A DNA stretch of 51,238 bases from Patescibacteria group bacterium (GTDB lineage: Bacteria > Patescibacteriota > Minisyncoccia > Minisyncoccales > DG-74-3), in assembly GCA_018813025.1 (NCBI GenBank), contig JAHJCL010000005.1, positions 1 to 51,238 on the forward strand, read 5' to 3'. This document shows, one piece after another, positions 1-51,238 of this stretch. Below the pieces are notes generated by a model. That model was not told the DNA's origin, made no database searches, and worked only from the letters and a program-made list of their open reading frames with translations. Position numbers and translations under genes: made by a program. Each line of letters opens with the position of its first letter. Position 1 is the stretch's first letter.

Positions 1-758
1 CCTCTATTGTTCTTGTAAACACCAGAGGTTCCAGAGAAAAAGCCAGAATAGCTAAAGCATTGGAATTTAGTCAAACCATACATAATTCTCTTGGTTCTGA
101 AGCAGTAGGTATTTGGGATTTTGACAGTTGTAATGCTCAAGACTCTTCAGGATATGGAAACAATGGCACTATCAACGGAGCTGTCTGCAGTTCCGACACC
201 CCTTATTTAGTACTCGGACAAGGAAACGGAAAGCATTCTTTAAGTTTTGATGGAGTGGATGATTATGTAGAAATACCCTCTATAAATTTAGGCATTAATA
301 GATATATTACACTTTCATTCTGGGTAAATTATTCGCATGTTCCAGATTCAAATACTTATTGGGGCGAATTTCTATTCTTTGGTCGCCAGTTTATTTTATC
401 AATAAAAGGTTCCGGTTCTCAAGCACAAATTAGAACATATTTTTGGAATAATCCAACCGGTAGTATGACTTCTGACTCATTTGAACCTCAACAATGGAAT
501 CATATAGTTTTTACTTTTGATGGTTCTGCGCAAAAAGTATATTTAAATGGGGCACTTCTAACTACATTTCCATCTACTGGAAATATTTATAACGGTTCAG
601 GGACTCTCAATGTGAATAAGTATGCTGGGGATGGTGATTGGGGAAGTGGCACAATCGACGATGTCCATATTTATTCTCAAGCCTTATCTCAATCTCAAAT
701 CCAACAACACTATGCTGAAGGATTGTTAAAACATAGTGATTTAGTCTTAAATCAATGA
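1..758 (+). CDS. Pseudopilin with C-terminal LamG/concanavalin-like domain, 5' truncated by window edge
   Basis: Reading frame is open to the window's left edge; first 126 nt are identical to nt 834-959 inside the next pseudopilin gene; LamG-like text SLSFDGVDDYVEIP...ISFWV...IDDVHIYSQALSQSQIQQHY. Confidence 0.8.
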   Translation, partial: SIVLVNTRGSREKARIAKALEFSQTIHNSLGSEAVGIWDFDSCNAQDSSGYGNNGTINGAVCSSDTPYLVLGQGNGKHSLSFDGVDDYVEIPSINLGINRYITLSFWVNYSHVPDSNTYWGEFLFFGRQFILSIKGSGSQAQIRTYFWNNPTGSMTSDSFEPQQWNHIVFTFDGSAQKVYLNGALLTTFPSTGNIYNGSGTLNVNKYAGDGDWGSGTIDDVHIYSQALSQSQIQQHYAEGLLKHSDLVLNQ

Positions 759-1576
759 TAAACACTAATTCTAATTTCAAAGCCTTCACTCTTATCGAAC
801 TTTTAGTTGTTATTGCCATTATCGGGATGCTTTCCTCTATTGTTCTTGTAAACACCAGAGGTTCCAGAGAAAAAGCCAGAATAGCTAAAGCATTGGAATT
901 TAGTCAAACCATACATAATTCTCTTGGTTCTGAAGCAGTAGGTATTTGGGATTTTGACAACTGCACTGCCCAAGATGCTTCCGGTTACGGTAATAACGGA
1001 ACAATCAGCGGAGCCACATGCAGTTCAGAGACTCCGTATTCAGCAATCGGACAGGCAAGTAATCAGAAGTCTTTGAGCTTTGATGGAGTGGACGATTATG
1101 TAGATTTCGGAGATATTAATAGTCTTGATGGTTTATCAGAAATTACAATAATTGCATGGATATATCCAAAAGAAGGCGATGACGGAATTTTAATAGATGA
1201 CTCTTTTTTAATGAGATATTCTGGCTGGGCATCGTTTATATTGTTTAATAATAGCGGTGTAAATAGCGGTTATTTAGGGCAAGATGCAAGTATGAATAAA
1301 TGGCATATGTTTGCTGGAACTTATAATAGTAAAATTTCGGGAAATAATATGAAGCTTTATGTTGACGGTATTTTATCTAGCGAAACCAGTTTTTCCGGAA
1401 TATTATCCAGTGGTAACGCTTCTTTTCAGTTATCAATTCCTGCTGGATCCGCTGACAGATTTAACGGCCTCATTGACGATGTCCATATTTATACTCAGGC
1501 ATTATCCCAATCCCAGATCCAACAACACTATGCCCAAGGATTGTTAAGTCACTCTAATTTAGCTTTGAATCAATGA
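755..1576 (+). CDS. Type IV pilin-like/pseudopilin with LamG-like domain
   Basis: Prepilin motif AFTLIELLVVIAIIGMLSSIVLV at N-terminus; LamG-like C-terminus; ATGA overlap with previous gene. Confidence 0.88.
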   Translation: MINTNSNFKAFTLIELLVVIAIIGMLSSIVLVNTRGSREKARIAKALEFSQTIHNSLGSEAVGIWDFDNCTAQDASGYGNNGTISGATCSSETPYSAIGQASNQKSLSFDGVDDYVDFGDINSLDGLSEITIIAWIYPKEGDDGILIDDSFLMRYSGWASFILFNNSGVNSGYLGQDASMNKWHMFAGTYNSKISGNNMKLYVDGILSSETSFSGILSSGNASFQLSIPAGSADRFNGLIDDVHIYTQALSQSQIQQHYAQGLLSHSNLALNQ

Positions 1577-2076
1577 AGAATAATCAAACAAAAGCATTCA
1601 CTTTAATTGAACTCTTGGTAGTCATTGCCATCATTGGGATGCTTTCTTCTATTGTTTTGGTATCAGTTAATTCATCAAGAGAAAAAGCCAAAATTGCAAA
1701 AGCCCAGGATATGGTAAATAGCTTATATAAAATTATTTTAATGAATTATCAAGAATCAAACGGAACTTCTCCGTCTCCAAGTAATACTGATATAGGTACT
1801 GGTTGTAGTTATTGGAGCCCTGGCACTATTGTTGGCTTTGTTAATAATACTGGAGATTATTACGCTAATTGGTTAGGTCCTTGGGTTGGTGATGTTCCTA
1901 AAGATCCCTGGGGTAATTGTTATTCCATAGACGGACCAATTAATGAATCATGTCCTGGCGATCCATGCGGATCAAAAATATGTTCGGCAGGTACTAATGG
2001 AGTTTTTGAAAGTTGGAACGGATGTTCTCCGATAAATCGCGGAGACGATATATGTAAAGCTTTTAATTGTCCTTAA
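1573..2076 (+). CDS. Type IV pilin-like/pseudopilin (GspG-like)
   Basis: AFTLIELLVVIAIIGMLSSIVLVSVNSSREKAKIAKAQ; ATGA overlap with upstream gene. Confidence 0.88.
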   Translation: MKNNQTKAFTLIELLVVIAIIGMLSSIVLVSVNSSREKAKIAKAQDMVNSLYKIILMNYQESNGTSPSPSNTDIGTGCSYWSPGTIVGFVNNTGDYYANWLGPWVGDVPKDPWGNCYSIDGPINESCPGDPCGSKICSAGTNGVFESWNGCSPINRGDDICKAFNCP

Positions 2077-2091
2077 AATATTGAGAATATT

Positions 2092-2634
2092 ATGGAGGAA
2101 ATAAAACAAAAAGGCTTCACTCTTATTGAATTATTAGTTGTAATCGCAATAATTGGGATGCTTTCTTCTATTGTTTTGGTATCTTTGGGTTCAGCTCGAA
2201 AAAAAGCTATGGACGCTAAAAGATTACAAGATATGAAACAATTAACGCTTGCTTTACAGATGTATTATGATAAATACGAGAAATATCCCGATAATACAGA
2301 TTTGGGTGATGTGGGATGTTGGGGGAATTGGGAGGCTGGAAATATAGTAAATGGTCCCACAGATCCTTTTATTAAACCTCTCGAAGATGAAGGACTAATT
2401 AAAACCCCCCTAGAAGTTACCAATATTCGCGATGGTTGGAATTCTCAGTGTATATATCGCTATGGAAAGTACACCAATCCTTGTTGTGGATGTAGCGGAA
2501 CTTATGCTGTCTTATATGCTGCTTGTGAAACTGCTAATTGCCCAGTTAATGAAAGACCAGCCTGTTGTACCTGTTGGGGTGAAGGAGCTGGAGCATTAGA
2601 TCCTTATGATATCGTAATTTTTTTAAAAGAGTGA
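2092..2634 (+). CDS. Type IV pilin-like/pseudopilin
   Basis: GFTLIELLVVIAIIGMLSSIVLVSLGSARKKAMDAKRLQDMKQL; Cys-rich C-terminal part. Confidence 0.88.
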   Translation: MEEIKQKGFTLIELLVVIAIIGMLSSIVLVSLGSARKKAMDAKRLQDMKQLTLALQMYYDKYEKYPDNTDLGDVGCWGNWEAGNIVNGPTDPFIKPLEDEGLIKTPLEVTNIRDGWNSQCIYRYGKYTNPCCGCSGTYAVLYAACETANCPVNERPACCTCWGEGAGALDPYDIVIFLKE

Positions 2635-2643
2635 ATTTAAAAT

Positions 2644-3186
2644 ATGAAACCATTAATCATTAATAATAAAAAATCTAAAGGTTTCACTCTTATTGAATTA
2701 TTAGTTGTAATCGCAATAATTGGGATGCTTTCTTCTATTGTTTTGGTATCTTTAAACCCAGCCAGGCAAAAATCTAGAGATGCCAAGAGGTTATCGGATA
2801 TGAAACAAATTGTTTTAGCACTTCAATTCTATTGGGATAAATATGGGAAATACCCCAATATTTCTGCTGATGCTTGTTGTGATGGTTGGGATCAGGGACC
2901 ATGCAATGGTGATGCTTTTATTGGAGCTTTAGAAAGTGAGGAATTTTTATCTCCAGTTCCGACTGATCCAAATGGCGGATCGGGAACAGGTTGTTATGGA
3001 TACTCTTATTATCGCTATAATGCCGGAAGTTATAATTGTCCTGTTTCGCGCGGTTCTTATTTTGTTTTAGGTATTAGAGATATGGAAACCAGTGGCAATC
3101 CATATCCAAGTTCTCCTGGCTGGTCTTGTACAGATAGAAATTGGCAGGGTGAATTTGATTGGGTAATCGGCGGATTCGAAAATTAA
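2644..3186 (+). CDS. Type IV pilin-like/pseudopilin
   Basis: GFTLIELLVVIAIIGMLSSIVLVSLNPARQKSRDAKRLSDMKQIVLALQFYWDKYGKYP. Confidence 0.88.
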   Translation: MKPLIINNKKSKGFTLIELLVVIAIIGMLSSIVLVSLNPARQKSRDAKRLSDMKQIVLALQFYWDKYGKYPNISADACCDGWDQGPCNGDAFIGALESEEFLSPVPTDPNGGSGTGCYGYSYYRYNAGSYNCPVSRGSYFVLGIRDMETSGNPYPSSPGWSCTDRNWQGEFDWVIGGFEN

Positions 3187-3204
3187 ATAAAATATATTTT
3201 TATA

Positions 3205-3462
3205 ATGAATTCGAAAGACGATAATCAAAAAGATAACCCTAACTTTGATTTTAGTAAATTTTTTTCCATTGGTAAGAAAGATAAAGTTAGTCTGCCGGAT
3301 AATGATTTGTTTAAATCAAAGCGTCTACTAAATAAAAAGACAAAATTATATTTTATTACTGTTGGAATTTGTTTTTTTATAATTATAATTTTAAGTTTTT
3401 TATCTTTATCTAAAGTTGGAGAGTCGTTGCCCTTAGATTATAGTCGTCCAGCTATTGAATAA
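3205..3462 (+). CDS. Small single-TM hypothetical protein
   Basis: 85 aa with one hydrophobic segment LYFITVGICFFIIIILSFLSL; sits between same-strand genes. Confidence 0.6.
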   Translation: MNSKDDNQKDNPNFDFSKFFSIGKKDKVSLPDNDLFKSKRLLNKKTKLYFITVGICFFIIIILSFLSLSKVGESLPLDYSRPAIE

Positions 3463-3487
3463 TTAAAAAAATATTTATTTGAATAAT

Positions 3488-4168
3488 ATGAAAAAAATTA
3501 TTATTGCCAATTGGAAATGTAATCCAATTAAAAAAAATCAGGCTGAAAAGCTTTTTTCATCAGTAAAAAGGGGAGTGACTAATATTAAGAAAATAGAATT
3601 AGTTATTTGTCCGCCCTTTGTTTATTTATCGGAAATTGCGTCTTCATCAAATATTAAATTAGGAGCGCAGGATTGTTTTTGGAAAGACCAAGGCGCTTTT
3701 ACCGGAGAAATATCGGCTAAAATGCTTAAAGATTTAAAATGTAAATATGTAATAATCGGTCATTCAGAAAGAAGATTTCATTTCAAAGAAACCAAAGAAA
3801 TGATTAATCAAAAAATAAAAGCAGTTTTATCTAATGGAATGATCCCGATTTTATGCATTGATCAAATTAATCAAATCAAAGAAAATCTTAGCGTAATCAA
3901 TGGTAAGAAAATGAAAAAAATTATTATTGCTTATGAGCCATTGTTTGCCATTGGTACTGGCAATTCTTGCAGTATTAAACAAGCTAAAAAAACAAATGAA
4001 TCAATTAAAGGTATTTTAGGGCAGGATTCAGTTGTTTTGTATGGCGGTAGTGTTAGCTCGAAGAATGCCAAAGATTATATCTTTAAAGCTAATTTTTCCG
4101 GACTTTTAGTCGGTAGTGCTTCTTTAAACGCTTCAGAATTTGTTGAGATTGTAAAAAGTATCAGTTAA
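3488..4168 (+). CDS. tpiA: Triosephosphate isomerase (short form)
   Basis: NWKCNP, IIGHSERR, YEPLFAIGTG, LYGGSVSSKN, GLLVGSASL motifs; ATG at 3488 preferred over TTG at 3479. Confidence 0.9.
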   Translation: MKKIIIANWKCNPIKKNQAEKLFSSVKRGVTNIKKIELVICPPFVYLSEIASSSNIKLGAQDCFWKDQGAFTGEISAKMLKDLKCKYVIIGHSERRFHFKETKEMINQKIKAVLSNGMIPILCIDQINQIKENLSVINGKKMKKIIIAYEPLFAIGTGNSCSIKQAKKTNESIKGILGQDSVVLYGGSVSSKNAKDYIFKANFSGLLVGSASLNASEFVEIVKSIS

Positions 4169-4172
4169 TTTT

Positions 4173-5204
4173 ATGGATAAAAAGGAGAAAGTTATTATTG
4201 GGATGAGTGGCGGTGTGGACAGTTCTGTTTCAGCAGCCTTGTTAAAAGAACAAGATTTTGATGTTGTCGGGGCTTTCATGAGATTATCTAAATCGAAAAA
4301 ACATTTAAGTGCTGAAAAAAAATCCAGGAGAATGGCTAAGAATCTTAAAATACCTTTTTTAATTTTTGATTTTTCTAAAGATTTTAAAAAAAAGATAATT
4401 GCCCGTTTTTTAAAAGAATATTCTAAGGGGACACCCAATCCTTGTGTTTGGTGCAATCAAGAAATTAAATTCGGATTATTTTTAGATAAAGCTTTGAAAC
4501 TGAAAGCTGATTATGTAGCTACCGGACATTATTGCCGTATCGTCAGTAATAAGCTCCTAAAAGGAAAAGATAAAACAAAAGACCAGAGTTATTTTTTATG
4601 GACGCTCAACCAAAAAAAACTTAAGAGAATTATGTTTCCGGTCGGAGATTATGCTAAAAAAGAAGTTAAGGAATTAGCTAAGAAATTAAAAATAGCTGAT
4701 CTGGTTTCTAAAGAATCAGAAGATATTTGTTTTATTGACGGTAATTTTGAAAGTTTTATTAAAAAGAATTTATTATTAAAACCCGGGTCAATTATTAATG
4801 GTAACGGTGATATTGTTGGTATGCATTCAGGCTTAGCTTTATATACTATTGGTCAAAGGAAAAATATTAAGATTCCATCTGATAGTCCTTATTATGTTAA
4901 GAAGTTAGATTTTAAGAAAAATATTTTAGTAGTTACTAAAAACAAAAAAGATTTATATAGCCAAAAGCTAAAAATTAAAAATGTTAATTGGATTTCCGGA
5001 CAAGAACCAAAATTTCCTCTGAAAACATTAGTTAAAATAAGATATTTACATCAACCGGCTAAAGCAATAATCAGTAAAGATAATAAAAAAATAACAGCTA
5101 GGTTTTTAAAAACGCAAAAAGCGATTACACCCGGTCAATCAGCTGTTTTTTATGGCGGGAAGGGGAGTAATGAGGTTCTGGGAGGTGGTATAATCGAAGA
5201 TTAA
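4173..5204 (+). CDS. mnmA: tRNA-specific 2-thiouridylase MnmA
   Basis: GMSGGVDSSVSA P-loop, NPCVWCNQEIKF, ATGHYCRI, EDICFI. Confidence 0.93.
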   Translation: MDKKEKVIIGMSGGVDSSVSAALLKEQDFDVVGAFMRLSKSKKHLSAEKKSRRMAKNLKIPFLIFDFSKDFKKKIIARFLKEYSKGTPNPCVWCNQEIKFGLFLDKALKLKADYVATGHYCRIVSNKLLKGKDKTKDQSYFLWTLNQKKLKRIMFPVGDYAKKEVKELAKKLKIADLVSKESEDICFIDGNFESFIKKNLLLKPGSIINGNGDIVGMHSGLALYTIGQRKNIKIPSDSPYYVKKLDFKKNILVVTKNKKDLYSQKLKIKNVNWISGQEPKFPLKTLVKIRYLHQPAKAIISKDNKKITARFLKTQKAITPGQSAVFYGGKGSNEVLGGGIIED

Positions 5205-5240
5205 TTTTTCAGAAGTAAGTTTTTTTGCTACAATTTAAAT

Positions 5241-6905
5241 ATGAAGTCTTATCAAATAAGAAAATTATTTTTAGATTTTTTTGAGAAAAATGGGCACAAA
5301 ATAGTGCCTTCCAGTTCGCTTCTACCGTCAGACCCAAGTGTTTTGTTTACCACGGCCGGGATGCAACAGTTCAAATCATATTATTTGGGCGAAAAATCTC
5401 CTTACGGTTCTGATGTTGCATCTTGTCAGAAATGTTTCAGAACCACTGATATTGAAGAAGTCGGAGATGAAAAACATCTTACTTTTTTTGAAATGCTCGG
5501 TAATTTTTCTTTTGGCGGATATTTCAAAGAAAAAGCGATAAAATTAGCTTATGAATTCATTGTAAATGAATTAAAGTTGGATATAGATTATGTAACTATT
5601 TTCAGTTCAGAGAAAGTAGCTGACGGAGATTGGCGGAAAAATATTCCTGAAGATAAAGATTCTTATAAAATTTGGCGAGATGTCGGGCTTCCGGAAAACA
5701 AAATACGAAAAGAGGGGATTGATAACTTTTGGGGGCCGACTGGCGACGATGGTCCTTGTGGTGTAACAACGGAAATTTATGTTAATGGAATAGAAGTTTG
5801 GAATTTAGTTTTCAATGAATATTTTTGCAACAATAGAAGAGAACTGAAAAAGATAGATTCGCCCGGTCTGGATACTGGAAGCGGACTCGAAAGATTAGTG
5901 GCTGTTGTCCAGGAGAAAAATACAATCTTTGAAACAGATTTATTCGAGACTATTATTGGAGAGATATCCGGACAAGACGAAAGAGCCAAAAGAATTATAG
6001 CTGACCATATAAGGAGTGTTGTTTTTTTAATATCTGAAGGTATTTTACCTTTAAATTTGGGAAGGGGATATATTCTAAGAAGATTAATAAGGAGAGCGGC
6101 TAGATACGGAAAACTACTTAATCTTCCCAAGAATTTTCTAATCCCTTTGGCAAAAAAAACAATAGAAATTTATAAGGAAGTTTATCCGGAAATTAAATTA
6201 AAAGAAAGTGATATTTTAACTGTGATTCAATATGAAGAGGAAAAATTTGAGAAAACTTTGGAAAGGGGATTAAGGGAAATAGAAAAAATTCCCAATCTTA
6301 CTGGAGAAACAGCTTTTTTGATTTATGAAACATTTGGGTTTCCATTAGAGCTTATAGAAGAAATAAGAAAAGTAGAAAATAGAGAAGAGTTTTTTGTCAT
6401 GAAGAAAAAACATCAAGAAATTTCCAGAGCCGGAGCTGAAAAGAAATTTGGAGGAGTAGGGAAAGAGGCGACTGAAGAAGTTATTAAGCTCCATACAGCC
6501 ACTCATTTATTACAAGCGGCTTTAAGAAAAATTTTAGGCGAACATGTAAAACAAATGGGTTCTGATATCACTTCTCAAAGATTGCGTTTTGATTTTTCTC
6601 ACAATCAGAAAATGACTCAAGAAGAAATAAAGAAAGTTGAGGACTTGGTTAATAAAAAAATAGAAGAAGATTTAGAAATAAAAAAAGAAGAATTATCTTA
6701 TGAAGAAGCAATAGAGAGCGGAGCTTTGGCTTTTTTCAAAGAAAAATATCCTGAAATAGTAAATGTTTATTCAATTGGCGATTTTTCAAAAGAAATTTGT
6801 GGTGGTCCGCATATCAGCCGAACTTCAGAATTAAAAGGATTCAGAATTATTAAAGAAGAATCTTCTGGTGCTGGTATTAGAAGAATAAAAGCTGTTTTAG
6901 GATAA
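5241..6905 (+). CDS. alaS: Alanyl-tRNA synthetase, compact 554-aa form
   Basis: SSSLLPSDPSVLFTTAGMQQFKSYYLG, FFEMLGNFSFGGYFK, HTATHLLQAALR, CGGPH; no C-Ala domain. Confidence 0.93.
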   Translation: MKSYQIRKLFLDFFEKNGHKIVPSSSLLPSDPSVLFTTAGMQQFKSYYLGEKSPYGSDVASCQKCFRTTDIEEVGDEKHLTFFEMLGNFSFGGYFKEKAIKLAYEFIVNELKLDIDYVTIFSSEKVADGDWRKNIPEDKDSYKIWRDVGLPENKIRKEGIDNFWGPTGDDGPCGVTTEIYVNGIEVWNLVFNEYFCNNRRELKKIDSPGLDTGSGLERLVAVVQEKNTIFETDLFETIIGEISGQDERAKRIIADHIRSVVFLISEGILPLNLGRGYILRRLIRRAARYGKLLNLPKNFLIPLAKKTIEIYKEVYPEIKLKESDILTVIQYEEEKFEKTLERGLREIEKIPNLTGETAFLIYETFGFPLELIEEIRKVENREEFFVMKKKHQEISRAGAEKKFGGVGKEATEEVIKLHTATHLLQAALRKILGEHVKQMGSDITSQRLRFDFSHNQKMTQEEIKKVEDLVNKKIEEDLEIKKEELSYEEAIESGALAFFKEKYPEIVNVYSIGDFSKEICGGPHISRTSELKGFRIIKEESSGAGIRRIKAVLG

Positions 6906-6930
6906 ATTTTTTTTATGATATACTAAAAAA

Positions 6931-8238
6931 ATGGCAAAAAAAATATTTGATATTTTACCACCCCAAGAAGTAGAGAAGGCGGAGGTTATAAAAAAAACTA
7001 AAGAAATAAAAAAAGAAGAAGCTCCTTTACCTTTAGTTGTCAATGAGGAAGAAATTGATTCAGAAGGAAACGATTATGATTTATTGGAAAAAATTTCTTT
7101 TAAACCCGGTCCAATATTACTTGTTTTAGCTTTAATCTCTTTAAGCGTATTTGGTTATTTTTATTTGGCCAAAGCGTTAATTATTATTTATCCAATAACA
7201 GAGTTATCTTCTTTGGAAACCGATATGATAATTGACCAAGGGATAAATTCGACGTCTGCTTCAGCTATTCCCGGTAGAATATATACATCCGAAAAAACAA
7301 TTTCCAAGGAATTTTCTTCTTCAGGAACCGCATTAAAAGAAAGTAAGGCTGAAGGAATAATTCGTATTTATAATGCTTATTCAACCTCTCCTCAATCGTT
7401 AGTGGTTAATACTAGGTTTATTTCTACGGAAGGCAAATTATTCAGAATAAAAAAAGGAGTTACTGTACCCGGCGGTCACTATGAAGGACAGGAATTAATA
7501 CCCGGATTCATTGATGTAGAGGTTGGAGCCGATCAGTCAGGCGAAGAATTCAATATTAAGTCTTCTACTTTTTCAATTCCTGGTTTTGCCGGAACACCTC
7601 GTTATACATATTTTTACGGAAAATCGTTTCAGGCAATGACCGGCGGATTTAAAAAAGAAGTTAATCAGGTTACGCAAAAAGATTTAGATAATGCTCAAAC
7701 AGCGTTAGAACAGCAAGTGATAGCAGAATGTTTAGCCGGATTAAAAGGAGAAATTGCTTCTGAAACAGACTTGGTTCTTTTAGATAAAGCAGTTCAGACT
7801 AAGATTGTTAATACTTCTTTTTCAGCTACAGTTAATAAAGAAACAGAAAGATTTACTGTCACCAGTAATGCTAAATCTACTGCCCTGGTTTTTAATAGTC
7901 GGGACGAAAAAATTTTTGTTATCAATTTCGCGTCTTCCCAGGCTCCTGATGGAAAAAAATTAAATCAAAATAGCCTAGATATAGAACGTTCTCTCAATAA
8001 AATAGACCTAGAATCAGGTAAAATTATTTTTTCTCTTAATATTGATGTTGAGTTTTATTCTGATATTGATTTGTCGGTTTTGGGTCAGGCTTTAAAGGGT
8101 AAATCTTTAGATGAAGCTAAAATTTGTTTGGAGAATTACCCTCAAATTGATAAATCTTCAATCAGTCTCTGGCCTTTTTGGGTCAAAAAAGTTCCGCAAA
8201 AAGAAGAGAAGGTTAAGATTGAATTACAGCTTGACTAA
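6931..8238 (+). CDS. Single-TM beta-rich envelope/hypothetical protein (possibly baseplate J-like, as seen in Parcubacteria)
   Basis: 435 aa; charged N-terminus, one TM segment, extracytoplasmic beta-rich region (VEVGADQSGEEFNIKSSTFSIPGFAGTPRYTYFYG). Confidence 0.6.
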   Translation: MAKKIFDILPPQEVEKAEVIKKTKEIKKEEAPLPLVVNEEEIDSEGNDYDLLEKISFKPGPILLVLALISLSVFGYFYLAKALIIIYPITELSSLETDMIIDQGINSTSASAIPGRIYTSEKTISKEFSSSGTALKESKAEGIIRIYNAYSTSPQSLVVNTRFISTEGKLFRIKKGVTVPGGHYEGQELIPGFIDVEVGADQSGEEFNIKSSTFSIPGFAGTPRYTYFYGKSFQAMTGGFKKEVNQVTQKDLDNAQTALEQQVIAECLAGLKGEIASETDLVLLDKAVQTKIVNTSFSATVNKETERFTVTSNAKSTALVFNSRDEKIFVINFASSQAPDGKKLNQNSLDIERSLNKIDLESGKIIFSLNIDVEFYSDIDLSVLGQALKGKSLDEAKICLENYPQIDKSSISLWPFWVKKVPQKEEKVKIELQLD

Positions 8239-8282
8239 ACAATTAATATCTGTTAAGTTTTCTATATTCACATATTTGTTTA

Positions 8283-8504
8283 ATGGCCAAAAATATTTTT
8301 AGGAAACAGGGTACGGTTTTAGAGTCATTGCCAAATACTTTTTTCCGCGTCAAATTAGAAGACGGAAAAGAGATTTTGGCTCATCTGGCTGGTAAGCTGA
8401 AGATTTATAGAATTAAAATTTTAACGGGAGATACGGTGACCGTAGAAATGAGTTCTTATGACGATGAAAGAGGAAGAATAGTTTATAGAGGAAAAATTAA
8501 ATAA
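8283..8504 (+). CDS. infA: Translation initiation factor IF-1
   Basis: [31 protein letters not shown]...[24 protein letters not shown]. Confidence 0.93.
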
Positions 8505-8514
8505 AAGATAAAAA

Positions 8515-8628
8515 ATGAGAGTAAGTTCTTCAATTAAAAAAATTTGTAAAAGTTGTAAAATCGTCCGTCGTAAAGGACGAGTTTATGTGATTTGCAAAAC
8601 ACCGAAACACAAACAAAGACAAGGATAA
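8515..8628 (+). CDS. rpmJ: Ribosomal protein L36 (not in supplied ORF track)
   Basis: Hand translation [37 protein letters not shown]. Confidence 0.92.
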
Positions 8629-8633
8629 GGTCG

Positions 8634-8783
8634 TTCGGATTCTAAATTTTCTTCGCGCTTTATCCCTAAAGGGAACCCTACGCGTCTTAGAAAATCCAGA
8701 ATCCTTACTGAGTTGAAAGATTTATTCGGATTCTAAATTTTCTTCGCGCTTTACCCCAAAAAAGGGGGGCCTACGCGTCTTAA
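8634..8783 (+). repeat. Two copies of a ~56-59-nt hairpin-forming repeat (8634-8689, 8725-8783) between rpmJ and rpsM
   Basis: Shared ttcggattctaaattttcttcgcgcttta...ctacgcgtctta with inner hairpins ccctaaaggg and ccccaaaaaagggg. Confidence 0.8.
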
Positions 8784-8824
8784 AAAAATAGAATTCTCGC
8801 TTTAAAAAATTTTGAGTAAATATT

Positions 8825-9214
8825 ATGCCAAGAATAGCGGGAGTCAGTATCCCCGATAACAAAAGAATAGTAATTTCTTTAACCTATATTTATGGAATAG
8901 GCCAATCTTTGAGTAAGCAGATTTTAGCTGAGGCTAAAATAGATCAATCTAAAAAAGCCTCCGAATTAAATAAAGAAGAGACCATTCAGCTCAGAGATAT
9001 TATTGAAAAAAAATACAAAACAGAAGGAGGGTTAAAAAGAGTTATAATGATGAATGTGAAAAGACTTAAAGATATTGGAACCTACCGAGGCATACGTCAT
9101 GCCCATGGTTTACCGGTTAACGGACAGCATACTAAGACTAATTCTAGAACAGTCAGAGGTAACGTAAGAAAAACAGTAGGAAGTGGTAGAAAAGCCGCTC
9201 CTGCTCCTAAATAA
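8825..9214 (+). CDS. rpsM: Ribosomal protein S13
   Basis: PRIAGVSIPDNKRIVISLTYIYGIG; RHAHGLPVNGQHTKTNSRT. Confidence 0.96.
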   Translation: MPRIAGVSIPDNKRIVISLTYIYGIGQSLSKQILAEAKIDQSKKASELNKEETIQLRDIIEKKYKTEGGLKRVIMMNVKRLKDIGTYRGIRHAHGLPVNGQHTKTNSRTVRGNVRKTVGSGRKAAPAPK

Positions 9215-9234
9215 AATTTAAATAATTACATAGT

Positions 9235-9684
9235 ATGGGAAAGAAGCATGTTGCTACAACAACAAAAGAAGAATTGTTGAAAGAAAGCGATAAGATAAAA
9301 TCTAAATTACAAAAGGAAGTTCAAAAAACATTTTCGGTAAATGGCGAAGGAAGAGTTTATATCTATTCTTCTTATAATAATACTATTTTGACTTTAACTG
9401 ATAGACAAGGTCGTGTTTTACATTGGGTTACAGCTGGTAGTATTGGTTTTAAGGGTACTAAAAAAGGTACGCCTTTTGCTGCTTCTAAGGCTGCTGAAGC
9501 AATGTCGGCTGCAGCTGAAAAAATGAAAATTAAAAAATTAGAGATTATTATCAAAGGAATCGGAACTGGACGTGAGGCAGCTGTTCGTTCAATGGCTGCT
9601 CGAGATTTTGATTTAATTTCTATTACTGACGTCACACCAGTTCCTCATAATGGTTGCCGTCCTCCTAAACCTAGAAGAGTATAA
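9235..9684 (+). CDS. rpsK: Ribosomal protein S11
   Basis: GRVYIYSSYNNTILTLTDRQG; DVTPVPHNGCRPPKPRRV. Confidence 0.96.
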   Translation: MGKKHVATTTKEELLKESDKIKSKLQKEVQKTFSVNGEGRVYIYSSYNNTILTLTDRQGRVLHWVTAGSIGFKGTKKGTPFAASKAAEAMSAAAEKMKIKKLEIIIKGIGTGREAAVRSMAARDFDLISITDVTPVPHNGCRPPKPRRV

Positions 9685-9698
9685 AATAAATCATTACA

Positions 9699-10328
9699 AT
9701 GACTACTGAGAAATGTAAAATTTGTCGAAGGTTAGGTGATAAGCTTTTCCTGAAAGGGGAGAGATGTTTATCGCCTAAATGTGCCATGATTAGGAAACCT
9801 TATCCTCCTGGTCAGAAGCCTAAAAAAAGAACAGGACCTCTTTCTGTGTTTGGAAAAGAATTAAAAGAAAAACAGAAATTAAAGAATTGGTACAACTTAA
9901 GAGAAAGACAATTTCGTAATTATGTCAGGGGAGTTCTGAAGAAAAGAGGTGGGACAGAAGATGCCAGTACTCAATTGATCCAGGTATTAGAAAGTCGTTT
10001 AGACAATGTTGTTTTAAAATTAGGTTTTGCTAATTCTCGCACTCAAGCCCGAAAATTAATTTCTCATCGTCATTTTTTAGTTAACGATAAAATTGTCAAT
10101 TGTCCTTCTTTTTCAGTAAAAATAGGCGACAAGATTAAAATTCGACCCGTGTCTTTAAAAAAGGGAATGTTTAAAAACATTTCCTCAACTATTAAAAAAC
10201 AAGTAGCTCCCAGTTGGCTTTCTTTAAATATTAATGATTTTGAAGGAGAAGTTAAATCTTTGCCAACATTTGTGGAAGCGTCGTCACCTGTCGAGGTGTC
10301 GGCTATATTTGAGTTTTATTCAAGATAA
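9699..10328 (+). CDS. rpsD: Ribosomal protein S4
   Basis: KCKICRRLGDKLFLKGERC; ESRLDNVVLKLGFANSRTQARKLISHRHFLVND. Confidence 0.95.
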   Translation: MTTEKCKICRRLGDKLFLKGERCLSPKCAMIRKPYPPGQKPKKRTGPLSVFGKELKEKQKLKNWYNLRERQFRNYVRGVLKKRGGTEDASTQLIQVLESRLDNVVLKLGFANSRTQARKLISHRHFLVNDKIVNCPSFSVKIGDKIKIRPVSLKKGMFKNISSTIKKQVAPSWLSLNINDFEGEVKSLPTFVEASSPVEVSAIFEFYSR

Positions 10329-10331
10329 AAT

Positions 10332-11147
10332 ATGATTTCTTATCCTCAAAAACCGAAAGTTGTAGAGCAAAAAGGAAATTGGGCTAAGTTCGAAATAGAA
10401 GCCCTTTATCCGGGTTACGGTGTAACCATGGGCAACAGTTTAAGAAGAGTTCTATTGTCTTCTCTTTCCGGTGCAGCTGTTACTCAATTTAAAATTAAAA
10501 ATGTACCACATGAATTTTCGACTATACCAGGAGTATTGGAAGATATTATTTTAATTATGCAAAATCTCAAACAAATGAGATTTAAGCTACATGGCGATGA
10601 GCCCCAGAAAGCATTTTTAAAAATTAAAGGAGAAAAAAAAGTTAAGGGTTCTGACTTTGAATTTCCAAGCCAGATAGAATTAATCAGTAAAGATTGTCCG
10701 ATTGCTACATTAACTCAAAAAAATGCTGAATTAGAAATGGAAATTCAGGTTGAAAGAGGTACCGGTTATTTACCGTGTGAAAGAGATAATAAAGAAAAAT
10801 CAGACATTGGTAGTATGCCTTTAGACGCTATTTTTACTCCGATTAGAAGAGTCAGCTTTAAGGTAGAAAATATGAGAGTTGGTAAAAGAACTGATTTTGA
10901 CCGATTGTTTTTAGAGATAGAAACTGATGGTACTATTACTCCGCAAAAAGCTATTCTGGAAGCATCAGATATATTAGTTAATCATTTTGCTTTAGTTGTT
11001 GATGAATTTAAACCCGAAGTATCAGAAATAGAAAAGACCGAAGATCCGGAAAAGAAAATTATTAAAAAGAAAGTTAAGATTGTTAAAAAGGTATCAAAAC
11101 CAAAAGGCAAAAAAAATGAAAAAAAGAATAAAGGTAAGAAAGTTTAA
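10332..11147 (+). CDS. rpoA: RNA polymerase alpha subunit, N-terminal domain only, with Lys-rich tail
   Basis: FEIEALYPGYGVTMGNSLRRVLLSSL; C-terminus is KKKVKIVKKVSKPKGKKNEKKNKGKKV rather than an alpha-CTD. Confidence 0.95.
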   Translation: MISYPQKPKVVEQKGNWAKFEIEALYPGYGVTMGNSLRRVLLSSLSGAAVTQFKIKNVPHEFSTIPGVLEDIILIMQNLKQMRFKLHGDEPQKAFLKIKGEKKVKGSDFEFPSQIELISKDCPIATLTQKNAELEMEIQVERGTGYLPCERDNKEKSDIGSMPLDAIFTPIRRVSFKVENMRVGKRTDFDRLFLEIETDGTITPQKAILEASDILVNHFALVVDEFKPEVSEIEKTEDPEKKIIKKKVKIVKKVSKPKGKKNEKKNKGKKV

Positions 11148-11466
11148 TCGTGAAAAAACTCAGAGAAATGCTTTGATGCGAGAATTGGCTCGTTGTCTTT
11201 TTCTGCGTAAAAAAATTAAAACTACCGAAGCTAAAGCTAAAAGCTTAGCGGGTTTTTCCCAAAAGTTAATTACTAGAGCTAAAAAAGGAGATTTGGCTTC
11301 TAGAAGGATACTTTTAAAACTATTTTCTTCAAGAGTGGTTAAAAAATTAATTGAAGAAATAGCTCCTCAATATAAAGACCGAAAAGGTGGTTATACAAGA
11401 ATTATCAAATTAAACCCCAGAAAATCTGATGGGGCTAAAATAGCAATTATTGAATTAGTAGAATAA
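11116..11466 (+). CDS. rplQ: Ribosomal protein L17
   Basis: MKKRIKVRKFNREKTQRNALMRELARCLFLRKKIKTTEAKAKS; overlaps 3' end of rpoA in another frame. Confidence 0.93.
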   Translation: MKKRIKVRKFNREKTQRNALMRELARCLFLRKKIKTTEAKAKSLAGFSQKLITRAKKGDLASRRILLKLFSSRVVKKLIEEIAPQYKDRKGGYTRIIKLNPRKSDGAKIAIIELVE

Positions 11467-11470
11467 TTTT

Positions 11471-11818
11471 ATGGAAAGAGAAAAACATACAATTGATGCC
11501 ACTGATAAAGCCATAGGTAGATTGGCGGTTGATGTATCAGTTTTATTACGTGGCAAACAAAAGCCGGAATTTACCAATAGTACGGAAATAGGGGATTTTG
11601 TAGTTGTCCAAAATATTACTCAAGCCAAAATGACCGGAAAGAAACTTGAACAGAAAAAATATTATTCTCATTCAGGGTTTCCTAAGGGTCTCAAGGAAAG
11701 ATTTATGGGAAAAGTTTTTAAAGAGACACCTCAAGAAGTTTTAAAAAGAGCAGTTTATGGAATGTTGCCAAAAAATAGATTGAGACAAATTCAAATTAAG
11801 AGATTAAGATTTAAGTAA
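11471..11818 (+). CDS. rplM: Ribosomal protein L13
   Basis: IDATDKAIGRLAVDVSVLLRGKQKPEF; GMLPKNRLRQIQIKRLRF. Confidence 0.94.
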   Translation: MEREKHTIDATDKAIGRLAVDVSVLLRGKQKPEFTNSTEIGDFVVVQNITQAKMTGKKLEQKKYYSHSGFPKGLKERFMGKVFKETPQEVLKRAVYGMLPKNRLRQIQIKRLRFK

Positions 11819-11822
11819 TATA

Positions 11823-12347
11823 ATGACAATGGTTAAAGAAAAAGCAGAAAAAAAAGAAATAAAAGAAATAAAGAAGAAGCCGGTAAAAAAAACTGTTAAG
11901 AAGAAGCCGGTAAAAAAAACTCTTAAGAAGAAAGAGGTTCAAAAGAAGGTAATTAAAAAGAAACACTATTTTGAAACAGTTGGCCGAAGGAAAACAGCAG
12001 TAGCTAGAGTTAGACTTTATGCTCAAGAAAAAGATATTACTGTTAATGGTAAGCCTTTAGAGTCTTATTTTCCTCAAAAAAATCTTCAGGAAATTATTAA
12101 ATCTCCGTTCGTTGCAACAGAGTTCTTAGATAAATTTGGCGTTACCGCTATTTTAAAAGGAGGCGGTTTCAGAGCGCAAGCCGAAGCATTAAGGCATGGC
12201 ATATCCAGAGCTTTGATTCTAGTTGACCCTGAATTAAGGAAAAAATTAAAAAGAACCGGTTATTTGACTAGAGACCCAAGAATGAGAGAAAGAAAGAAAT
12301 TCGGATTGAAGAGAGCCCGACGTGCTCCTCAGTGGCAGAAGCGTTAA
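11823..12347 (+). CDS. rpsI: Ribosomal protein S9 with Lys-rich N-terminal extension
   Basis: ETVGRRKTAVARVRLY...YLTRDPRMRERKKFGLKRARRAPQWQKR. Confidence 0.95.
   Translation: MTMVKEKAEKKEIKEIKKKPVKKTVKKKPVKKTLKKKEVQKKVIKKKHYFETVGRRKTAVARVRLYAQEKDITVNGKPLESYFPQKNLQEIIKSPFVATEFLDKFGVTAILKGGGFRAQAEALRHGISRALILVDPELRKKLKRTGYLTRDPRMRERKKFGLKRARRAPQWQKR
11871..11924 (+). repeat. 27-bp tandem repeat x2 in rpsI N-terminal extension
   Basis: aagaagaagccggtaaaaaaaact(g/c)tt twice in a row. Confidence 0.9.
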
Positions 12348-12355
12348 TTAAAAAG

Positions 12356-12378
12356 AAAACCGCCGTATGGCGGTTTTT
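12356..12378 (+). terminator. Intrinsic terminator after rpsI
   Basis: aaaaccgccgtatggcggttttt hairpin plus T tract. Confidence 0.85.
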
Positions 12379-12419
12379 AGTTATTTTGGATAAGCTAAGC
12401 TTATCCTACTTATCCTATT

Positions 12420-13715
12420 TTAAGGGAGGATGGGCTTTGATTGATAGAGAGTATTGTCGCTAAGGATATAAAGTTTTTTATCTGTTTCGTTAAATGAAAC
12501 TTTTGGATTAGGAAGTTGAACCAAATCAACAATATTAGCCTTATCTCGTTCGTCAATTTCACTAATTTTTATTTTGTTTTCGGTAGTGATTATGAGATAG
12601 GAATAATTTAACCAATTAACGTCTTTAATTTTTTCTGATAATCTCATTATTAAAATTTTATCGCCAGTTTGTCTAGATGGCTGTTCTTGGATATCTTCTA
12701 AAAACATAGTCCAAATTTCATAATCTGAAAAATAAACTAATTTTTTAGAATCGGGCGATAATACTAAACCGCTAACTGGTTCAAAAAACTTTTCCCATAA
12801 ATTAGATTCTTGATTAAATAAATATAGCGTTTTCTTTTCTTTTAAAAAAATTAAATCTTTAAATTTATTTAATTCGTAATTTGTTTCCGGCAAAACAGTA
12901 AAGGGAGTTTGGGTTATTTGGTTTTTTTGTTTAAAACTACTATCTGTTTTAAAAATATAACCCAGATCGTCTAAATAATAGATGTCTTCCCCTAATTTTT
13001 TATAGGTTATTATATTATCAATAGGAATTGACTGTTCTTTAATTTCTTTTAATATCGGCGGAGTTTGACTAATCTCTAAATCAAATTTTTTTATTTGTTC
13101 TTTTATTCCTATTTCCAAAAAAATATCTTTGGAATTATCTGAGAATTCTAAACCCATCAAGTCAGCTCCTTTGGCGTAAATATCGCTTTCTTCAATCAAA
13201 TGGCTTTTTATTTTTTTTGAAAGATTGTAGAGTTTTAAAGACCAATTATTTTCATTATTTGATGAAGTTTCTTTTAAAATCAGATTTTTATTATCCGGTG
13301 CGAGCCAAAAGTTTTCTATATCTGTTGATATTATTGTTAAATCTATATTTTTAGGAATTAATAAAATACTTTCAGCAGCAGTAACCATTTTTTCTTTTAC
13401 TTCCAATTGTTTTTCCCAAGAATAATACCCTTCTTTTCTAATAGAAATATCGTATTTTTTAGGTAATAAATTATCAATTAAAGACGAGCCAAACAGAAAA
13501 TCAGTAGTTTTTTTAAATTTAGAATCTAAAAAAATTTCTGCCGGTTGAGGCAAGATTCGAAAAAATAAACCTCCAGTTTGAGTTATTTTTATTCGGCCAA
13601 TTGGCGGATTCCAATCAAGGCGATATCCTTGAGAATATAGAATTGTTACTGGCGTTAATATTAAGAAAAGAATAACGCAAATCCAAGCAAGAGCTTTTTT
13701 AAAATTATTATCCAT
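12420..13715 (-). CDS. PEGA-domain-like membrane-anchored protein
   Basis: N-terminal TM; GGLFFRILPQPAEIFLDSKFKKTTD...LLPKKYDISIRKEGYYSWEKQLEVKEKMVT PEGA-like; repetitive beta-strand C-terminal part. Confidence 0.7.
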   Translation of the reverse strand: MDNNFKKALAWICVILFLILTPVTILYSQGYRLDWNPPIGRIKITQTGGLFFRILPQPAEIFLDSKFKKTTDFLFGSSLIDNLLPKKYDISIRKEGYYSWEKQLEVKEKMVTAAESILLIPKNIDLTIISTDIENFWLAPDNKNLILKETSSNNENNWSLKLYNLSKKIKSHLIEESDIYAKGADLMGLEFSDNSKDIFLEIGIKEQIKKFDLEISQTPPILKEIKEQSIPIDNIITYKKLGEDIYYLDDLGYIFKTDSSFKQKNQITQTPFTVLPETNYELNKFKDLIFLKEKKTLYLFNQESNLWEKFFEPVSGLVLSPDSKKLVYFSDYEIWTMFLEDIQEQPSRQTGDKILIMRLSEKIKDVNWLNYSYLIITTENKIKISEIDERDKANIVDLVQLPNPKVSFNETDKKLYILSDNTLYQSKPILP

Positions 13716-13811
13716 AGTTTTTCTATTATATTATACATCTTAATAATTTTTTTTAAAACTTGCCAAAGAGCTGACTTTTAGTTAAACTTAAGAAAGTTTA
13801 AAGAAAAAATT

Positions 13812-14822
13812 ATGTTTATTGTTAATAAAATTGGAATTGATCTTGGTACCTGTAATTCTTTAGTTTTTCTCCCCAAAAAAGGAGTTGTTTTAAGGGAGCC
13901 GTCGGTAGTAGCAGTTAATCTACGCGATAACAAGATTTTGGCAGTTGGGCAAGAAGCTAAAGAAATGATAGGTCGAGCTCCGGATACCATTAGAGTTTAT
14001 AGGCCTCTTAAAGACGGGGTAATTGCTGATTATAGGGTAACCCAAGCAATGCTTAGATATTTTATAGATAGTGTTTCTGGTCCATTTAGAATATTCAGGC
14101 CGGATTTATTGATTGGCGTTCCAGCTGGGTCTACTTCTACTGAAAGAAGAGCGGTTGTCGAAGCTGGATTAGCTGCCGGAGCTAAGGCAGTTTATTTGGC
14201 TAATGAACCAATTTTAGCAGCTATTGGAGCTGATATTCCCATTAATTCTTGTTCCGGAAACATGGTTGTTGATATTGGAGGCGGCACAACCGAGGTAGCG
14301 GTAATTTCTTTAGGGGGAATAGTCAACTATCGATCAATTAGAGTGGCGGGAGATAAAATTGATTTAGCTATTTCCGAATATATTAAGAAAAAACACAACT
14401 TGGCGATTGGCGAACAGACAGCGGAATTAATCAAAATTGAAATCGGGTCAGCACTTCCGGAAAAAGAACCGAGAAAGATAGAAATAAAAGGAAGAGATTT
14501 AATCTCCGGTCTTCCTAGAGCCATACGTCTTTCTTCTAACGAAATTTGCGAAGCAATTTCCGATACTTTAAATGAGATTATTCAAGTTATTAAATTAGTC
14601 CTCCGGGACACTCCTCCTGAATTATCAGCTGACATTATGGATAAAGGTATGGTTTTAACCGGTGGCGGTTCTTTATTGCGTAATTTGGCAGAGTTGGTAG
14701 CTCAATCAACCGGCGTACCTTGCATTCAGGCTGAAGAGGGACTGTATTGCGTAGCTAAAGGAACAGGCGTTATTTTAGAAAATTTAGACCTTTACAAAAA
14801 AACCGTAATGTCTAAGAAGTAA
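13812..14822 (+). CDS. mreB: MreB/actin-like rod-shape protein, paralog 1
   Basis: IGIDLGTCNSLVF, VDIGGGTTEVAVISLGG, LTGGGSLL. Confidence 0.9.
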   Translation: MFIVNKIGIDLGTCNSLVFLPKKGVVLREPSVVAVNLRDNKILAVGQEAKEMIGRAPDTIRVYRPLKDGVIADYRVTQAMLRYFIDSVSGPFRIFRPDLLIGVPAGSTSTERRAVVEAGLAAGAKAVYLANEPILAAIGADIPINSCSGNMVVDIGGGTTEVAVISLGGIVNYRSIRVAGDKIDLAISEYIKKKHNLAIGEQTAELIKIEIGSALPEKEPRKIEIKGRDLISGLPRAIRLSSNEICEAISDTLNEIIQVIKLVLRDTPPELSADIMDKGMVLTGGGSLLRNLAELVAQSTGVPCIQAEEGLYCVAKGTGVILENLDLYKKTVMSKK

Positions 14823-15691
14823 TGAAAATTATTGGTCATCAAAAACAATTAGATTTTCTTAATCAAAGCGTTAGATCGAAAAAACTCTCTCACGCTTATT
14901 TATTTTCTGGACAGGAAAAATTAGGGAAAAAAACAATAGCATTAGAGTGGGCTGGTTTAATTAATAGCCAAGCTTTTCAAGAACAAAACCCAGATTTTAT
15001 TTTTATTACCCCTCAGGATAAAAAAATACAAATTTTCCAAATCAGAGATTTGATTTGGAGGTTATCGCTTAAACCATCAGCCCTTTTGTATAAAATAGTA
15101 ATTATTAATGATGCTCATTTAATGGGGGTTGATGCCCAACATGCATTGTTAAAAACATTAGAAGAACCTAAGGGTAATTCAATATTAATTTTAGTTACCG
15201 ATCACGCAGAAGCATTATTTCCTACTGTCCGTTCCAGATGCGAAACAATAAAATTTTACCCTGTTGCTAAAAACGAAATCGTTTCTTATTTAAATCAGCA
15301 AAATGTATCTGATTTAGAAACAATAGTTTCTTTAAGTAGGGGTAGACCGGGCGAGGCCGTAGAATTTGCTTTAGATCCCCAGAAACTTGAGAAAAGAAAA
15401 AAAATAACTCAGCAGTTAGACCAAATAGCAAAATCTTTTTTACACCAAAGATTTAAATATGCTAAAGAACTATCTCAACAGGAAAATTTAAAAGAAACTT
15501 TAGAGATTTGGTTAGATTTTTTAAGAAATAAACTTATCCTGCAAATACAAGATTCCGATGAAAACAATTTATTAACTGATTCGAATCAACTGAAAAATAA
15601 ATTAAATCTTTTACAAAAATTATATGTATTAATTTCATCTGGTAATACTAATTCCAAATTAGCTTTAGAAACATTATTTATTAATCTTTAA
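14822..15691 (+). CDS. holB: DNA polymerase III delta' subunit-like ATPase
   Basis: GHQKQLDFLNQSVRSKKLSHAYLFSG...ALLKTLEEPKGNSILILVTDHAEALFPTVRSRCE. Confidence 0.82.
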   Translation: MKIIGHQKQLDFLNQSVRSKKLSHAYLFSGQEKLGKKTIALEWAGLINSQAFQEQNPDFIFITPQDKKIQIFQIRDLIWRLSLKPSALLYKIVIINDAHLMGVDAQHALLKTLEEPKGNSILILVTDHAEALFPTVRSRCETIKFYPVAKNEIVSYLNQQNVSDLETIVSLSRGRPGEAVEFALDPQKLEKRKKITQQLDQIAKSFLHQRFKYAKELSQQENLKETLEIWLDFLRNKLILQIQDSDENNLLTDSNQLKNKLNLLQKLYVLISSGNTNSKLALETLFINL

Positions 15692-15719
15692 CAAACTTGT
15701 TTATTAATATTTAAAAAAT

Positions 15720-16274
15720 ATGTATCAAGAAATTATTGATAAAATTAAACCGGAATTTGATAAAGTAATCGTTTATTTAGAAAACGAGTTGGCTAAAATT
15801 AGAACCAGCGGTGCTTCTACTTCTTTGGTAGAAGATATTGAAGTTGATTGTTTCGGTCAAAATTTCAGCTTAAAGCAATTAGCCGCTATTTCTGTTACCG
15901 GACCAAGAGAGATTACAATCCAGCCTTGGGATAAATCTTATTTTGAATCAATTGAGAAAGCTGTTGCCAGATCTTCAATAGGAGCCAGTCCAGTTGCCGA
16001 TGGTGAGGTAATTCGTCTTAGTCTGCCGTTATTAAGTTCTGAACTTCGTGAGAATTTATCCAAAGTTGTTGCCCAAAAAAAAGAAGAGGCAAGACAAACA
16101 ATAAGAAAGTGGCGAGGGGATGCCTGGGATCAGATACAAAATCTTACTGCTGAAGGAAAAATCAGGGAAGATGATAAGTTTCGAGCTAAAGATAAATTAC
16201 AAGAACTGATTGATGAGTACAATGAAAAAATTGATAAATTGATTGAAAACAAACTCAAAGAGATATCTTTATAA
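15720..16274 (+). CDS. frr: Ribosome recycling factor
   Basis: ELAKIRTSGASTSLVEDIEVDCFG...ITIQPWDKS...RLSLPLLSSELRENLSKVVAQKKEEARQTIRKWR. Confidence 0.94.
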   Translation: MYQEIIDKIKPEFDKVIVYLENELAKIRTSGASTSLVEDIEVDCFGQNFSLKQLAAISVTGPREITIQPWDKSYFESIEKAVARSSIGASPVADGEVIRLSLPLLSSELRENLSKVVAQKKEEARQTIRKWRGDAWDQIQNLTAEGKIREDDKFRAKDKLQELIDEYNEKIDKLIENKLKEISL

Positions 16275-16301
16275 AATAGTATTAATTTTTTAGGTAAAAT
16301 A

Positions 16302-17399
16302 ATGGTAATTTCAATTTTAATTATTTTTTTAACTCTTGTAATATTGGCCGTAGTTCACGAATTCGGTCATTTTATCGTGGCTAAAAAATTCGGTACTCGA
16401 GTTGAAGAATTCGGAATAGGATACCCTCCTAGAATTTTTGCAAAAAAGATAGGGGATGTTGTTTATTCTTTAAATTTGTTGCCTTTCGGCGCTTTTGTCA
16501 AAGTCAAAGGCGAAGAAGGAGAAATGGATATTGAAGAAGCAGATAATATGTCCAGTAAGACGATTGGACAAAGAGCTTTGATTATTTTAGGAGGAGTGAT
16601 ATCTTTTTGGATTTTTGGAATTATTTTATTATCTGTAATTTTTGCTTTAGGTGCTCCAATCGGCGTTTCTGATGATACTCTTGCCGACAACGCTAAGGTT
16701 CAAATAGTAGCAGTAGAAAAAAATTCTCCAGCAGAAATTGCCGGAATAAAAGTAGGGGATATAATTTACCAAATTAAAAGTTTCAATTCGGAGCTTAATA
16801 ATATTGATAAAGTGAAAGAAGTTCAAGATTTTATCAATATCAATTTAGGTCAAGAGATTATTGTAGTAGCTAAAAGAGGTTCAGAAACCGTTGATATGAA
16901 TTTAGTTCCCAGATTAATAGCGCCTCAAGGCCAAGGAGCGACTGGTATTGGTTTAACCAGAATAATCGTTAAAAAATATTCTCTGATAGGATCAATTTTA
17001 GAAGGATTTAAAACTTGTCTTGATTTGACATCTCAAATTTTAGTTGGTCTATTTAATGCTGTTAAAGGAATCTTTTACCACCAACCGACCGGAGTAGAAT
17101 TAATCGGCCCGGTGGGAATCGGATTATTAATGAGTCAAGCCATCAACTCCGGATTTATCTATTATTTACAGTTTGTGGCGGTTATTTCAATTCACTTAGC
17201 TATAATGAATCTTTTGCCTATTCCGGCCGTAGACGGGGGAAGGTTGCTTTTTCTAACCATAGAAAAAATAAAAAAATCTCCGATAAATCCGAAAATAGAG
17301 CAAAAAATAAACGCTTCTTTCTTTATTCTAATTATTATTATTATGTTTTTTGTAACAGCAAAAGAGTCAATCGATATCCTAAAATCTATAATTTTATAA
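16302..17399 (+). CDS. rseP: Site-2 protease/M50 metalloprotease with PDZ domain (RseP-like)
   Basis: HEFGHFIVAKKFGTRVEEFGIGYPPR; NLLPIPAVDGGRL; PDZ-like NSPAEIAGIKVGD. Confidence 0.9.
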   Translation: MVISILIIFLTLVILAVVHEFGHFIVAKKFGTRVEEFGIGYPPRIFAKKIGDVVYSLNLLPFGAFVKVKGEEGEMDIEEADNMSSKTIGQRALIILGGVISFWIFGIILLSVIFALGAPIGVSDDTLADNAKVQIVAVEKNSPAEIAGIKVGDIIYQIKSFNSELNNIDKVKEVQDFININLGQEIIVVAKRGSETVDMNLVPRLIAPQGQGATGIGLTRIIVKKYSLIGSILEGFKTCLDLTSQILVGLFNAVKGIFYHQPTGVELIGPVGIGLLMSQAINSGFIYYLQFVAVISIHLAIMNLLPIPAVDGGRLLFLTIEKIKKSPINPKIEQKINASFFILIIIIMFFVTAKESIDILKSIIL

Positions 17400-17403
17400 A
17401 AAA

Positions 17404-18642
17404 ATGAAACAATCTCATCTTTTTTCTAAAACCAAAAAGGAAATTTCTAAAGATATTGAAATAAATTCCCATAAACTTTTAATTAAAGCCGATTTAATCA
17501 GCCAAGTAGCTGCCGGAGTTTATGGTTTTTTACCTTTAGGTTGGAGGGCTTATAAAAAAATTGAAAATATTATTCGGGAAGAAATGGAAAAATTAGACGC
17601 TGAAGAAATATTTATGCCTTCTTTGGTACCTCAAAATTTGTGGTTAGAAACTAATCGTTGGACAACCATTGACCCTCCTTTATTTCAGGTTAAAGACCGG
17701 CACGATAAGATTTTTGGTTTGTGTTCAACTCACGAAGAAGTGGTTACAGATTTGGTTAGAAAAAGAGTTGATTCCTATAAAAATTTACCTTTTTCAGTTT
17801 TTCAGATTCAAAATAAATTTAGAAACGAAATGAGGTCAACCGGCGGGTTATTGCGGACCAGAGAGTTTATGATGAAAGATCTTTATAGTTTTCATGCTAA
17901 TCAAGAAGATATTTTAAAATTTTATCAGAAAGTTAAAAAAAGTTATTTTAATATTTTTAAGAAATGCGGATTAAAACCTTTTTGTGTTGAGGCTGAGTCA
18001 GGGACGATTGGCGGAAAAATATCTAATGAGTTTATGGTTGAGTCTGAAGTCGGAGAAGATAGAATTTTAGTTTGTGAAAAATGCGGTTTTGGCGCCAATA
18101 TTGAAAAAGCAGGAAAAATTAAAACTTGTCCTGAATGTAAAAACATTTTACAAATTAAAAGAGCTATTGAGGTTGGTCATATATTTATTTTGGGGACAAA
18201 ATATAGTGAAGTAATGAAAGCTAATTTTAAAGATAAAAATGGACAATTGAAGCCGATTATTATGGGTTGTTATGGTATTGGTCTTCCTCGGTTACTTTCA
18301 ACTGTAATCGAAAAGAACCACGATGAAAAAGGTATTATTTGGCCTAAAAATTTAGCTCCATTTCAAGTCCATCTTCTGGCCTTAGAAAATACCAGTCGAG
18401 TTAAAAAGAGTGCCGATAAAATATATAAAGATTTACAAAAAGCCAAGATTGAAGTATTGTATGATGATAGACAGGATAAAACCATCGGAGAGAAATTAGT
18501 TGAAGCTGATTTATTCGGTTTACCTTATCGAATCGTTGTTTCCGAAAGAACATTATGCAAGAAATGCGTTGAAATTAAGAAAAGAAACGAAAAGAAAAGT
18601 AAATTAATTTGTCCTTCTAAGATTAATTCATTACGTTTTTAA
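17404..18642 (+). CDS. proS: Prolyl-tRNA synthetase, short form without INS editing domain
   Basis: AAGVYGFLPLGWRAYKKIENIIREEM; RNEMRSTGGLLRTREFMMKDLYSFH; MGCYGIGLPRLL. Confidence 0.92.
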   Translation: MKQSHLFSKTKKEISKDIEINSHKLLIKADLISQVAAGVYGFLPLGWRAYKKIENIIREEMEKLDAEEIFMPSLVPQNLWLETNRWTTIDPPLFQVKDRHDKIFGLCSTHEEVVTDLVRKRVDSYKNLPFSVFQIQNKFRNEMRSTGGLLRTREFMMKDLYSFHANQEDILKFYQKVKKSYFNIFKKCGLKPFCVEAESGTIGGKISNEFMVESEVGEDRILVCEKCGFGANIEKAGKIKTCPECKNILQIKRAIEVGHIFILGTKYSEVMKANFKDKNGQLKPIIMGCYGIGLPRLLSTVIEKNHDEKGIIWPKNLAPFQVHLLALENTSRVKKSADKIYKDLQKAKIEVLYDDRQDKTIGEKLVEADLFGLPYRIVVSERTLCKKCVEIKKRNEKKSKLICPSKINSLRF

Positions 18643-18645
18643 GAT

Positions 18646-19698
18646 ATGTTGGAAAAAATCCGCAATTTATTTCTACTTGACTTGGCTATTGATTTAGGAA
18701 CAACTAATTCTTTGGTTTATGCGCGAGATAGGGGAATTGTTATGCAAGAGCCGTCAGTTGTTGCTATCAATCAGAAAACCGGTCAGATTTTAGCTATCGG
18801 CACAGAAGCCAAAAAAATGGTTGGTAAAACTCCGCTTCATATCGTAGCAATTCGGCCGTTGATTTCCGGTGTTATTTCCGATTTTGATGTAACCGAGCAA
18901 ATGCTTCATTATTTTATTGAAAAAGCCCGACCCAATAAATTTATTTTCAATCTGCGACCAAGGGTAATTGTCGGTATCCCTTCAGGAGTGACCGAAGTAG
19001 AAAAAAAGGCAGTAGTTGATGCTACGAAAAACGCCGGGGCTCGTGAAGTTTTCTTAATTGAAGAACCGATGGCTTCGGCAATTGGGGCCAGATTACCGGT
19101 TCAGGAACCAGAGGGAATTTTTATTGTTGATATCGGCGGTGGTACAACCGAGGTAGCGGTAATTTCTTTAGGTGGGTTGGTTTTATCTAAAAGCTTAAGA
19201 ATTGCCGGAGATAAGTTAAATCAGGATATAGTTCAGTTTGCTGAAGAAGAATACAGATTATTAATCGGGCCAAGGACAGCTGAATCATTAAAAATTGGAA
19301 TAGGCTCAGCTTTCCCATTAAAAGAGAAAAAAGAAATGCCGATGAGGGGAAGAAATTTAGTAACCGGATTACCGGAAGAAATTTTAGTTTCAGATGAAGA
19401 AATCAGGAAAGCAACGGAAAAATCAGTGAGTCAAATTGTTACTGAAATAAAAAATGCCGTTGAAGATACTCCACCCGAACTTTTAGCTGATATTATGGCA
19501 TCGGGGATACACTTAGCCGGAGGAGGTTCTCTTTTAAGAGGATTAGATATTTTAATTCAAAAAGAAACTAAAATTCCAACCAAAAGAGTTGAAGATCCTA
19601 TGACCGCGGTAGTTAGGGGAGCAGGGATGGTTTTAGAAAATCTTGATAATTTAAAAGATGTTTTAGCGGAGACAGAATATTTGGAACCGCCTAAATAA
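18646..19698 (+). CDS. mreB: MreB rod-shape protein, paralog 2
   Basis: AIDLGTTNSLVYARDRGIVMQEPSVVAIN; IVDIGGGTTEVAVISLGG; LAGGGSLLRGLD. Confidence 0.93.
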   Translation: MLEKIRNLFLLDLAIDLGTTNSLVYARDRGIVMQEPSVVAINQKTGQILAIGTEAKKMVGKTPLHIVAIRPLISGVISDFDVTEQMLHYFIEKARPNKFIFNLRPRVIVGIPSGVTEVEKKAVVDATKNAGAREVFLIEEPMASAIGARLPVQEPEGIFIVDIGGGTTEVAVISLGGLVLSKSLRIAGDKLNQDIVQFAEEEYRLLIGPRTAESLKIGIGSAFPLKEKKEMPMRGRNLVTGLPEEILVSDEEIRKATEKSVSQIVTEIKNAVEDTPPELLADIMASGIHLAGGGSLLRGLDILIQKETKIPTKRVEDPMTAVVRGAGMVLENLDNLKDVLAETEYLEPPK

Positions 19699-19700
19699 AC

Positions 19701-20009
19701 ATGATTAGTAAAAAAGAAGTAGAGCATTTGGCCAAATTAGCAAGATTAGGTTTGGCTGATAAAGAATTGGAGAAGATGCAAAAAGAAATTGCATCTATTT
19801 TAGATTATTTTGAAAAATTAAAACAAGTAGACATAATTGGAGTTGAACCAACCACCCATGCGGTTGCTTTAAAAAACATTATGAGAGCTGACCAAAAAAG
19901 AAAAGAATTTGATAGTGAACAGAGAACTAAATTATTGTCAGCGGCTCCGGAAACAAAAGACAATTATCTAAAGGTTAAAGCAATTTTAAAAGAGAATGGA
20001 TCTTACTAA
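19701..20009 (+). CDS. gatC: Asp/Glu-tRNA amidotransferase subunit C
   Basis: KKEVEHLAKLARLGLADKELEKMQKEIASILDYFEKLKQVD. Confidence 0.92.
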   Translation: MISKKEVEHLAKLARLGLADKELEKMQKEIASILDYFEKLKQVDIIGVEPTTHAVALKNIMRADQKRKEFDSEQRTKLLSAAPETKDNYLKVKAILKENGSY

Positions 20010-21411
20010 ACTTACAATTCGTCAAGCCAATAAAGGCTTAAAGAATAAAAATTTTTCAGCGACTGAATTGTGTCAGTCCTATCTGGACCGAATTCATAAA
20101 AAAAATAAAGAAATTTTCGCTTTTTTAACGATTACTGACAAAATGGCTTTAGATCAAGCTAAGACGGTGGATAAATGGATTGCTCAAAAAAAAGAAATAC
20201 CGTTGTTAGCAGGAATTCCTATGGCTATTAAAGATATTATTTTAGTTAAAAATGTGAAATGTACTGGAGGGTCAAAAATTTTAGAAAATTATATTGCCAC
20301 CTATGACGCTACGGTAGTAGAAAAGCTAAGAAATCAGGGGGCAGTAATTTTGGGAAAAACCAACTTGGACGAATTTGCTATGGGCGCTTCTGGCGAACAC
20401 TCTGCGTTTGGACCGACTAAAAATCCTTATGATTTAGAAAGAGTGCCTGGAGGGTCTTCTTCCGGTTCAGCAGCAGCAGTGGCTGCCGACATGTGTTGCT
20501 ATTCCCTGGGAACAGATACAGGTGGTTCAATTCGTCAACCATCTTCTTTTTGTGGAACAGTAGGGCTAAAACCAACCTATGGTTCAATTTCGCGTTTCGG
20601 ACTTATGGCTATGGCTTCATCTCTGGATCATGTTGGAGTAATTTCTAAAACAGTTGAGGATTGCGAAATAGTTTTTAATAGTTTAAAAGGAAAAGATCCT
20701 TTGGATTCAACCAGTATAAGTCCTGGAACTCAAGCTGTTGATTTTCAAATTAAGGGCTTAAAAATAGGTATTCCAAAAGAATATTTTATTGCCGGTATGG
20801 ATAAAAATGTTGAAAACTCAGTAAGACAATCAATTAAAAAATATGAAGATATGGGCGCTAAAATAGAGGAAATAAGCTTACCCCATACTGAATACGCCAT
20901 AGCCACTTATTATATTATTGTGCAAAGCGAGGTTTCGGCTAATATGGCCAGATACGATGGAATTAAATACGGATATTCGATTAATCAGAATACAAAATCA
21001 GAAAAGTTATTAGATGTTTATTTAAAATCAAGGGCTTTTGGTTTTGGCCAAGAAGTAAAAAGAAGAATTATTCTTGGAACTTATATTTTGTCGGCTGGTT
21101 ATTACGACGCTTACTATTTGAAAGCCCAAAAAGTACGCACACTTATCAGAAATGACTTCGAAAAAGCCTTTAAAAAAGTTGATGTTATTTTAGCGCCGAC
21201 TACTCCGACAACAGCGTTTAAATTAGGGGAGAATACTTCTAATCCATTAATAATGTATCTTTGCGATGTTTTTACCGCCCCTCTAGATTTGGCCGGAATA
21301 CCGGCTATAAATATTCCTTGCGATAAAATTGGTTCTTTACCAATAGGCCTTCAAATTATCGGTCAAGCTTTTCAGGAAAAACAAATATTTAAAGTGGCTG
21401 GTCTCTTGTAA
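19996..21411 (+). CDS. gatA: Asp/Glu-tRNA amidotransferase subunit A
   Basis: GIPMAIKD..., GGSSSGSAAAVAA, DTGGSIRQPSSFCG amidase signature. Confidence 0.95.
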   Translation: MDLTKLTIRQANKGLKNKNFSATELCQSYLDRIHKKNKEIFAFLTITDKMALDQAKTVDKWIAQKKEIPLLAGIPMAIKDIILVKNVKCTGGSKILENYIATYDATVVEKLRNQGAVILGKTNLDEFAMGASGEHSAFGPTKNPYDLERVPGGSSSGSAAAVAADMCCYSLGTDTGGSIRQPSSFCGTVGLKPTYGSISRFGLMAMASSLDHVGVISKTVEDCEIVFNSLKGKDPLDSTSISPGTQAVDFQIKGLKIGIPKEYFIAGMDKNVENSVRQSIKKYEDMGAKIEEISLPHTEYAIATYYIIVQSEVSANMARYDGIKYGYSINQNTKSEKLLDVYLKSRAFGFGQEVKRRIILGTYILSAGYYDAYYLKAQKVRTLIRNDFEKAFKKVDVILAPTTPTTAFKLGENTSNPLIMYLCDVFTAPLDLAGIPAINIPCDKIGSLPIGLQIIGQAFQEKQIFKVAGLL

Positions 21412-21433
21412 TAAAACAATATATAATTTAAAA

Positions 21434-21958
21434 ATGACAACATCAGAGGTTTTTTCATCAATAATTTCCTATTTGTTCTCTTCAGAACTGCAACAAACTC
21501 TTTATCCGATTAGAGCCGTTTTCTCTATTTTTTCTGCGTTCTTTTTTGTGATGACGGTTTGGTTTTTTTTAAACACCAGTTGGTTTAAGGAAATATTCCT
21601 ACAGGATTTCGTTGAGATTTTAACCTATAAAGGATATTGGAACATTGGAGCAAAAACTAAATGGAGAAAAATTACCAATAGAATCAAAAAACATAAGGAA
21701 GAAGATTGTAAATTGGCTTTAATTGAGGCTGATAATATGCTTGACGAGACCTTAGGACAGATTGGTTACATAGGTAGTTTGGAAGAAAAATTAGGTCAGA
21801 TAAAAGAAGATACGATTTCTAATATAATAGAAGTTCGAAAAGTTCATACTGTTATTAATAGTATTAAGCACGACCCCAATTACAATCTTAGTGTTGGTCA
21901 AACAGATAGGTTTTTAGATATTTATAGGAAAATTTTTAAAGATTTAGAGATATTTTGA
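21434..21958 (+). CDS. Hypothetical membrane-anchored protein
   Basis: 174 aa, one hydrophobic segment near N-terminus, coiled cytosolic-type C-terminus. Confidence 0.7.
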   Translation: MTTSEVFSSIISYLFSSELQQTLYPIRAVFSIFSAFFFVMTVWFFLNTSWFKEIFLQDFVEILTYKGYWNIGAKTKWRKITNRIKKHKEEDCKLALIEADNMLDETLGQIGYIGSLEEKLGQIKEDTISNIIEVRKVHTVINSIKHDPNYNLSVGQTDRFLDIYRKIFKDLEIF

Positions 21959-21967
21959 TTATCATTC

Positions 21968-21995
21968 AGTCAACTTGCTTAGTTGACTTTTGTTT
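21968..21995 (+). terminator. Intrinsic terminator
   Basis: agtcaacttgcttagttgacttttgttt. Confidence 0.75.
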
Positions 21996-22075
21996 AAAAA
22001 TTAAATACAATATTCCTACGACATAACGGAATAGAAAAAGATTTGAGGATAATGGTGAAAAATTCGATTAGATAT

Positions 22076-22146
22076 AGCGGTGTGGAGGAGTAGTACCTTG
22101 CCAGGCTCATAACCTGGAGGCCCTGGTGCAATTCCAGGCACCGCAA
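22076..22146 (+). tRNA. Initiator tRNA-Met (CAT)
   Basis: A GCGGTG TG GAGG AGTAGTA CCTT G CCAGG CTCATAA CCTGG AGGC CCTGG TGCAATT CCAGG CACCGCA A; mismatched 1-72 pair typical of bacterial initiators; CCA not encoded. Confidence 0.88.
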
Positions 22147-22156
22147 CAAGTTAAGA

Positions 22157-22227
22157 GCCGAGAGGTAGGTTGGGATCTAAGGTCGTCTCATAAGCGATCA
22201 ACGTGAGTTCGATTCTCGCTCTCGGCA
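22157..22227 (+). tRNA. tRNA with CAT anticodon (elongator Met or Ile2), atypical D arm
   Basis: Acceptor GCCGAGA/TCTCGGC; anticodon loop CTCATAA; T arm GTGAG TTCGATT CTCGC. Confidence 0.75.
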
Positions 22228-22232
22228 CACCT

Positions 22233-22307
22233 GGACCCATAGTGTAGCCCGGTCAACACGTCCCCCTGTCACGGGGAAGATCAGGGGTTCAAATCCCCTT
22301 GGGTCCG
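22233..22307 (+). tRNA. tRNA-Asp (GTC)
   Basis: GGACCCA TA GTGT AGCCCGGTCA ACAC G TCCCC CTGTCAC GGGGA AGATC AGGGG TTCAAAT CCCCT TGGGTCC G. Confidence 0.95.
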
Positions 22308-22311
22308 CTGA

Positions 22312-22348
22312 AAAAATCGTCCTGAATTTATTGAAGGACGGTTTTTTT
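22312..22348 (+). terminator. Intrinsic terminator after tRNA cluster
   Basis: cgtcct...aggacg hairpin followed by ttttttt. Confidence 0.88.
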
Positions 22349-22350
22349 GT

Positions 22351-22416
22351 TTGACATATCTGATTTATCTGTTAATTTAGGACCAGAGGTTAGTTTTAAA
22401 AATAAATAAGGAGAAA
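22351..22416 (+). promoter_or_regulatory. Promoter and leader of pyrF, nearly identical to that of the pyrE-like gene
   Basis: TTGACA (22351-22356), 16 nt, TAATTT (22373-22378); 48-nt block 22369-22416 matches 23300-23347 with one mismatch; AAGGAG Shine-Dalgarno. Confidence 0.8.
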
Positions 22417-22423
22417 TATAAAA

Positions 22424-23182
22424 ATGGAAAAAGAAGCAAAGAATCGGATAATTGTAGCGCTTGACGTTGACAGCGTTGATAAAGCCATAGCTTTAGTAAA
22501 GGAACTTGACCCACATGTAGGTTATTTCAAGATCGGCTTGGAATTAATTTACACCATCTTAGCATCATTGATTATGGCTAAAGACGAAGCAGATGCTACC
22601 GAGATTCTCAAGAAAGTTCGCGAACTGTTCGACCTTACTAAGGAAAGAACATTTATTGATACCAAATTGGCTGACATTCCGAATACTATCGCAGGAGCAT
22701 CTAAGGCAATCGCAAAGATTGGAGTTAAGATGTTTAACATTCATGCTTCCATCGGCAGAGAGGCAGTAAAACAAGCAGTCGCCAACAAAGGTAATTCACT
22801 TGTTCTTGGGGTCACTGTTTTAACTTCAATCAACGAAGAAGAATGCATTTCAATCTTTGGAGATAAACCCGCTGTAAAGATAGTTAAATTCGCTAACATG
22901 CTTGTTGAAGCAGGAGCAGACGGTATTATTTGTTCGCCTCAGGAACTCAAAATTCTCAATGATTTTCCGGAACTAAAAAAACTCGTGAAGGTTATTCCTA
23001 GTGTCCGTCCAGAATGGGCCCTAAAGGGAGACCAAAAGCGAGTAATGACTCCTGGTGAAGCCATAAAATTTGGTGCAGACTACCTAGTGATTGGTCGACC
23101 TATTACCAAACCTCCAGCCGAGATCGGTAGCTCCGTAGACGCTACAAAGAAAATCACCGAAGAAATCGAGAAGGCTATTTAG
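22424..23182 (+). CDS. pyrF: Orotidine 5'-phosphate decarboxylase
   Basis: IVALDVDSVDKAI, FIDTKLADIPNTIAG (DxKxxDI), VIPSVRPEWA, VIGRPITKP. Confidence 0.9.
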   Translation: MEKEAKNRIIVALDVDSVDKAIALVKELDPHVGYFKIGLELIYTILASLIMAKDEADATEILKKVRELFDLTKERTFIDTKLADIPNTIAGASKAIAKIGVKMFNIHASIGREAVKQAVANKGNSLVLGVTVLTSINEEECISIFGDKPAVKIVKFANMLVEAGADGIICSPQELKILNDFPELKKLVKVIPSVRPEWALKGDQKRVMTPGEAIKFGADYLVIGRPITKPPAEIGSSVDATKKITEEIEKAI

Positions 23183-23214
23183 GATATTGCATAGTACAGA
23201 TATCTATCCTCAAA

Positions 23215-23243
23215 ACCCACTTTTTTAAAAAAAGTGGTTTTTT
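23215..23243 (+). terminator. Intrinsic terminator after pyrF
   Basis: ccacttttttaaaaaaagtggtttttt. Confidence 0.88.
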
Positions 23244-23281
23244 ATTTCCGAAGGAATCAAGATTATGAGAAGGAAGTTTTA

Positions 23282-23347
23282 TTGACAAATTTAATCTAAC
23301 TGTTAATTTAAGACCAGAGGTTAGTTTTAAAAATAAATAAGGAGAAA
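23282..23347 (+). promoter_or_regulatory. Promoter and leader of pyrE-like gene
   Basis: TTGACA (23282-23287), 16 nt, TAATTT (23304-23309), then gaccagaggttagttttaaaaataaataaggagaaa. Confidence 0.8.
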
Positions 23348-23362
23348 AAAGGAGGTATAATA

Positions 23363-24052
23363 ATGAACATTGAAAGAGCAAGGAAGATATTATCAACAGA
23401 AACAGGATCGCCGGAAGAGTTGATGCAGACACCTGATGCTCTCTGGATCTACGCGGGTAAGAATGGAGAACCCCATGCAGTATTGACGTCGGGAAAACAT
23501 AGCGATGGATATATAAATACTAACGCAGTTCTTAAATTCACGAATCTGTGTGAAATTTTAGCAGGGCAATTAATTGCGGCTCTCGGACAGAGAGGAATTA
23601 TCATGAAACAGATTGATGCAGTAGTTTCATCCAGTTTTGCAGCAATCACTTTCGGACAGGAAGTGGCAAGGCAGCTCAAAACACTCTTCGTGTTCACCGA
23701 GAAAGTCGGCGGGGAGCAGAAATGGGGAGGAAGATTTGAACTCCCGGCAGGCGCTAAAATACTTCAGGTGGAAGAACTGATAACCACTACTCATACGACC
23801 CGTAAAGTCAAAAAAGCAGTTTTGGATAGCAATCCACAAGTGGAATTCCTGGGAATCAATGGCAAAACAGTAGTAGTGACAATTGTCTACAGACCTGAAG
23901 ATTTATCTAAAGAAGACCCCGAATTTGAAGTAATCGCCTTAATTCCCAAGGAAATCCACATCTGGGATCCAGACAAATGCCCGCTTTGTAAAAAAGATTC
24001 ACCTGCTTTAAAGCCAAAGCCCAACTGGCAAAGATTTATTGAACATAGATAG
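23363..24052 (+). CDS. pyrE: Orotate phosphoribosyltransferase-like PRTase with C-terminal CxxC segment
   Basis: HAVLTSGKHSDGYINTNAVL; degenerate PRPP-loop ILQVEELITTTHTTRKV; CPLCKKDSPALKPKPNW. Confidence 0.72.
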   Translation: MNIERARKILSTETGSPEELMQTPDALWIYAGKNGEPHAVLTSGKHSDGYINTNAVLKFTNLCEILAGQLIAALGQRGIIMKQIDAVVSSSFAAITFGQEVARQLKTLFVFTEKVGGEQKWGGRFELPAGAKILQVEELITTTHTTRKVKKAVLDSNPQVEFLGINGKTVVVTIVYRPEDLSKEDPEFEVIALIPKEIHIWDPDKCPLCKKDSPALKPKPNWQRFIEHR

Positions 24053-24073
24053 CGCGAATATCTATTTTCAACA

Positions 24074-24098
24074 CCCGCTTTTTCTAAAGTGGTTTTTT
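24074..24098 (+). terminator. Intrinsic terminator after pyrE-like gene
   Basis: cccgctttttctaaagtggtttttt. Confidence 0.75.
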
Positions 24099-24143
24099 CT
24101 TGGAAAAATTTTAATAATTATAGAAAAAGTAGTATAGAAGATA

Positions 24144-24170
24144 GGTCACTTAAAAGTGATCTTTTTTTTT
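24144..24170 (+). terminator. Second intrinsic terminator-like hairpin
   Basis: ggtcacttaaaagtgatcttttttttt. Confidence 0.75.
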
Positions 24171-24213
24171 GTATAATAATAGAAACTCGCTCTTATTTTT
24201 TTAAGTCAAATTA

Positions 24214-24269
24214 AGGTAAAAATAGGTGTGGATAAAATAGTTTTTAGGGGTTGATTTACCTCTTTTTTT
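24214..24269 (+). promoter_or_regulatory. Candidate attenuator hairpin in leader of PheRS gene
   Basis: aggtaaa (24214-24220) pairs with tttacct (24255-24261), followed by ctttttttg. Confidence 0.35.
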
Positions 24270-24324
24270 GTTATAGAATTAATTAATTACAACAACATTA
24301 GACAAGATAAATAATATTATAAAA

Positions 24325-25467
24325 ATGCGAAAAAAAATTGTAATAAAAGATGAAAAAGAAGACGCTTTGATTGAAGAGTTGAGTAAAAGGAATGATATTA
24401 AGGCAGAAAGAGTCAAGAAATTATTGAACCTTCCGGACCTCACAAAAAAAGAAGGTTCTCCTGTAAAAATTTTATTTGATGAAATAATCAATTCCGAAAG
24501 ATTTAAAGATTTTGATTTGGTTGAATTTCCAAAAATTGTAACCGTTGAGCAATGCTTCGACCTTTTAAATATGCCAAAAGACCATCCGTCTAGGAAGGAA
24601 ACAGATACTTATTATTTAGACGCAACCCATATTCTTCGCACTCACACAACCGCCTTTTGGTCATTTTATCTAAAAGATAAAGAAGTTTTGGAAAAATTAG
24701 AAAAAGACGGAGAAATAATGGGACTCTCTCATGGCATTGTTTTTAGAAAAGATGAAATCGATAGAAGTCACTATCCGGCGTTTCACCAGATTGACGGTCT
24801 GTTAATTACAAAAAAGTCAAAAAAAATTATTACTCAGGAAGATCTAAAAGACGTACAAGTTGATTTGGCAAAAGTTATTTTTAATCCAGACTTCGAATGG
24901 AAATTTATTCCAGATGAATTTCCTTATACGGTGGAAAGCCTAGAAATGGATATTAAATTCAAAGGTGAGTGGATGGAAGTAAACGGAGCTGGTCTTGTCC
25001 ATCCTCAATGCCTTAGAAATTTTGGTTTGGATCCAGAAATTTACAATGGATGGGCATTTGGATTCGGTGATAGACTGGCGATGATAAAAATGGAAATTCC
25101 AGATATAAGAATTCTTTGGTCTAACGACCCAAGAATCACTTCGCAATTCAAAGACATCAACAGTAAATACAAAGAAGTAAGCAAATACCCTCCAATTTCA
25201 AGAGATATTTCTTTTATAATTGATAAAAATATAAACCTCAATAATTATTATGAAATCGTCAGGGATTTCGCGGAAAATTTGATAGAAGAAGTGAAGCTTA
25301 TAGACGGCTACGAAGACGAAAAGAAATTCGGAAAAGATAAAAAAAGCTACACATTTAGGATTGTTTATCGATCTCCTGAAAGAACGCTGACAAATGATGA
25401 AATAAATAAAATCCAAGAAAAAATAAGGATTGAAACAGAACAATATTTAGGGGCTGTTTTGCGCTAA
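24325..25467 (+). CDS. pheS: Phenylalanyl-tRNA synthetase, single-chain mitochondrial type (PheS catalytic core + FDX-ACB)
   Basis: DHPSRKETDTYYLDATHILRTHTTAF, RKDEIDRSHYPAFHQIDG, GWAFGFGDRLAMIKMEIPDIRILWSNDPRITSQF; then FDX-ACB SKYPPISRDISFII...YTFRIVYRSPERTLTNDEINKIQEKI. Confidence 0.9.
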   Translation: MRKKIVIKDEKEDALIEELSKRNDIKAERVKKLLNLPDLTKKEGSPVKILFDEIINSERFKDFDLVEFPKIVTVEQCFDLLNMPKDHPSRKETDTYYLDATHILRTHTTAFWSFYLKDKEVLEKLEKDGEIMGLSHGIVFRKDEIDRSHYPAFHQIDGLLITKKSKKIITQEDLKDVQVDLAKVIFNPDFEWKFIPDEFPYTVESLEMDIKFKGEWMEVNGAGLVHPQCLRNFGLDPEIYNGWAFGFGDRLAMIKMEIPDIRILWSNDPRITSQFKDINSKYKEVSKYPPISRDISFIIDKNINLNNYYEIVRDFAENLIEEVKLIDGYEDEKKFGKDKKSYTFRIVYRSPERTLTNDEINKIQEKIRIETEQYLGAVLR

Positions 25468-25496
25468 TATAACTCATAAAAAAAGTTTCCAAAAAT

Positions 25497-27488
25497 ATGC
25501 CAACAAAGAAAAAACCAATAGTTCAACCTCAAGAAAAAGAGAAAAAAATTAGCAAAAGTAAATCTGATTACGGAGCTAAAGACATTCTTATTTTAAAAGG
25601 ATTAGAACCAGTTCGTAAAAGACCAGCGATGTATATTGGTACCACAGGACCGGACGGACTTCATCATTTGGTCTACGAAATCATTAATAATAGCATTGAT
25701 GAAGCAATAGCTGGTTTTTGCGATGAAATTAAAGTAGAGTTTTTATCCAACAATCAAATTAGAGTTAGTGATAATGGTCGAGGTATTCCAATAGAAGTTC
25801 ATCCTGAAACAAAGAAATCAACACTTGAAACAATAATAACTACCCTGCATTCTGGAGGAAAGTTCGGAGGAAAGGCCTATCAGGTTTCCGGTGGATTGCA
25901 CGGAGTCGGGTTATCGGTTGTTTGCGCCCTGTCTAATTATATGAGAGTTGAGGTCTGTCGTGATGGCGGTAAGTTTGCCCAAGAATATTCCCGTGGCAAA
26001 GTAAAAACAAAAGTTAATAAAATCGGTTCAAGTAAAAAAACCGGAACGATGATTATTTTTGATCCGGATTCTGAGATCTTTCCAGACATCCATTTTGATT
26101 CTAAGAAAATATTGGAATACTTGAGGCAACAAGCTTATTTGACTAAGAGTGTTAAAATTATCGTTTCAGACAAAAGAGAAAAATTACCGGTTGGTTCCAT
26201 TAGAAATTATACTTTCTATTTTGAAGGGGGGATTGCTTCTTATGTTAAATATTTAACTAAAGGCAGAAAGCTTCGTCATGATAATATTTTTTATAGTTTT
26301 GCCCCCAAAAATGGAATTTTAGTGGAAACAGCTTTTTGTTATATCACTAACGAATATGAATTTCTAGAAGAATCTTTTGCTAATAATATTTTTACTAGAG
26401 AAGGCGGAACTCATTTAACCGGATTTAGAACAGCTTTAACTAGAAGTTTAAATGATTATGCCAGGAAAAACGGGTTTTTAAAGGAAAATGACACTAATCT
26501 TTCTGGACAAGATGTTCATGAAGGATTAACCGCAGTTATTTCTATTAAAGTCAAAGACCCTCAATTTGAAGGTCAAACTAAAGAAAAATTAGGTAACCCG
26601 GAGGCGCGGTTAGCGGTTGATTCAATTGTTTCAGAGAAATTAATTGATTTTCTGGAAAGAAATCCTTCTGACGCCAAGGCAATAATTGAGAACTGTGTTT
26701 TATCTCAAAAAGCCAGAGATGCAGCTAAGGCAGCCAGAGAAACAGTTTTGAGAAAGGGAATATTGGAAGGATTGTCTTTGCCTGGAAAATTAGCTGATTG
26801 TTCTTCTAAAGACCCGTCAAAGTCAGAAATTTTTATTGTTGAGGGAGATTCAGCCGGTGGTAGTGGAAAACAGGCCAGAGATAGAAGATTTCAAGCGATT
26901 TTACCATTGCGCGGAAAGATTTTAAATATTGAAAGAGCTCGTTTGGATAAAGTCTTAGCATCAAAAGAAATCAAAGCTTTGGTTATTGCTATGGGAACGT
27001 CAATCGGAGAAGATTTCAATATAGAAAAAGCCAGATACCATAGAATTATTATCATGACCGATAGTGATGTCGACGGTCAGCATATTACAACATTACTTTT
27101 AACGTTTTTTTATCGCTATTTTAAGCCAATTATTAATGCTGGTTATCTTTATATTGCCCAGTCTCCTTTATATAAAATTCAATTAGGTAAAAAGCTTGAA
27201 TATGCTTATAGTGAGGAAGAAAAAGCAAAAGTCTTGAAATCTATAGAAAAAGATAGTAAAACAGGGAGTAAGATAAATATGCAGCGTTATAAGGGTTTGG
27301 GAGAGATGAATCCAGAACAACTATGGGACACCACTATGAATCCTGCTACTAGAACTCTATTACGTGTTGACATTGAATCAGATCATCAGGCAGACAGGGT
27401 TTTCGATGTCTTAATGGGTAAAGAAGTCGCTCCTCGTAAAAGATTTATTCAAACTCACGCTAAAAAAGTAAAGAACCTGGATATTTAA
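25497..27488 (+). CDS. gyrB: DNA gyrase subunit B
   Basis: RKRPAMYIGTTGPDGLHHLVYEIINNSIDEA; GGLHGVGLSVVCALS; EGDSAGGSGKQARDRRFQAILPLRGKILN; IIMTDSDVDGQHI. Confidence 0.93.
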   Translation: MPTKKKPIVQPQEKEKKISKSKSDYGAKDILILKGLEPVRKRPAMYIGTTGPDGLHHLVYEIINNSIDEAIAGFCDEIKVEFLSNNQIRVSDNGRGIPIEVHPETKKSTLETIITTLHSGGKFGGKAYQVSGGLHGVGLSVVCALSNYMRVEVCRDGGKFAQEYSRGKVKTKVNKIGSSKKTGTMIIFDPDSEIFPDIHFDSKKILEYLRQQAYLTKSVKIIVSDKREKLPVGSIRNYTFYFEGGIASYVKYLTKGRKLRHDNIFYSFAPKNGILVETAFCYITNEYEFLEESFANNIFTREGGTHLTGFRTALTRSLNDYARKNGFLKENDTNLSGQDVHEGLTAVISIKVKDPQFEGQTKEKLGNPEARLAVDSIVSEKLIDFLERNPSDAKAIIENCVLSQKARDAAKAARETVLRKGILEGLSLPGKLADCSSKDPSKSEIFIVEGDSAGGSGKQARDRRFQAILPLRGKILNIERARLDKVLASKEIKALVIAMGTSIGEDFNIEKARYHRIIIMTDSDVDGQHITTLLLTFFYRYFKPIINAGYLYIAQSPLYKIQLGKKLEYAYSEEEKAKVLKSIEKDSKTGSKINMQRYKGLGEMNPEQLWDTTMNPATRTLLRVDIESDHQADRVFDVLMGKEVAPRKRFIQTHAKKVKNLDI

Positions 27489-27509
27489 AAAAAGAATTAA
27501 TTAAATAAT

Positions 27510-27704
27510 ATGAAAAATATATTAATCGGCATAAAAGATTTTTTGAAAGAAGTAAGGTTGGAGTTAAAAAGAGTCAACTGGCCTAATAAAAAAGAAACAA
27601 TAAATTATACTTTAATAGTTATTGGGACTTTGACAGTTGTAGCGATGTATTTGGGAGCAATTGACTTTTTGTTCAGCCGGGGGTTAAATAAGCTTATACA
27701 ATAA
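27510..27704 (+). CDS. secE: Preprotein translocase SecE
   Basis: FLKEVRLELKRVNWPNKKETINYTLIVIGTLTVVAMYLGAIDFLFSRGL. Confidence 0.93.
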   Translation: MKNILIGIKDFLKEVRLELKRVNWPNKKETINYTLIVIGTLTVVAMYLGAIDFLFSRGLNKLIQ

Positions 27705-27710
27705 ATAATT

Positions 27711-28256
27711 ATGGCCAAACAACAAGTTTCGCAAGAGAGAAATTGGTATGTTCTACACACTTATTCTGGTTACGAAGAAGCGGTGGCTAAAAACCTTAAA
27801 CAAAGGATTGAAAGTTTGGGTATGGAAGATAAGATTTTTAATGTTTTAGTTCCTAAAGAGAAGAAAATTAAAATCAAAAACAGTAAAAGGAAAGTAATAG
27901 AAGAAAAAATTTACCCTGGTTATGTTTTGGTTGAAATGATGGTAACTGATGATTCTTGGTATGTGGTTAGAAATACTCCTAATGTTACCGGATTTGTCGG
28001 AGCTGGAACGATGCCAATTCCTATTTCTAAAGAAGAGATTGACAACTTAAAAAAGAGAATGGGAATTGAAGCTCCTCAATATCAGATCGAAATTGAGGTC
28101 GGCGATCCAGTAAAAATTGTTGATGGACCGTTTAACGATTTTGATGGAAAGGTAGCTGGAATAGATGCTGAAAGAGGTAAGATCAAGGTATTAATTAATA
28201 TGTTCGGGAGAGATACTCCAGTTGAATTAGATTCACTTCAGATTAAAAAAATATAA
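27711..28256 (+). CDS. nusG: Transcription antitermination protein NusG
   Basis: NWYVLHTYSGYEEAVAKNLKQRIE; PGYVLVEM; KIVDGPFNDFDGKV; MFGRDTPVELD. Confidence 0.95.
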   Translation: MAKQQVSQERNWYVLHTYSGYEEAVAKNLKQRIESLGMEDKIFNVLVPKEKKIKIKNSKRKVIEEKIYPGYVLVEMMVTDDSWYVVRNTPNVTGFVGAGTMPIPISKEEIDNLKKRMGIEAPQYQIEIEVGDPVKIVDGPFNDFDGKVAGIDAERGKIKVLINMFGRDTPVELDSLQIKKI

Positions 28257-28306
28257 GAACCTTTCACTTCGTTCAAGAACCTTGTTTTCTCACTACGTTC
28301 GAAAAT
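28254..28306 (+). repeat. Dispersed intergenic repeat, copy 1
   Basis: taagaacctttcacttcgttcaagaaccttgttttctcactacgttcgaaaa; begins in the nusG stop codon. Confidence 0.8.
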
Positions 28307-28334
28307 GATAAATAATTAAAAACAACAAATTGTT

Positions 28335-28757
28335 ATGGTTAAAAAGATAATTGCTAATGTAAAAGTTCAAATTCCGGCAGCCAAAGCGACCCCAGCACCA
28401 CCAGTAGGTCCGGCTTTAGCTCAATTTGGATTAAATATCAGCGAGTTTTGTCAAAAATTCAATGATCTGACCAAGGGTCAAGAAGGAAAAATACCAGTTA
28501 AAATTACGGTCTTTGAAGACAGAACTTATGATTTTCAGATTAAACAACCAATGACTTCTCATATGATTAAGAAGATGCTTGGAATTGAAAAGGGTTCTGG
28601 AAAACAAAAGATAACCAAAGTTGGTAAAATTACCCAGGCTCAAATCAGGGAAATTGCTCAAAAGAAAATGGTTGATTTAAATACCACTAACGTTGAAGCA
28701 GCTATGAGAACCGTTGAGGGAACAGCCATAGCTATGGGTCTTGAGATAGAGAAATAA
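28335..28757 (+). CDS. rplK: Ribosomal protein L11
   Basis: VKVQIPAAKATPAPPVGPALAQFGLNISEFCQKFN...MKTVEGTA-type C-terminus (MRTVEGTAIAMGLEI). Confidence 0.95.
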   Translation: MVKKIIANVKVQIPAAKATPAPPVGPALAQFGLNISEFCQKFNDLTKGQEGKIPVKITVFEDRTYDFQIKQPMTSHMIKKMLGIEKGSGKQKITKVGKITQAQIREIAQKKMVDLNTTNVEAAMRTVEGTAIAMGLEIEK

Positions 28758-28789
28758 AATTAGAATAGTTATCAATTTTTTATAAAACA

Positions 28790-29284
28790 ATGGAAGAAAA
28801 AAAATATATACGTCCCACGTGGGATGAATATTTTCTAAATTTATTAGAACCGTTAGGCAGAAGAGGCACTTGCGATAGAGGTCGCAGTGCGGCGGTTATC
28901 GTGGGTTCAAGCAATACCATCTTGGCTACCGGTTATGTTGGCGCTCCACCGGGACAACCCCATTGCGATGAAGTTGGGCATATGATGAGAACAGTAATTG
29001 ACGAAAAAGGGAACGAGTCCCAGCATTGTGTAAGAACGCTTCATGCTGAAGAAAACGCAATTTTACAATGTGCTAAAGACGGTATAAAGATTGAGGACGC
29101 GACAATTTATTGCAAAATGGTTCCTTGCTACAATTGCGCTATGAGAATTGTGCGAGTCGGTATAAAAAAAGTTGTTGCGCAAAAAAGGTATCATGCCGAC
29201 GAATCGTCTTTAAATTTATTAAAGGATGCCGGAGTAGAATTGGTTGTTATTGATGATACGGTGGAAGAATATAAACAGCAATAA
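28790..29284 (+). CDS. dCMP deaminase (ComEB/deoxycytidylate deaminase family)
   Basis: RPTWDEYFLNL...TCDRGRSAAVIVGSSNTILATGYVGAPPG...HAEENAIL...PCYNCAMRIVRVGI. Confidence 0.88.
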   Translation: MEEKKYIRPTWDEYFLNLLEPLGRRGTCDRGRSAAVIVGSSNTILATGYVGAPPGQPHCDEVGHMMRTVIDEKGNESQHCVRTLHAEENAILQCAKDGIKIEDATIYCKMVPCYNCAMRIVRVGIKKVVAQKRYHADESSLNLLKDAGVELVVIDDTVEEYKQQ

Positions 29285-29293
29285 AATTTATAA

Positions 29294-29866
29294 ATGTCAA
29301 AAATAAGTTGTATAAAAAAAATCGTCGGTTTAACTGGAGAAATGGGGGCAGGTAAAGATGTTTTTTGTCAGTATGTTCAAAAAATATCTAACATGCCCCT
29401 TTTTTGTTTTAAATTTTCCGATTCCCTGTCGGAGGTTTTAAAGATTTTCTTTAATGACGTTACCAGAGAAGACCAGCAATGGCTAGGCATTAATTTAAGA
29501 GAAAGATTTGGTAAGGATATTTTAGCCAAAGCTATAAAAAAAAAGATTGACAGTGTTAATGAGGGATTAATTATATTAAACGGAATAAGATATATAGAAG
29601 AATTCGATATGATTAAAGAAGTTGGAGGCGACGTTATTTATATTACAGCTGACTCTAAAACCAGGTGGCAGAGATTACAGACTAGGGAAGAGAAAAAGGA
29701 CGACAATGTTTCTTATGAAAAATTTTTAGAATTAGATAAAGCATCGACCGAAATTTTAATTCCCGAAATGGGTAAGACAGCTGATTATAAAATTGAGAAT
29801 AGCGGTTCTTTAGATGATTTTTATAAAAAAATTGATAGCGTTTTGGCTAAAATCAATGAAAATTAG
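29294..29866 (+). CDS. P-loop (deoxy)nucleoside monophosphate kinase-like protein
   Basis: IVGLTGEMGAGKDVF P-loop; IILNGIRYIEEFDMI; RWQRLQTREE. Confidence 0.6.
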   Translation: MSKISCIKKIVGLTGEMGAGKDVFCQYVQKISNMPLFCFKFSDSLSEVLKIFFNDVTREDQQWLGINLRERFGKDILAKAIKKKIDSVNEGLIILNGIRYIEEFDMIKEVGGDVIYITADSKTRWQRLQTREEKKDDNVSYEKFLELDKASTEILIPEMGKTADYKIENSGSLDDFYKKIDSVLAKINEN

Positions 29867-29905
29867 GGTTAAAAGTTAGAATAAATAGAAAAATAAAATT
29901 CTGGA

Positions 29906-29932
29906 ACCTCGTCAATTTGACGGGATTTTTTG
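29906..29932 (+). terminator. Intrinsic terminator
   Basis: cctcgtcaatttgacgggatttttt. Confidence 0.8.
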
Positions 29933-29990
29933 TTTCTGTTAGGGTGGGAATAAGATCTTTTATATAAAAATAAGGAAAGGTGATAAAGAA

Positions 29991-31652
29991 TTGAATGAAA
30001 TAATAAAATTACTGGAATCAGGAGTCAATTTGACTAAAGTTTTTCCAGAGCAGTTAGAGATCGCTAAAGGAAACATTGTCTTGCAAAGAGTTCTTCCAAA
30101 AACAGGTATGAAATTACCTTCAGTAGTTAAATTCGATAGAGAAAAACTGCACCAGTCGGGATGGCCAATCAATCCAGGTACCTATAAAGTCAGAGACCCA
30201 ATTAGCCCAGTAGCTGTGATTTGTCCGGCACAAGATTCTGTATTACAGGAGGTAGCCATTTATTATGGCGCAGCTATTTCAGGACCTTGCATTACGCCAG
30301 ATAGAGGGGTAGAGCTAGTAATTACTAACATTGTTTCTAACCCTAATATCCGCTTGATAATTCTAGCAGGCAAAGATAGTGGACATTTAGCCGGAGACGT
30401 AATCTACTGTGTCAACAAATACGGAGTGGATCTAAAGAAAAGAAGAGTTCTTAGGACAAAATCTCCTACAAATCCTTATCTGATGAATTTAAAAGATGAG
30501 GTTATAGCGAGATTCCAGCGACAAGTACAAGTGATCAATTTGCTTGGTGACTACAACGAAGAGGAGACTGAAAGAATAAAATTGGAGCTGGGCCTAGTTA
30601 TCAGATGTTGTTTGCAAGAGCCAGAGAATCCTATTAAACTAATCAACCATAATCTCGGCGACGAATTTTATTTATACGATCCTGGTACAGAAAACCTGGA
30701 ACCGATGATTGTTGATTTAAGCGTCACAGCGATAGGATCTTACTATGAAGGATATGACCGAGTAGGGACTACTATTCACGCTACAACAATAGCTGAAGCT
30801 TATCTGTCACTAATGTCTCATGTTATCAACAAAGGTTCATTTGGTATGCAGGAATCAACAAGGATGGCTTTGAGTGCATTAGCAACTCAGACAGTGATAC
30901 ACAATACAACAGAGAATTTAGTTCCTCCAGGTTGGAGACCTTCCGGTCGGACAACAACCGATAAAGAAGCAGAGGATTATCTCAAGAAGTATAGTGTTTG
31001 GGTTTATCTTTTTCCACTAAGTGATGTTCGCTACGATCCGGATGAGGAAATATTTGTTCCATATATACCGAAGCAAATGGACTATGTCTATGGAGGACGA
31101 CTAACAGCCTACTGGTATGAATTAGCAGATAAAGACGAACAAGAAGCAATCAAAGGTCTGGTAACTGAATTACATCAAAGATTCAGATATAAACTACCGA
31201 CTTTCGAAGATGTAGTCACTTTCTACGAAGAATTGGCCCAGATTCAACGGAAGAGTTTTAATCAACTCTACGATACCGCTAAAGCAGCTAAACTCTGTGT
31301 GAAAGAAGGATTCGGTAATTCCTATCGGCTCTATATGAGTCTGCAAACACCACCGATTGATATCAAAAAAGACCCAAGACGAGCGCATAATCCATGCTTT
31401 GCTTTATTCGAAGTTTACCCACGACGAATAGGTAATACTTGGCAGTTAGATACTTGCCTCTTCCTGAGAGCTCATGACATTCTAGCCTTTCCTGCTAATG
31501 CCAATGGAGGAATTATGATCCAAAAATTCCTTGCTTGGTATGCAGGAATATCTCCCGGGCTTTATGTCCACCACGCTGGCAGTATGGAAGTCTGCGACTA
31601 TCTGCTTCCAAAAGAAATATTAGCTGAACACTTTAGGTTAAGTAAACAATGA
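29991..31652 (+). CDS. MtrA-like (DUF4346-type) domain fused to thymidylate synthase-like domain
   Basis: N-part: DPISPVAVICPAQDSVLQEVAIYYGAAISGPCITPDRGVELVITNIVSNPNIRLIILAGKDSGHLAGDVI (MtrA-like). C-part: NPCFALFEVYPRRIGNTWQLDTCLFLRAHDILAFPANANGGIMIQKFLAWYAGISPGLYVHHAGSMEVCDY (ThyA-like). TTG start with upstream aaggaaagg. Confidence 0.75.
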   Translation: MNEIIKLLESGVNLTKVFPEQLEIAKGNIVLQRVLPKTGMKLPSVVKFDREKLHQSGWPINPGTYKVRDPISPVAVICPAQDSVLQEVAIYYGAAISGPCITPDRGVELVITNIVSNPNIRLIILAGKDSGHLAGDVIYCVNKYGVDLKKRRVLRTKSPTNPYLMNLKDEVIARFQRQVQVINLLGDYNEEETERIKLELGLVIRCCLQEPENPIKLINHNLGDEFYLYDPGTENLEPMIVDLSVTAIGSYYEGYDRVGTTIHATTIAEAYLSLMSHVINKGSFGMQESTRMALSALATQTVIHNTTENLVPPGWRPSGRTTTDKEAEDYLKKYSVWVYLFPLSDVRYDPDEEIFVPYIPKQMDYVYGGRLTAYWYELADKDEQEAIKGLVTELHQRFRYKLPTFEDVVTFYEELAQIQRKSFNQLYDTAKAAKLCVKEGFGNSYRLYMSLQTPPIDIKKDPRRAHNPCFALFEVYPRRIGNTWQLDTCLFLRAHDILAFPANANGGIMIQKFLAWYAGISPGLYVHHAGSMEVCDYLLPKEILAEHFRLSKQ

Positions 31653-31677
31653 GCTTCTTTTTGAAGCTCTTTTTTAT
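31650..31677 (+). terminator. Intrinsic terminator after MtrA/TS-like gene
   Basis: gagcttctttttgaagctcttttttatttt. Confidence 0.9.
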
Positions 31678-31703
31678 TTTTTAAAATTTTGTATAATAAA
31701 ACA

Positions 31704-32306
31704 ATGAAAAAAAATACTTATTCAGGGAAATTTATAGTTTTTGAAGGATTGGACGGTTCAGGGCAATCAACGCAATCAAATCTTCTTAGAAAATTTTTAT
31801 TAGAAAAAGGAAATAATGTGGTTTTGACGAAAGAACCGACATTTAATTCTCAAGCAGGAAAGAAAATCCGTCAAATATTAGATAAAAAAGAAAAAATATT
31901 TCCCCAAAAACTTCAAGAATTATTCGCTGAAGACAGAAAGGAACATCTTGAAAACATTGTTATCCCAGCTTTGCAAAAAGGAGAGGTGGTAATTTCTGAT
32001 AGATATTACTTTTCTTCTTTCGCTTATGGAATGTCAGATGGTTTGGATATAGATTGGTTGATTGAAACAAATAACAATTTTCTTTTACCGGATATAACTT
32101 TTTTACTTAAAGTTTCTCCTGATGTTTGCTTGGAAAGAATTCAAGGGAGGGGTAGTGAAAGAACTTTGTTTGAGGAAAAGAAGAAATTAGAAAAGGTTTG
32201 GAATTTTTATGCAGGATTGCCAAAACGATTTGAGAATATGTTTATCATTGATGGCCAGAAATCAATTGAGGAAGTTTTTGAAAGTGTTAAAAAGATATTA
32301 AATTAA
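31704..32306 (+). CDS. tmk: Thymidylate kinase with Gln in Walker A (GLDGSGQSTQ)
   Basis: GKFIVFEGLDGSGQSTQSNLLRKFLLEKGNNVVLTKEPT; VISDRYYFSSFAY; ATG at 31704 preferred. Confidence 0.87.
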   Translation: MKKNTYSGKFIVFEGLDGSGQSTQSNLLRKFLLEKGNNVVLTKEPTFNSQAGKKIRQILDKKEKIFPQKLQELFAEDRKEHLENIVIPALQKGEVVISDRYYFSSFAYGMSDGLDIDWLIETNNNFLLPDITFLLKVSPDVCLERIQGRGSERTLFEEKKKLEKVWNFYAGLPKRFENMFIIDGQKSIEEVFESVKKILN

Positions 32307-32310
32307 TATT

Positions 32311-33756
32311 ATGTATAAGCCAACCATCGGATTAGAAATTCATATTGAGCTTAAAACTAAAACTAAAATGTTTTGTGATTGCTCAAACGACCCTGATGAA
32401 AAGAAGCCAAATGTTAATATTTGTCCTATTTGCATGGGTCATCCAGGTACTATGCCGGTCATTAATCGTGGAGCGGTTAATGAGGTTATTAAAACAGGAC
32501 TGGCTCTAAATTGCCAAATTTCTCCTTTATCTAAATTTGATAGAAAAAATTATTTTTATCCTGATTTACCTAAAGGATATCAAATTTCTCAATACGACAA
32601 GCCTTTTTGCACAAATGGTCATTTAAAGATTGGCGATAAAAAAATCGGTATTACTAGAATACATCTTGAAGAAGACACGGGAAGATTAATTCATCCTAAA
32701 GATTCCAATTATTCCTTAGTTGATTTCAATCGTGCCGGAATACCGCTTATGGAATTGGTAACCGAACCGGATATGCATTCAGCTCAAGAAGCCAGAACGT
32801 TTGCTGAAGAATTACAGTTAGTTTTAAGATATCTCAATGTTTCCGGGGTTGATATGGAAAAGGGACAGATGAGAATTGAAGTGAATATATCTTTATCTGA
32901 AAATCTTAATAAATTAGGCACTAAAGTTGAAATTAAAAATTTAAACTCTTTTCGAGCAGTTGAAAAATCAATTGAATATGAAATTGACCGCCAATCCAAG
33001 GCTTTAAAATCAGGTAAAAAACTTATTCAGGAAACAAGAGGATGGGATTCGGTTAAAGGAATAACTAAAAGCCAAAGAGAGAAAGAATCAGCTCACGATT
33101 ATAGATATTTTCCCGAACCGGATTTGCCCCCGATTCAGTTAGATTCTAAAGATATTAATATAATTAAAAATGGGCTTACTGAATTACCTCAACAAAAGAG
33201 AGAAAGATTCGCTAAAGAATATGAATTACCGGAAAAAGAAATAGAAATTTTTGTAGTCAATAAAGATTTAGGAGAATATTTCGAAAAGATTATCAGCGAA
33301 TTAGAACCGCGGCTTGAGCATAAAAAACTTGTTGAAATGATTAAATTATCATCTAATTATTTAATTAGTGATTTAACGGGTTTATTAAAAGGATTATCGG
33401 TGGAAGATAAAAAATTTCAAATTACAGCAGAAAACTTTGCCGAATTGATCACTTTAATCAATAAAGGATCTATATCAAGTAAAATTGCTAAAATAATATT
33501 GGCGGAAATGTTTAAGACTGGAGCTGATCCATCAAATATAATTAAAGAAAAAAGTTTGAGTCAGATAACGAATAAGAAAGAAATTGAAGCAATTATTCAA
33601 GAAGTTATTACCCACAATGGCAAGGCGGTTGAAGATTTTAAAAATGGTAAAGAAAATTCTTTGCAATTTTTAATCGGTCAAGTTATGGCTCGTGCTAAAG
33701 GTAGAGCCAACCCTGATAGCGTTAAAAGTTTGTTAAAAAAGACTCTTGCTGAATAA
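32311..33756 (+). CDS. gatB: Asp/Glu-tRNA amidotransferase subunit B
   Basis: PTIGLEIHIELKTKTKMFCDCSND; YFYPDLPKGYQISQYDKPF; DFNRAGIPLMELVTEPD. Confidence 0.96.
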   Translation: MYKPTIGLEIHIELKTKTKMFCDCSNDPDEKKPNVNICPICMGHPGTMPVINRGAVNEVIKTGLALNCQISPLSKFDRKNYFYPDLPKGYQISQYDKPFCTNGHLKIGDKKIGITRIHLEEDTGRLIHPKDSNYSLVDFNRAGIPLMELVTEPDMHSAQEARTFAEELQLVLRYLNVSGVDMEKGQMRIEVNISLSENLNKLGTKVEIKNLNSFRAVEKSIEYEIDRQSKALKSGKKLIQETRGWDSVKGITKSQREKESAHDYRYFPEPDLPPIQLDSKDINIIKNGLTELPQQKRERFAKEYELPEKEIEIFVVNKDLGEYFEKIISELEPRLEHKKLVEMIKLSSNYLISDLTGLLKGLSVEDKKFQITAENFAELITLINKGSISSKIAKIILAEMFKTGADPSNIIKEKSLSQITNKKEIEAIIQEVITHNGKAVEDFKNGKENSLQFLIGQVMARAKGRANPDSVKSLLKKTLAE

Positions 33757-34644
33757 AAACTCCTTAATTAATTTTTGAGCTTCTTTTTGGTTTTTAATCC
33801 AGTTAATTCTTTTGTCTCTTTTGAACCAAGTCATCTGGCGTTTACCATATTGTTCGCTTTCTTTTTGAATTTTTTCAATCATCTCTTTGTAATCTATTTT
33901 CTTTTGGAGATATTGAGCTATAAAACGATATTCCAATCCGAATTCCTCAAGGCGTTTCCAAGAAACTGCCTGTTTTCTTAATTTTTTTACTTCAGCAATC
34001 ATTCCTATTTTTAATCTTTTTTTTAGTCTTTTTTGGATTGCTAAACCTATTTCTTCGTTAGATTTTTTAATGCCAATGAAAATCAAGTCAAAATCAGGTT
34101 TTTTACTTGAAAGAGCGGTAATTGGTTTTCTGGTCTTTTTAACGATTTCCATAGCCCTAATTAAGCGTCTACGGTTGTTTGGATCAATATCTGTGGCTCT
34201 TCTTTGATCGACCTCTTTTAACTTATTGAATAGTTGTTTAGTAGTTAGTTTTTCCAGATTAGCTCTTAAGCTCCAGTCGGGTTTTATTTTCGGTAAAATT
34301 AAATTATCTGTAACAGTTTGTATATAAAAACCAGTTCCGCCGACAAGGAATGGAATTTTTTTTTGTTTAATAATTTTATTAATAGCTTTCTCCGCCAATA
34401 CTTTATATTGACCAACGCTGAATTTTCTTTTCGGATTAGCAACATTTAAAAGATAATGGGGGATACCTCGCATTTCTTTTTTGGTAATCTTGTTTGTTCC
34501 AATATCCATTCCTTTGTAAACTTGTCTGGAATCGGCACAAACAACAGATCCGTTGAATTTTTTAGCTAATGCAATCGATATAGCCGTCTTACCGGTAGCC
34601 GTTGGTCCAATAATAACAATTAATTTTGGCAGAGTTTTTTTCAT
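33733..34644 (-). CDS. miaA: tRNA dimethylallyltransferase
   Basis: IVIIGPTATGKTAISIALAKKFNGSVVCADSRQVYKGMDIGTNK; GGTGFYIQTV. Confidence 0.94.
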   Translation of the reverse strand: MKKTLPKLIVIIGPTATGKTAISIALAKKFNGSVVCADSRQVYKGMDIGTNKITKKEMRGIPHYLLNVANPKRKFSVGQYKVLAEKAINKIIKQKKIPFLVGGTGFYIQTVTDNLILPKIKPDWSLRANLEKLTTKQLFNKLKEVDQRRATDIDPNNRRRLIRAMEIVKKTRKPITALSSKKPDFDLIFIGIKKSNEEIGLAIQKRLKKRLKIGMIAEVKKLRKQAVSWKRLEEFGLEYRFIAQYLQKKIDYKEMIEKIQKESEQYGKRQMTWFKRDKRINWIKNQKEAQKLIKEFLFSKSLF

Positions 34645-35936
34645 AACATCAAAATTCCTTTCAATCCGAAAGGAGTAATCTTAGAAATTTTAACTTTTAC
34701 AAATTGCCCAACGAGATTTTTTTTACCTTCAAATATTACTGTTTTATAAGTATCGGTTTTGCCAATAAGTAAGCCTTTTTTGGCTTCGTTTATTAATACT
34801 TCTGTCGTTTGGCCAATGTATTTTTTGTTATTTTCTAAAGCTGTTTCCTTGATGATTTTAGTAAGCGATTTATATCTTTTTTCTTTTTCTGATTTGGAAA
34901 GAGAGTTTTTTAATTTTAATCCAACTGTTTGAGGTCTGGGAGAATAAACAGCGAAATAAGCCATATCGTATTTTATTTCTTCGAGTAATTTTAATGTGTT
35001 TTTAAATTGTTTTTTAGTTTCATTAGCAAAACCAATAATAACATCAGTGGATAAAGAAATATCAGGAATGTTTTTTTTGATTTTTTTAACCAAATTTTTA
35101 TATTGAGTTACTGTGTAAGGCCTGTTCATTTTCTTCAATATCTGATTATCTCCTGATTGAATTGGAAGATTAAGATAGTGTTTATATTTTTTACAGGCGA
35201 CCATTGTTTTGATTAACTTATCAGAAAAATTTTTAGGGTGGGGAGAAGTAAAGCGTATCCAAAAATTTCCATCAATATCGTTAATCAGTTTAAGAAGCTT
35301 GGGAAAGTCCACTTTTCCTGATTTGTAATCATTTACATTTTGGCCCAATAGCCATACTTCTTTTCCTCCATTCTGAATAATTTTTTTGACTTCTTTAATA
35401 ATATCTTGATGAGGTCGGCAAATTAAAGGTCCTCGAGTGTGGGGAACAACGCAATAGGTGCAAAAATTATTACAACCGCTGGAAATAGTAATTAGGGCTG
35501 AATAATTACTTTGATTTTTAGGAATAGTGTTAAAATAGTCAGATTGGAATTTTTTATTAAAATTAGAATTTCTTTGGTCCGGATAATAGAAGAATCGTTT
35601 TTCTTTTAATAGGGCTGGCCAAGTTTTTAATGTTTTAATGGGTAAAACAAAATCGAAATATTTTTTAAGCTTCTTAAAATCATTTTTAAGAATACAGCCG
35701 GTTAAAATCGATTTTACTTTTTTTGTTTTTCCAGTATTTTCTTTATTAATTTTATTCATTAGGCCGTCAATCCGATCAACAGCAGATTGTCTTATAGAGC
35801 ACATATTTACAATTATTAAATCAGCCCCGTTGATTTGCGGGGCTGATTTGTAATTAATGCTTTCTAGTAATGAAGCAATTCTTTCACTATCCGATTGATT
35901 CATCTGACACCCATAGGTAATCAGAAAATATTTCAT
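34641..35936 (-). CDS. miaB: tRNA methylthiotransferase MiaB
   Basis: YFLITYGCQMNQSDSERI; ISSGCNNFCTYCVVPHTRGP radical SAM; STDVIIGFANET. Confidence 0.94.
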   Translation of the reverse strand: MKYFLITYGCQMNQSDSERIASLLESINYKSAPQINGADLIIVNMCSIRQSAVDRIDGLMNKINKENTGKTKKVKSILTGCILKNDFKKLKKYFDFVLPIKTLKTWPALLKEKRFFYYPDQRNSNFNKKFQSDYFNTIPKNQSNYSALITISSGCNNFCTYCVVPHTRGPLICRPHQDIIKEVKKIIQNGGKEVWLLGQNVNDYKSGKVDFPKLLKLINDIDGNFWIRFTSPHPKNFSDKLIKTMVACKKYKHYLNLPIQSGDNQILKKMNRPYTVTQYKNLVKKIKKNIPDISLSTDVIIGFANETKKQFKNTLKLLEEIKYDMAYFAVYSPRPQTVGLKLKNSLSKSEKEKRYKSLTKIIKETALENNKKYIGQTTEVLINEAKKGLLIGKTDTYKTVIFEGKKNLVGQFVKVKISKITPFGLKGILML

Positions 35937-37708
35937 TTCTTTATTTTTTTATCTTTAATTTCTATTTTAATTTGTTCTATGAAATCTGATAGTCCTATTG
36001 CCCCCAAATCTCCTTTTCCTCTTTCTCTAATCCCAATAGTTTCATTTTTCATTTCTCTATCACCGACAATTAAAAGATAAGGGATTTTTTGCATCTCTCC
36101 CTCGCGAATCTTTTTTCCTACTGTTTCATTATCAATTCTGGCTGAGGCTCGAATATTTTCTGCTTCAAGTTCTTTAACCATACTTTGAGCGTATTTTTTA
36201 TGTCTTTCTCCTATTGGAATAACTTGAACTTGAACCGGAGAAAGCCAGAGAGGTAAAGCACCGGCAAAGTATTCTATTATAAGAGCTAAAAATCTTTCAT
36301 AAGAGCCGAGTATTGCCCTATGAACCATTACCGGATTTTGTTCTTTTCCTTCCTTATTTATATAAGTCAAGTTAAATCTTTTTGGGGTGGCAAAATCAAT
36401 TTGCACTGTTGGTATTTGTATTTCTCTACCCAAAGCATCTTTAAACATAAAGTCTAATTTAGGACCATAAAGAGCGGCTTCTCCTTCTTTTTTTTCAGCA
36501 TTTAATTTCATTTCGTCTGAAACTTCTTGCAATATTTTCTCACACAAATCCCAGTCTTTTTTCTCTCCGATGTATTTTTCGTGATGTTTATAATCACGTA
36601 CTGATAAAAAGACTTTATGTTTGCCCCAAAGATCAAAAGAAGTGTAAAACTTTTTTATTATATTTACCATTGCTTTTATCTCTGATTTTACTTGTTCCGG
36701 AGTACAAAAAGTATGTCCGTCTTCTACTGTTATTGCATAAACTCTATTTAGTCCTCCAACTTCTCCTGTTTTTTCCGCCCGGTACTGATTTGAAGATTCC
36801 ATATACCTTATGGGTAGTTCTTTATAAGAACGTATTTTAGAGGCATATATTTGAGTTTGGTGTGGACACTGTACTGGTCTTAAAACAAACTCATGTCCTC
36901 TAGGTGAAGTTACGCGAAAAAGTTCATCTGAGAATTTTTTAGCATGTCCTGATATCTCATATAAATCTATTTTTGTCAGGTGGGGGGTAGAAACTTTTTC
37001 AAATCCATATTCTCTACATATTGCTTCTACATTTTTTTGTAATTCTTCTTTAATGAAAGTTCCTTTAGGTGTAAACAAAGGAAGACCGGGTCCAACTAAT
37101 TCCGAAAAATAAAATAAATCTAAATCTTTTCCAAGTTTTCTATGGTCTCTTTTTTCCGCTTCCTCCTGAATTTTTAGGTAATCTTCCAATTCTTTTTTGG
37201 TTTCAAAAGCTAATCCATAGATTCTGGAAAGCATTGGATTTTTTTCATCACCTTTCCAATAAGCTCCGGCTATTTTTGTTAATTTAAACGCATCTTGAGG
37301 AATTTCTTCGGTTTTTTTAACATGAGGACCGAGACATAAATCTACAAAATTTCCGTGTTGATAAAGATTGATTTTGTTGTCTCGCAGTTCTTTGATCAAA
37401 TCTAATTTGTAGGGCTGATTTTTAAAAAGTTCCTTAGCTTCTGTTCTGGTGATAATTCTTTTATTAAAAGGAATATTTTGTTTAATTAATTCTCGCATTC
37501 TTTTTTCAATTTTAGACAAATCTTGAGGAGTAAAGGAGGTTCCTTTAGGGACTAAATCAAAATCATAATAAAAACCATTTTCAATTGCCGGACCCATACC
37601 TAACTTTACGCCAGGAAAAAATTCTTGGACAACAGTTGCCATTAAATGAGATAGAGAATGGCGAATATTTCCTATTTTATCTATCTTTTTCTTCTTGGTT
37701 TTTATCAT
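35933..37708 (-). CDS. thrS: Threonyl-tRNA synthetase without TGS domain
   Basis: RHSLSHLMATVVQEFFP; RPVQCPHQTQIYAS; GSYERFLALIIEYFAGALPLWLSPVQV; starts directly at editing domain. Confidence 0.94.
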   Translation of the reverse strand: MIKTKKKKIDKIGNIRHSLSHLMATVVQEFFPGVKLGMGPAIENGFYYDFDLVPKGTSFTPQDLSKIEKRMRELIKQNIPFNKRIITRTEAKELFKNQPYKLDLIKELRDNKINLYQHGNFVDLCLGPHVKKTEEIPQDAFKLTKIAGAYWKGDEKNPMLSRIYGLAFETKKELEDYLKIQEEAEKRDHRKLGKDLDLFYFSELVGPGLPLFTPKGTFIKEELQKNVEAICREYGFEKVSTPHLTKIDLYEISGHAKKFSDELFRVTSPRGHEFVLRPVQCPHQTQIYASKIRSYKELPIRYMESSNQYRAEKTGEVGGLNRVYAITVEDGHTFCTPEQVKSEIKAMVNIIKKFYTSFDLWGKHKVFLSVRDYKHHEKYIGEKKDWDLCEKILQEVSDEMKLNAEKKEGEAALYGPKLDFMFKDALGREIQIPTVQIDFATPKRFNLTYINKEGKEQNPVMVHRAILGSYERFLALIIEYFAGALPLWLSPVQVQVIPIGERHKKYAQSMVKELEAENIRASARIDNETVGKKIREGEMQKIPYLLIVGDREMKNETIGIRERGKGDLGAIGLSDFIEQIKIEIKDKKIKK

Positions 37709-37722
37709 ATACTTTGATTCTA

Positions 37723-40700
37723 TTATATTTCTTTAATCTCTTCAACGTAATCACAGATTATTTTTTTAACTCCGTCGCGGTTATCTAATTTACCTCGGAC
37801 AAAAACTATTTTGTTTTCCGCAAAAGCATCGGGATTTTTTTCCATAACTTTAGGAAAAACAACAACTTCTATTTTATCGGTTAAATCTTCAATTTTAGCG
37901 AAAAGCATCGGCTTACCATTTTTAGTGATAATTTTTTTAACATTTGAAACAAGGCCGCCAATACTAATTTGTCCATAATGATTATAATTTAACGACAAGT
38001 CCAATTCGGCAATTCTCGTCGTATGTTTTTCTAATACTTTTCTATAGCTTTCTAAAGGATGGCTAGTTACAAAAAGCCCTAATAATTCTTTTTCCCAATT
38101 TAATTTTTCTGATTTTTCAGCTGGTGGAGCTTGGTCTAAGACAATTTCAGAATTAAAATTTTTTCCTCCAAAAAGACTTTTTTGTCCAGAAAGAATATTT
38201 TTTTGTCTTTCCCGAGAGTATTCTAATATTCTGTCAAGATTATATAAAAGTTGATTTCTTTCAGAAAATCGGTCAAAGACTCCGGCTTTGGCAAAACTTT
38301 CCATTGATTTTCTGTTAATAACTTTACAATCTATTCTGTTAATAAAGTCGCTTATTGACTGATATGGACCATTAGTTTTTCTTTCAACAATAACTGCGTC
38401 AACAATATTTTCTCCAACATTTTTTATGGCCAATAAACCAAATCTTATCTTATTAATTCCGGGTATAACCGAGAAATTTCTAAAACTTTCATTAATATCC
38501 GGCGCTAAAACTTCAATATCCATTTTTTTACATTCGTCAATTAAAAAACCAATTCTTTCGGTATCAGCCTTTTCAGAAGTTAAGAGAGCCGACATAAACT
38601 CTACCGGGTAGTGAGCTTTTAAATAAGCTGTTTGATAGGCGATAGTAGCATAGCAAACCGAATGAGACTTATTAAAGCCGTAGTTGGCAAATGGTAAAAT
38701 CCAATCCCAAACCTTTAAGGCTACTTCTTTTTTTACATTATTATTAATTGCGCCATCAATAAATTTATCTCTTTGGGCCAATAATAGGCTTTCAATCTTT
38801 TTACCAACGGCTTTTCTCAAAACATCGGCGTCGGCTAAAGAGAATCCGGCTAATTTTTGAGCAATTTTCATAAGCTGTTCTTGAAACACCATAATTCCGT
38901 AGGTGCTTTTGAGGATTGGTTCTAAACTGGGGTGAATATATTCAATTTTTTTTCTTTTTTCTTTTCTTTGAATATAGTCGGGAATAAGAGACATCGGACC
39001 CGGACGATAAAGAGCAATCATAGCAACAATATCTTCAAAAACAGTGGGCTTTAATTGTTTTAAATATCTTTGCATACCTGAACTTTCTAATTGAAACACT
39101 CCAATTGTTTTTCCAGCTCTTAATAATTTATAAATTTCTTCATCGTTTGGGGGAAGATTTTCAATATCAATGTTTTTATTGTGAATGGCATAAATTCGAT
39201 TTAACGTATCTTCAATAATAGTTAGGTTTTTCAATCCCAAAATATCCATTTTTAAAAGTCCTAAATCTTCAATAGCGTGCATCTCGTATTGAGTAACAAT
39301 ATGGGAATCGTCTTGATTAGGATGTTGAATCGGAACAATACTATCTAACGGCTCGTTGGAAATAACTAAACCACAAGCATGAGTTGAAGCATGTCTTACC
39401 GTTCCTTCTAATTTTTTAGCAAAATCAATTAAAGTTTTAGCTTTTTCATCGTTATTGTAAATTTCTTTAAATTCATCAATTTTTTCTAAAGTTTTTTTAA
39501 GATTAAATCCGGTTGGAATCATTTTGGCAATTTTATCGCAAAATACATAATCATAACCCAAAGCCCGACCAACATCTCGAACAGCTGCTCTGGCCGCCAT
39601 TGTTCCGAAAGTTATAATTTGAGCGACTTTATCTTTACCATATTTCTGGGTGATATAAGTAATTAATTCATCCCTTCTTCTATCGGCAAAATCCATATCA
39701 ATATCAGGCATTGAGATTCTGGAGGGATTAAGAAATCTTTCAAAAATTAATCCATGTTCTATTGGGTCAACGTTTGTAATCCTCAAACAATAAGAAACAA
39801 CCGAACCACCGACACTGCCTCTCCCGGGTCCGACAACAATTCTATTTTCTTTGGCCCAATTAACATAATCTTGAACTATTAAGAAATAAGAAGCAAAACC
39901 CATATTTTTGATAACAGAAAGTTCATAGTTCAATCTTTCTAAAGCCTCTTTTTCGCGAGATTTTTGATATCTTTTTTTAAAGCCATCTAAACATAAATCT
40001 CTTAACTGGTCATCGGGAGTTTTATTATTGGGAACTTCAAAAAGAGGAAGACGAATTTCTCCTAATTTAAAATCAAAATTACATTGTTCCGCTATTTTCT
40101 GAGTGTTTTCAATTGCTTCCGGCGTATCTTTAAAATCATTAATCATTTGTTCAGACGATTTTATTGAAAAATCTTCTCCTTTCAAAGTAAGTCTTTCCGG
40201 GTCATTTAAATCACCGCCGGTATTAATCGTCATTAAAATATCTTGGGCATCAGCATCTTCTAACACTAAATAATGGCTGTCATTGGTAGCCACTAACGGA
40301 ATATCTAATTTTTTAGCAATTTCTATTATTTTTTGATTAACGATTGATTGATCTGGAATATTGGGATGACACTGGATTTCCAGATAAAAGTTACCTTTAC
40401 CGAAAATATTCTGATATTTTATGGCTAAATCTTCAGCTTCTTTGATTTTTTTAGTCAAAATTAATTTGGAAATTTTACCCTGCAAACAAGCCGAAGTAGC
40501 AATTAAACCTTCTGAATATTGAGCTAATAATTCATCATCAACCCTTGGTTTGTAATAGAATCCGTTTAAATTGGCTTCAGTTATTAGTTTTACTAAGTTT
40601 TTATAACCTTGTTCGTTCTTAATCAATAAAATTAAGTGATATCTTTTATCATCGATATTTGGTCTTTTCTGCGACATTTTTTCATAAGCTACATAAACCT

Positions 40701-40896
40701 CGCAACCGATTATCGGTTTGATTCCTCTTTTTTTTGCTTCTTTATAAAATTCAATTGCTCCATAAACATTACCGTGATCGGTTAAGGCAACTGAATCCAT
40801 ACCCAACTTTTTTACATGATCTAAAAAATCCCCGATTTTCGGCAATCCGTCTAAAAGAGAATAATGAGAGTGGCAATGGAGATGAGTAAATTTCAT
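37723..40896 (-). CDS. dnaE: DNA polymerase III alpha subunit
   Basis: FTHLHCHSHYSLLDGLPKIGDFLDHVKKLGMDSVALTDHGNVYGAIEFY; VVGPGRGSVGGSVVSYCLRITNVDPIEHGLIFERFLNPSRISMPDIDMDF. Confidence 0.96.
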   Translation of the reverse strand: MKFTHLHCHSHYSLLDGLPKIGDFLDHVKKLGMDSVALTDHGNVYGAIEFYKEAKKRGIKPIIGCEVYVAYEKMSQKRPNIDDKRYHLILLIKNEQGYKNLVKLITEANLNGFYYKPRVDDELLAQYSEGLIATSACLQGKISKLILTKKIKEAEDLAIKYQNIFGKGNFYLEIQCHPNIPDQSIVNQKIIEIAKKLDIPLVATNDSHYLVLEDADAQDILMTINTGGDLNDPERLTLKGEDFSIKSSEQMINDFKDTPEAIENTQKIAEQCNFDFKLGEIRLPLFEVPNNKTPDDQLRDLCLDGFKKRYQKSREKEALERLNYELSVIKNMGFASYFLIVQDYVNWAKENRIVVGPGRGSVGGSVVSYCLRITNVDPIEHGLIFERFLNPSRISMPDIDMDFADRRRDELITYITQKYGKDKVAQIITFGTMAARAAVRDVGRALGYDYVFCDKIAKMIPTGFNLKKTLEKIDEFKEIYNNDEKAKTLIDFAKKLEGTVRHASTHACGLVISNEPLDSIVPIQHPNQDDSHIVTQYEMHAIEDLGLLKMDILGLKNLTIIEDTLNRIYAIHNKNIDIENLPPNDEEIYKLLRAGKTIGVFQLESSGMQRYLKQLKPTVFEDIVAMIALYRPGPMSLIPDYIQRKEKRKKIEYIHPSLEPILKSTYGIMVFQEQLMKIAQKLAGFSLADADVLRKAVGKKIESLLLAQRDKFIDGAINNNVKKEVALKVWDWILPFANYGFNKSHSVCYATIAYQTAYLKAHYPVEFMSALLTSEKADTERIGFLIDECKKMDIEVLAPDINESFRNFSVIPGINKIRFGLLAIKNVGENIVDAVIVERKTNGPYQSISDFINRIDCKVINRKSMESFAKAGVFDRFSERNQLLYNLDRILEYSRERQKNILSGQKSLFGGKNFNSEIVLDQAPPAEKSEKLNWEKELLGLFVTSHPLESYRKVLEKHTTRIAELDLSLNYNHYGQISIGGLVSNVKKIITKNGKPMLFAKIEDLTDKIEVVVFPKVMEKNPDAFAENKIVFVRGKLDNRDGVKKIICDYVEEIKEI

Positions 40897-41013
40897 AACA
40901 ATTAATAGATTATTCTATACGTTTTTGCCCATTTATGCAAAAGGATATCCGTATAAAAATTGATAATTGGATTATTTTTAACTATTATTTTTCTGTTACG
41001 TAGTTGATGACTT

Positions 41014-41055
41014 GTTGATAACTTCATATTTTTAATATATAATGAAGTTATCAAC
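41014..41055 (+). promoter_or_regulatory. Palindromic operator embedding TTGATA-N17-TATAAT promoter
   Basis: gttgataacttcat (41014-41027) and atgaagttatcaac (41042-41055), perfect 14-bp arms; TTGATA 41015-41020, TATAAT 41038-41043. Confidence 0.75.
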
Positions 41056-41082
41056 TAAATTTAAGCTAATAATAAATTAATT

Positions 41083-42117
41083 ATGAATATCAAAAACATT
41101 ATTCTTAAAAAAATAACCAAACAGGGGAAGATTAGTATTTCTGACATTAAAAAAGAAACAGGATTTTCCAGCACTTATATAAATCGTTTTTTAAAAGAAT
41201 TAAAAGATGGCGGAAAGATTATTTTAATCGGAAAATCTAATCGCGCTCATTACGTATTGGCGGAAAGCAAAAATATAAACCCCTCAAAAGCGATTTTAAA
41301 TTCTCATTATATTTTAACGAATAAGAATCTCCAAGAAGATGAGATTTTTAATAAGATTAAGAAAGATACCGGGATTATTTTAGATTTGCCGAAAAATATA
41401 GTTTCCATTATTGAATATGCTTTTACCGAAATACTAAACAATGCCATAGATCATTCGAAATCGAAAAAAATCGATGTCGTTGCAGACAGAGGGGACGATT
41501 TTATTCGTTTTAATATTTCCGATAAGGGTATAGGAATTTTTAACAGCATTATAAAAAAATATAATTTAAAAAACGAATTAGAGGCAATACAAGAATTAAC
41601 AAAAGGAAAATTGACAACTGCTCCGGAGAGGCACACAGGAGAGGGGATTTTCTTTACCTCCCGCGCCGTTGATAAATTAATAATACAAAGTTCGAGCAAA
41701 AAGCTGATCTTCGATAATATGTTAAACGACATTTTTATTAAAGATGCGAAAAAATTAAAAGGAACGAGAGTAATATTCTATATTGGCGTAAAATCAAAGC
41801 ATAAATTGGAAAATATATTCAGAGAATATTCCGATGAAAATTTTAAATTTAACAAGACAAAAGTGATTGTTAAATTATATAAAATTGATACTAATTATAT
41901 ATCAAGGTCCCAAGCCAGAAGAATCTTAATGAGTTTGGAAAAGTTTAAGACAATTGTTTTGGATTTTTCTAAGGTTGATATGGTAGGTCAGGCGTTTGTC
42001 GATGAAGTTTTTAGAATATGGAAAAAGAATCACCTAAATACTAAGATTCAATATCAAAATGCCAATGAGAATATAATTTTTATGATTAAGAGAGTCGGAG
42101 CTGAAATACTTAGTTAA
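41083..42117 (+). CDS. Winged HTH + GHKL/HATPase_c + DUF4325 (STAS-like) regulator
   Basis: HTH ISISDIKKETGFSSTYINRFLKELKDGGKI; ATPase N-box FTEILNNAIDHSKSKKI and ISDKGIGIF; VLDFSKVDMVGQAFVDEVFRIWKKNHLNTKIQYQNANENIIFMIKRVG. Confidence 0.8.
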   Translation: MNIKNIILKKITKQGKISISDIKKETGFSSTYINRFLKELKDGGKIILIGKSNRAHYVLAESKNINPSKAILNSHYILTNKNLQEDEIFNKIKKDTGIILDLPKNIVSIIEYAFTEILNNAIDHSKSKKIDVVADRGDDFIRFNISDKGIGIFNSIIKKYNLKNELEAIQELTKGKLTTAPERHTGEGIFFTSRAVDKLIIQSSSKKLIFDNMLNDIFIKDAKKLKGTRVIFYIGVKSKHKLENIFREYSDENFKFNKTKVIVKLYKIDTNYISRSQARRILMSLEKFKTIVLDFSKVDMVGQAFVDEVFRIWKKNHLNTKIQYQNANENIIFMIKRVGAEILS

Positions 42118-42140
42118 GTGAGCCACTATTGATGACCACA

Positions 42141-42178
42141 TTGACGACTGTCGTCAACGCCACAAAAGACCTGGTCTT
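42141..42178 (+). repeat. Two short palindromes downstream of the DUF4325-like regulator
   Basis: ttgacgactgtcgtcaa (42141-42157) and aagacctggtctt (42166-42178). Confidence 0.6.
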
Positions 42179-42203
42179 ACTGGACTTGGTCTAACAATAT
42201 TGT

Positions 42204-42437
42204 CTAAACCAAAAAGCCCTTTTCAGGGCGTTTTGACTTTTTTCCAGCCAACAAATAATTTATTGGTTCGAAAAAAAGATGGGGGAAGGTATGCTTAGAT
42301 GTAATCCTTACTAAACTGAGTTCGTGGCAAACTGGGCAATTTACCCACTCAAACACGACTTCAGTTTCTTCTCCAGTGGCGTTATCAACTTGCTTGGCGG
42401 AACAGACTTCTACAGCTACGCTATACAACGTATCCAT
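42204..42437 (-). CDS. Small CxxC-containing hypothetical protein
   Basis: 77 aa, WVNCPVCHELSLVRITSKHTFPHLFF; no clear SD; C-terminal codons lie in the terminator-like hairpin. Confidence 0.35.
   Translation of the reverse strand: MDTLYSVAVEVCSAKQVDNATGEETEVVFEWVNCPVCHELSLVRITSKHTFPHLFFEPINYLLAGKKSKRPEKGFLV
42211..42242. terminator. Possibly bidirectional intrinsic terminator
   Basis: aaaaagcccttttcagggcgttttgactttttt; hairpin gcccttttcagggc with T/A tracts on both sides. Confidence 0.7.
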
Positions 42438-42515
42438 AATCTTGTCAAACCCTTGAGCGTGAAAATCCTATTTCTACAACTTAAACTTATATTGATAATA
42501 GGATATTATTAAAGA

Positions 42516-43136
42516 ATGAATTTGAATTCGGAAAGAAAATTACGGAAAAGGGGATATAAATGCGTTGCTGGCTTGGACGAAGCCGGAAGGGGACCATTAG
42601 CCGGTCCGGTTTTTGCCGCTGTCGTTATAGTTGAAAATTGTAAATCGGGAATTAAAAATTTAAAAGAAGTTAATGATTCTAAAAAACTTTCTCCAAAGAA
42701 ACGAGAAGAACTTTATAAACTGTTAATTGAAGATAAGAATATAAAGTGGGGGATAGGCAGAGTTTCGGAAAAGATTATTGACAAAATTAATATTCTGGAA
42801 GCAACCAAAAAAGCGATGATTAGATCAATTAAAAACTTAGAAAAGCGTAATAAAAAAATAAAAGTTGATTATCTGATTATTGATGGTAACTTTTCCATTA
42901 AGACCAATATACATCAAAAATCGGTTATCAAAGGAGACTCTAAAATCTTTTCCTGTGCTGCGGCTTCAATCATCGCTAAGGTTAAAAGAGACAGAGTAAT
43001 GGTTAAATATCATAAAAAATATCCTGAATACGGTTTTGATAAACATAAAGGATACCCAACAAAACAACATCGTTTATCTATTAAAAAATACGGTAGCTGT
43101 AAAATACATCGCGCTACGTTTCAATTACTCGTCTAA
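42516..43136 (+). CDS. rnhB: Ribonuclease HII
   Basis: VAGLDEAGRGPLAGPVFAAVVI; DSKKLSPKKREELYKLL; HKKYPEYGFDKHKGYPTKQH. Confidence 0.94.
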   Translation: MNLNSERKLRKRGYKCVAGLDEAGRGPLAGPVFAAVVIVENCKSGIKNLKEVNDSKKLSPKKREELYKLLIEDKNIKWGIGRVSEKIIDKINILEATKKAMIRSIKNLEKRNKKIKVDYLIIDGNFSIKTNIHQKSVIKGDSKIFSCAAASIIAKVKRDRVMVKYHKKYPEYGFDKHKGYPTKQHRLSIKKYGSCKIHRATFQLLV

Positions 43137-43233
43137 TTTTACGTCTTTCGCTTTATACTTTACACTTAAAAGATTGTCTGTTATATTGGAATCACGTTTT
43201 AATTGAATTTAAACATTAATTATTTGTAATATT

Positions 43234-43506
43234 ATGGCAGTTCCTAGAGGAAAACATACAAAAGGAAAGAGGGGTGACATAAGAATGCACCATTTTATCA
43301 AGGAGCCATCTTTGATTTCTTGCCCTAAGTGTGGAGTTCTTAAAAAACCGCATTTTGTTTGTGAGTCTTGTGGTTATTATAAAAAAGAAGAAGTTATTAA
43401 TGTTTTAGAAAAACTCAACAAGAAAGAGAGAAAGAAAAAAGAAAAAGAGATGGTCGCCAAAGAAAAAGAAGACGCTAAAAAACCACCAACTGAAGATAAA
43501 AAATAG
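43234..43506 (+). CDS. rpmF: Ribosomal protein L32 with charged C-terminal extension
   Basis: [20 protein letters not shown]...[26 protein letters not shown]. Confidence 0.9.
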
Positions 43507-43517
43507 TTGAAAATAAT

Positions 43518-43934
43518 ATGGCTTCAAGGCATTTATCAAGATCAATAGCGATGCAAAGCTTATATGAATGGGATTTTTCTAATCAAAAAAAAGATTTAAA
43601 TAAGATAGTGGAAAGAAACATTAAAGAATTTGGTCCGGGACTAGAAGACGCCAATTTCGTTTGGCAATTAATTACCGGAGTTATTCAGTACCTTAAAGAA
43701 ACAGATAGTATTATTGAAAAAGCAGCTCCCCAATGGCCAATCGATCAAATTAACATAGTTGACCGAAACGTTTTAAGAATAGGATTATATGAATTGTTGT
43801 TTGGCGATAAAGAAGCTGTCCCGGCTAAAGTTGCTATTAATGAAGCAATTGAATTAGCCAAAGGTTTTGGAGGAGAAAGCTCGGGACGATTTATTAACGG
43901 CGTTCTGGGTACTGTTTTTAAAGAAATAAATTAA
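43518..43934 (+). CDS. nusB: Transcription antitermination factor NusB
   Basis: [40 protein letters not shown]-like; [30 protein letters not shown]. Confidence 0.92.
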
Positions 43935-43949
43935 ACAGAATAGAGACTT

Positions 43950-44642
43950 GTGAAAGATTTTTCTCAACTTGAAAAAAAGCTCGGCTTAAAATTTAAAGAT
44001 AAGGACTTATTAATGCAGTCCTTTTGTCACCGTTCTTTTTTAAACGAGAATCATAAACTCTGTTTGGGGCACAACGAAAGATTAGAATTTTTAGGAGACG
44101 CTGTACTGGAGTTAGTTATTACCGAATATTTATATAAGAAATATCCGGATAAACCCGAAGGAGAATTAACCAACTGGCGGGCATCTTTAGTTAATGCCAA
44201 GAAGCTTTCTGAAATTGCCGAAGAATTGGAATTAGCTGAATTTTTATTACTTTCCAAAGGAGAATCTAAAGAAACAGGAAAAGCCAGAAAGTTTATTCTA
44301 GCTGATGCCATAGAAGCGTTTATCGGAGCCATCTATCTTGATTTAGGATACGAAAAATCCCAGGAATTTATTGAAAAATATATAATAAAATGTTTATCTG
44401 AAATTATTGAAAAAGGTTTATTCAGAGATGCTAAATCTTTTTTTCAGGAAGCAGCTCAAGAAAAAGTTGGTTTTACGCCAATTTATCGAGTTTTAAAAGA
44501 CTGGGGTCCGGATCATGACAAACATTTTATCGTCGGTGTTTATTTGGAAAAAGAGTTAGTGGCTAGGGGAGAAGGTTCTTCAAAACAAGAAGCGGAAGAA
44601 AGTGCTGCCCAAGAAGCCTTAAAAACAAAAAATTGGAATTAA
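43950..44642 (+). CDS. rnc: Ribonuclease III
   Basis: NERLEFLGDAVLELVITEYLY; DAIEAFIGAIYLDLGYE; dsRBD C-terminus. Confidence 0.95.
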   Translation: MKDFSQLEKKLGLKFKDKDLLMQSFCHRSFLNENHKLCLGHNERLEFLGDAVLELVITEYLYKKYPDKPEGELTNWRASLVNAKKLSEIAEELELAEFLLLSKGESKETGKARKFILADAIEAFIGAIYLDLGYEKSQEFIEKYIIKCLSEIIEKGLFRDAKSFFQEAAQEKVGFTPIYRVLKDWGPDHDKHFIVGVYLEKELVARGEGSSKQEAEESAAQEALKTKNWN

Positions 44643-44667
44643 AAATTAAAGTAGTAATTACCCAAAT

Positions 44668-45102
44668 ATGTTAGTTATACGTTTATTAAGAGCAGGTAAA
44701 AAAAATCAACCGTTTTTTCAGATTGTAGTGACCGAGAAGAAAAATCCACCGAAAGGGGGTCGTTTTACGGAAAGAATCGGTTTTTATAATCCCATGACTA
44801 AAGAAAAAAATATAAACTCTGAAAGAGTTCAATATTGGTTGTCTAAGGGAGCTCAACCATCCGACACAGTTCATAATTTTTTAGTTGACGCTAAAATTAT
44901 TCAAGCATCAAAAATTGCTAAACATAAGAAATCAAAAAAAGAGCAAAAGACAGAAGAACCTAAACCAGAGACTAAACCGGAAGAACCCAAAGTAGAAGAA
45001 CCCAAGGTAGAAGAACCTAAGGTAGAAGAACCTAAGGTAGAAGAACCTAAGGTAGAACCTAAACCGGAAGAATCAGTTCCTATTCCTTCAGTTACTTCTT
45101 GA
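44668..45102 (+). CDS. rpsP: Ribosomal protein S16 with EEPKV repeat tail
   Basis: LVIRLLRAGKKNQPFFQIVVTEKKNPPKGGRFTERIGFYNPM. Confidence 0.93.
   Translation: MLVIRLLRAGKKNQPFFQIVVTEKKNPPKGGRFTERIGFYNPMTKEKNINSERVQYWLSKGAQPSDTVHNFLVDAKIIQASKIAKHKKSKKEQKTEEPKPETKPEEPKVEEPKVEEPKVEEPKVEEPKVEPKPEESVPIPSVTS
44981..45061 (+). repeat. 15-bp tandem repeat in rpsP 3' end
   Basis: about five copies of cctaaggtagaagaa (VEEPK). Confidence 0.9.
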
Positions 45103-45188
45103 CATAATTTTTTTTAAAATACATAATAATAATGTAAGTGATATACTGAAAAGGTCGAATTATTAGCAATACACAAAATAGAAAAGAA

Positions 45189-45536
45189 ATGGCAAAAGAA
45201 TCTAGCGATCAGGAATTTCTAGAGTTCGTTATCAAGGCCTTAGTTGATCACCCAGAAGATGTCGAAGTCGACCGCAAGGTTGATGAAATGGGAGTTTTAC
45301 TTTCTCTAAAAGTTCATTCCGAAGACATGGGTCAGATCATTGGTAAAGAGGGAAGCACCGCTCGATCCATTAGAAGTTTGGTTCGGATAGTTGGTCTTAA
45401 AAATCACGCCAGAGTGAATTTAAAGATCGAAGAACCAGCCGGTGGTAGGAGTATTCCATCTTCTCCTAAAACAGAGGATTCTTCTCCTAAAACAGAGGAT
45501 TCTACCAAAGAAGCTCTTGAAGATTTACAACTCTGA
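45189..45536 (+). CDS. KH-domain RNA-binding protein (KhpA-like)
   Basis: MGQIIGKEGSTARSIRSLVRIVGLKNHARVNLKIEEP. Confidence 0.88.
   Translation: MAKESSDQEFLEFVIKALVDHPEDVEVDRKVDEMGVLLSLKVHSEDMGQIIGKEGSTARSIRSLVRIVGLKNHARVNLKIEEPAGGRSIPSSPKTEDSSPKTEDSTKEALEDLQL
45460..45501 (+). repeat. 21-bp tandem repeat x2 in KH gene 3' end
   Basis: cttctcctaaaacagaggatt twice, encoding SPKTEDS. Confidence 0.92.
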
Positions 45537-45565
45537 AAATTTATTTAATTTAAATATTAAACAAT

Positions 45566-45600
45566 GAATCGGCTTTTTTATAGCCGGTTTTTTGTTTTTT
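45566..45600 (+). terminator. Intrinsic terminator after KH gene
   Basis: cggcttttttatagccggttttttg. Confidence 0.85.
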
Positions 45601-45626
45601 AAACCGTTTATGCTATCATTTTTAAT

Positions 45627-45705
45627 AAACAAGGTTCTGAGGAGCGTAGCGAGGAAAGGTTCTTGTTTTTAAAAACAAGGTTCTTATGAAATAAGGTTCT
45701 TCTAT
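45627..45705 (-). repeat. Dispersed intergenic repeat, inverted copy upstream of trmD
   Basis: aacaaggttctgaggagcgtagcgaggaaaggttcttg..., reverse complement of the aagaaccttt...caagaacctt unit. Confidence 0.75.
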
Positions 45706-45709
45706 TTTT

Positions 45710-46384
45710 ATGGTTCAATTTGATATTCTTACAATTTTTCCCAAAATTTTTAATTCTTATCTTAATGAATCTTTGATTAAAAAAGCACAAGAGAAAAAGA
45801 AGATTAAGATAGAGATTCACAATTTAAGAAAATGGGCCGAAGATAAACATAGAACAGTTGACAGTCGTCCTTTTGGTGGAGGATTGGGTATGGTTTTAAT
45901 GGTTGAGCCGATATATAAAGCAATTTCTGATTTGACAAAATCAAAAACGAAAAATAAAAAGCGGAAAATAATATTATTTACACCAAGAGGAAAACAATTC
46001 AACCAGAAAATTGCCTATAATCTTTCTAAATTCGATCAAATTATAATGATTTGCGGACGATACGAAGGAGTGGATGAAAGAGTAGCTAAAAAAATTTCTG
46101 ATTTGGAATTATCAGTCGGACCGTATGATTTAATGGGTGGAGAGATACCGGCTATGATAGTTATAGAAACAATTTCCCGATTAATTCCAGGAGTTATAGG
46201 TAAAGAACAATTTTTAAAAGAAAAAAATATCAAAGGAAAAGGATTTGTTGAATATGTTCAATATACCAGACCGGAAATTTTTTCACCTAAAAAAGGAATT
46301 AATTGGAAAGTGCCTAAAGTTCTATTATCCGGTCATCATAAAAAAATTCAAGAGTGGAAAGAAAAAAATGGAAAGGTAATATGA
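45710..46384 (+). CDS. trmD: tRNA (guanine-N1)-methyltransferase
   Basis: FDILTIFPKIFNSYLNESLIKKAQ; RPFGGGLGMVLMVEPI; ICGRYEGVDERV; VGPYDLMGGEIPAMIVIE. Confidence 0.95.
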   Translation: MVQFDILTIFPKIFNSYLNESLIKKAQEKKKIKIEIHNLRKWAEDKHRTVDSRPFGGGLGMVLMVEPIYKAISDLTKSKTKNKKRKIILFTPRGKQFNQKIAYNLSKFDQIIMICGRYEGVDERVAKKISDLELSVGPYDLMGGEIPAMIVIETISRLIPGVIGKEQFLKEKNIKGKGFVEYVQYTRPEIFSPKKGINWKVPKVLLSGHHKKIQEWKEKNGKVI

Positions 46385-46425
46385 TTGAAAAACAAAGAAT
46401 ATTCTGTTAAGATATTTTTGATTGA

Positions 46426-46509
46426 GGGTGGTTGGCGGAGTAGTCAAACGCATCAGTCTGTAAAACTGACGGCCTCTGGCCTACGGGGGTGCAAATCCCT
46501 CACCACCCA
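46426..46509 (+). tRNA. tRNA-Tyr (GTA)
   Basis: GGGTGGT TG GCG GAGTAGTCAAA CGC A ... TCAGTCTGTAAAACTGA ... long variable arm ... GGGGG TGCAAAT CCCTC ACCACCC A. Confidence 0.93.
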
Positions 46510-46520
46510 CCCTTGAAATT

Positions 46521-46593
46521 GCCTGCGTAGCTCAGTTAGCAGAGCACAAACTTGGTAAGTTTGAGGTCCGCAGTGCAAATCTGCGCGCAGGCT
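46521..46593 (+). tRNA. tRNA-Thr (GGT)
   Basis: GCCTGCG TA GCTC AGTTAGCA GAGC A CAAAC TTGGTAA GTTTG AGGTC CGCAG TGCAAAT CTGCG CGCAGGC T. Confidence 0.94.
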
Positions 46594-46635
46594 CATATAT
46601 TATGAATTGTTCGAAAATTAAAAGATTAAAAAAAT

Positions 46636-46800
46636 ATGCCAAAAAAGAAAATACCAGCTGTTAAACTTATATGTAAGGAATGTAAAAAAGTTAATTATCT
46701 GACTTTTAAATCCAAGATGCTCAACAAAAAAGAAAAGCTGGAACTTAATAAATACTGTAAGCATTGTCGAAAACATACCAGCCATAAAGAGGCTAAATAA
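46636..46800 (+). CDS. rpmG: Ribosomal protein L33 (not in supplied ORF track)
   Basis: Hand translation MPKKKIPAVKLICKECKKVNYLTFKSKMLNKKEKLELNKYCKHCRKHTSHKEAK*. Confidence 0.88.
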   Translation: MPKKKIPAVKLICKECKKVNYLTFKSKMLNKKEKLELNKYCKHCRKHTSHKEAK

Positions 46801-46832
46801 TTTTTAACTAGGTGATTCCTTCGCTAAATTTT

Positions 46833-46903
46833 GGGGGCATAGTTCAATGGCAGAATAATGGTCTCCAAAACCATTGATCTCTGTTCGAGTCAGAGTGTCC
46901 CCG
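46833..46903 (+). tRNA. tRNA-Trp (CCA)
   Basis: GGGGGCA TA GTTC AATGGCA GAAT A ATGGT CTCCAAA ACCAT TGAT CTCTG TTCGAGT CAGAG TGTCCCC G. Confidence 0.93.
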
Positions 46904-46933
46904 CTAAAATGTGGCGATAGACAAACTATAACT

Positions 46934-48553
46934 ATGAATAAAAAAATAATTTTAACTATTGGTATAATTGCTTTTTTGATTGTATTATTTATGTTTTTTT
47001 CTAAACCGAAAGAATCATCTTTTAGTGTTGTTGAGGTTTATAAAGGAAATATTTCCGAAGAAGTTTCCGAAACCGGAAAGGTTACTAAGGGTGAAACAAT
47101 AAATGTCAGTTTTAACGGTTCCGGTCGAATTGAAAAAATTTATGTTCAGACCGGTGAAGATGTCGGGCAAGGAGATATTTTAGCTAGATTAGAAAAAAGC
47201 CAATTACAAATACAGCTTCAAGAAGCTCAAGCCAACCTTTCTTTGTATCAATCTCAATTAAATAAACTATTAACCGGAGCTATTGCCGAGCAAATTCAGG
47301 TTTCCCAAACAGCTGTTCAAAATAAGGAAATATCCTTGAAAAATACTCAACAAAGTTTAATAAATATTAAAGCTCAAGCAGAAGAAGATTTAAACGCCAG
47401 TTATGAAGATGCGTTAAGTGCTTTAAATGACGCTTTTATCAAAGCTGATAATGCTTACAATACTATAGATTTAATTCAAAGAACTTATTTTACTAAAAAC
47501 GACCAAGAGAGTTTAGCTGTTCGGGAGAAAAAAGAAGATGCCGGGATTGCTCTCAGTCAAATTAAAAATTACATTGATAGCGCTCAAAATAGTTTTCAAG
47601 AAAGCGATATTGATTTAGCTGTTATAAAAGTTAAAGATAATTTATTAGTTTTTTCTAATGTTTTAACTTTAATCAGAGAAAACTGCGAATCTATAGATTA
47701 TCGCAATACAGTTACCTCAACCGATAAAACTTCTTTAGACAATCATCGTTCTTATATCAATACCGTACAAGATAGCGTTATTGCTTCACAGCAAACGCTT
47801 ACTTCAACCAAATTATCTAATAAAACCGCGATTGATAAAGCCGAGGCCGAAGTTTTAGTTGCCCAGGGGCAACTAAAAGCAGCTCAAGATGATTTTTTTC
47901 TTTTAACCGCCCAACCTCGGTCAGAGGATGTTAAATTCAACCAAGCTCAAGTAGATCAAGCTAATGCTAAGGTCAATCTTTTAGAAAAACAAATTAAAGA
48001 TTCTGTTTTAATAAGCCCCATTAACGGGCGAATAGCTAAAATACAAAAAGAAGTCGGCGAACAAGTTCAATCGCCTAGTATAGATTTTGTTTTCTCTATA
48101 ATTCCTCAAGCGCCGTTTCAAATAGAAGTTGATATTCCGGAAGTAGACATTGATAAAATAATTATTGGTAATAAATGCCGAATCAGTCTCGACGCTTTTC
48201 CTGAGCAGAAACTTTCCGGGCAGGTAATAGAAATCGAACCGGCTGAGACAGTTATTGGCGGAGTAGTTTATTACAAAATAAAAGTTTCTATTAATGAAGA
48301 AAATTCGAAAATTAAATCAGGAATGACCGCTAATGTGGTTATCGTTACTGACAGTAAAGAAAATGTTTTAATTGTTCCTCAAAGAGCTGTAACGGAAAGA
48401 GACGATAAACAATGGATAAAAATTTTAGAAAATAATAATCCTAAAGAAATTGAGATTCAAACTGGATTAAAAGGAAATAAAGGAGATATAGAAGTTATTT
48501 CCGGCCTTAATGAAGGTCAAGAAGTAATAACTTTTATCAAAGACAGTGATTAA
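46934..48553 (+). CDS. Efflux membrane-fusion protein (MacA/HlyD-like)
   Basis: VSETGKVTKGETINVSFNGSGRIEKIYVQTGEDVGQGDILARLEKSQLQIQLQEAQANL; internal ATG preferred because the ORF-track start lies in tRNA-Trp. Confidence 0.88.
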   Translation: MNKKIILTIGIIAFLIVLFMFFSKPKESSFSVVEVYKGNISEEVSETGKVTKGETINVSFNGSGRIEKIYVQTGEDVGQGDILARLEKSQLQIQLQEAQANLSLYQSQLNKLLTGAIAEQIQVSQTAVQNKEISLKNTQQSLINIKAQAEEDLNASYEDALSALNDAFIKADNAYNTIDLIQRTYFTKNDQESLAVREKKEDAGIALSQIKNYIDSAQNSFQESDIDLAVIKVKDNLLVFSNVLTLIRENCESIDYRNTVTSTDKTSLDNHRSYINTVQDSVIASQQTLTSTKLSNKTAIDKAEAEVLVAQGQLKAAQDDFFLLTAQPRSEDVKFNQAQVDQANAKVNLLEKQIKDSVLISPINGRIAKIQKEVGEQVQSPSIDFVFSIIPQAPFQIEVDIPEVDIDKIIIGNKCRISLDAFPEQKLSGQVIEIEPAETVIGGVVYYKIKVSINEENSKIKSGMTANVVIVTDSKENVLIVPQRAVTERDDKQWIKILENNNPKEIEIQTGLKGNKGDIEVISGLNEGQEVITFIKDSD

Positions 48554-49259
48554 AGTTGAAAATATTAAAAAAATTTACTCTCGTGAAGGATCTGTTCCAA
48601 CTATTGCTTTAGATGGAATTTCTTTTGATATTCAAAAAGGGGAATTCGTTGCTATTATTGGTCCGTCAGGATCAGGTAAGTCTACTTTAATGCACATTAT
48701 GGGTCTTTTAGACAGACCAACTTCAGGAAAATATTTTTTTCAAGGTCAAGATGTAACTAAATTAAACGATGAAGAATCAGCCCGAATCAGAAATAAAGAC
48801 CTAGGATTTATTTTTCAAACATTCAATCTTCTACCTAAAACTAATGTATTTGATAATGTTAAACTTCCTTTAATTTATACTGATTTACCTGAACAGAAAA
48901 AAAACGAAATGGTCGAAGAAGCAGTGTCTTTAGTCGGTTTAAATCACAGAATTAATCATTCACCCAATCAACTTTCCGGGGGCGAACAACAAAGAGTCGC
49001 TATTGCCAGAGCTATTATCAATAATCCATTTTTAATTTTTGCCGATGAACCAACTGGAAATTTAGACTCTAAATCCGGACAAAAAATTATAGAAACATTG
49101 GAAGAATTAAATAATAACGGCCGTACTATTATTTTAGTCACTCACGAAAGCTATACTGCTCAAATAGCTAAAAGAATTATTTCTTTAAAAGATGGTAAGA
49201 TTTTTTCTGACGAATTTACGAGTCAAAGGAAATCAGCTAAAGATGGTTTAATTAGATAA
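48546..49259 (+). CDS. ABC transporter ATP-binding protein (MacB/LolD family)
   Basis: [55 protein letters not shown]. Confidence 0.94.
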
Positions 49260-49304
49260 GAACCTTTCGCTTCGCTCAAGAACCTTGTTTTTTCACTTCG
49301 TAAA
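49257..49304 (+). repeat. Dispersed intergenic repeat, copy 3
   Basis: taagaacctttcgcttcgctcaagaaccttgttttttcacttcg; begins in ABC ATPase stop codon. Confidence 0.8.
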
Positions 49305-49307
49305 AAT

Positions 49308-50570
49308 ATGAAATTTACTGATTATTTTAAAACTGCCATTATCGGAATCAAAACCAATAAAAGCCGTGCTTTTTTGACTCTTTTAGGTATTGTTATCGGT
49401 ATCTCTTCCGTTATGACTATGATATCTATCGGTGGTGGAGCTCAAAATTTAATTATCAGCCAAGTAGCGTCTTTTGGTTCAAATAATATTTTTATTGAAC
49501 CGGGTCCGTGGTCTAAAAGTATGGAAAAAGGACAAGGGATACAATCAATTATGGAAGAGATGCAGATTAAAACTCTCAAATATGAAGACGCTTTAGCTAT
49601 TGCTCAAGACCCATTGATAGATAAAGTGGCAGCTTTTGTAATGGGGACGGAAAGGGTAATTTATAAAGATGAAAGTAAGAAAGTAAGTTTTTTCGGAACC
49701 ACCGAAGCGGGTGCAGATGTTATGGATGCTCATATTGAAATGGGTTTAAATATCACTGATTGGGATGTTAAATCAATGGCGCGAAAAATAGTTTTAGGTA
49801 GCAAGTTAAAGGAAGATTTATTTGAAGACGATAATCCTATTGGAAAAACAGTAAGAATTAAAAAAACTAATTTTACTGTGATTGGAGTATTAGCTCCGCA
49901 GGGAACTCAAATGTTTATGAATTTAGACGAAGTGGCCTATATCCCGTTGACTACTGCTCAAAAACTTATCTTAGGTCGTGACTCCATTCAACAAATTATT
50001 GCCAGAACAATTTCCGAAGATAAAATTGATGAAGCAGTAAATAATATCAGGTTAACTATTCGGGAAAGGCATAATATTGATAATCCGGAAGGGGATTTAG
50101 CCAAAGACGATTTTAAGGTTATGAGCCAGAAACAGACAGCCCAAATACTAAGCACTGTCACCAATACTATAACCGTTTTTTTATCAGCCGTGGCTTCTAT
50201 TGCCCTATTAGTTGGTGGAATAGGAATTATGAACATAATGTTGGTATCAGTTACTGAAAGAACTCGAGAAATCGGCCTCAGGAAGGCAGTAGGAGCCCAG
50301 GAGAAGGATATCTTGTGGCAGTTTTTAATTGAAGCTGTTGTTTTGACTCTCTTAGGTGGAGCTATCGGTATTTTTTTGGGATTTATAGCTTCTTTTGCCG
50401 CCAGCCAACTTGCAGTAGCTTTTCTCGACCCTAGTTGGAAATTTATTTTTTCTTTAAACTCCATAATTTTAGCTTTCAGTGTTTCAACCATTATTGGTTT
50501 AATATTTGGAATTTATCCTGCCCAGAAAGCAGCTAAATTATCTCCAATTGATGCTCTGGATTATGAATAA
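49308..50570 (+). CDS. MacB-like ABC permease (FtsX domain)
   Basis: KSRAFLTLLGIVIGISSVMTMISIGGGAQN; GGIGIMNIMLVSVTERTREIGLRKAVGAQEKDIL. Confidence 0.93.
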   Translation: MKFTDYFKTAIIGIKTNKSRAFLTLLGIVIGISSVMTMISIGGGAQNLIISQVASFGSNNIFIEPGPWSKSMEKGQGIQSIMEEMQIKTLKYEDALAIAQDPLIDKVAAFVMGTERVIYKDESKKVSFFGTTEAGADVMDAHIEMGLNITDWDVKSMARKIVLGSKLKEDLFEDDNPIGKTVRIKKTNFTVIGVLAPQGTQMFMNLDEVAYIPLTTAQKLILGRDSIQQIIARTISEDKIDEAVNNIRLTIRERHNIDNPEGDLAKDDFKVMSQKQTAQILSTVTNTITVFLSAVASIALLVGGIGIMNIMLVSVTERTREIGLRKAVGAQEKDILWQFLIEAVVLTLLGGAIGIFLGFIASFAASQLAVAFLDPSWKFIFSLNSIILAFSVSTIIGLIFGIYPAQKAAKLSPIDALDYE

Positions 50571-50579
50571 TTTAAAACA

Positions 50580-51191
50580 ATGGATTTAATTGAAAACTTA
50601 ATTCAACAAGGATGGTTAAAAACTCCCAGAATTATTAATGCTTTTAAAAAAATTAAAAGAGAAGATTTCTTAACTGAAGAAATAAAAAATTTTGCTGAAT
50701 TGGATGAAGCTCTTCCTATCGGCTTTGGCCAAACCATTTCTCAGCCATTAGTAGTGGCTTTTATGCTCGAGCAATTAAATCCCAAAGCAGGAGACAAAAT
50801 TTTAGATATTGGTTCCGGTTCAGGTTGGACCAGCGCTCTTTTAGCTGAAATTGTTGGCAATCAGGGAAAGGTAATAGCAACTGAGATTATTCCAAAATTA
50901 AAAGAATTGGGAGAAAAAAATGCGGCTAAACACGGCTTTAAAACAATTGATTTTATTTGCGCTGATGGTTCCAGGGGATATGAAAAAGAAGCTCCTTTTG
51001 ATAATATTTTAGCTTCAGCTTCAGCTCAAGAATTGCCATTAGTTTGGAAAAAACAATTAAAAATCGGAGGGCGGATAGTTACTCCAATTAAAAATTCCAT
51101 TTGGGTGTTTTTTAAGAAATCATCGGATGAGTTTGAGGAAATAGAATACCCAGGTTTCGTCTTCGTACCCTTAATTATTAAAGCTAAATAA
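50580..51191 (+). CDS. pcm: Protein-L-isoaspartate O-methyltransferase
   Basis: IKREDFL...DEALPIGFGQTISQPLVVAFMLEQL; ILDIGSGSGWTSALLAEIVG. Confidence 0.92.
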   Translation: MDLIENLIQQGWLKTPRIINAFKKIKREDFLTEEIKNFAELDEALPIGFGQTISQPLVVAFMLEQLNPKAGDKILDIGSGSGWTSALLAEIVGNQGKVIATEIIPKLKELGEKNAAKHGFKTIDFICADGSRGYEKEAPFDNILASASAQELPLVWKKQLKIGGRIVTPIKNSIWVFFKKSSDEFEEIEYPGFVFVPLIIKAK

Positions 51192-51238
51192 GAACCTTTC
51201 GCTTTCTTCAAGAACCTTGATTTCTCACTTCGTTCGAA
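51189..51238 (+). repeat. Dispersed intergenic repeat, copy 4 (reaches window edge)
   Basis: taagaacctttcgctttcttcaagaaccttgatttctcacttcgttcgaa; begins in pcm stop codon. Confidence 0.8.

Follow-up and report, generated by a model that had tools for sequence, protein, structure and literature searches.

Pairing of MtrA-type domains with thymidylate synthase in Patescibacteria hints at a DNA-precursor route without dihydrofolate reductase

The established role of MtrA is methyl transfer in methanogenesis, and an MtrA-like domain on one chain with a thymidylate synthase (TS)-like domain in a patescibacterium raises the question of how this cell makes its dTMP and by which carrier the one-carbon unit arrives. 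Two routes of dTMP synthesis have been described, ThyA and ThyX (PMC9012536). We have analyzed a stretch of 51,238 nucleotides (contig JAHJCL010000005.1 of assembly GCA_018813025.1, here called the window) together with related genomes. The answer towards which the balance slightly tips is a joint one: the 553-aa protein would be a divergent methanogen-type TS with a built-in MtrA-type cofactor domain and, judging from its sequence, would act as the dTMP synthase of this cell independently of dihydrofolate reductase (DHFR), with the MtrA domain handling the one-carbon donor. The domains, the recurrent MtrA-TS linkage and the gene absences were computed; activity, corrinoid binding, donor and DHFR independence are what we infer from them.

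The locus and its genome

Four ORFs lie consecutively on the plus strand at 28790-32306, from dCMP deaminase to dTMP kinase, as a sequence-only reading of this DNA had noted (Table 1). TIGR02571 matches the deaminase with E=2e-33, under the cut-off of that family (NCBIfam), and the kinase has a possible alternative start at an internal ATG (31704). Among the neighbours in the window, the ORFs read by eye as gyrB-, nusG-, rplK-, gatB- and miaA-like. Terminator-like hairpins (five seen in the region against 2.2 expected) flank the fusion gene on both sides, so that the four genes are not established as one operon. The possibility that the window is a contaminant or was wrongly binned was set aside, as the by-eye reading of the neighbours gives ordinary bacterial housekeeping genes.

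Family searches of the 95.7%-complete genome for canonical TS and folate genes detected no ThyX, no other ThyA, no DHFR, SHMT or FolD and no thymidine kinase, absences that an assembly gap could mimic. PF00303 had no match in this genome, and being blind there it left the mapping of TS to TIGR03283.

Table 1. Coordinates of the features in the window, and the members of the two related MtrA-TS classes
Feature	Position or loci	Strand	Details
dCMP deaminase (ComEB-like)	28790..29284	+	164 aa; Pfam dCMP_cyt_deam_1 E=2.9e-21
P-loop NMP-kinase-like protein	29294..29866	+	190 aa; Pfam AAA_18 E=4e-10
Terminator-like hairpin 5' of fusion gene	29908..29924	+	consensus match only
AAGGAAAGGTGAT ahead of TTG start	29972-29984	+	5' of MtrA-TS fusion gene
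MtrA-TS fusion gene	29991..31652	+	553 aa, TTG start
MtrA domain	30150..30581	+	about aa 54-197; Pfam, phmmer, Foldseek
His132 codon	30384..30386	+	counterpart of cobalt ligand His84, alignment to 5laa
TS-like domain	30756..31610	+	about aa 256-540; TIGR03283, alignments A2 and A5, Foldseek
Cys469 codon	31395..31397	+	counterpart of TS nucleophile Cys146; invariant PC column, A2 and A5
Terminator-like hairpin at fusion gene stop	31651..31669	+	consensus match only
dTMP kinase	31689..32306	+	205 aa; TIGR00041 E=1.4e-50, over cut-off; Pfam Thymidylate_kin E=1.7e-49
dcd / MtrA-DUF4346 / TS cassettes	L003-L017; Aenigmatarchaeota L031, L040, L041		
MtrA*-TS-DUF4346 single chains of Patescibacteria	L002, L050-L058, L061, L062, L082-L096		

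The two halves of the fusion protein

That the N-terminal half is MtrA-like was borne out. Pfam MtrA (PF04208) covers aa 54-191 with E=5e-32 (111.3 bits against a gathering score of 25), phmmer aligns the domain with 5laa at E=3e-30, and Foldseek, run with the whole-chain AlphaFold2 model, retrieves the same M. fervidus MtrA/cobalamin structure at E=5.8e-12. The TIGR01111 model for MtrA of the Mtr complex gives 104 bits, under its equivalog score of 249. The proposed cobalt-ligand histidine is in place as well, since His132 aligns with His84 of 5laa, whose residue numbering was verified on the sequence. In MtrA, His84 binds the cobalt and Glu54 holds this histidine by a hydrogen bond (PMC4915002). 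Like the known proteins (5laa, 5l8x, 8q3v), the window domain has the Rossmann-like fold and the His at the cobalt site, and it retains the cobalamin-pocket residues Thr102, Gly106, Val110 and Asn113. It differs from them in being bacterial and fused to TS, in the replacement of Glu54 by Pro103 and of Asn55 by Asp, and in having no transmembrane anchor, the place of the C-terminal anchor being occupied by the TS domain. A bacterial version of the standard Mtr complex was ruled out, because the domain is anchorless, joined to TS and encoded next to dTMP kinase.

The C-terminal half, read before as ThyA-like, is matched by TIGR03283 (methanogen TS) over aa 354-534 with E=8.3e-8, at 32 bits well below the curated cut-off of 174.55 (NCBIfam). 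Pfam gives no PF00303 (bacterial ThyA) match in the protein, and single-sequence comparison with TS of the PDB reached only E=0.7. Foldseek recovers TS entries from E=1.7e-7 (prob 1.00) with the whole-chain model and from E=1.3e-9 with the TS half modelled alone, so that both predicted folds came back from models of medium confidence (mean pLDDT 68.9 and 59.5). Because TS relatives were present in the alignments behind the models, the predicted folds are not wholly independent evidence, whereas the TIGR03283 match is.

The candidate nucleophile in the NPC motif, Cys469, aligns with E. coli C146, and the region read as RSxD...N also holds, with R493 and D496 (LRAHD) and N503 (FPAN) aligned to R166, D169 and N177. 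All four residues, together with a YxYGxRL motif, are shared with methanogen-type TS, from which the window protein departs by its long inserts, its N-terminal MtrA domain and its third ThyA motif. The latter (GSMEVC) had been recognised correctly as a motif, but its key residues have changed: His207 and Tyr209, which in TS touch the 3'-OH of the deoxyribose, are here Glu533 and Cys535. With bacterial ThyA working beside DHFR the likeness is limited to the TS fold and the catalytic Cys.

The exchange in the ribose-binding motif could mean that the TS-like half acts on another pyrimidine nucleotide, e.g. UMP or dCMP, with dTMP supplied by the host. The change of Tyr209 to Cys is seen in the window alone in alignment A5, and 120 of the 247 genomes of the order live without any TS match. 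Against this, the Glu at position 207 recurs among the single chains of family f56 (L091, L092, L094, L095), N503, the Asn of the uracil type, is retained with further TS residues, the adjoining genes code for dCMP deaminase and dTMP kinase, and a thymidine kinase was not found in the genome; we regard this alternative as distinctly unlikely. A decaying or chimeric gene with no function is highly improbable. The MtrA domain sits on a long branch (1.52 against a median of 0.3 in the tree) and the TS half is divergent with its inserts, as decay would have it, but the frame of 553 codons is unbroken behind a good Shine-Dalgarno sequence, both folds are recognisable, and the window matches all ten invariant columns of A2, Cys469 included.

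MtrA and TS in other genomes

The fusion of the window is one of three MtrA-TS architectures. In a sample of 380 genomes of the phylum, MtrA occurs in 17 and never apart from TS: 16 genomes have the two fused (clipped by contig ends in two cases) and one has them side by side. This recurrent pairing suggests that dTMP is made with the help of an unusual carrier of the one-carbon unit. In the two-gene class, dcd, MtrA-DUF4346 and TS stand together in 15/15 two-gene genomes of the window's order; among DPANN archaea, the same set is found in Aenigmatarchaeota and, in part, in Nanoarchaeota. These cassettes share with the window a cobalt-His MtrA tied to TS and pyrimidine genes. They differ in keeping MtrA and TS as separate genes, in carrying DUF4346, in a TS with Lys in place of R166 and in coding for dCTP deaminase, where the window locus has dCMP deaminase. 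The third class, the MtrA*-TS-DUF4346 single chains, has the MtrA-type domain N-terminal to TS as the window does, with a C-terminal DUF4346 and no cobalt His; the window is the opposite on both counts, DUF4346 being found neither in the fusion (Pfam) nor in its genome. The DUF4346-bearing fusions and the cassettes had been overlooked in the sequence-only reading.

Neither the 247 genomes of the order nor a scan of 85k species yielded a close relative of this fusion. Single-protein scans gave none for the whole fusion in viral contigs, where an alignment scan likewise had none, and none for the TS half in phages. In the tree, the window MtrA clusters with methanogen MtrA (100/89 with L018), outside the single-chain clade (100/100), and so it was apparently joined to TS separately from that class.

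The conservation of the His divides the family. It is kept, with the whole Glu/Asn/Thr network, in 24/24 aligned MtrA domains (window and single-chain class excluded), and it is lost from 26/26 aligned single chains. This class has lost E54 as well but retains S/T53, G57 and N64, which in 5laa grip the nucleotide tail of cobalamin (PMC4915002). Their TS motifs are close to canonical (FRSND, AHIY), and L050 exceeds the TIGR03283 cut-off.

This combination fits ordinary methanogen-type TS chemistry, in which a methylene-pterin, H4F or H4MPT scavenged from the host, would donate both carbon and hydride, and the MtrA domain would be a scaffold or a pterin- or nucleotide-binding accessory with a dispensable corrinoid. 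We take this to be quite possible, if somewhat short of even chances. It leaves unexplained the full His-Glu network of every two-gene member and the His retained in the window. Moreover, recycling of dihydropterin requires a reductase, and within the window's order DHFR is found in only 1 of 26 MtrA-TS genomes (absent in 25) against 75 of 101 other TS genomes (Fisher p=2e-11, for species that are not independent, the MtrA-TS genomes being spread over 10 families). DHFR is also absent from 26 other TS genomes of the order, and in the two methanogens taken as controls TS occurs without DHFR; methanogen-type TS itself may thus partly account for the contrast.

Possible chemistry and its meaning

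In the reading of the protein as a DHFR-independent dTMP synthase, and going by the TS alignment, Cys469 would attack C6 of dUMP, with the phosphate gripped by R446 and R493 and the base by D496 and N503. The one-carbon unit would come via the MtrA domain, not via a free folate cycle with regeneration by DHFR. The window domain and the two-gene MtrA probably bind a corrinoid through the conserved His; the His-less pocket of the single chains would operate without this residue or on a different phosphate-bearing ligand. What counts against this reading includes the very divergent TS half, under the family cut-off, the replacements of Glu54 and of His207/Tyr209 in the window and the missing cobalt His of the single chains.

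A bolder and attractive version, which we consider unlikely, is that methylcobalamin carried by the MtrA domain hands its methyl group straight to dUMP. The C5 carbanion of the Cys-dUMP adduct would attack methyl-Co(III), giving dTMP and Co(I); no pterin would be oxidised, no dihydropterin formed and DHFR would be unneeded. Consistent with it are the cobalt His, present in the window as in the 24/24 domains beyond the single-chain class, the closeness of the window MtrA to that of methanogens (42% identity to 5laa), the placing of carrier and acceptor on one chain by the fusion and the missing DHFR, SHMT and FolD. However, the Glu54 position of the window is Pro, its genome has neither DUF4346 nor a known methylating partner for the MtrA domain, and the single chains, an entire class without the His, argue against direct transfer from methylcobalamin to dUMP as a general mechanism. 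In the open-access papers searched, we found no precedent and no report tying MtrA or a corrinoid to TS. The earlier suggestion of an unusual TS linked to a C1 carrier is partly supported, by the recurrent pairing and by the lack of another ThyA, of ThyX and of DHFR, but not as a general corrinoid mechanism.

If true, a corrinoid-dependent TS would add a third dTMP chemistry to those of ThyA and ThyX, one at work in small symbiotic bacteria and in DPANN archaea. Which cofactor a methanogen-type ThyA employs is hard to predict (PMC9012536), and the recurrent MtrA-TS link in genomes with no detectable DHFR offers a testable handle on this question. The link would also assign a role to the MtrA homologues that exist in bacteria and non-methanogenic archaea (PMC4915002), and it would bear on the supply of DNA precursors in ultra-small symbionts, for some of which a methanogen is the host (PMC9763046, PMC9600506).

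The fusion protein and its locus

A listing of the open reading frames of the window gave all four genes the positions proposed in a sequence-only reading, whose names for gene 1 (dCMP deaminase), gene 2 (P-loop kinase-like protein) and gene 4 (dTMP kinase) were supported by Pfam and NCBIfam. The first two are separated by a gap of 9 bp, and the fusion gene has a Shine-Dalgarno of its own (AAGGAAAGGTGAT). This neighbourhood supports a role of the fusion in dTMP synthesis; the four genes are a candidate operon only, with hairpins flanking the fusion gene on both sides.

Positions of the fusion gene and the neighbouring terminator-like hairpins in the window
Feature	Position	Setting
Terminator-like hairpin	29908-29924	after dCMP deaminase and kinase-like genes, 5' of fusion gene
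Fusion gene	29991-31652 (+)	
Terminator-like hairpin	31651-31669	at fusion gene stop, 5' of dTMP kinase

The same reading had recognized an MtrA-like N-terminal half and a thymidylate synthase (TS)-like C-terminal half in the 553-aa protein, and both hold. The MtrA domain was matched by PF04208 in Pfam (E=5e-32, aa 54-191), by phmmer against 5laa, the M. fervidus MtrA structure with cobalamin (E=3e-30), and by Foldseek. C-terminal to it, the NCBIfam model for methanogen-type TS, TIGR03283, matched aa 354-534 (E=8e-8) with a score far under the curated family cut-off. Solved TS chains were reached by phmmer at E=0.7 at best, and solved TS structures by a profile built from relatives at E=6e-26. 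AlphaFold2 models of medium confidence, whose input alignments included TS relatives, had Foldseek matches to MtrA (5.8e-12) and TS (1.7e-7) for the whole chain (pLDDT 68.9) and to TS (1.3e-9) for the TS half (pLDDT 59.5); the TIGR03283 match does not depend on these models.

In MtrA, His84 ligates cobalt and Glu54 holds that His (PMC4915002). The window His previously aligned by eye with this region, His132, does fall on His84 of 5laa. Thr102, Gly106, Val110 and Asn113 also keep the pocket residues Thr53, Gly57, Val61 and Asn64, and Glu54 is changed to Pro and Asn55 to Asp. On the TS side, Cys469 (the suspected nucleophile), Arg493, Asp496 and Asn503 align with E. coli Cys146, Arg166, Asp169 and Asn177, and Arg446 is probably equivalent to Arg126, in a stretch aligned by eye. 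His207 and Tyr209 are replaced by Glu533 and Cys535; the Glu is common to the window and relatives L091, L092, L094 and L095, and the Cys is found in the window only among the aligned sequences.

Relatives and the cobalt site

Searching 247 genomes of the order Minisyncoccales, we found MtrA-like sequence in 15 besides the window's, always as MtrA followed by DUF4346 and adjoining a methanogen-type TS (257-274 aa) and a dCTP deaminase. At L010, L015 and L017 the deaminase is fused in frame to MtrA-DUF4346, a further fusion linking MtrA to dUMP supply. Such chains (505-534 aa, TS gene adjoining) were also seen at L026, L036 and L038. The TS of this two-gene class (L003-L017) has Lys-Thr ('MKTND') in place of ThyA Arg166-Ser167, and in some (L004, L008, DPANN) Gln at His207. 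The gene set occurs too in named Parcubacteria/Paceibacterota and Nealsonbacteria genomes and, in variable order, in Aenigmatarchaeota; one Nanoarchaeota contig holds MtrA-DUF4346 and TS.

When the order was searched with TIGR03283, a second class came to light in 11 genomes: single MtrA*-TS-DUF4346 chains of 456-485 aa, MtrA* being an MtrA-type domain without the cobalt-ligand His. One of them (L050) exceeds the TIGR03283 cut-off, so single chains may carry the plain annotation "thymidylate synthase". Genome G330 has both architectures (cassette L004, single chain L062). Across the phylum Patescibacteriota, PF04208 detected MtrA in 17 of 380 genomes, 15 of them with single chains (2 cut by contig ends) and the others with the window fusion and a two-gene cassette; MtrA is therefore tied to TS in all MtrA-bearing genomes of the phylum sample.

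Residues T53, E54, N55, G57, N64 and H84 are all present in 24 of 24 distinct domains outside the single-chain class, archaeal MtrA included; the window retains the His and has lost the Glu. Among single chains, leaving out L071 (a dcd-MtrA-DUF4346 fragment classed there by a length rule), H84 is absent in 26 of 26, E54 is mostly Lys, and S/T53, G57 and N64 are kept. The MtrA-TS pairing thus outlives the cobalt ligand. The MtrA-domain tree has a group of single chains (100/100) and a group of bacterial two-gene proteins (100/100); the window's branch, a long one, lies beside methanogen MtrA (100/89 with L018). At face value this suggests a further, separate joining of MtrA to TS in the lineage leading to the window, although so long a branch makes the placement unsure.

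Folate genes and the possible one-carbon donor

Family searches for PF00303, ThyX, DHFR, SHMT, FolD, thymidine kinase and DUF4346 found none in the genome that carries the window (542 kb, 95.7% complete), although about one gene in 20 may be missing through assembly gaps. The fusion is thus the sole dTMP-making candidate found.

ThyA converts CH2-H4F to dihydrofolate, which DHFR recycles (PMC9931769). TS is present in 127 genomes of the order, and DHFR in 1 of 26 with MtrA-TS (10 families) vs 75 of the 101 others (Fisher p=2e-11, ignoring kinship); the sole case, G324, is a partial match. Both methanogen control genomes had TS and no DHFR match, and therefore DHFR independence may stem from methanogen-type TS generally and not from MtrA. 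When 17 MtrA-TS genomes were tested singly, ThyX appeared in G371 only and SHMT with FolD clearly in three (G199, G300, G528). Separately, families f162/f163 have stand-alone divergent TS of 220-320 aa (L075-L079 and other matches) in genomes where DHFR and MtrA were undetected. ThyX-like stretches also occur twice in a 547-aa open frame of the window's family (G322 C4:15669-17000), and split ThyX matches in frames of 355-357 aa (G293, G296).

Most likely, the TS half would form the usual Cys-dUMP adduct and the one-carbon unit would reach it via the MtrA domain. In the window and two-gene proteins, retention of the ligand His makes a corrinoid plausible. Were methyl-Co(III) the direct donor, its methyl group would pass to the C5 carbanion, and neither hydride nor DHFR would be needed. 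Almost as likely is the ordinary route, with a methylene-pterin donor and the MtrA domain as accessory. Confidence in the rival readings overlaps with that in the best explanation, since the latter is framed broadly, as a TS in which the donor is handled by the MtrA domain, and the corrinoid reading is one form of it. The single-chain pocket may hold a corrinoid without His ligand, as corrinoid iron-sulphur proteins do, or another phosphate-bearing ligand, e.g. a pterin.

In full-text searches limited to open-access papers, we found no report tying MtrA to TS and none on DUF4346. Little is known of ThyA biochemistry in methanogens (PMC9012536). Some members of the class Paceibacteria live on methanogens (PMC9763046, PMC9600506), and such a host, if this species has one too, would be a possible source of both corrinoids and pterins.
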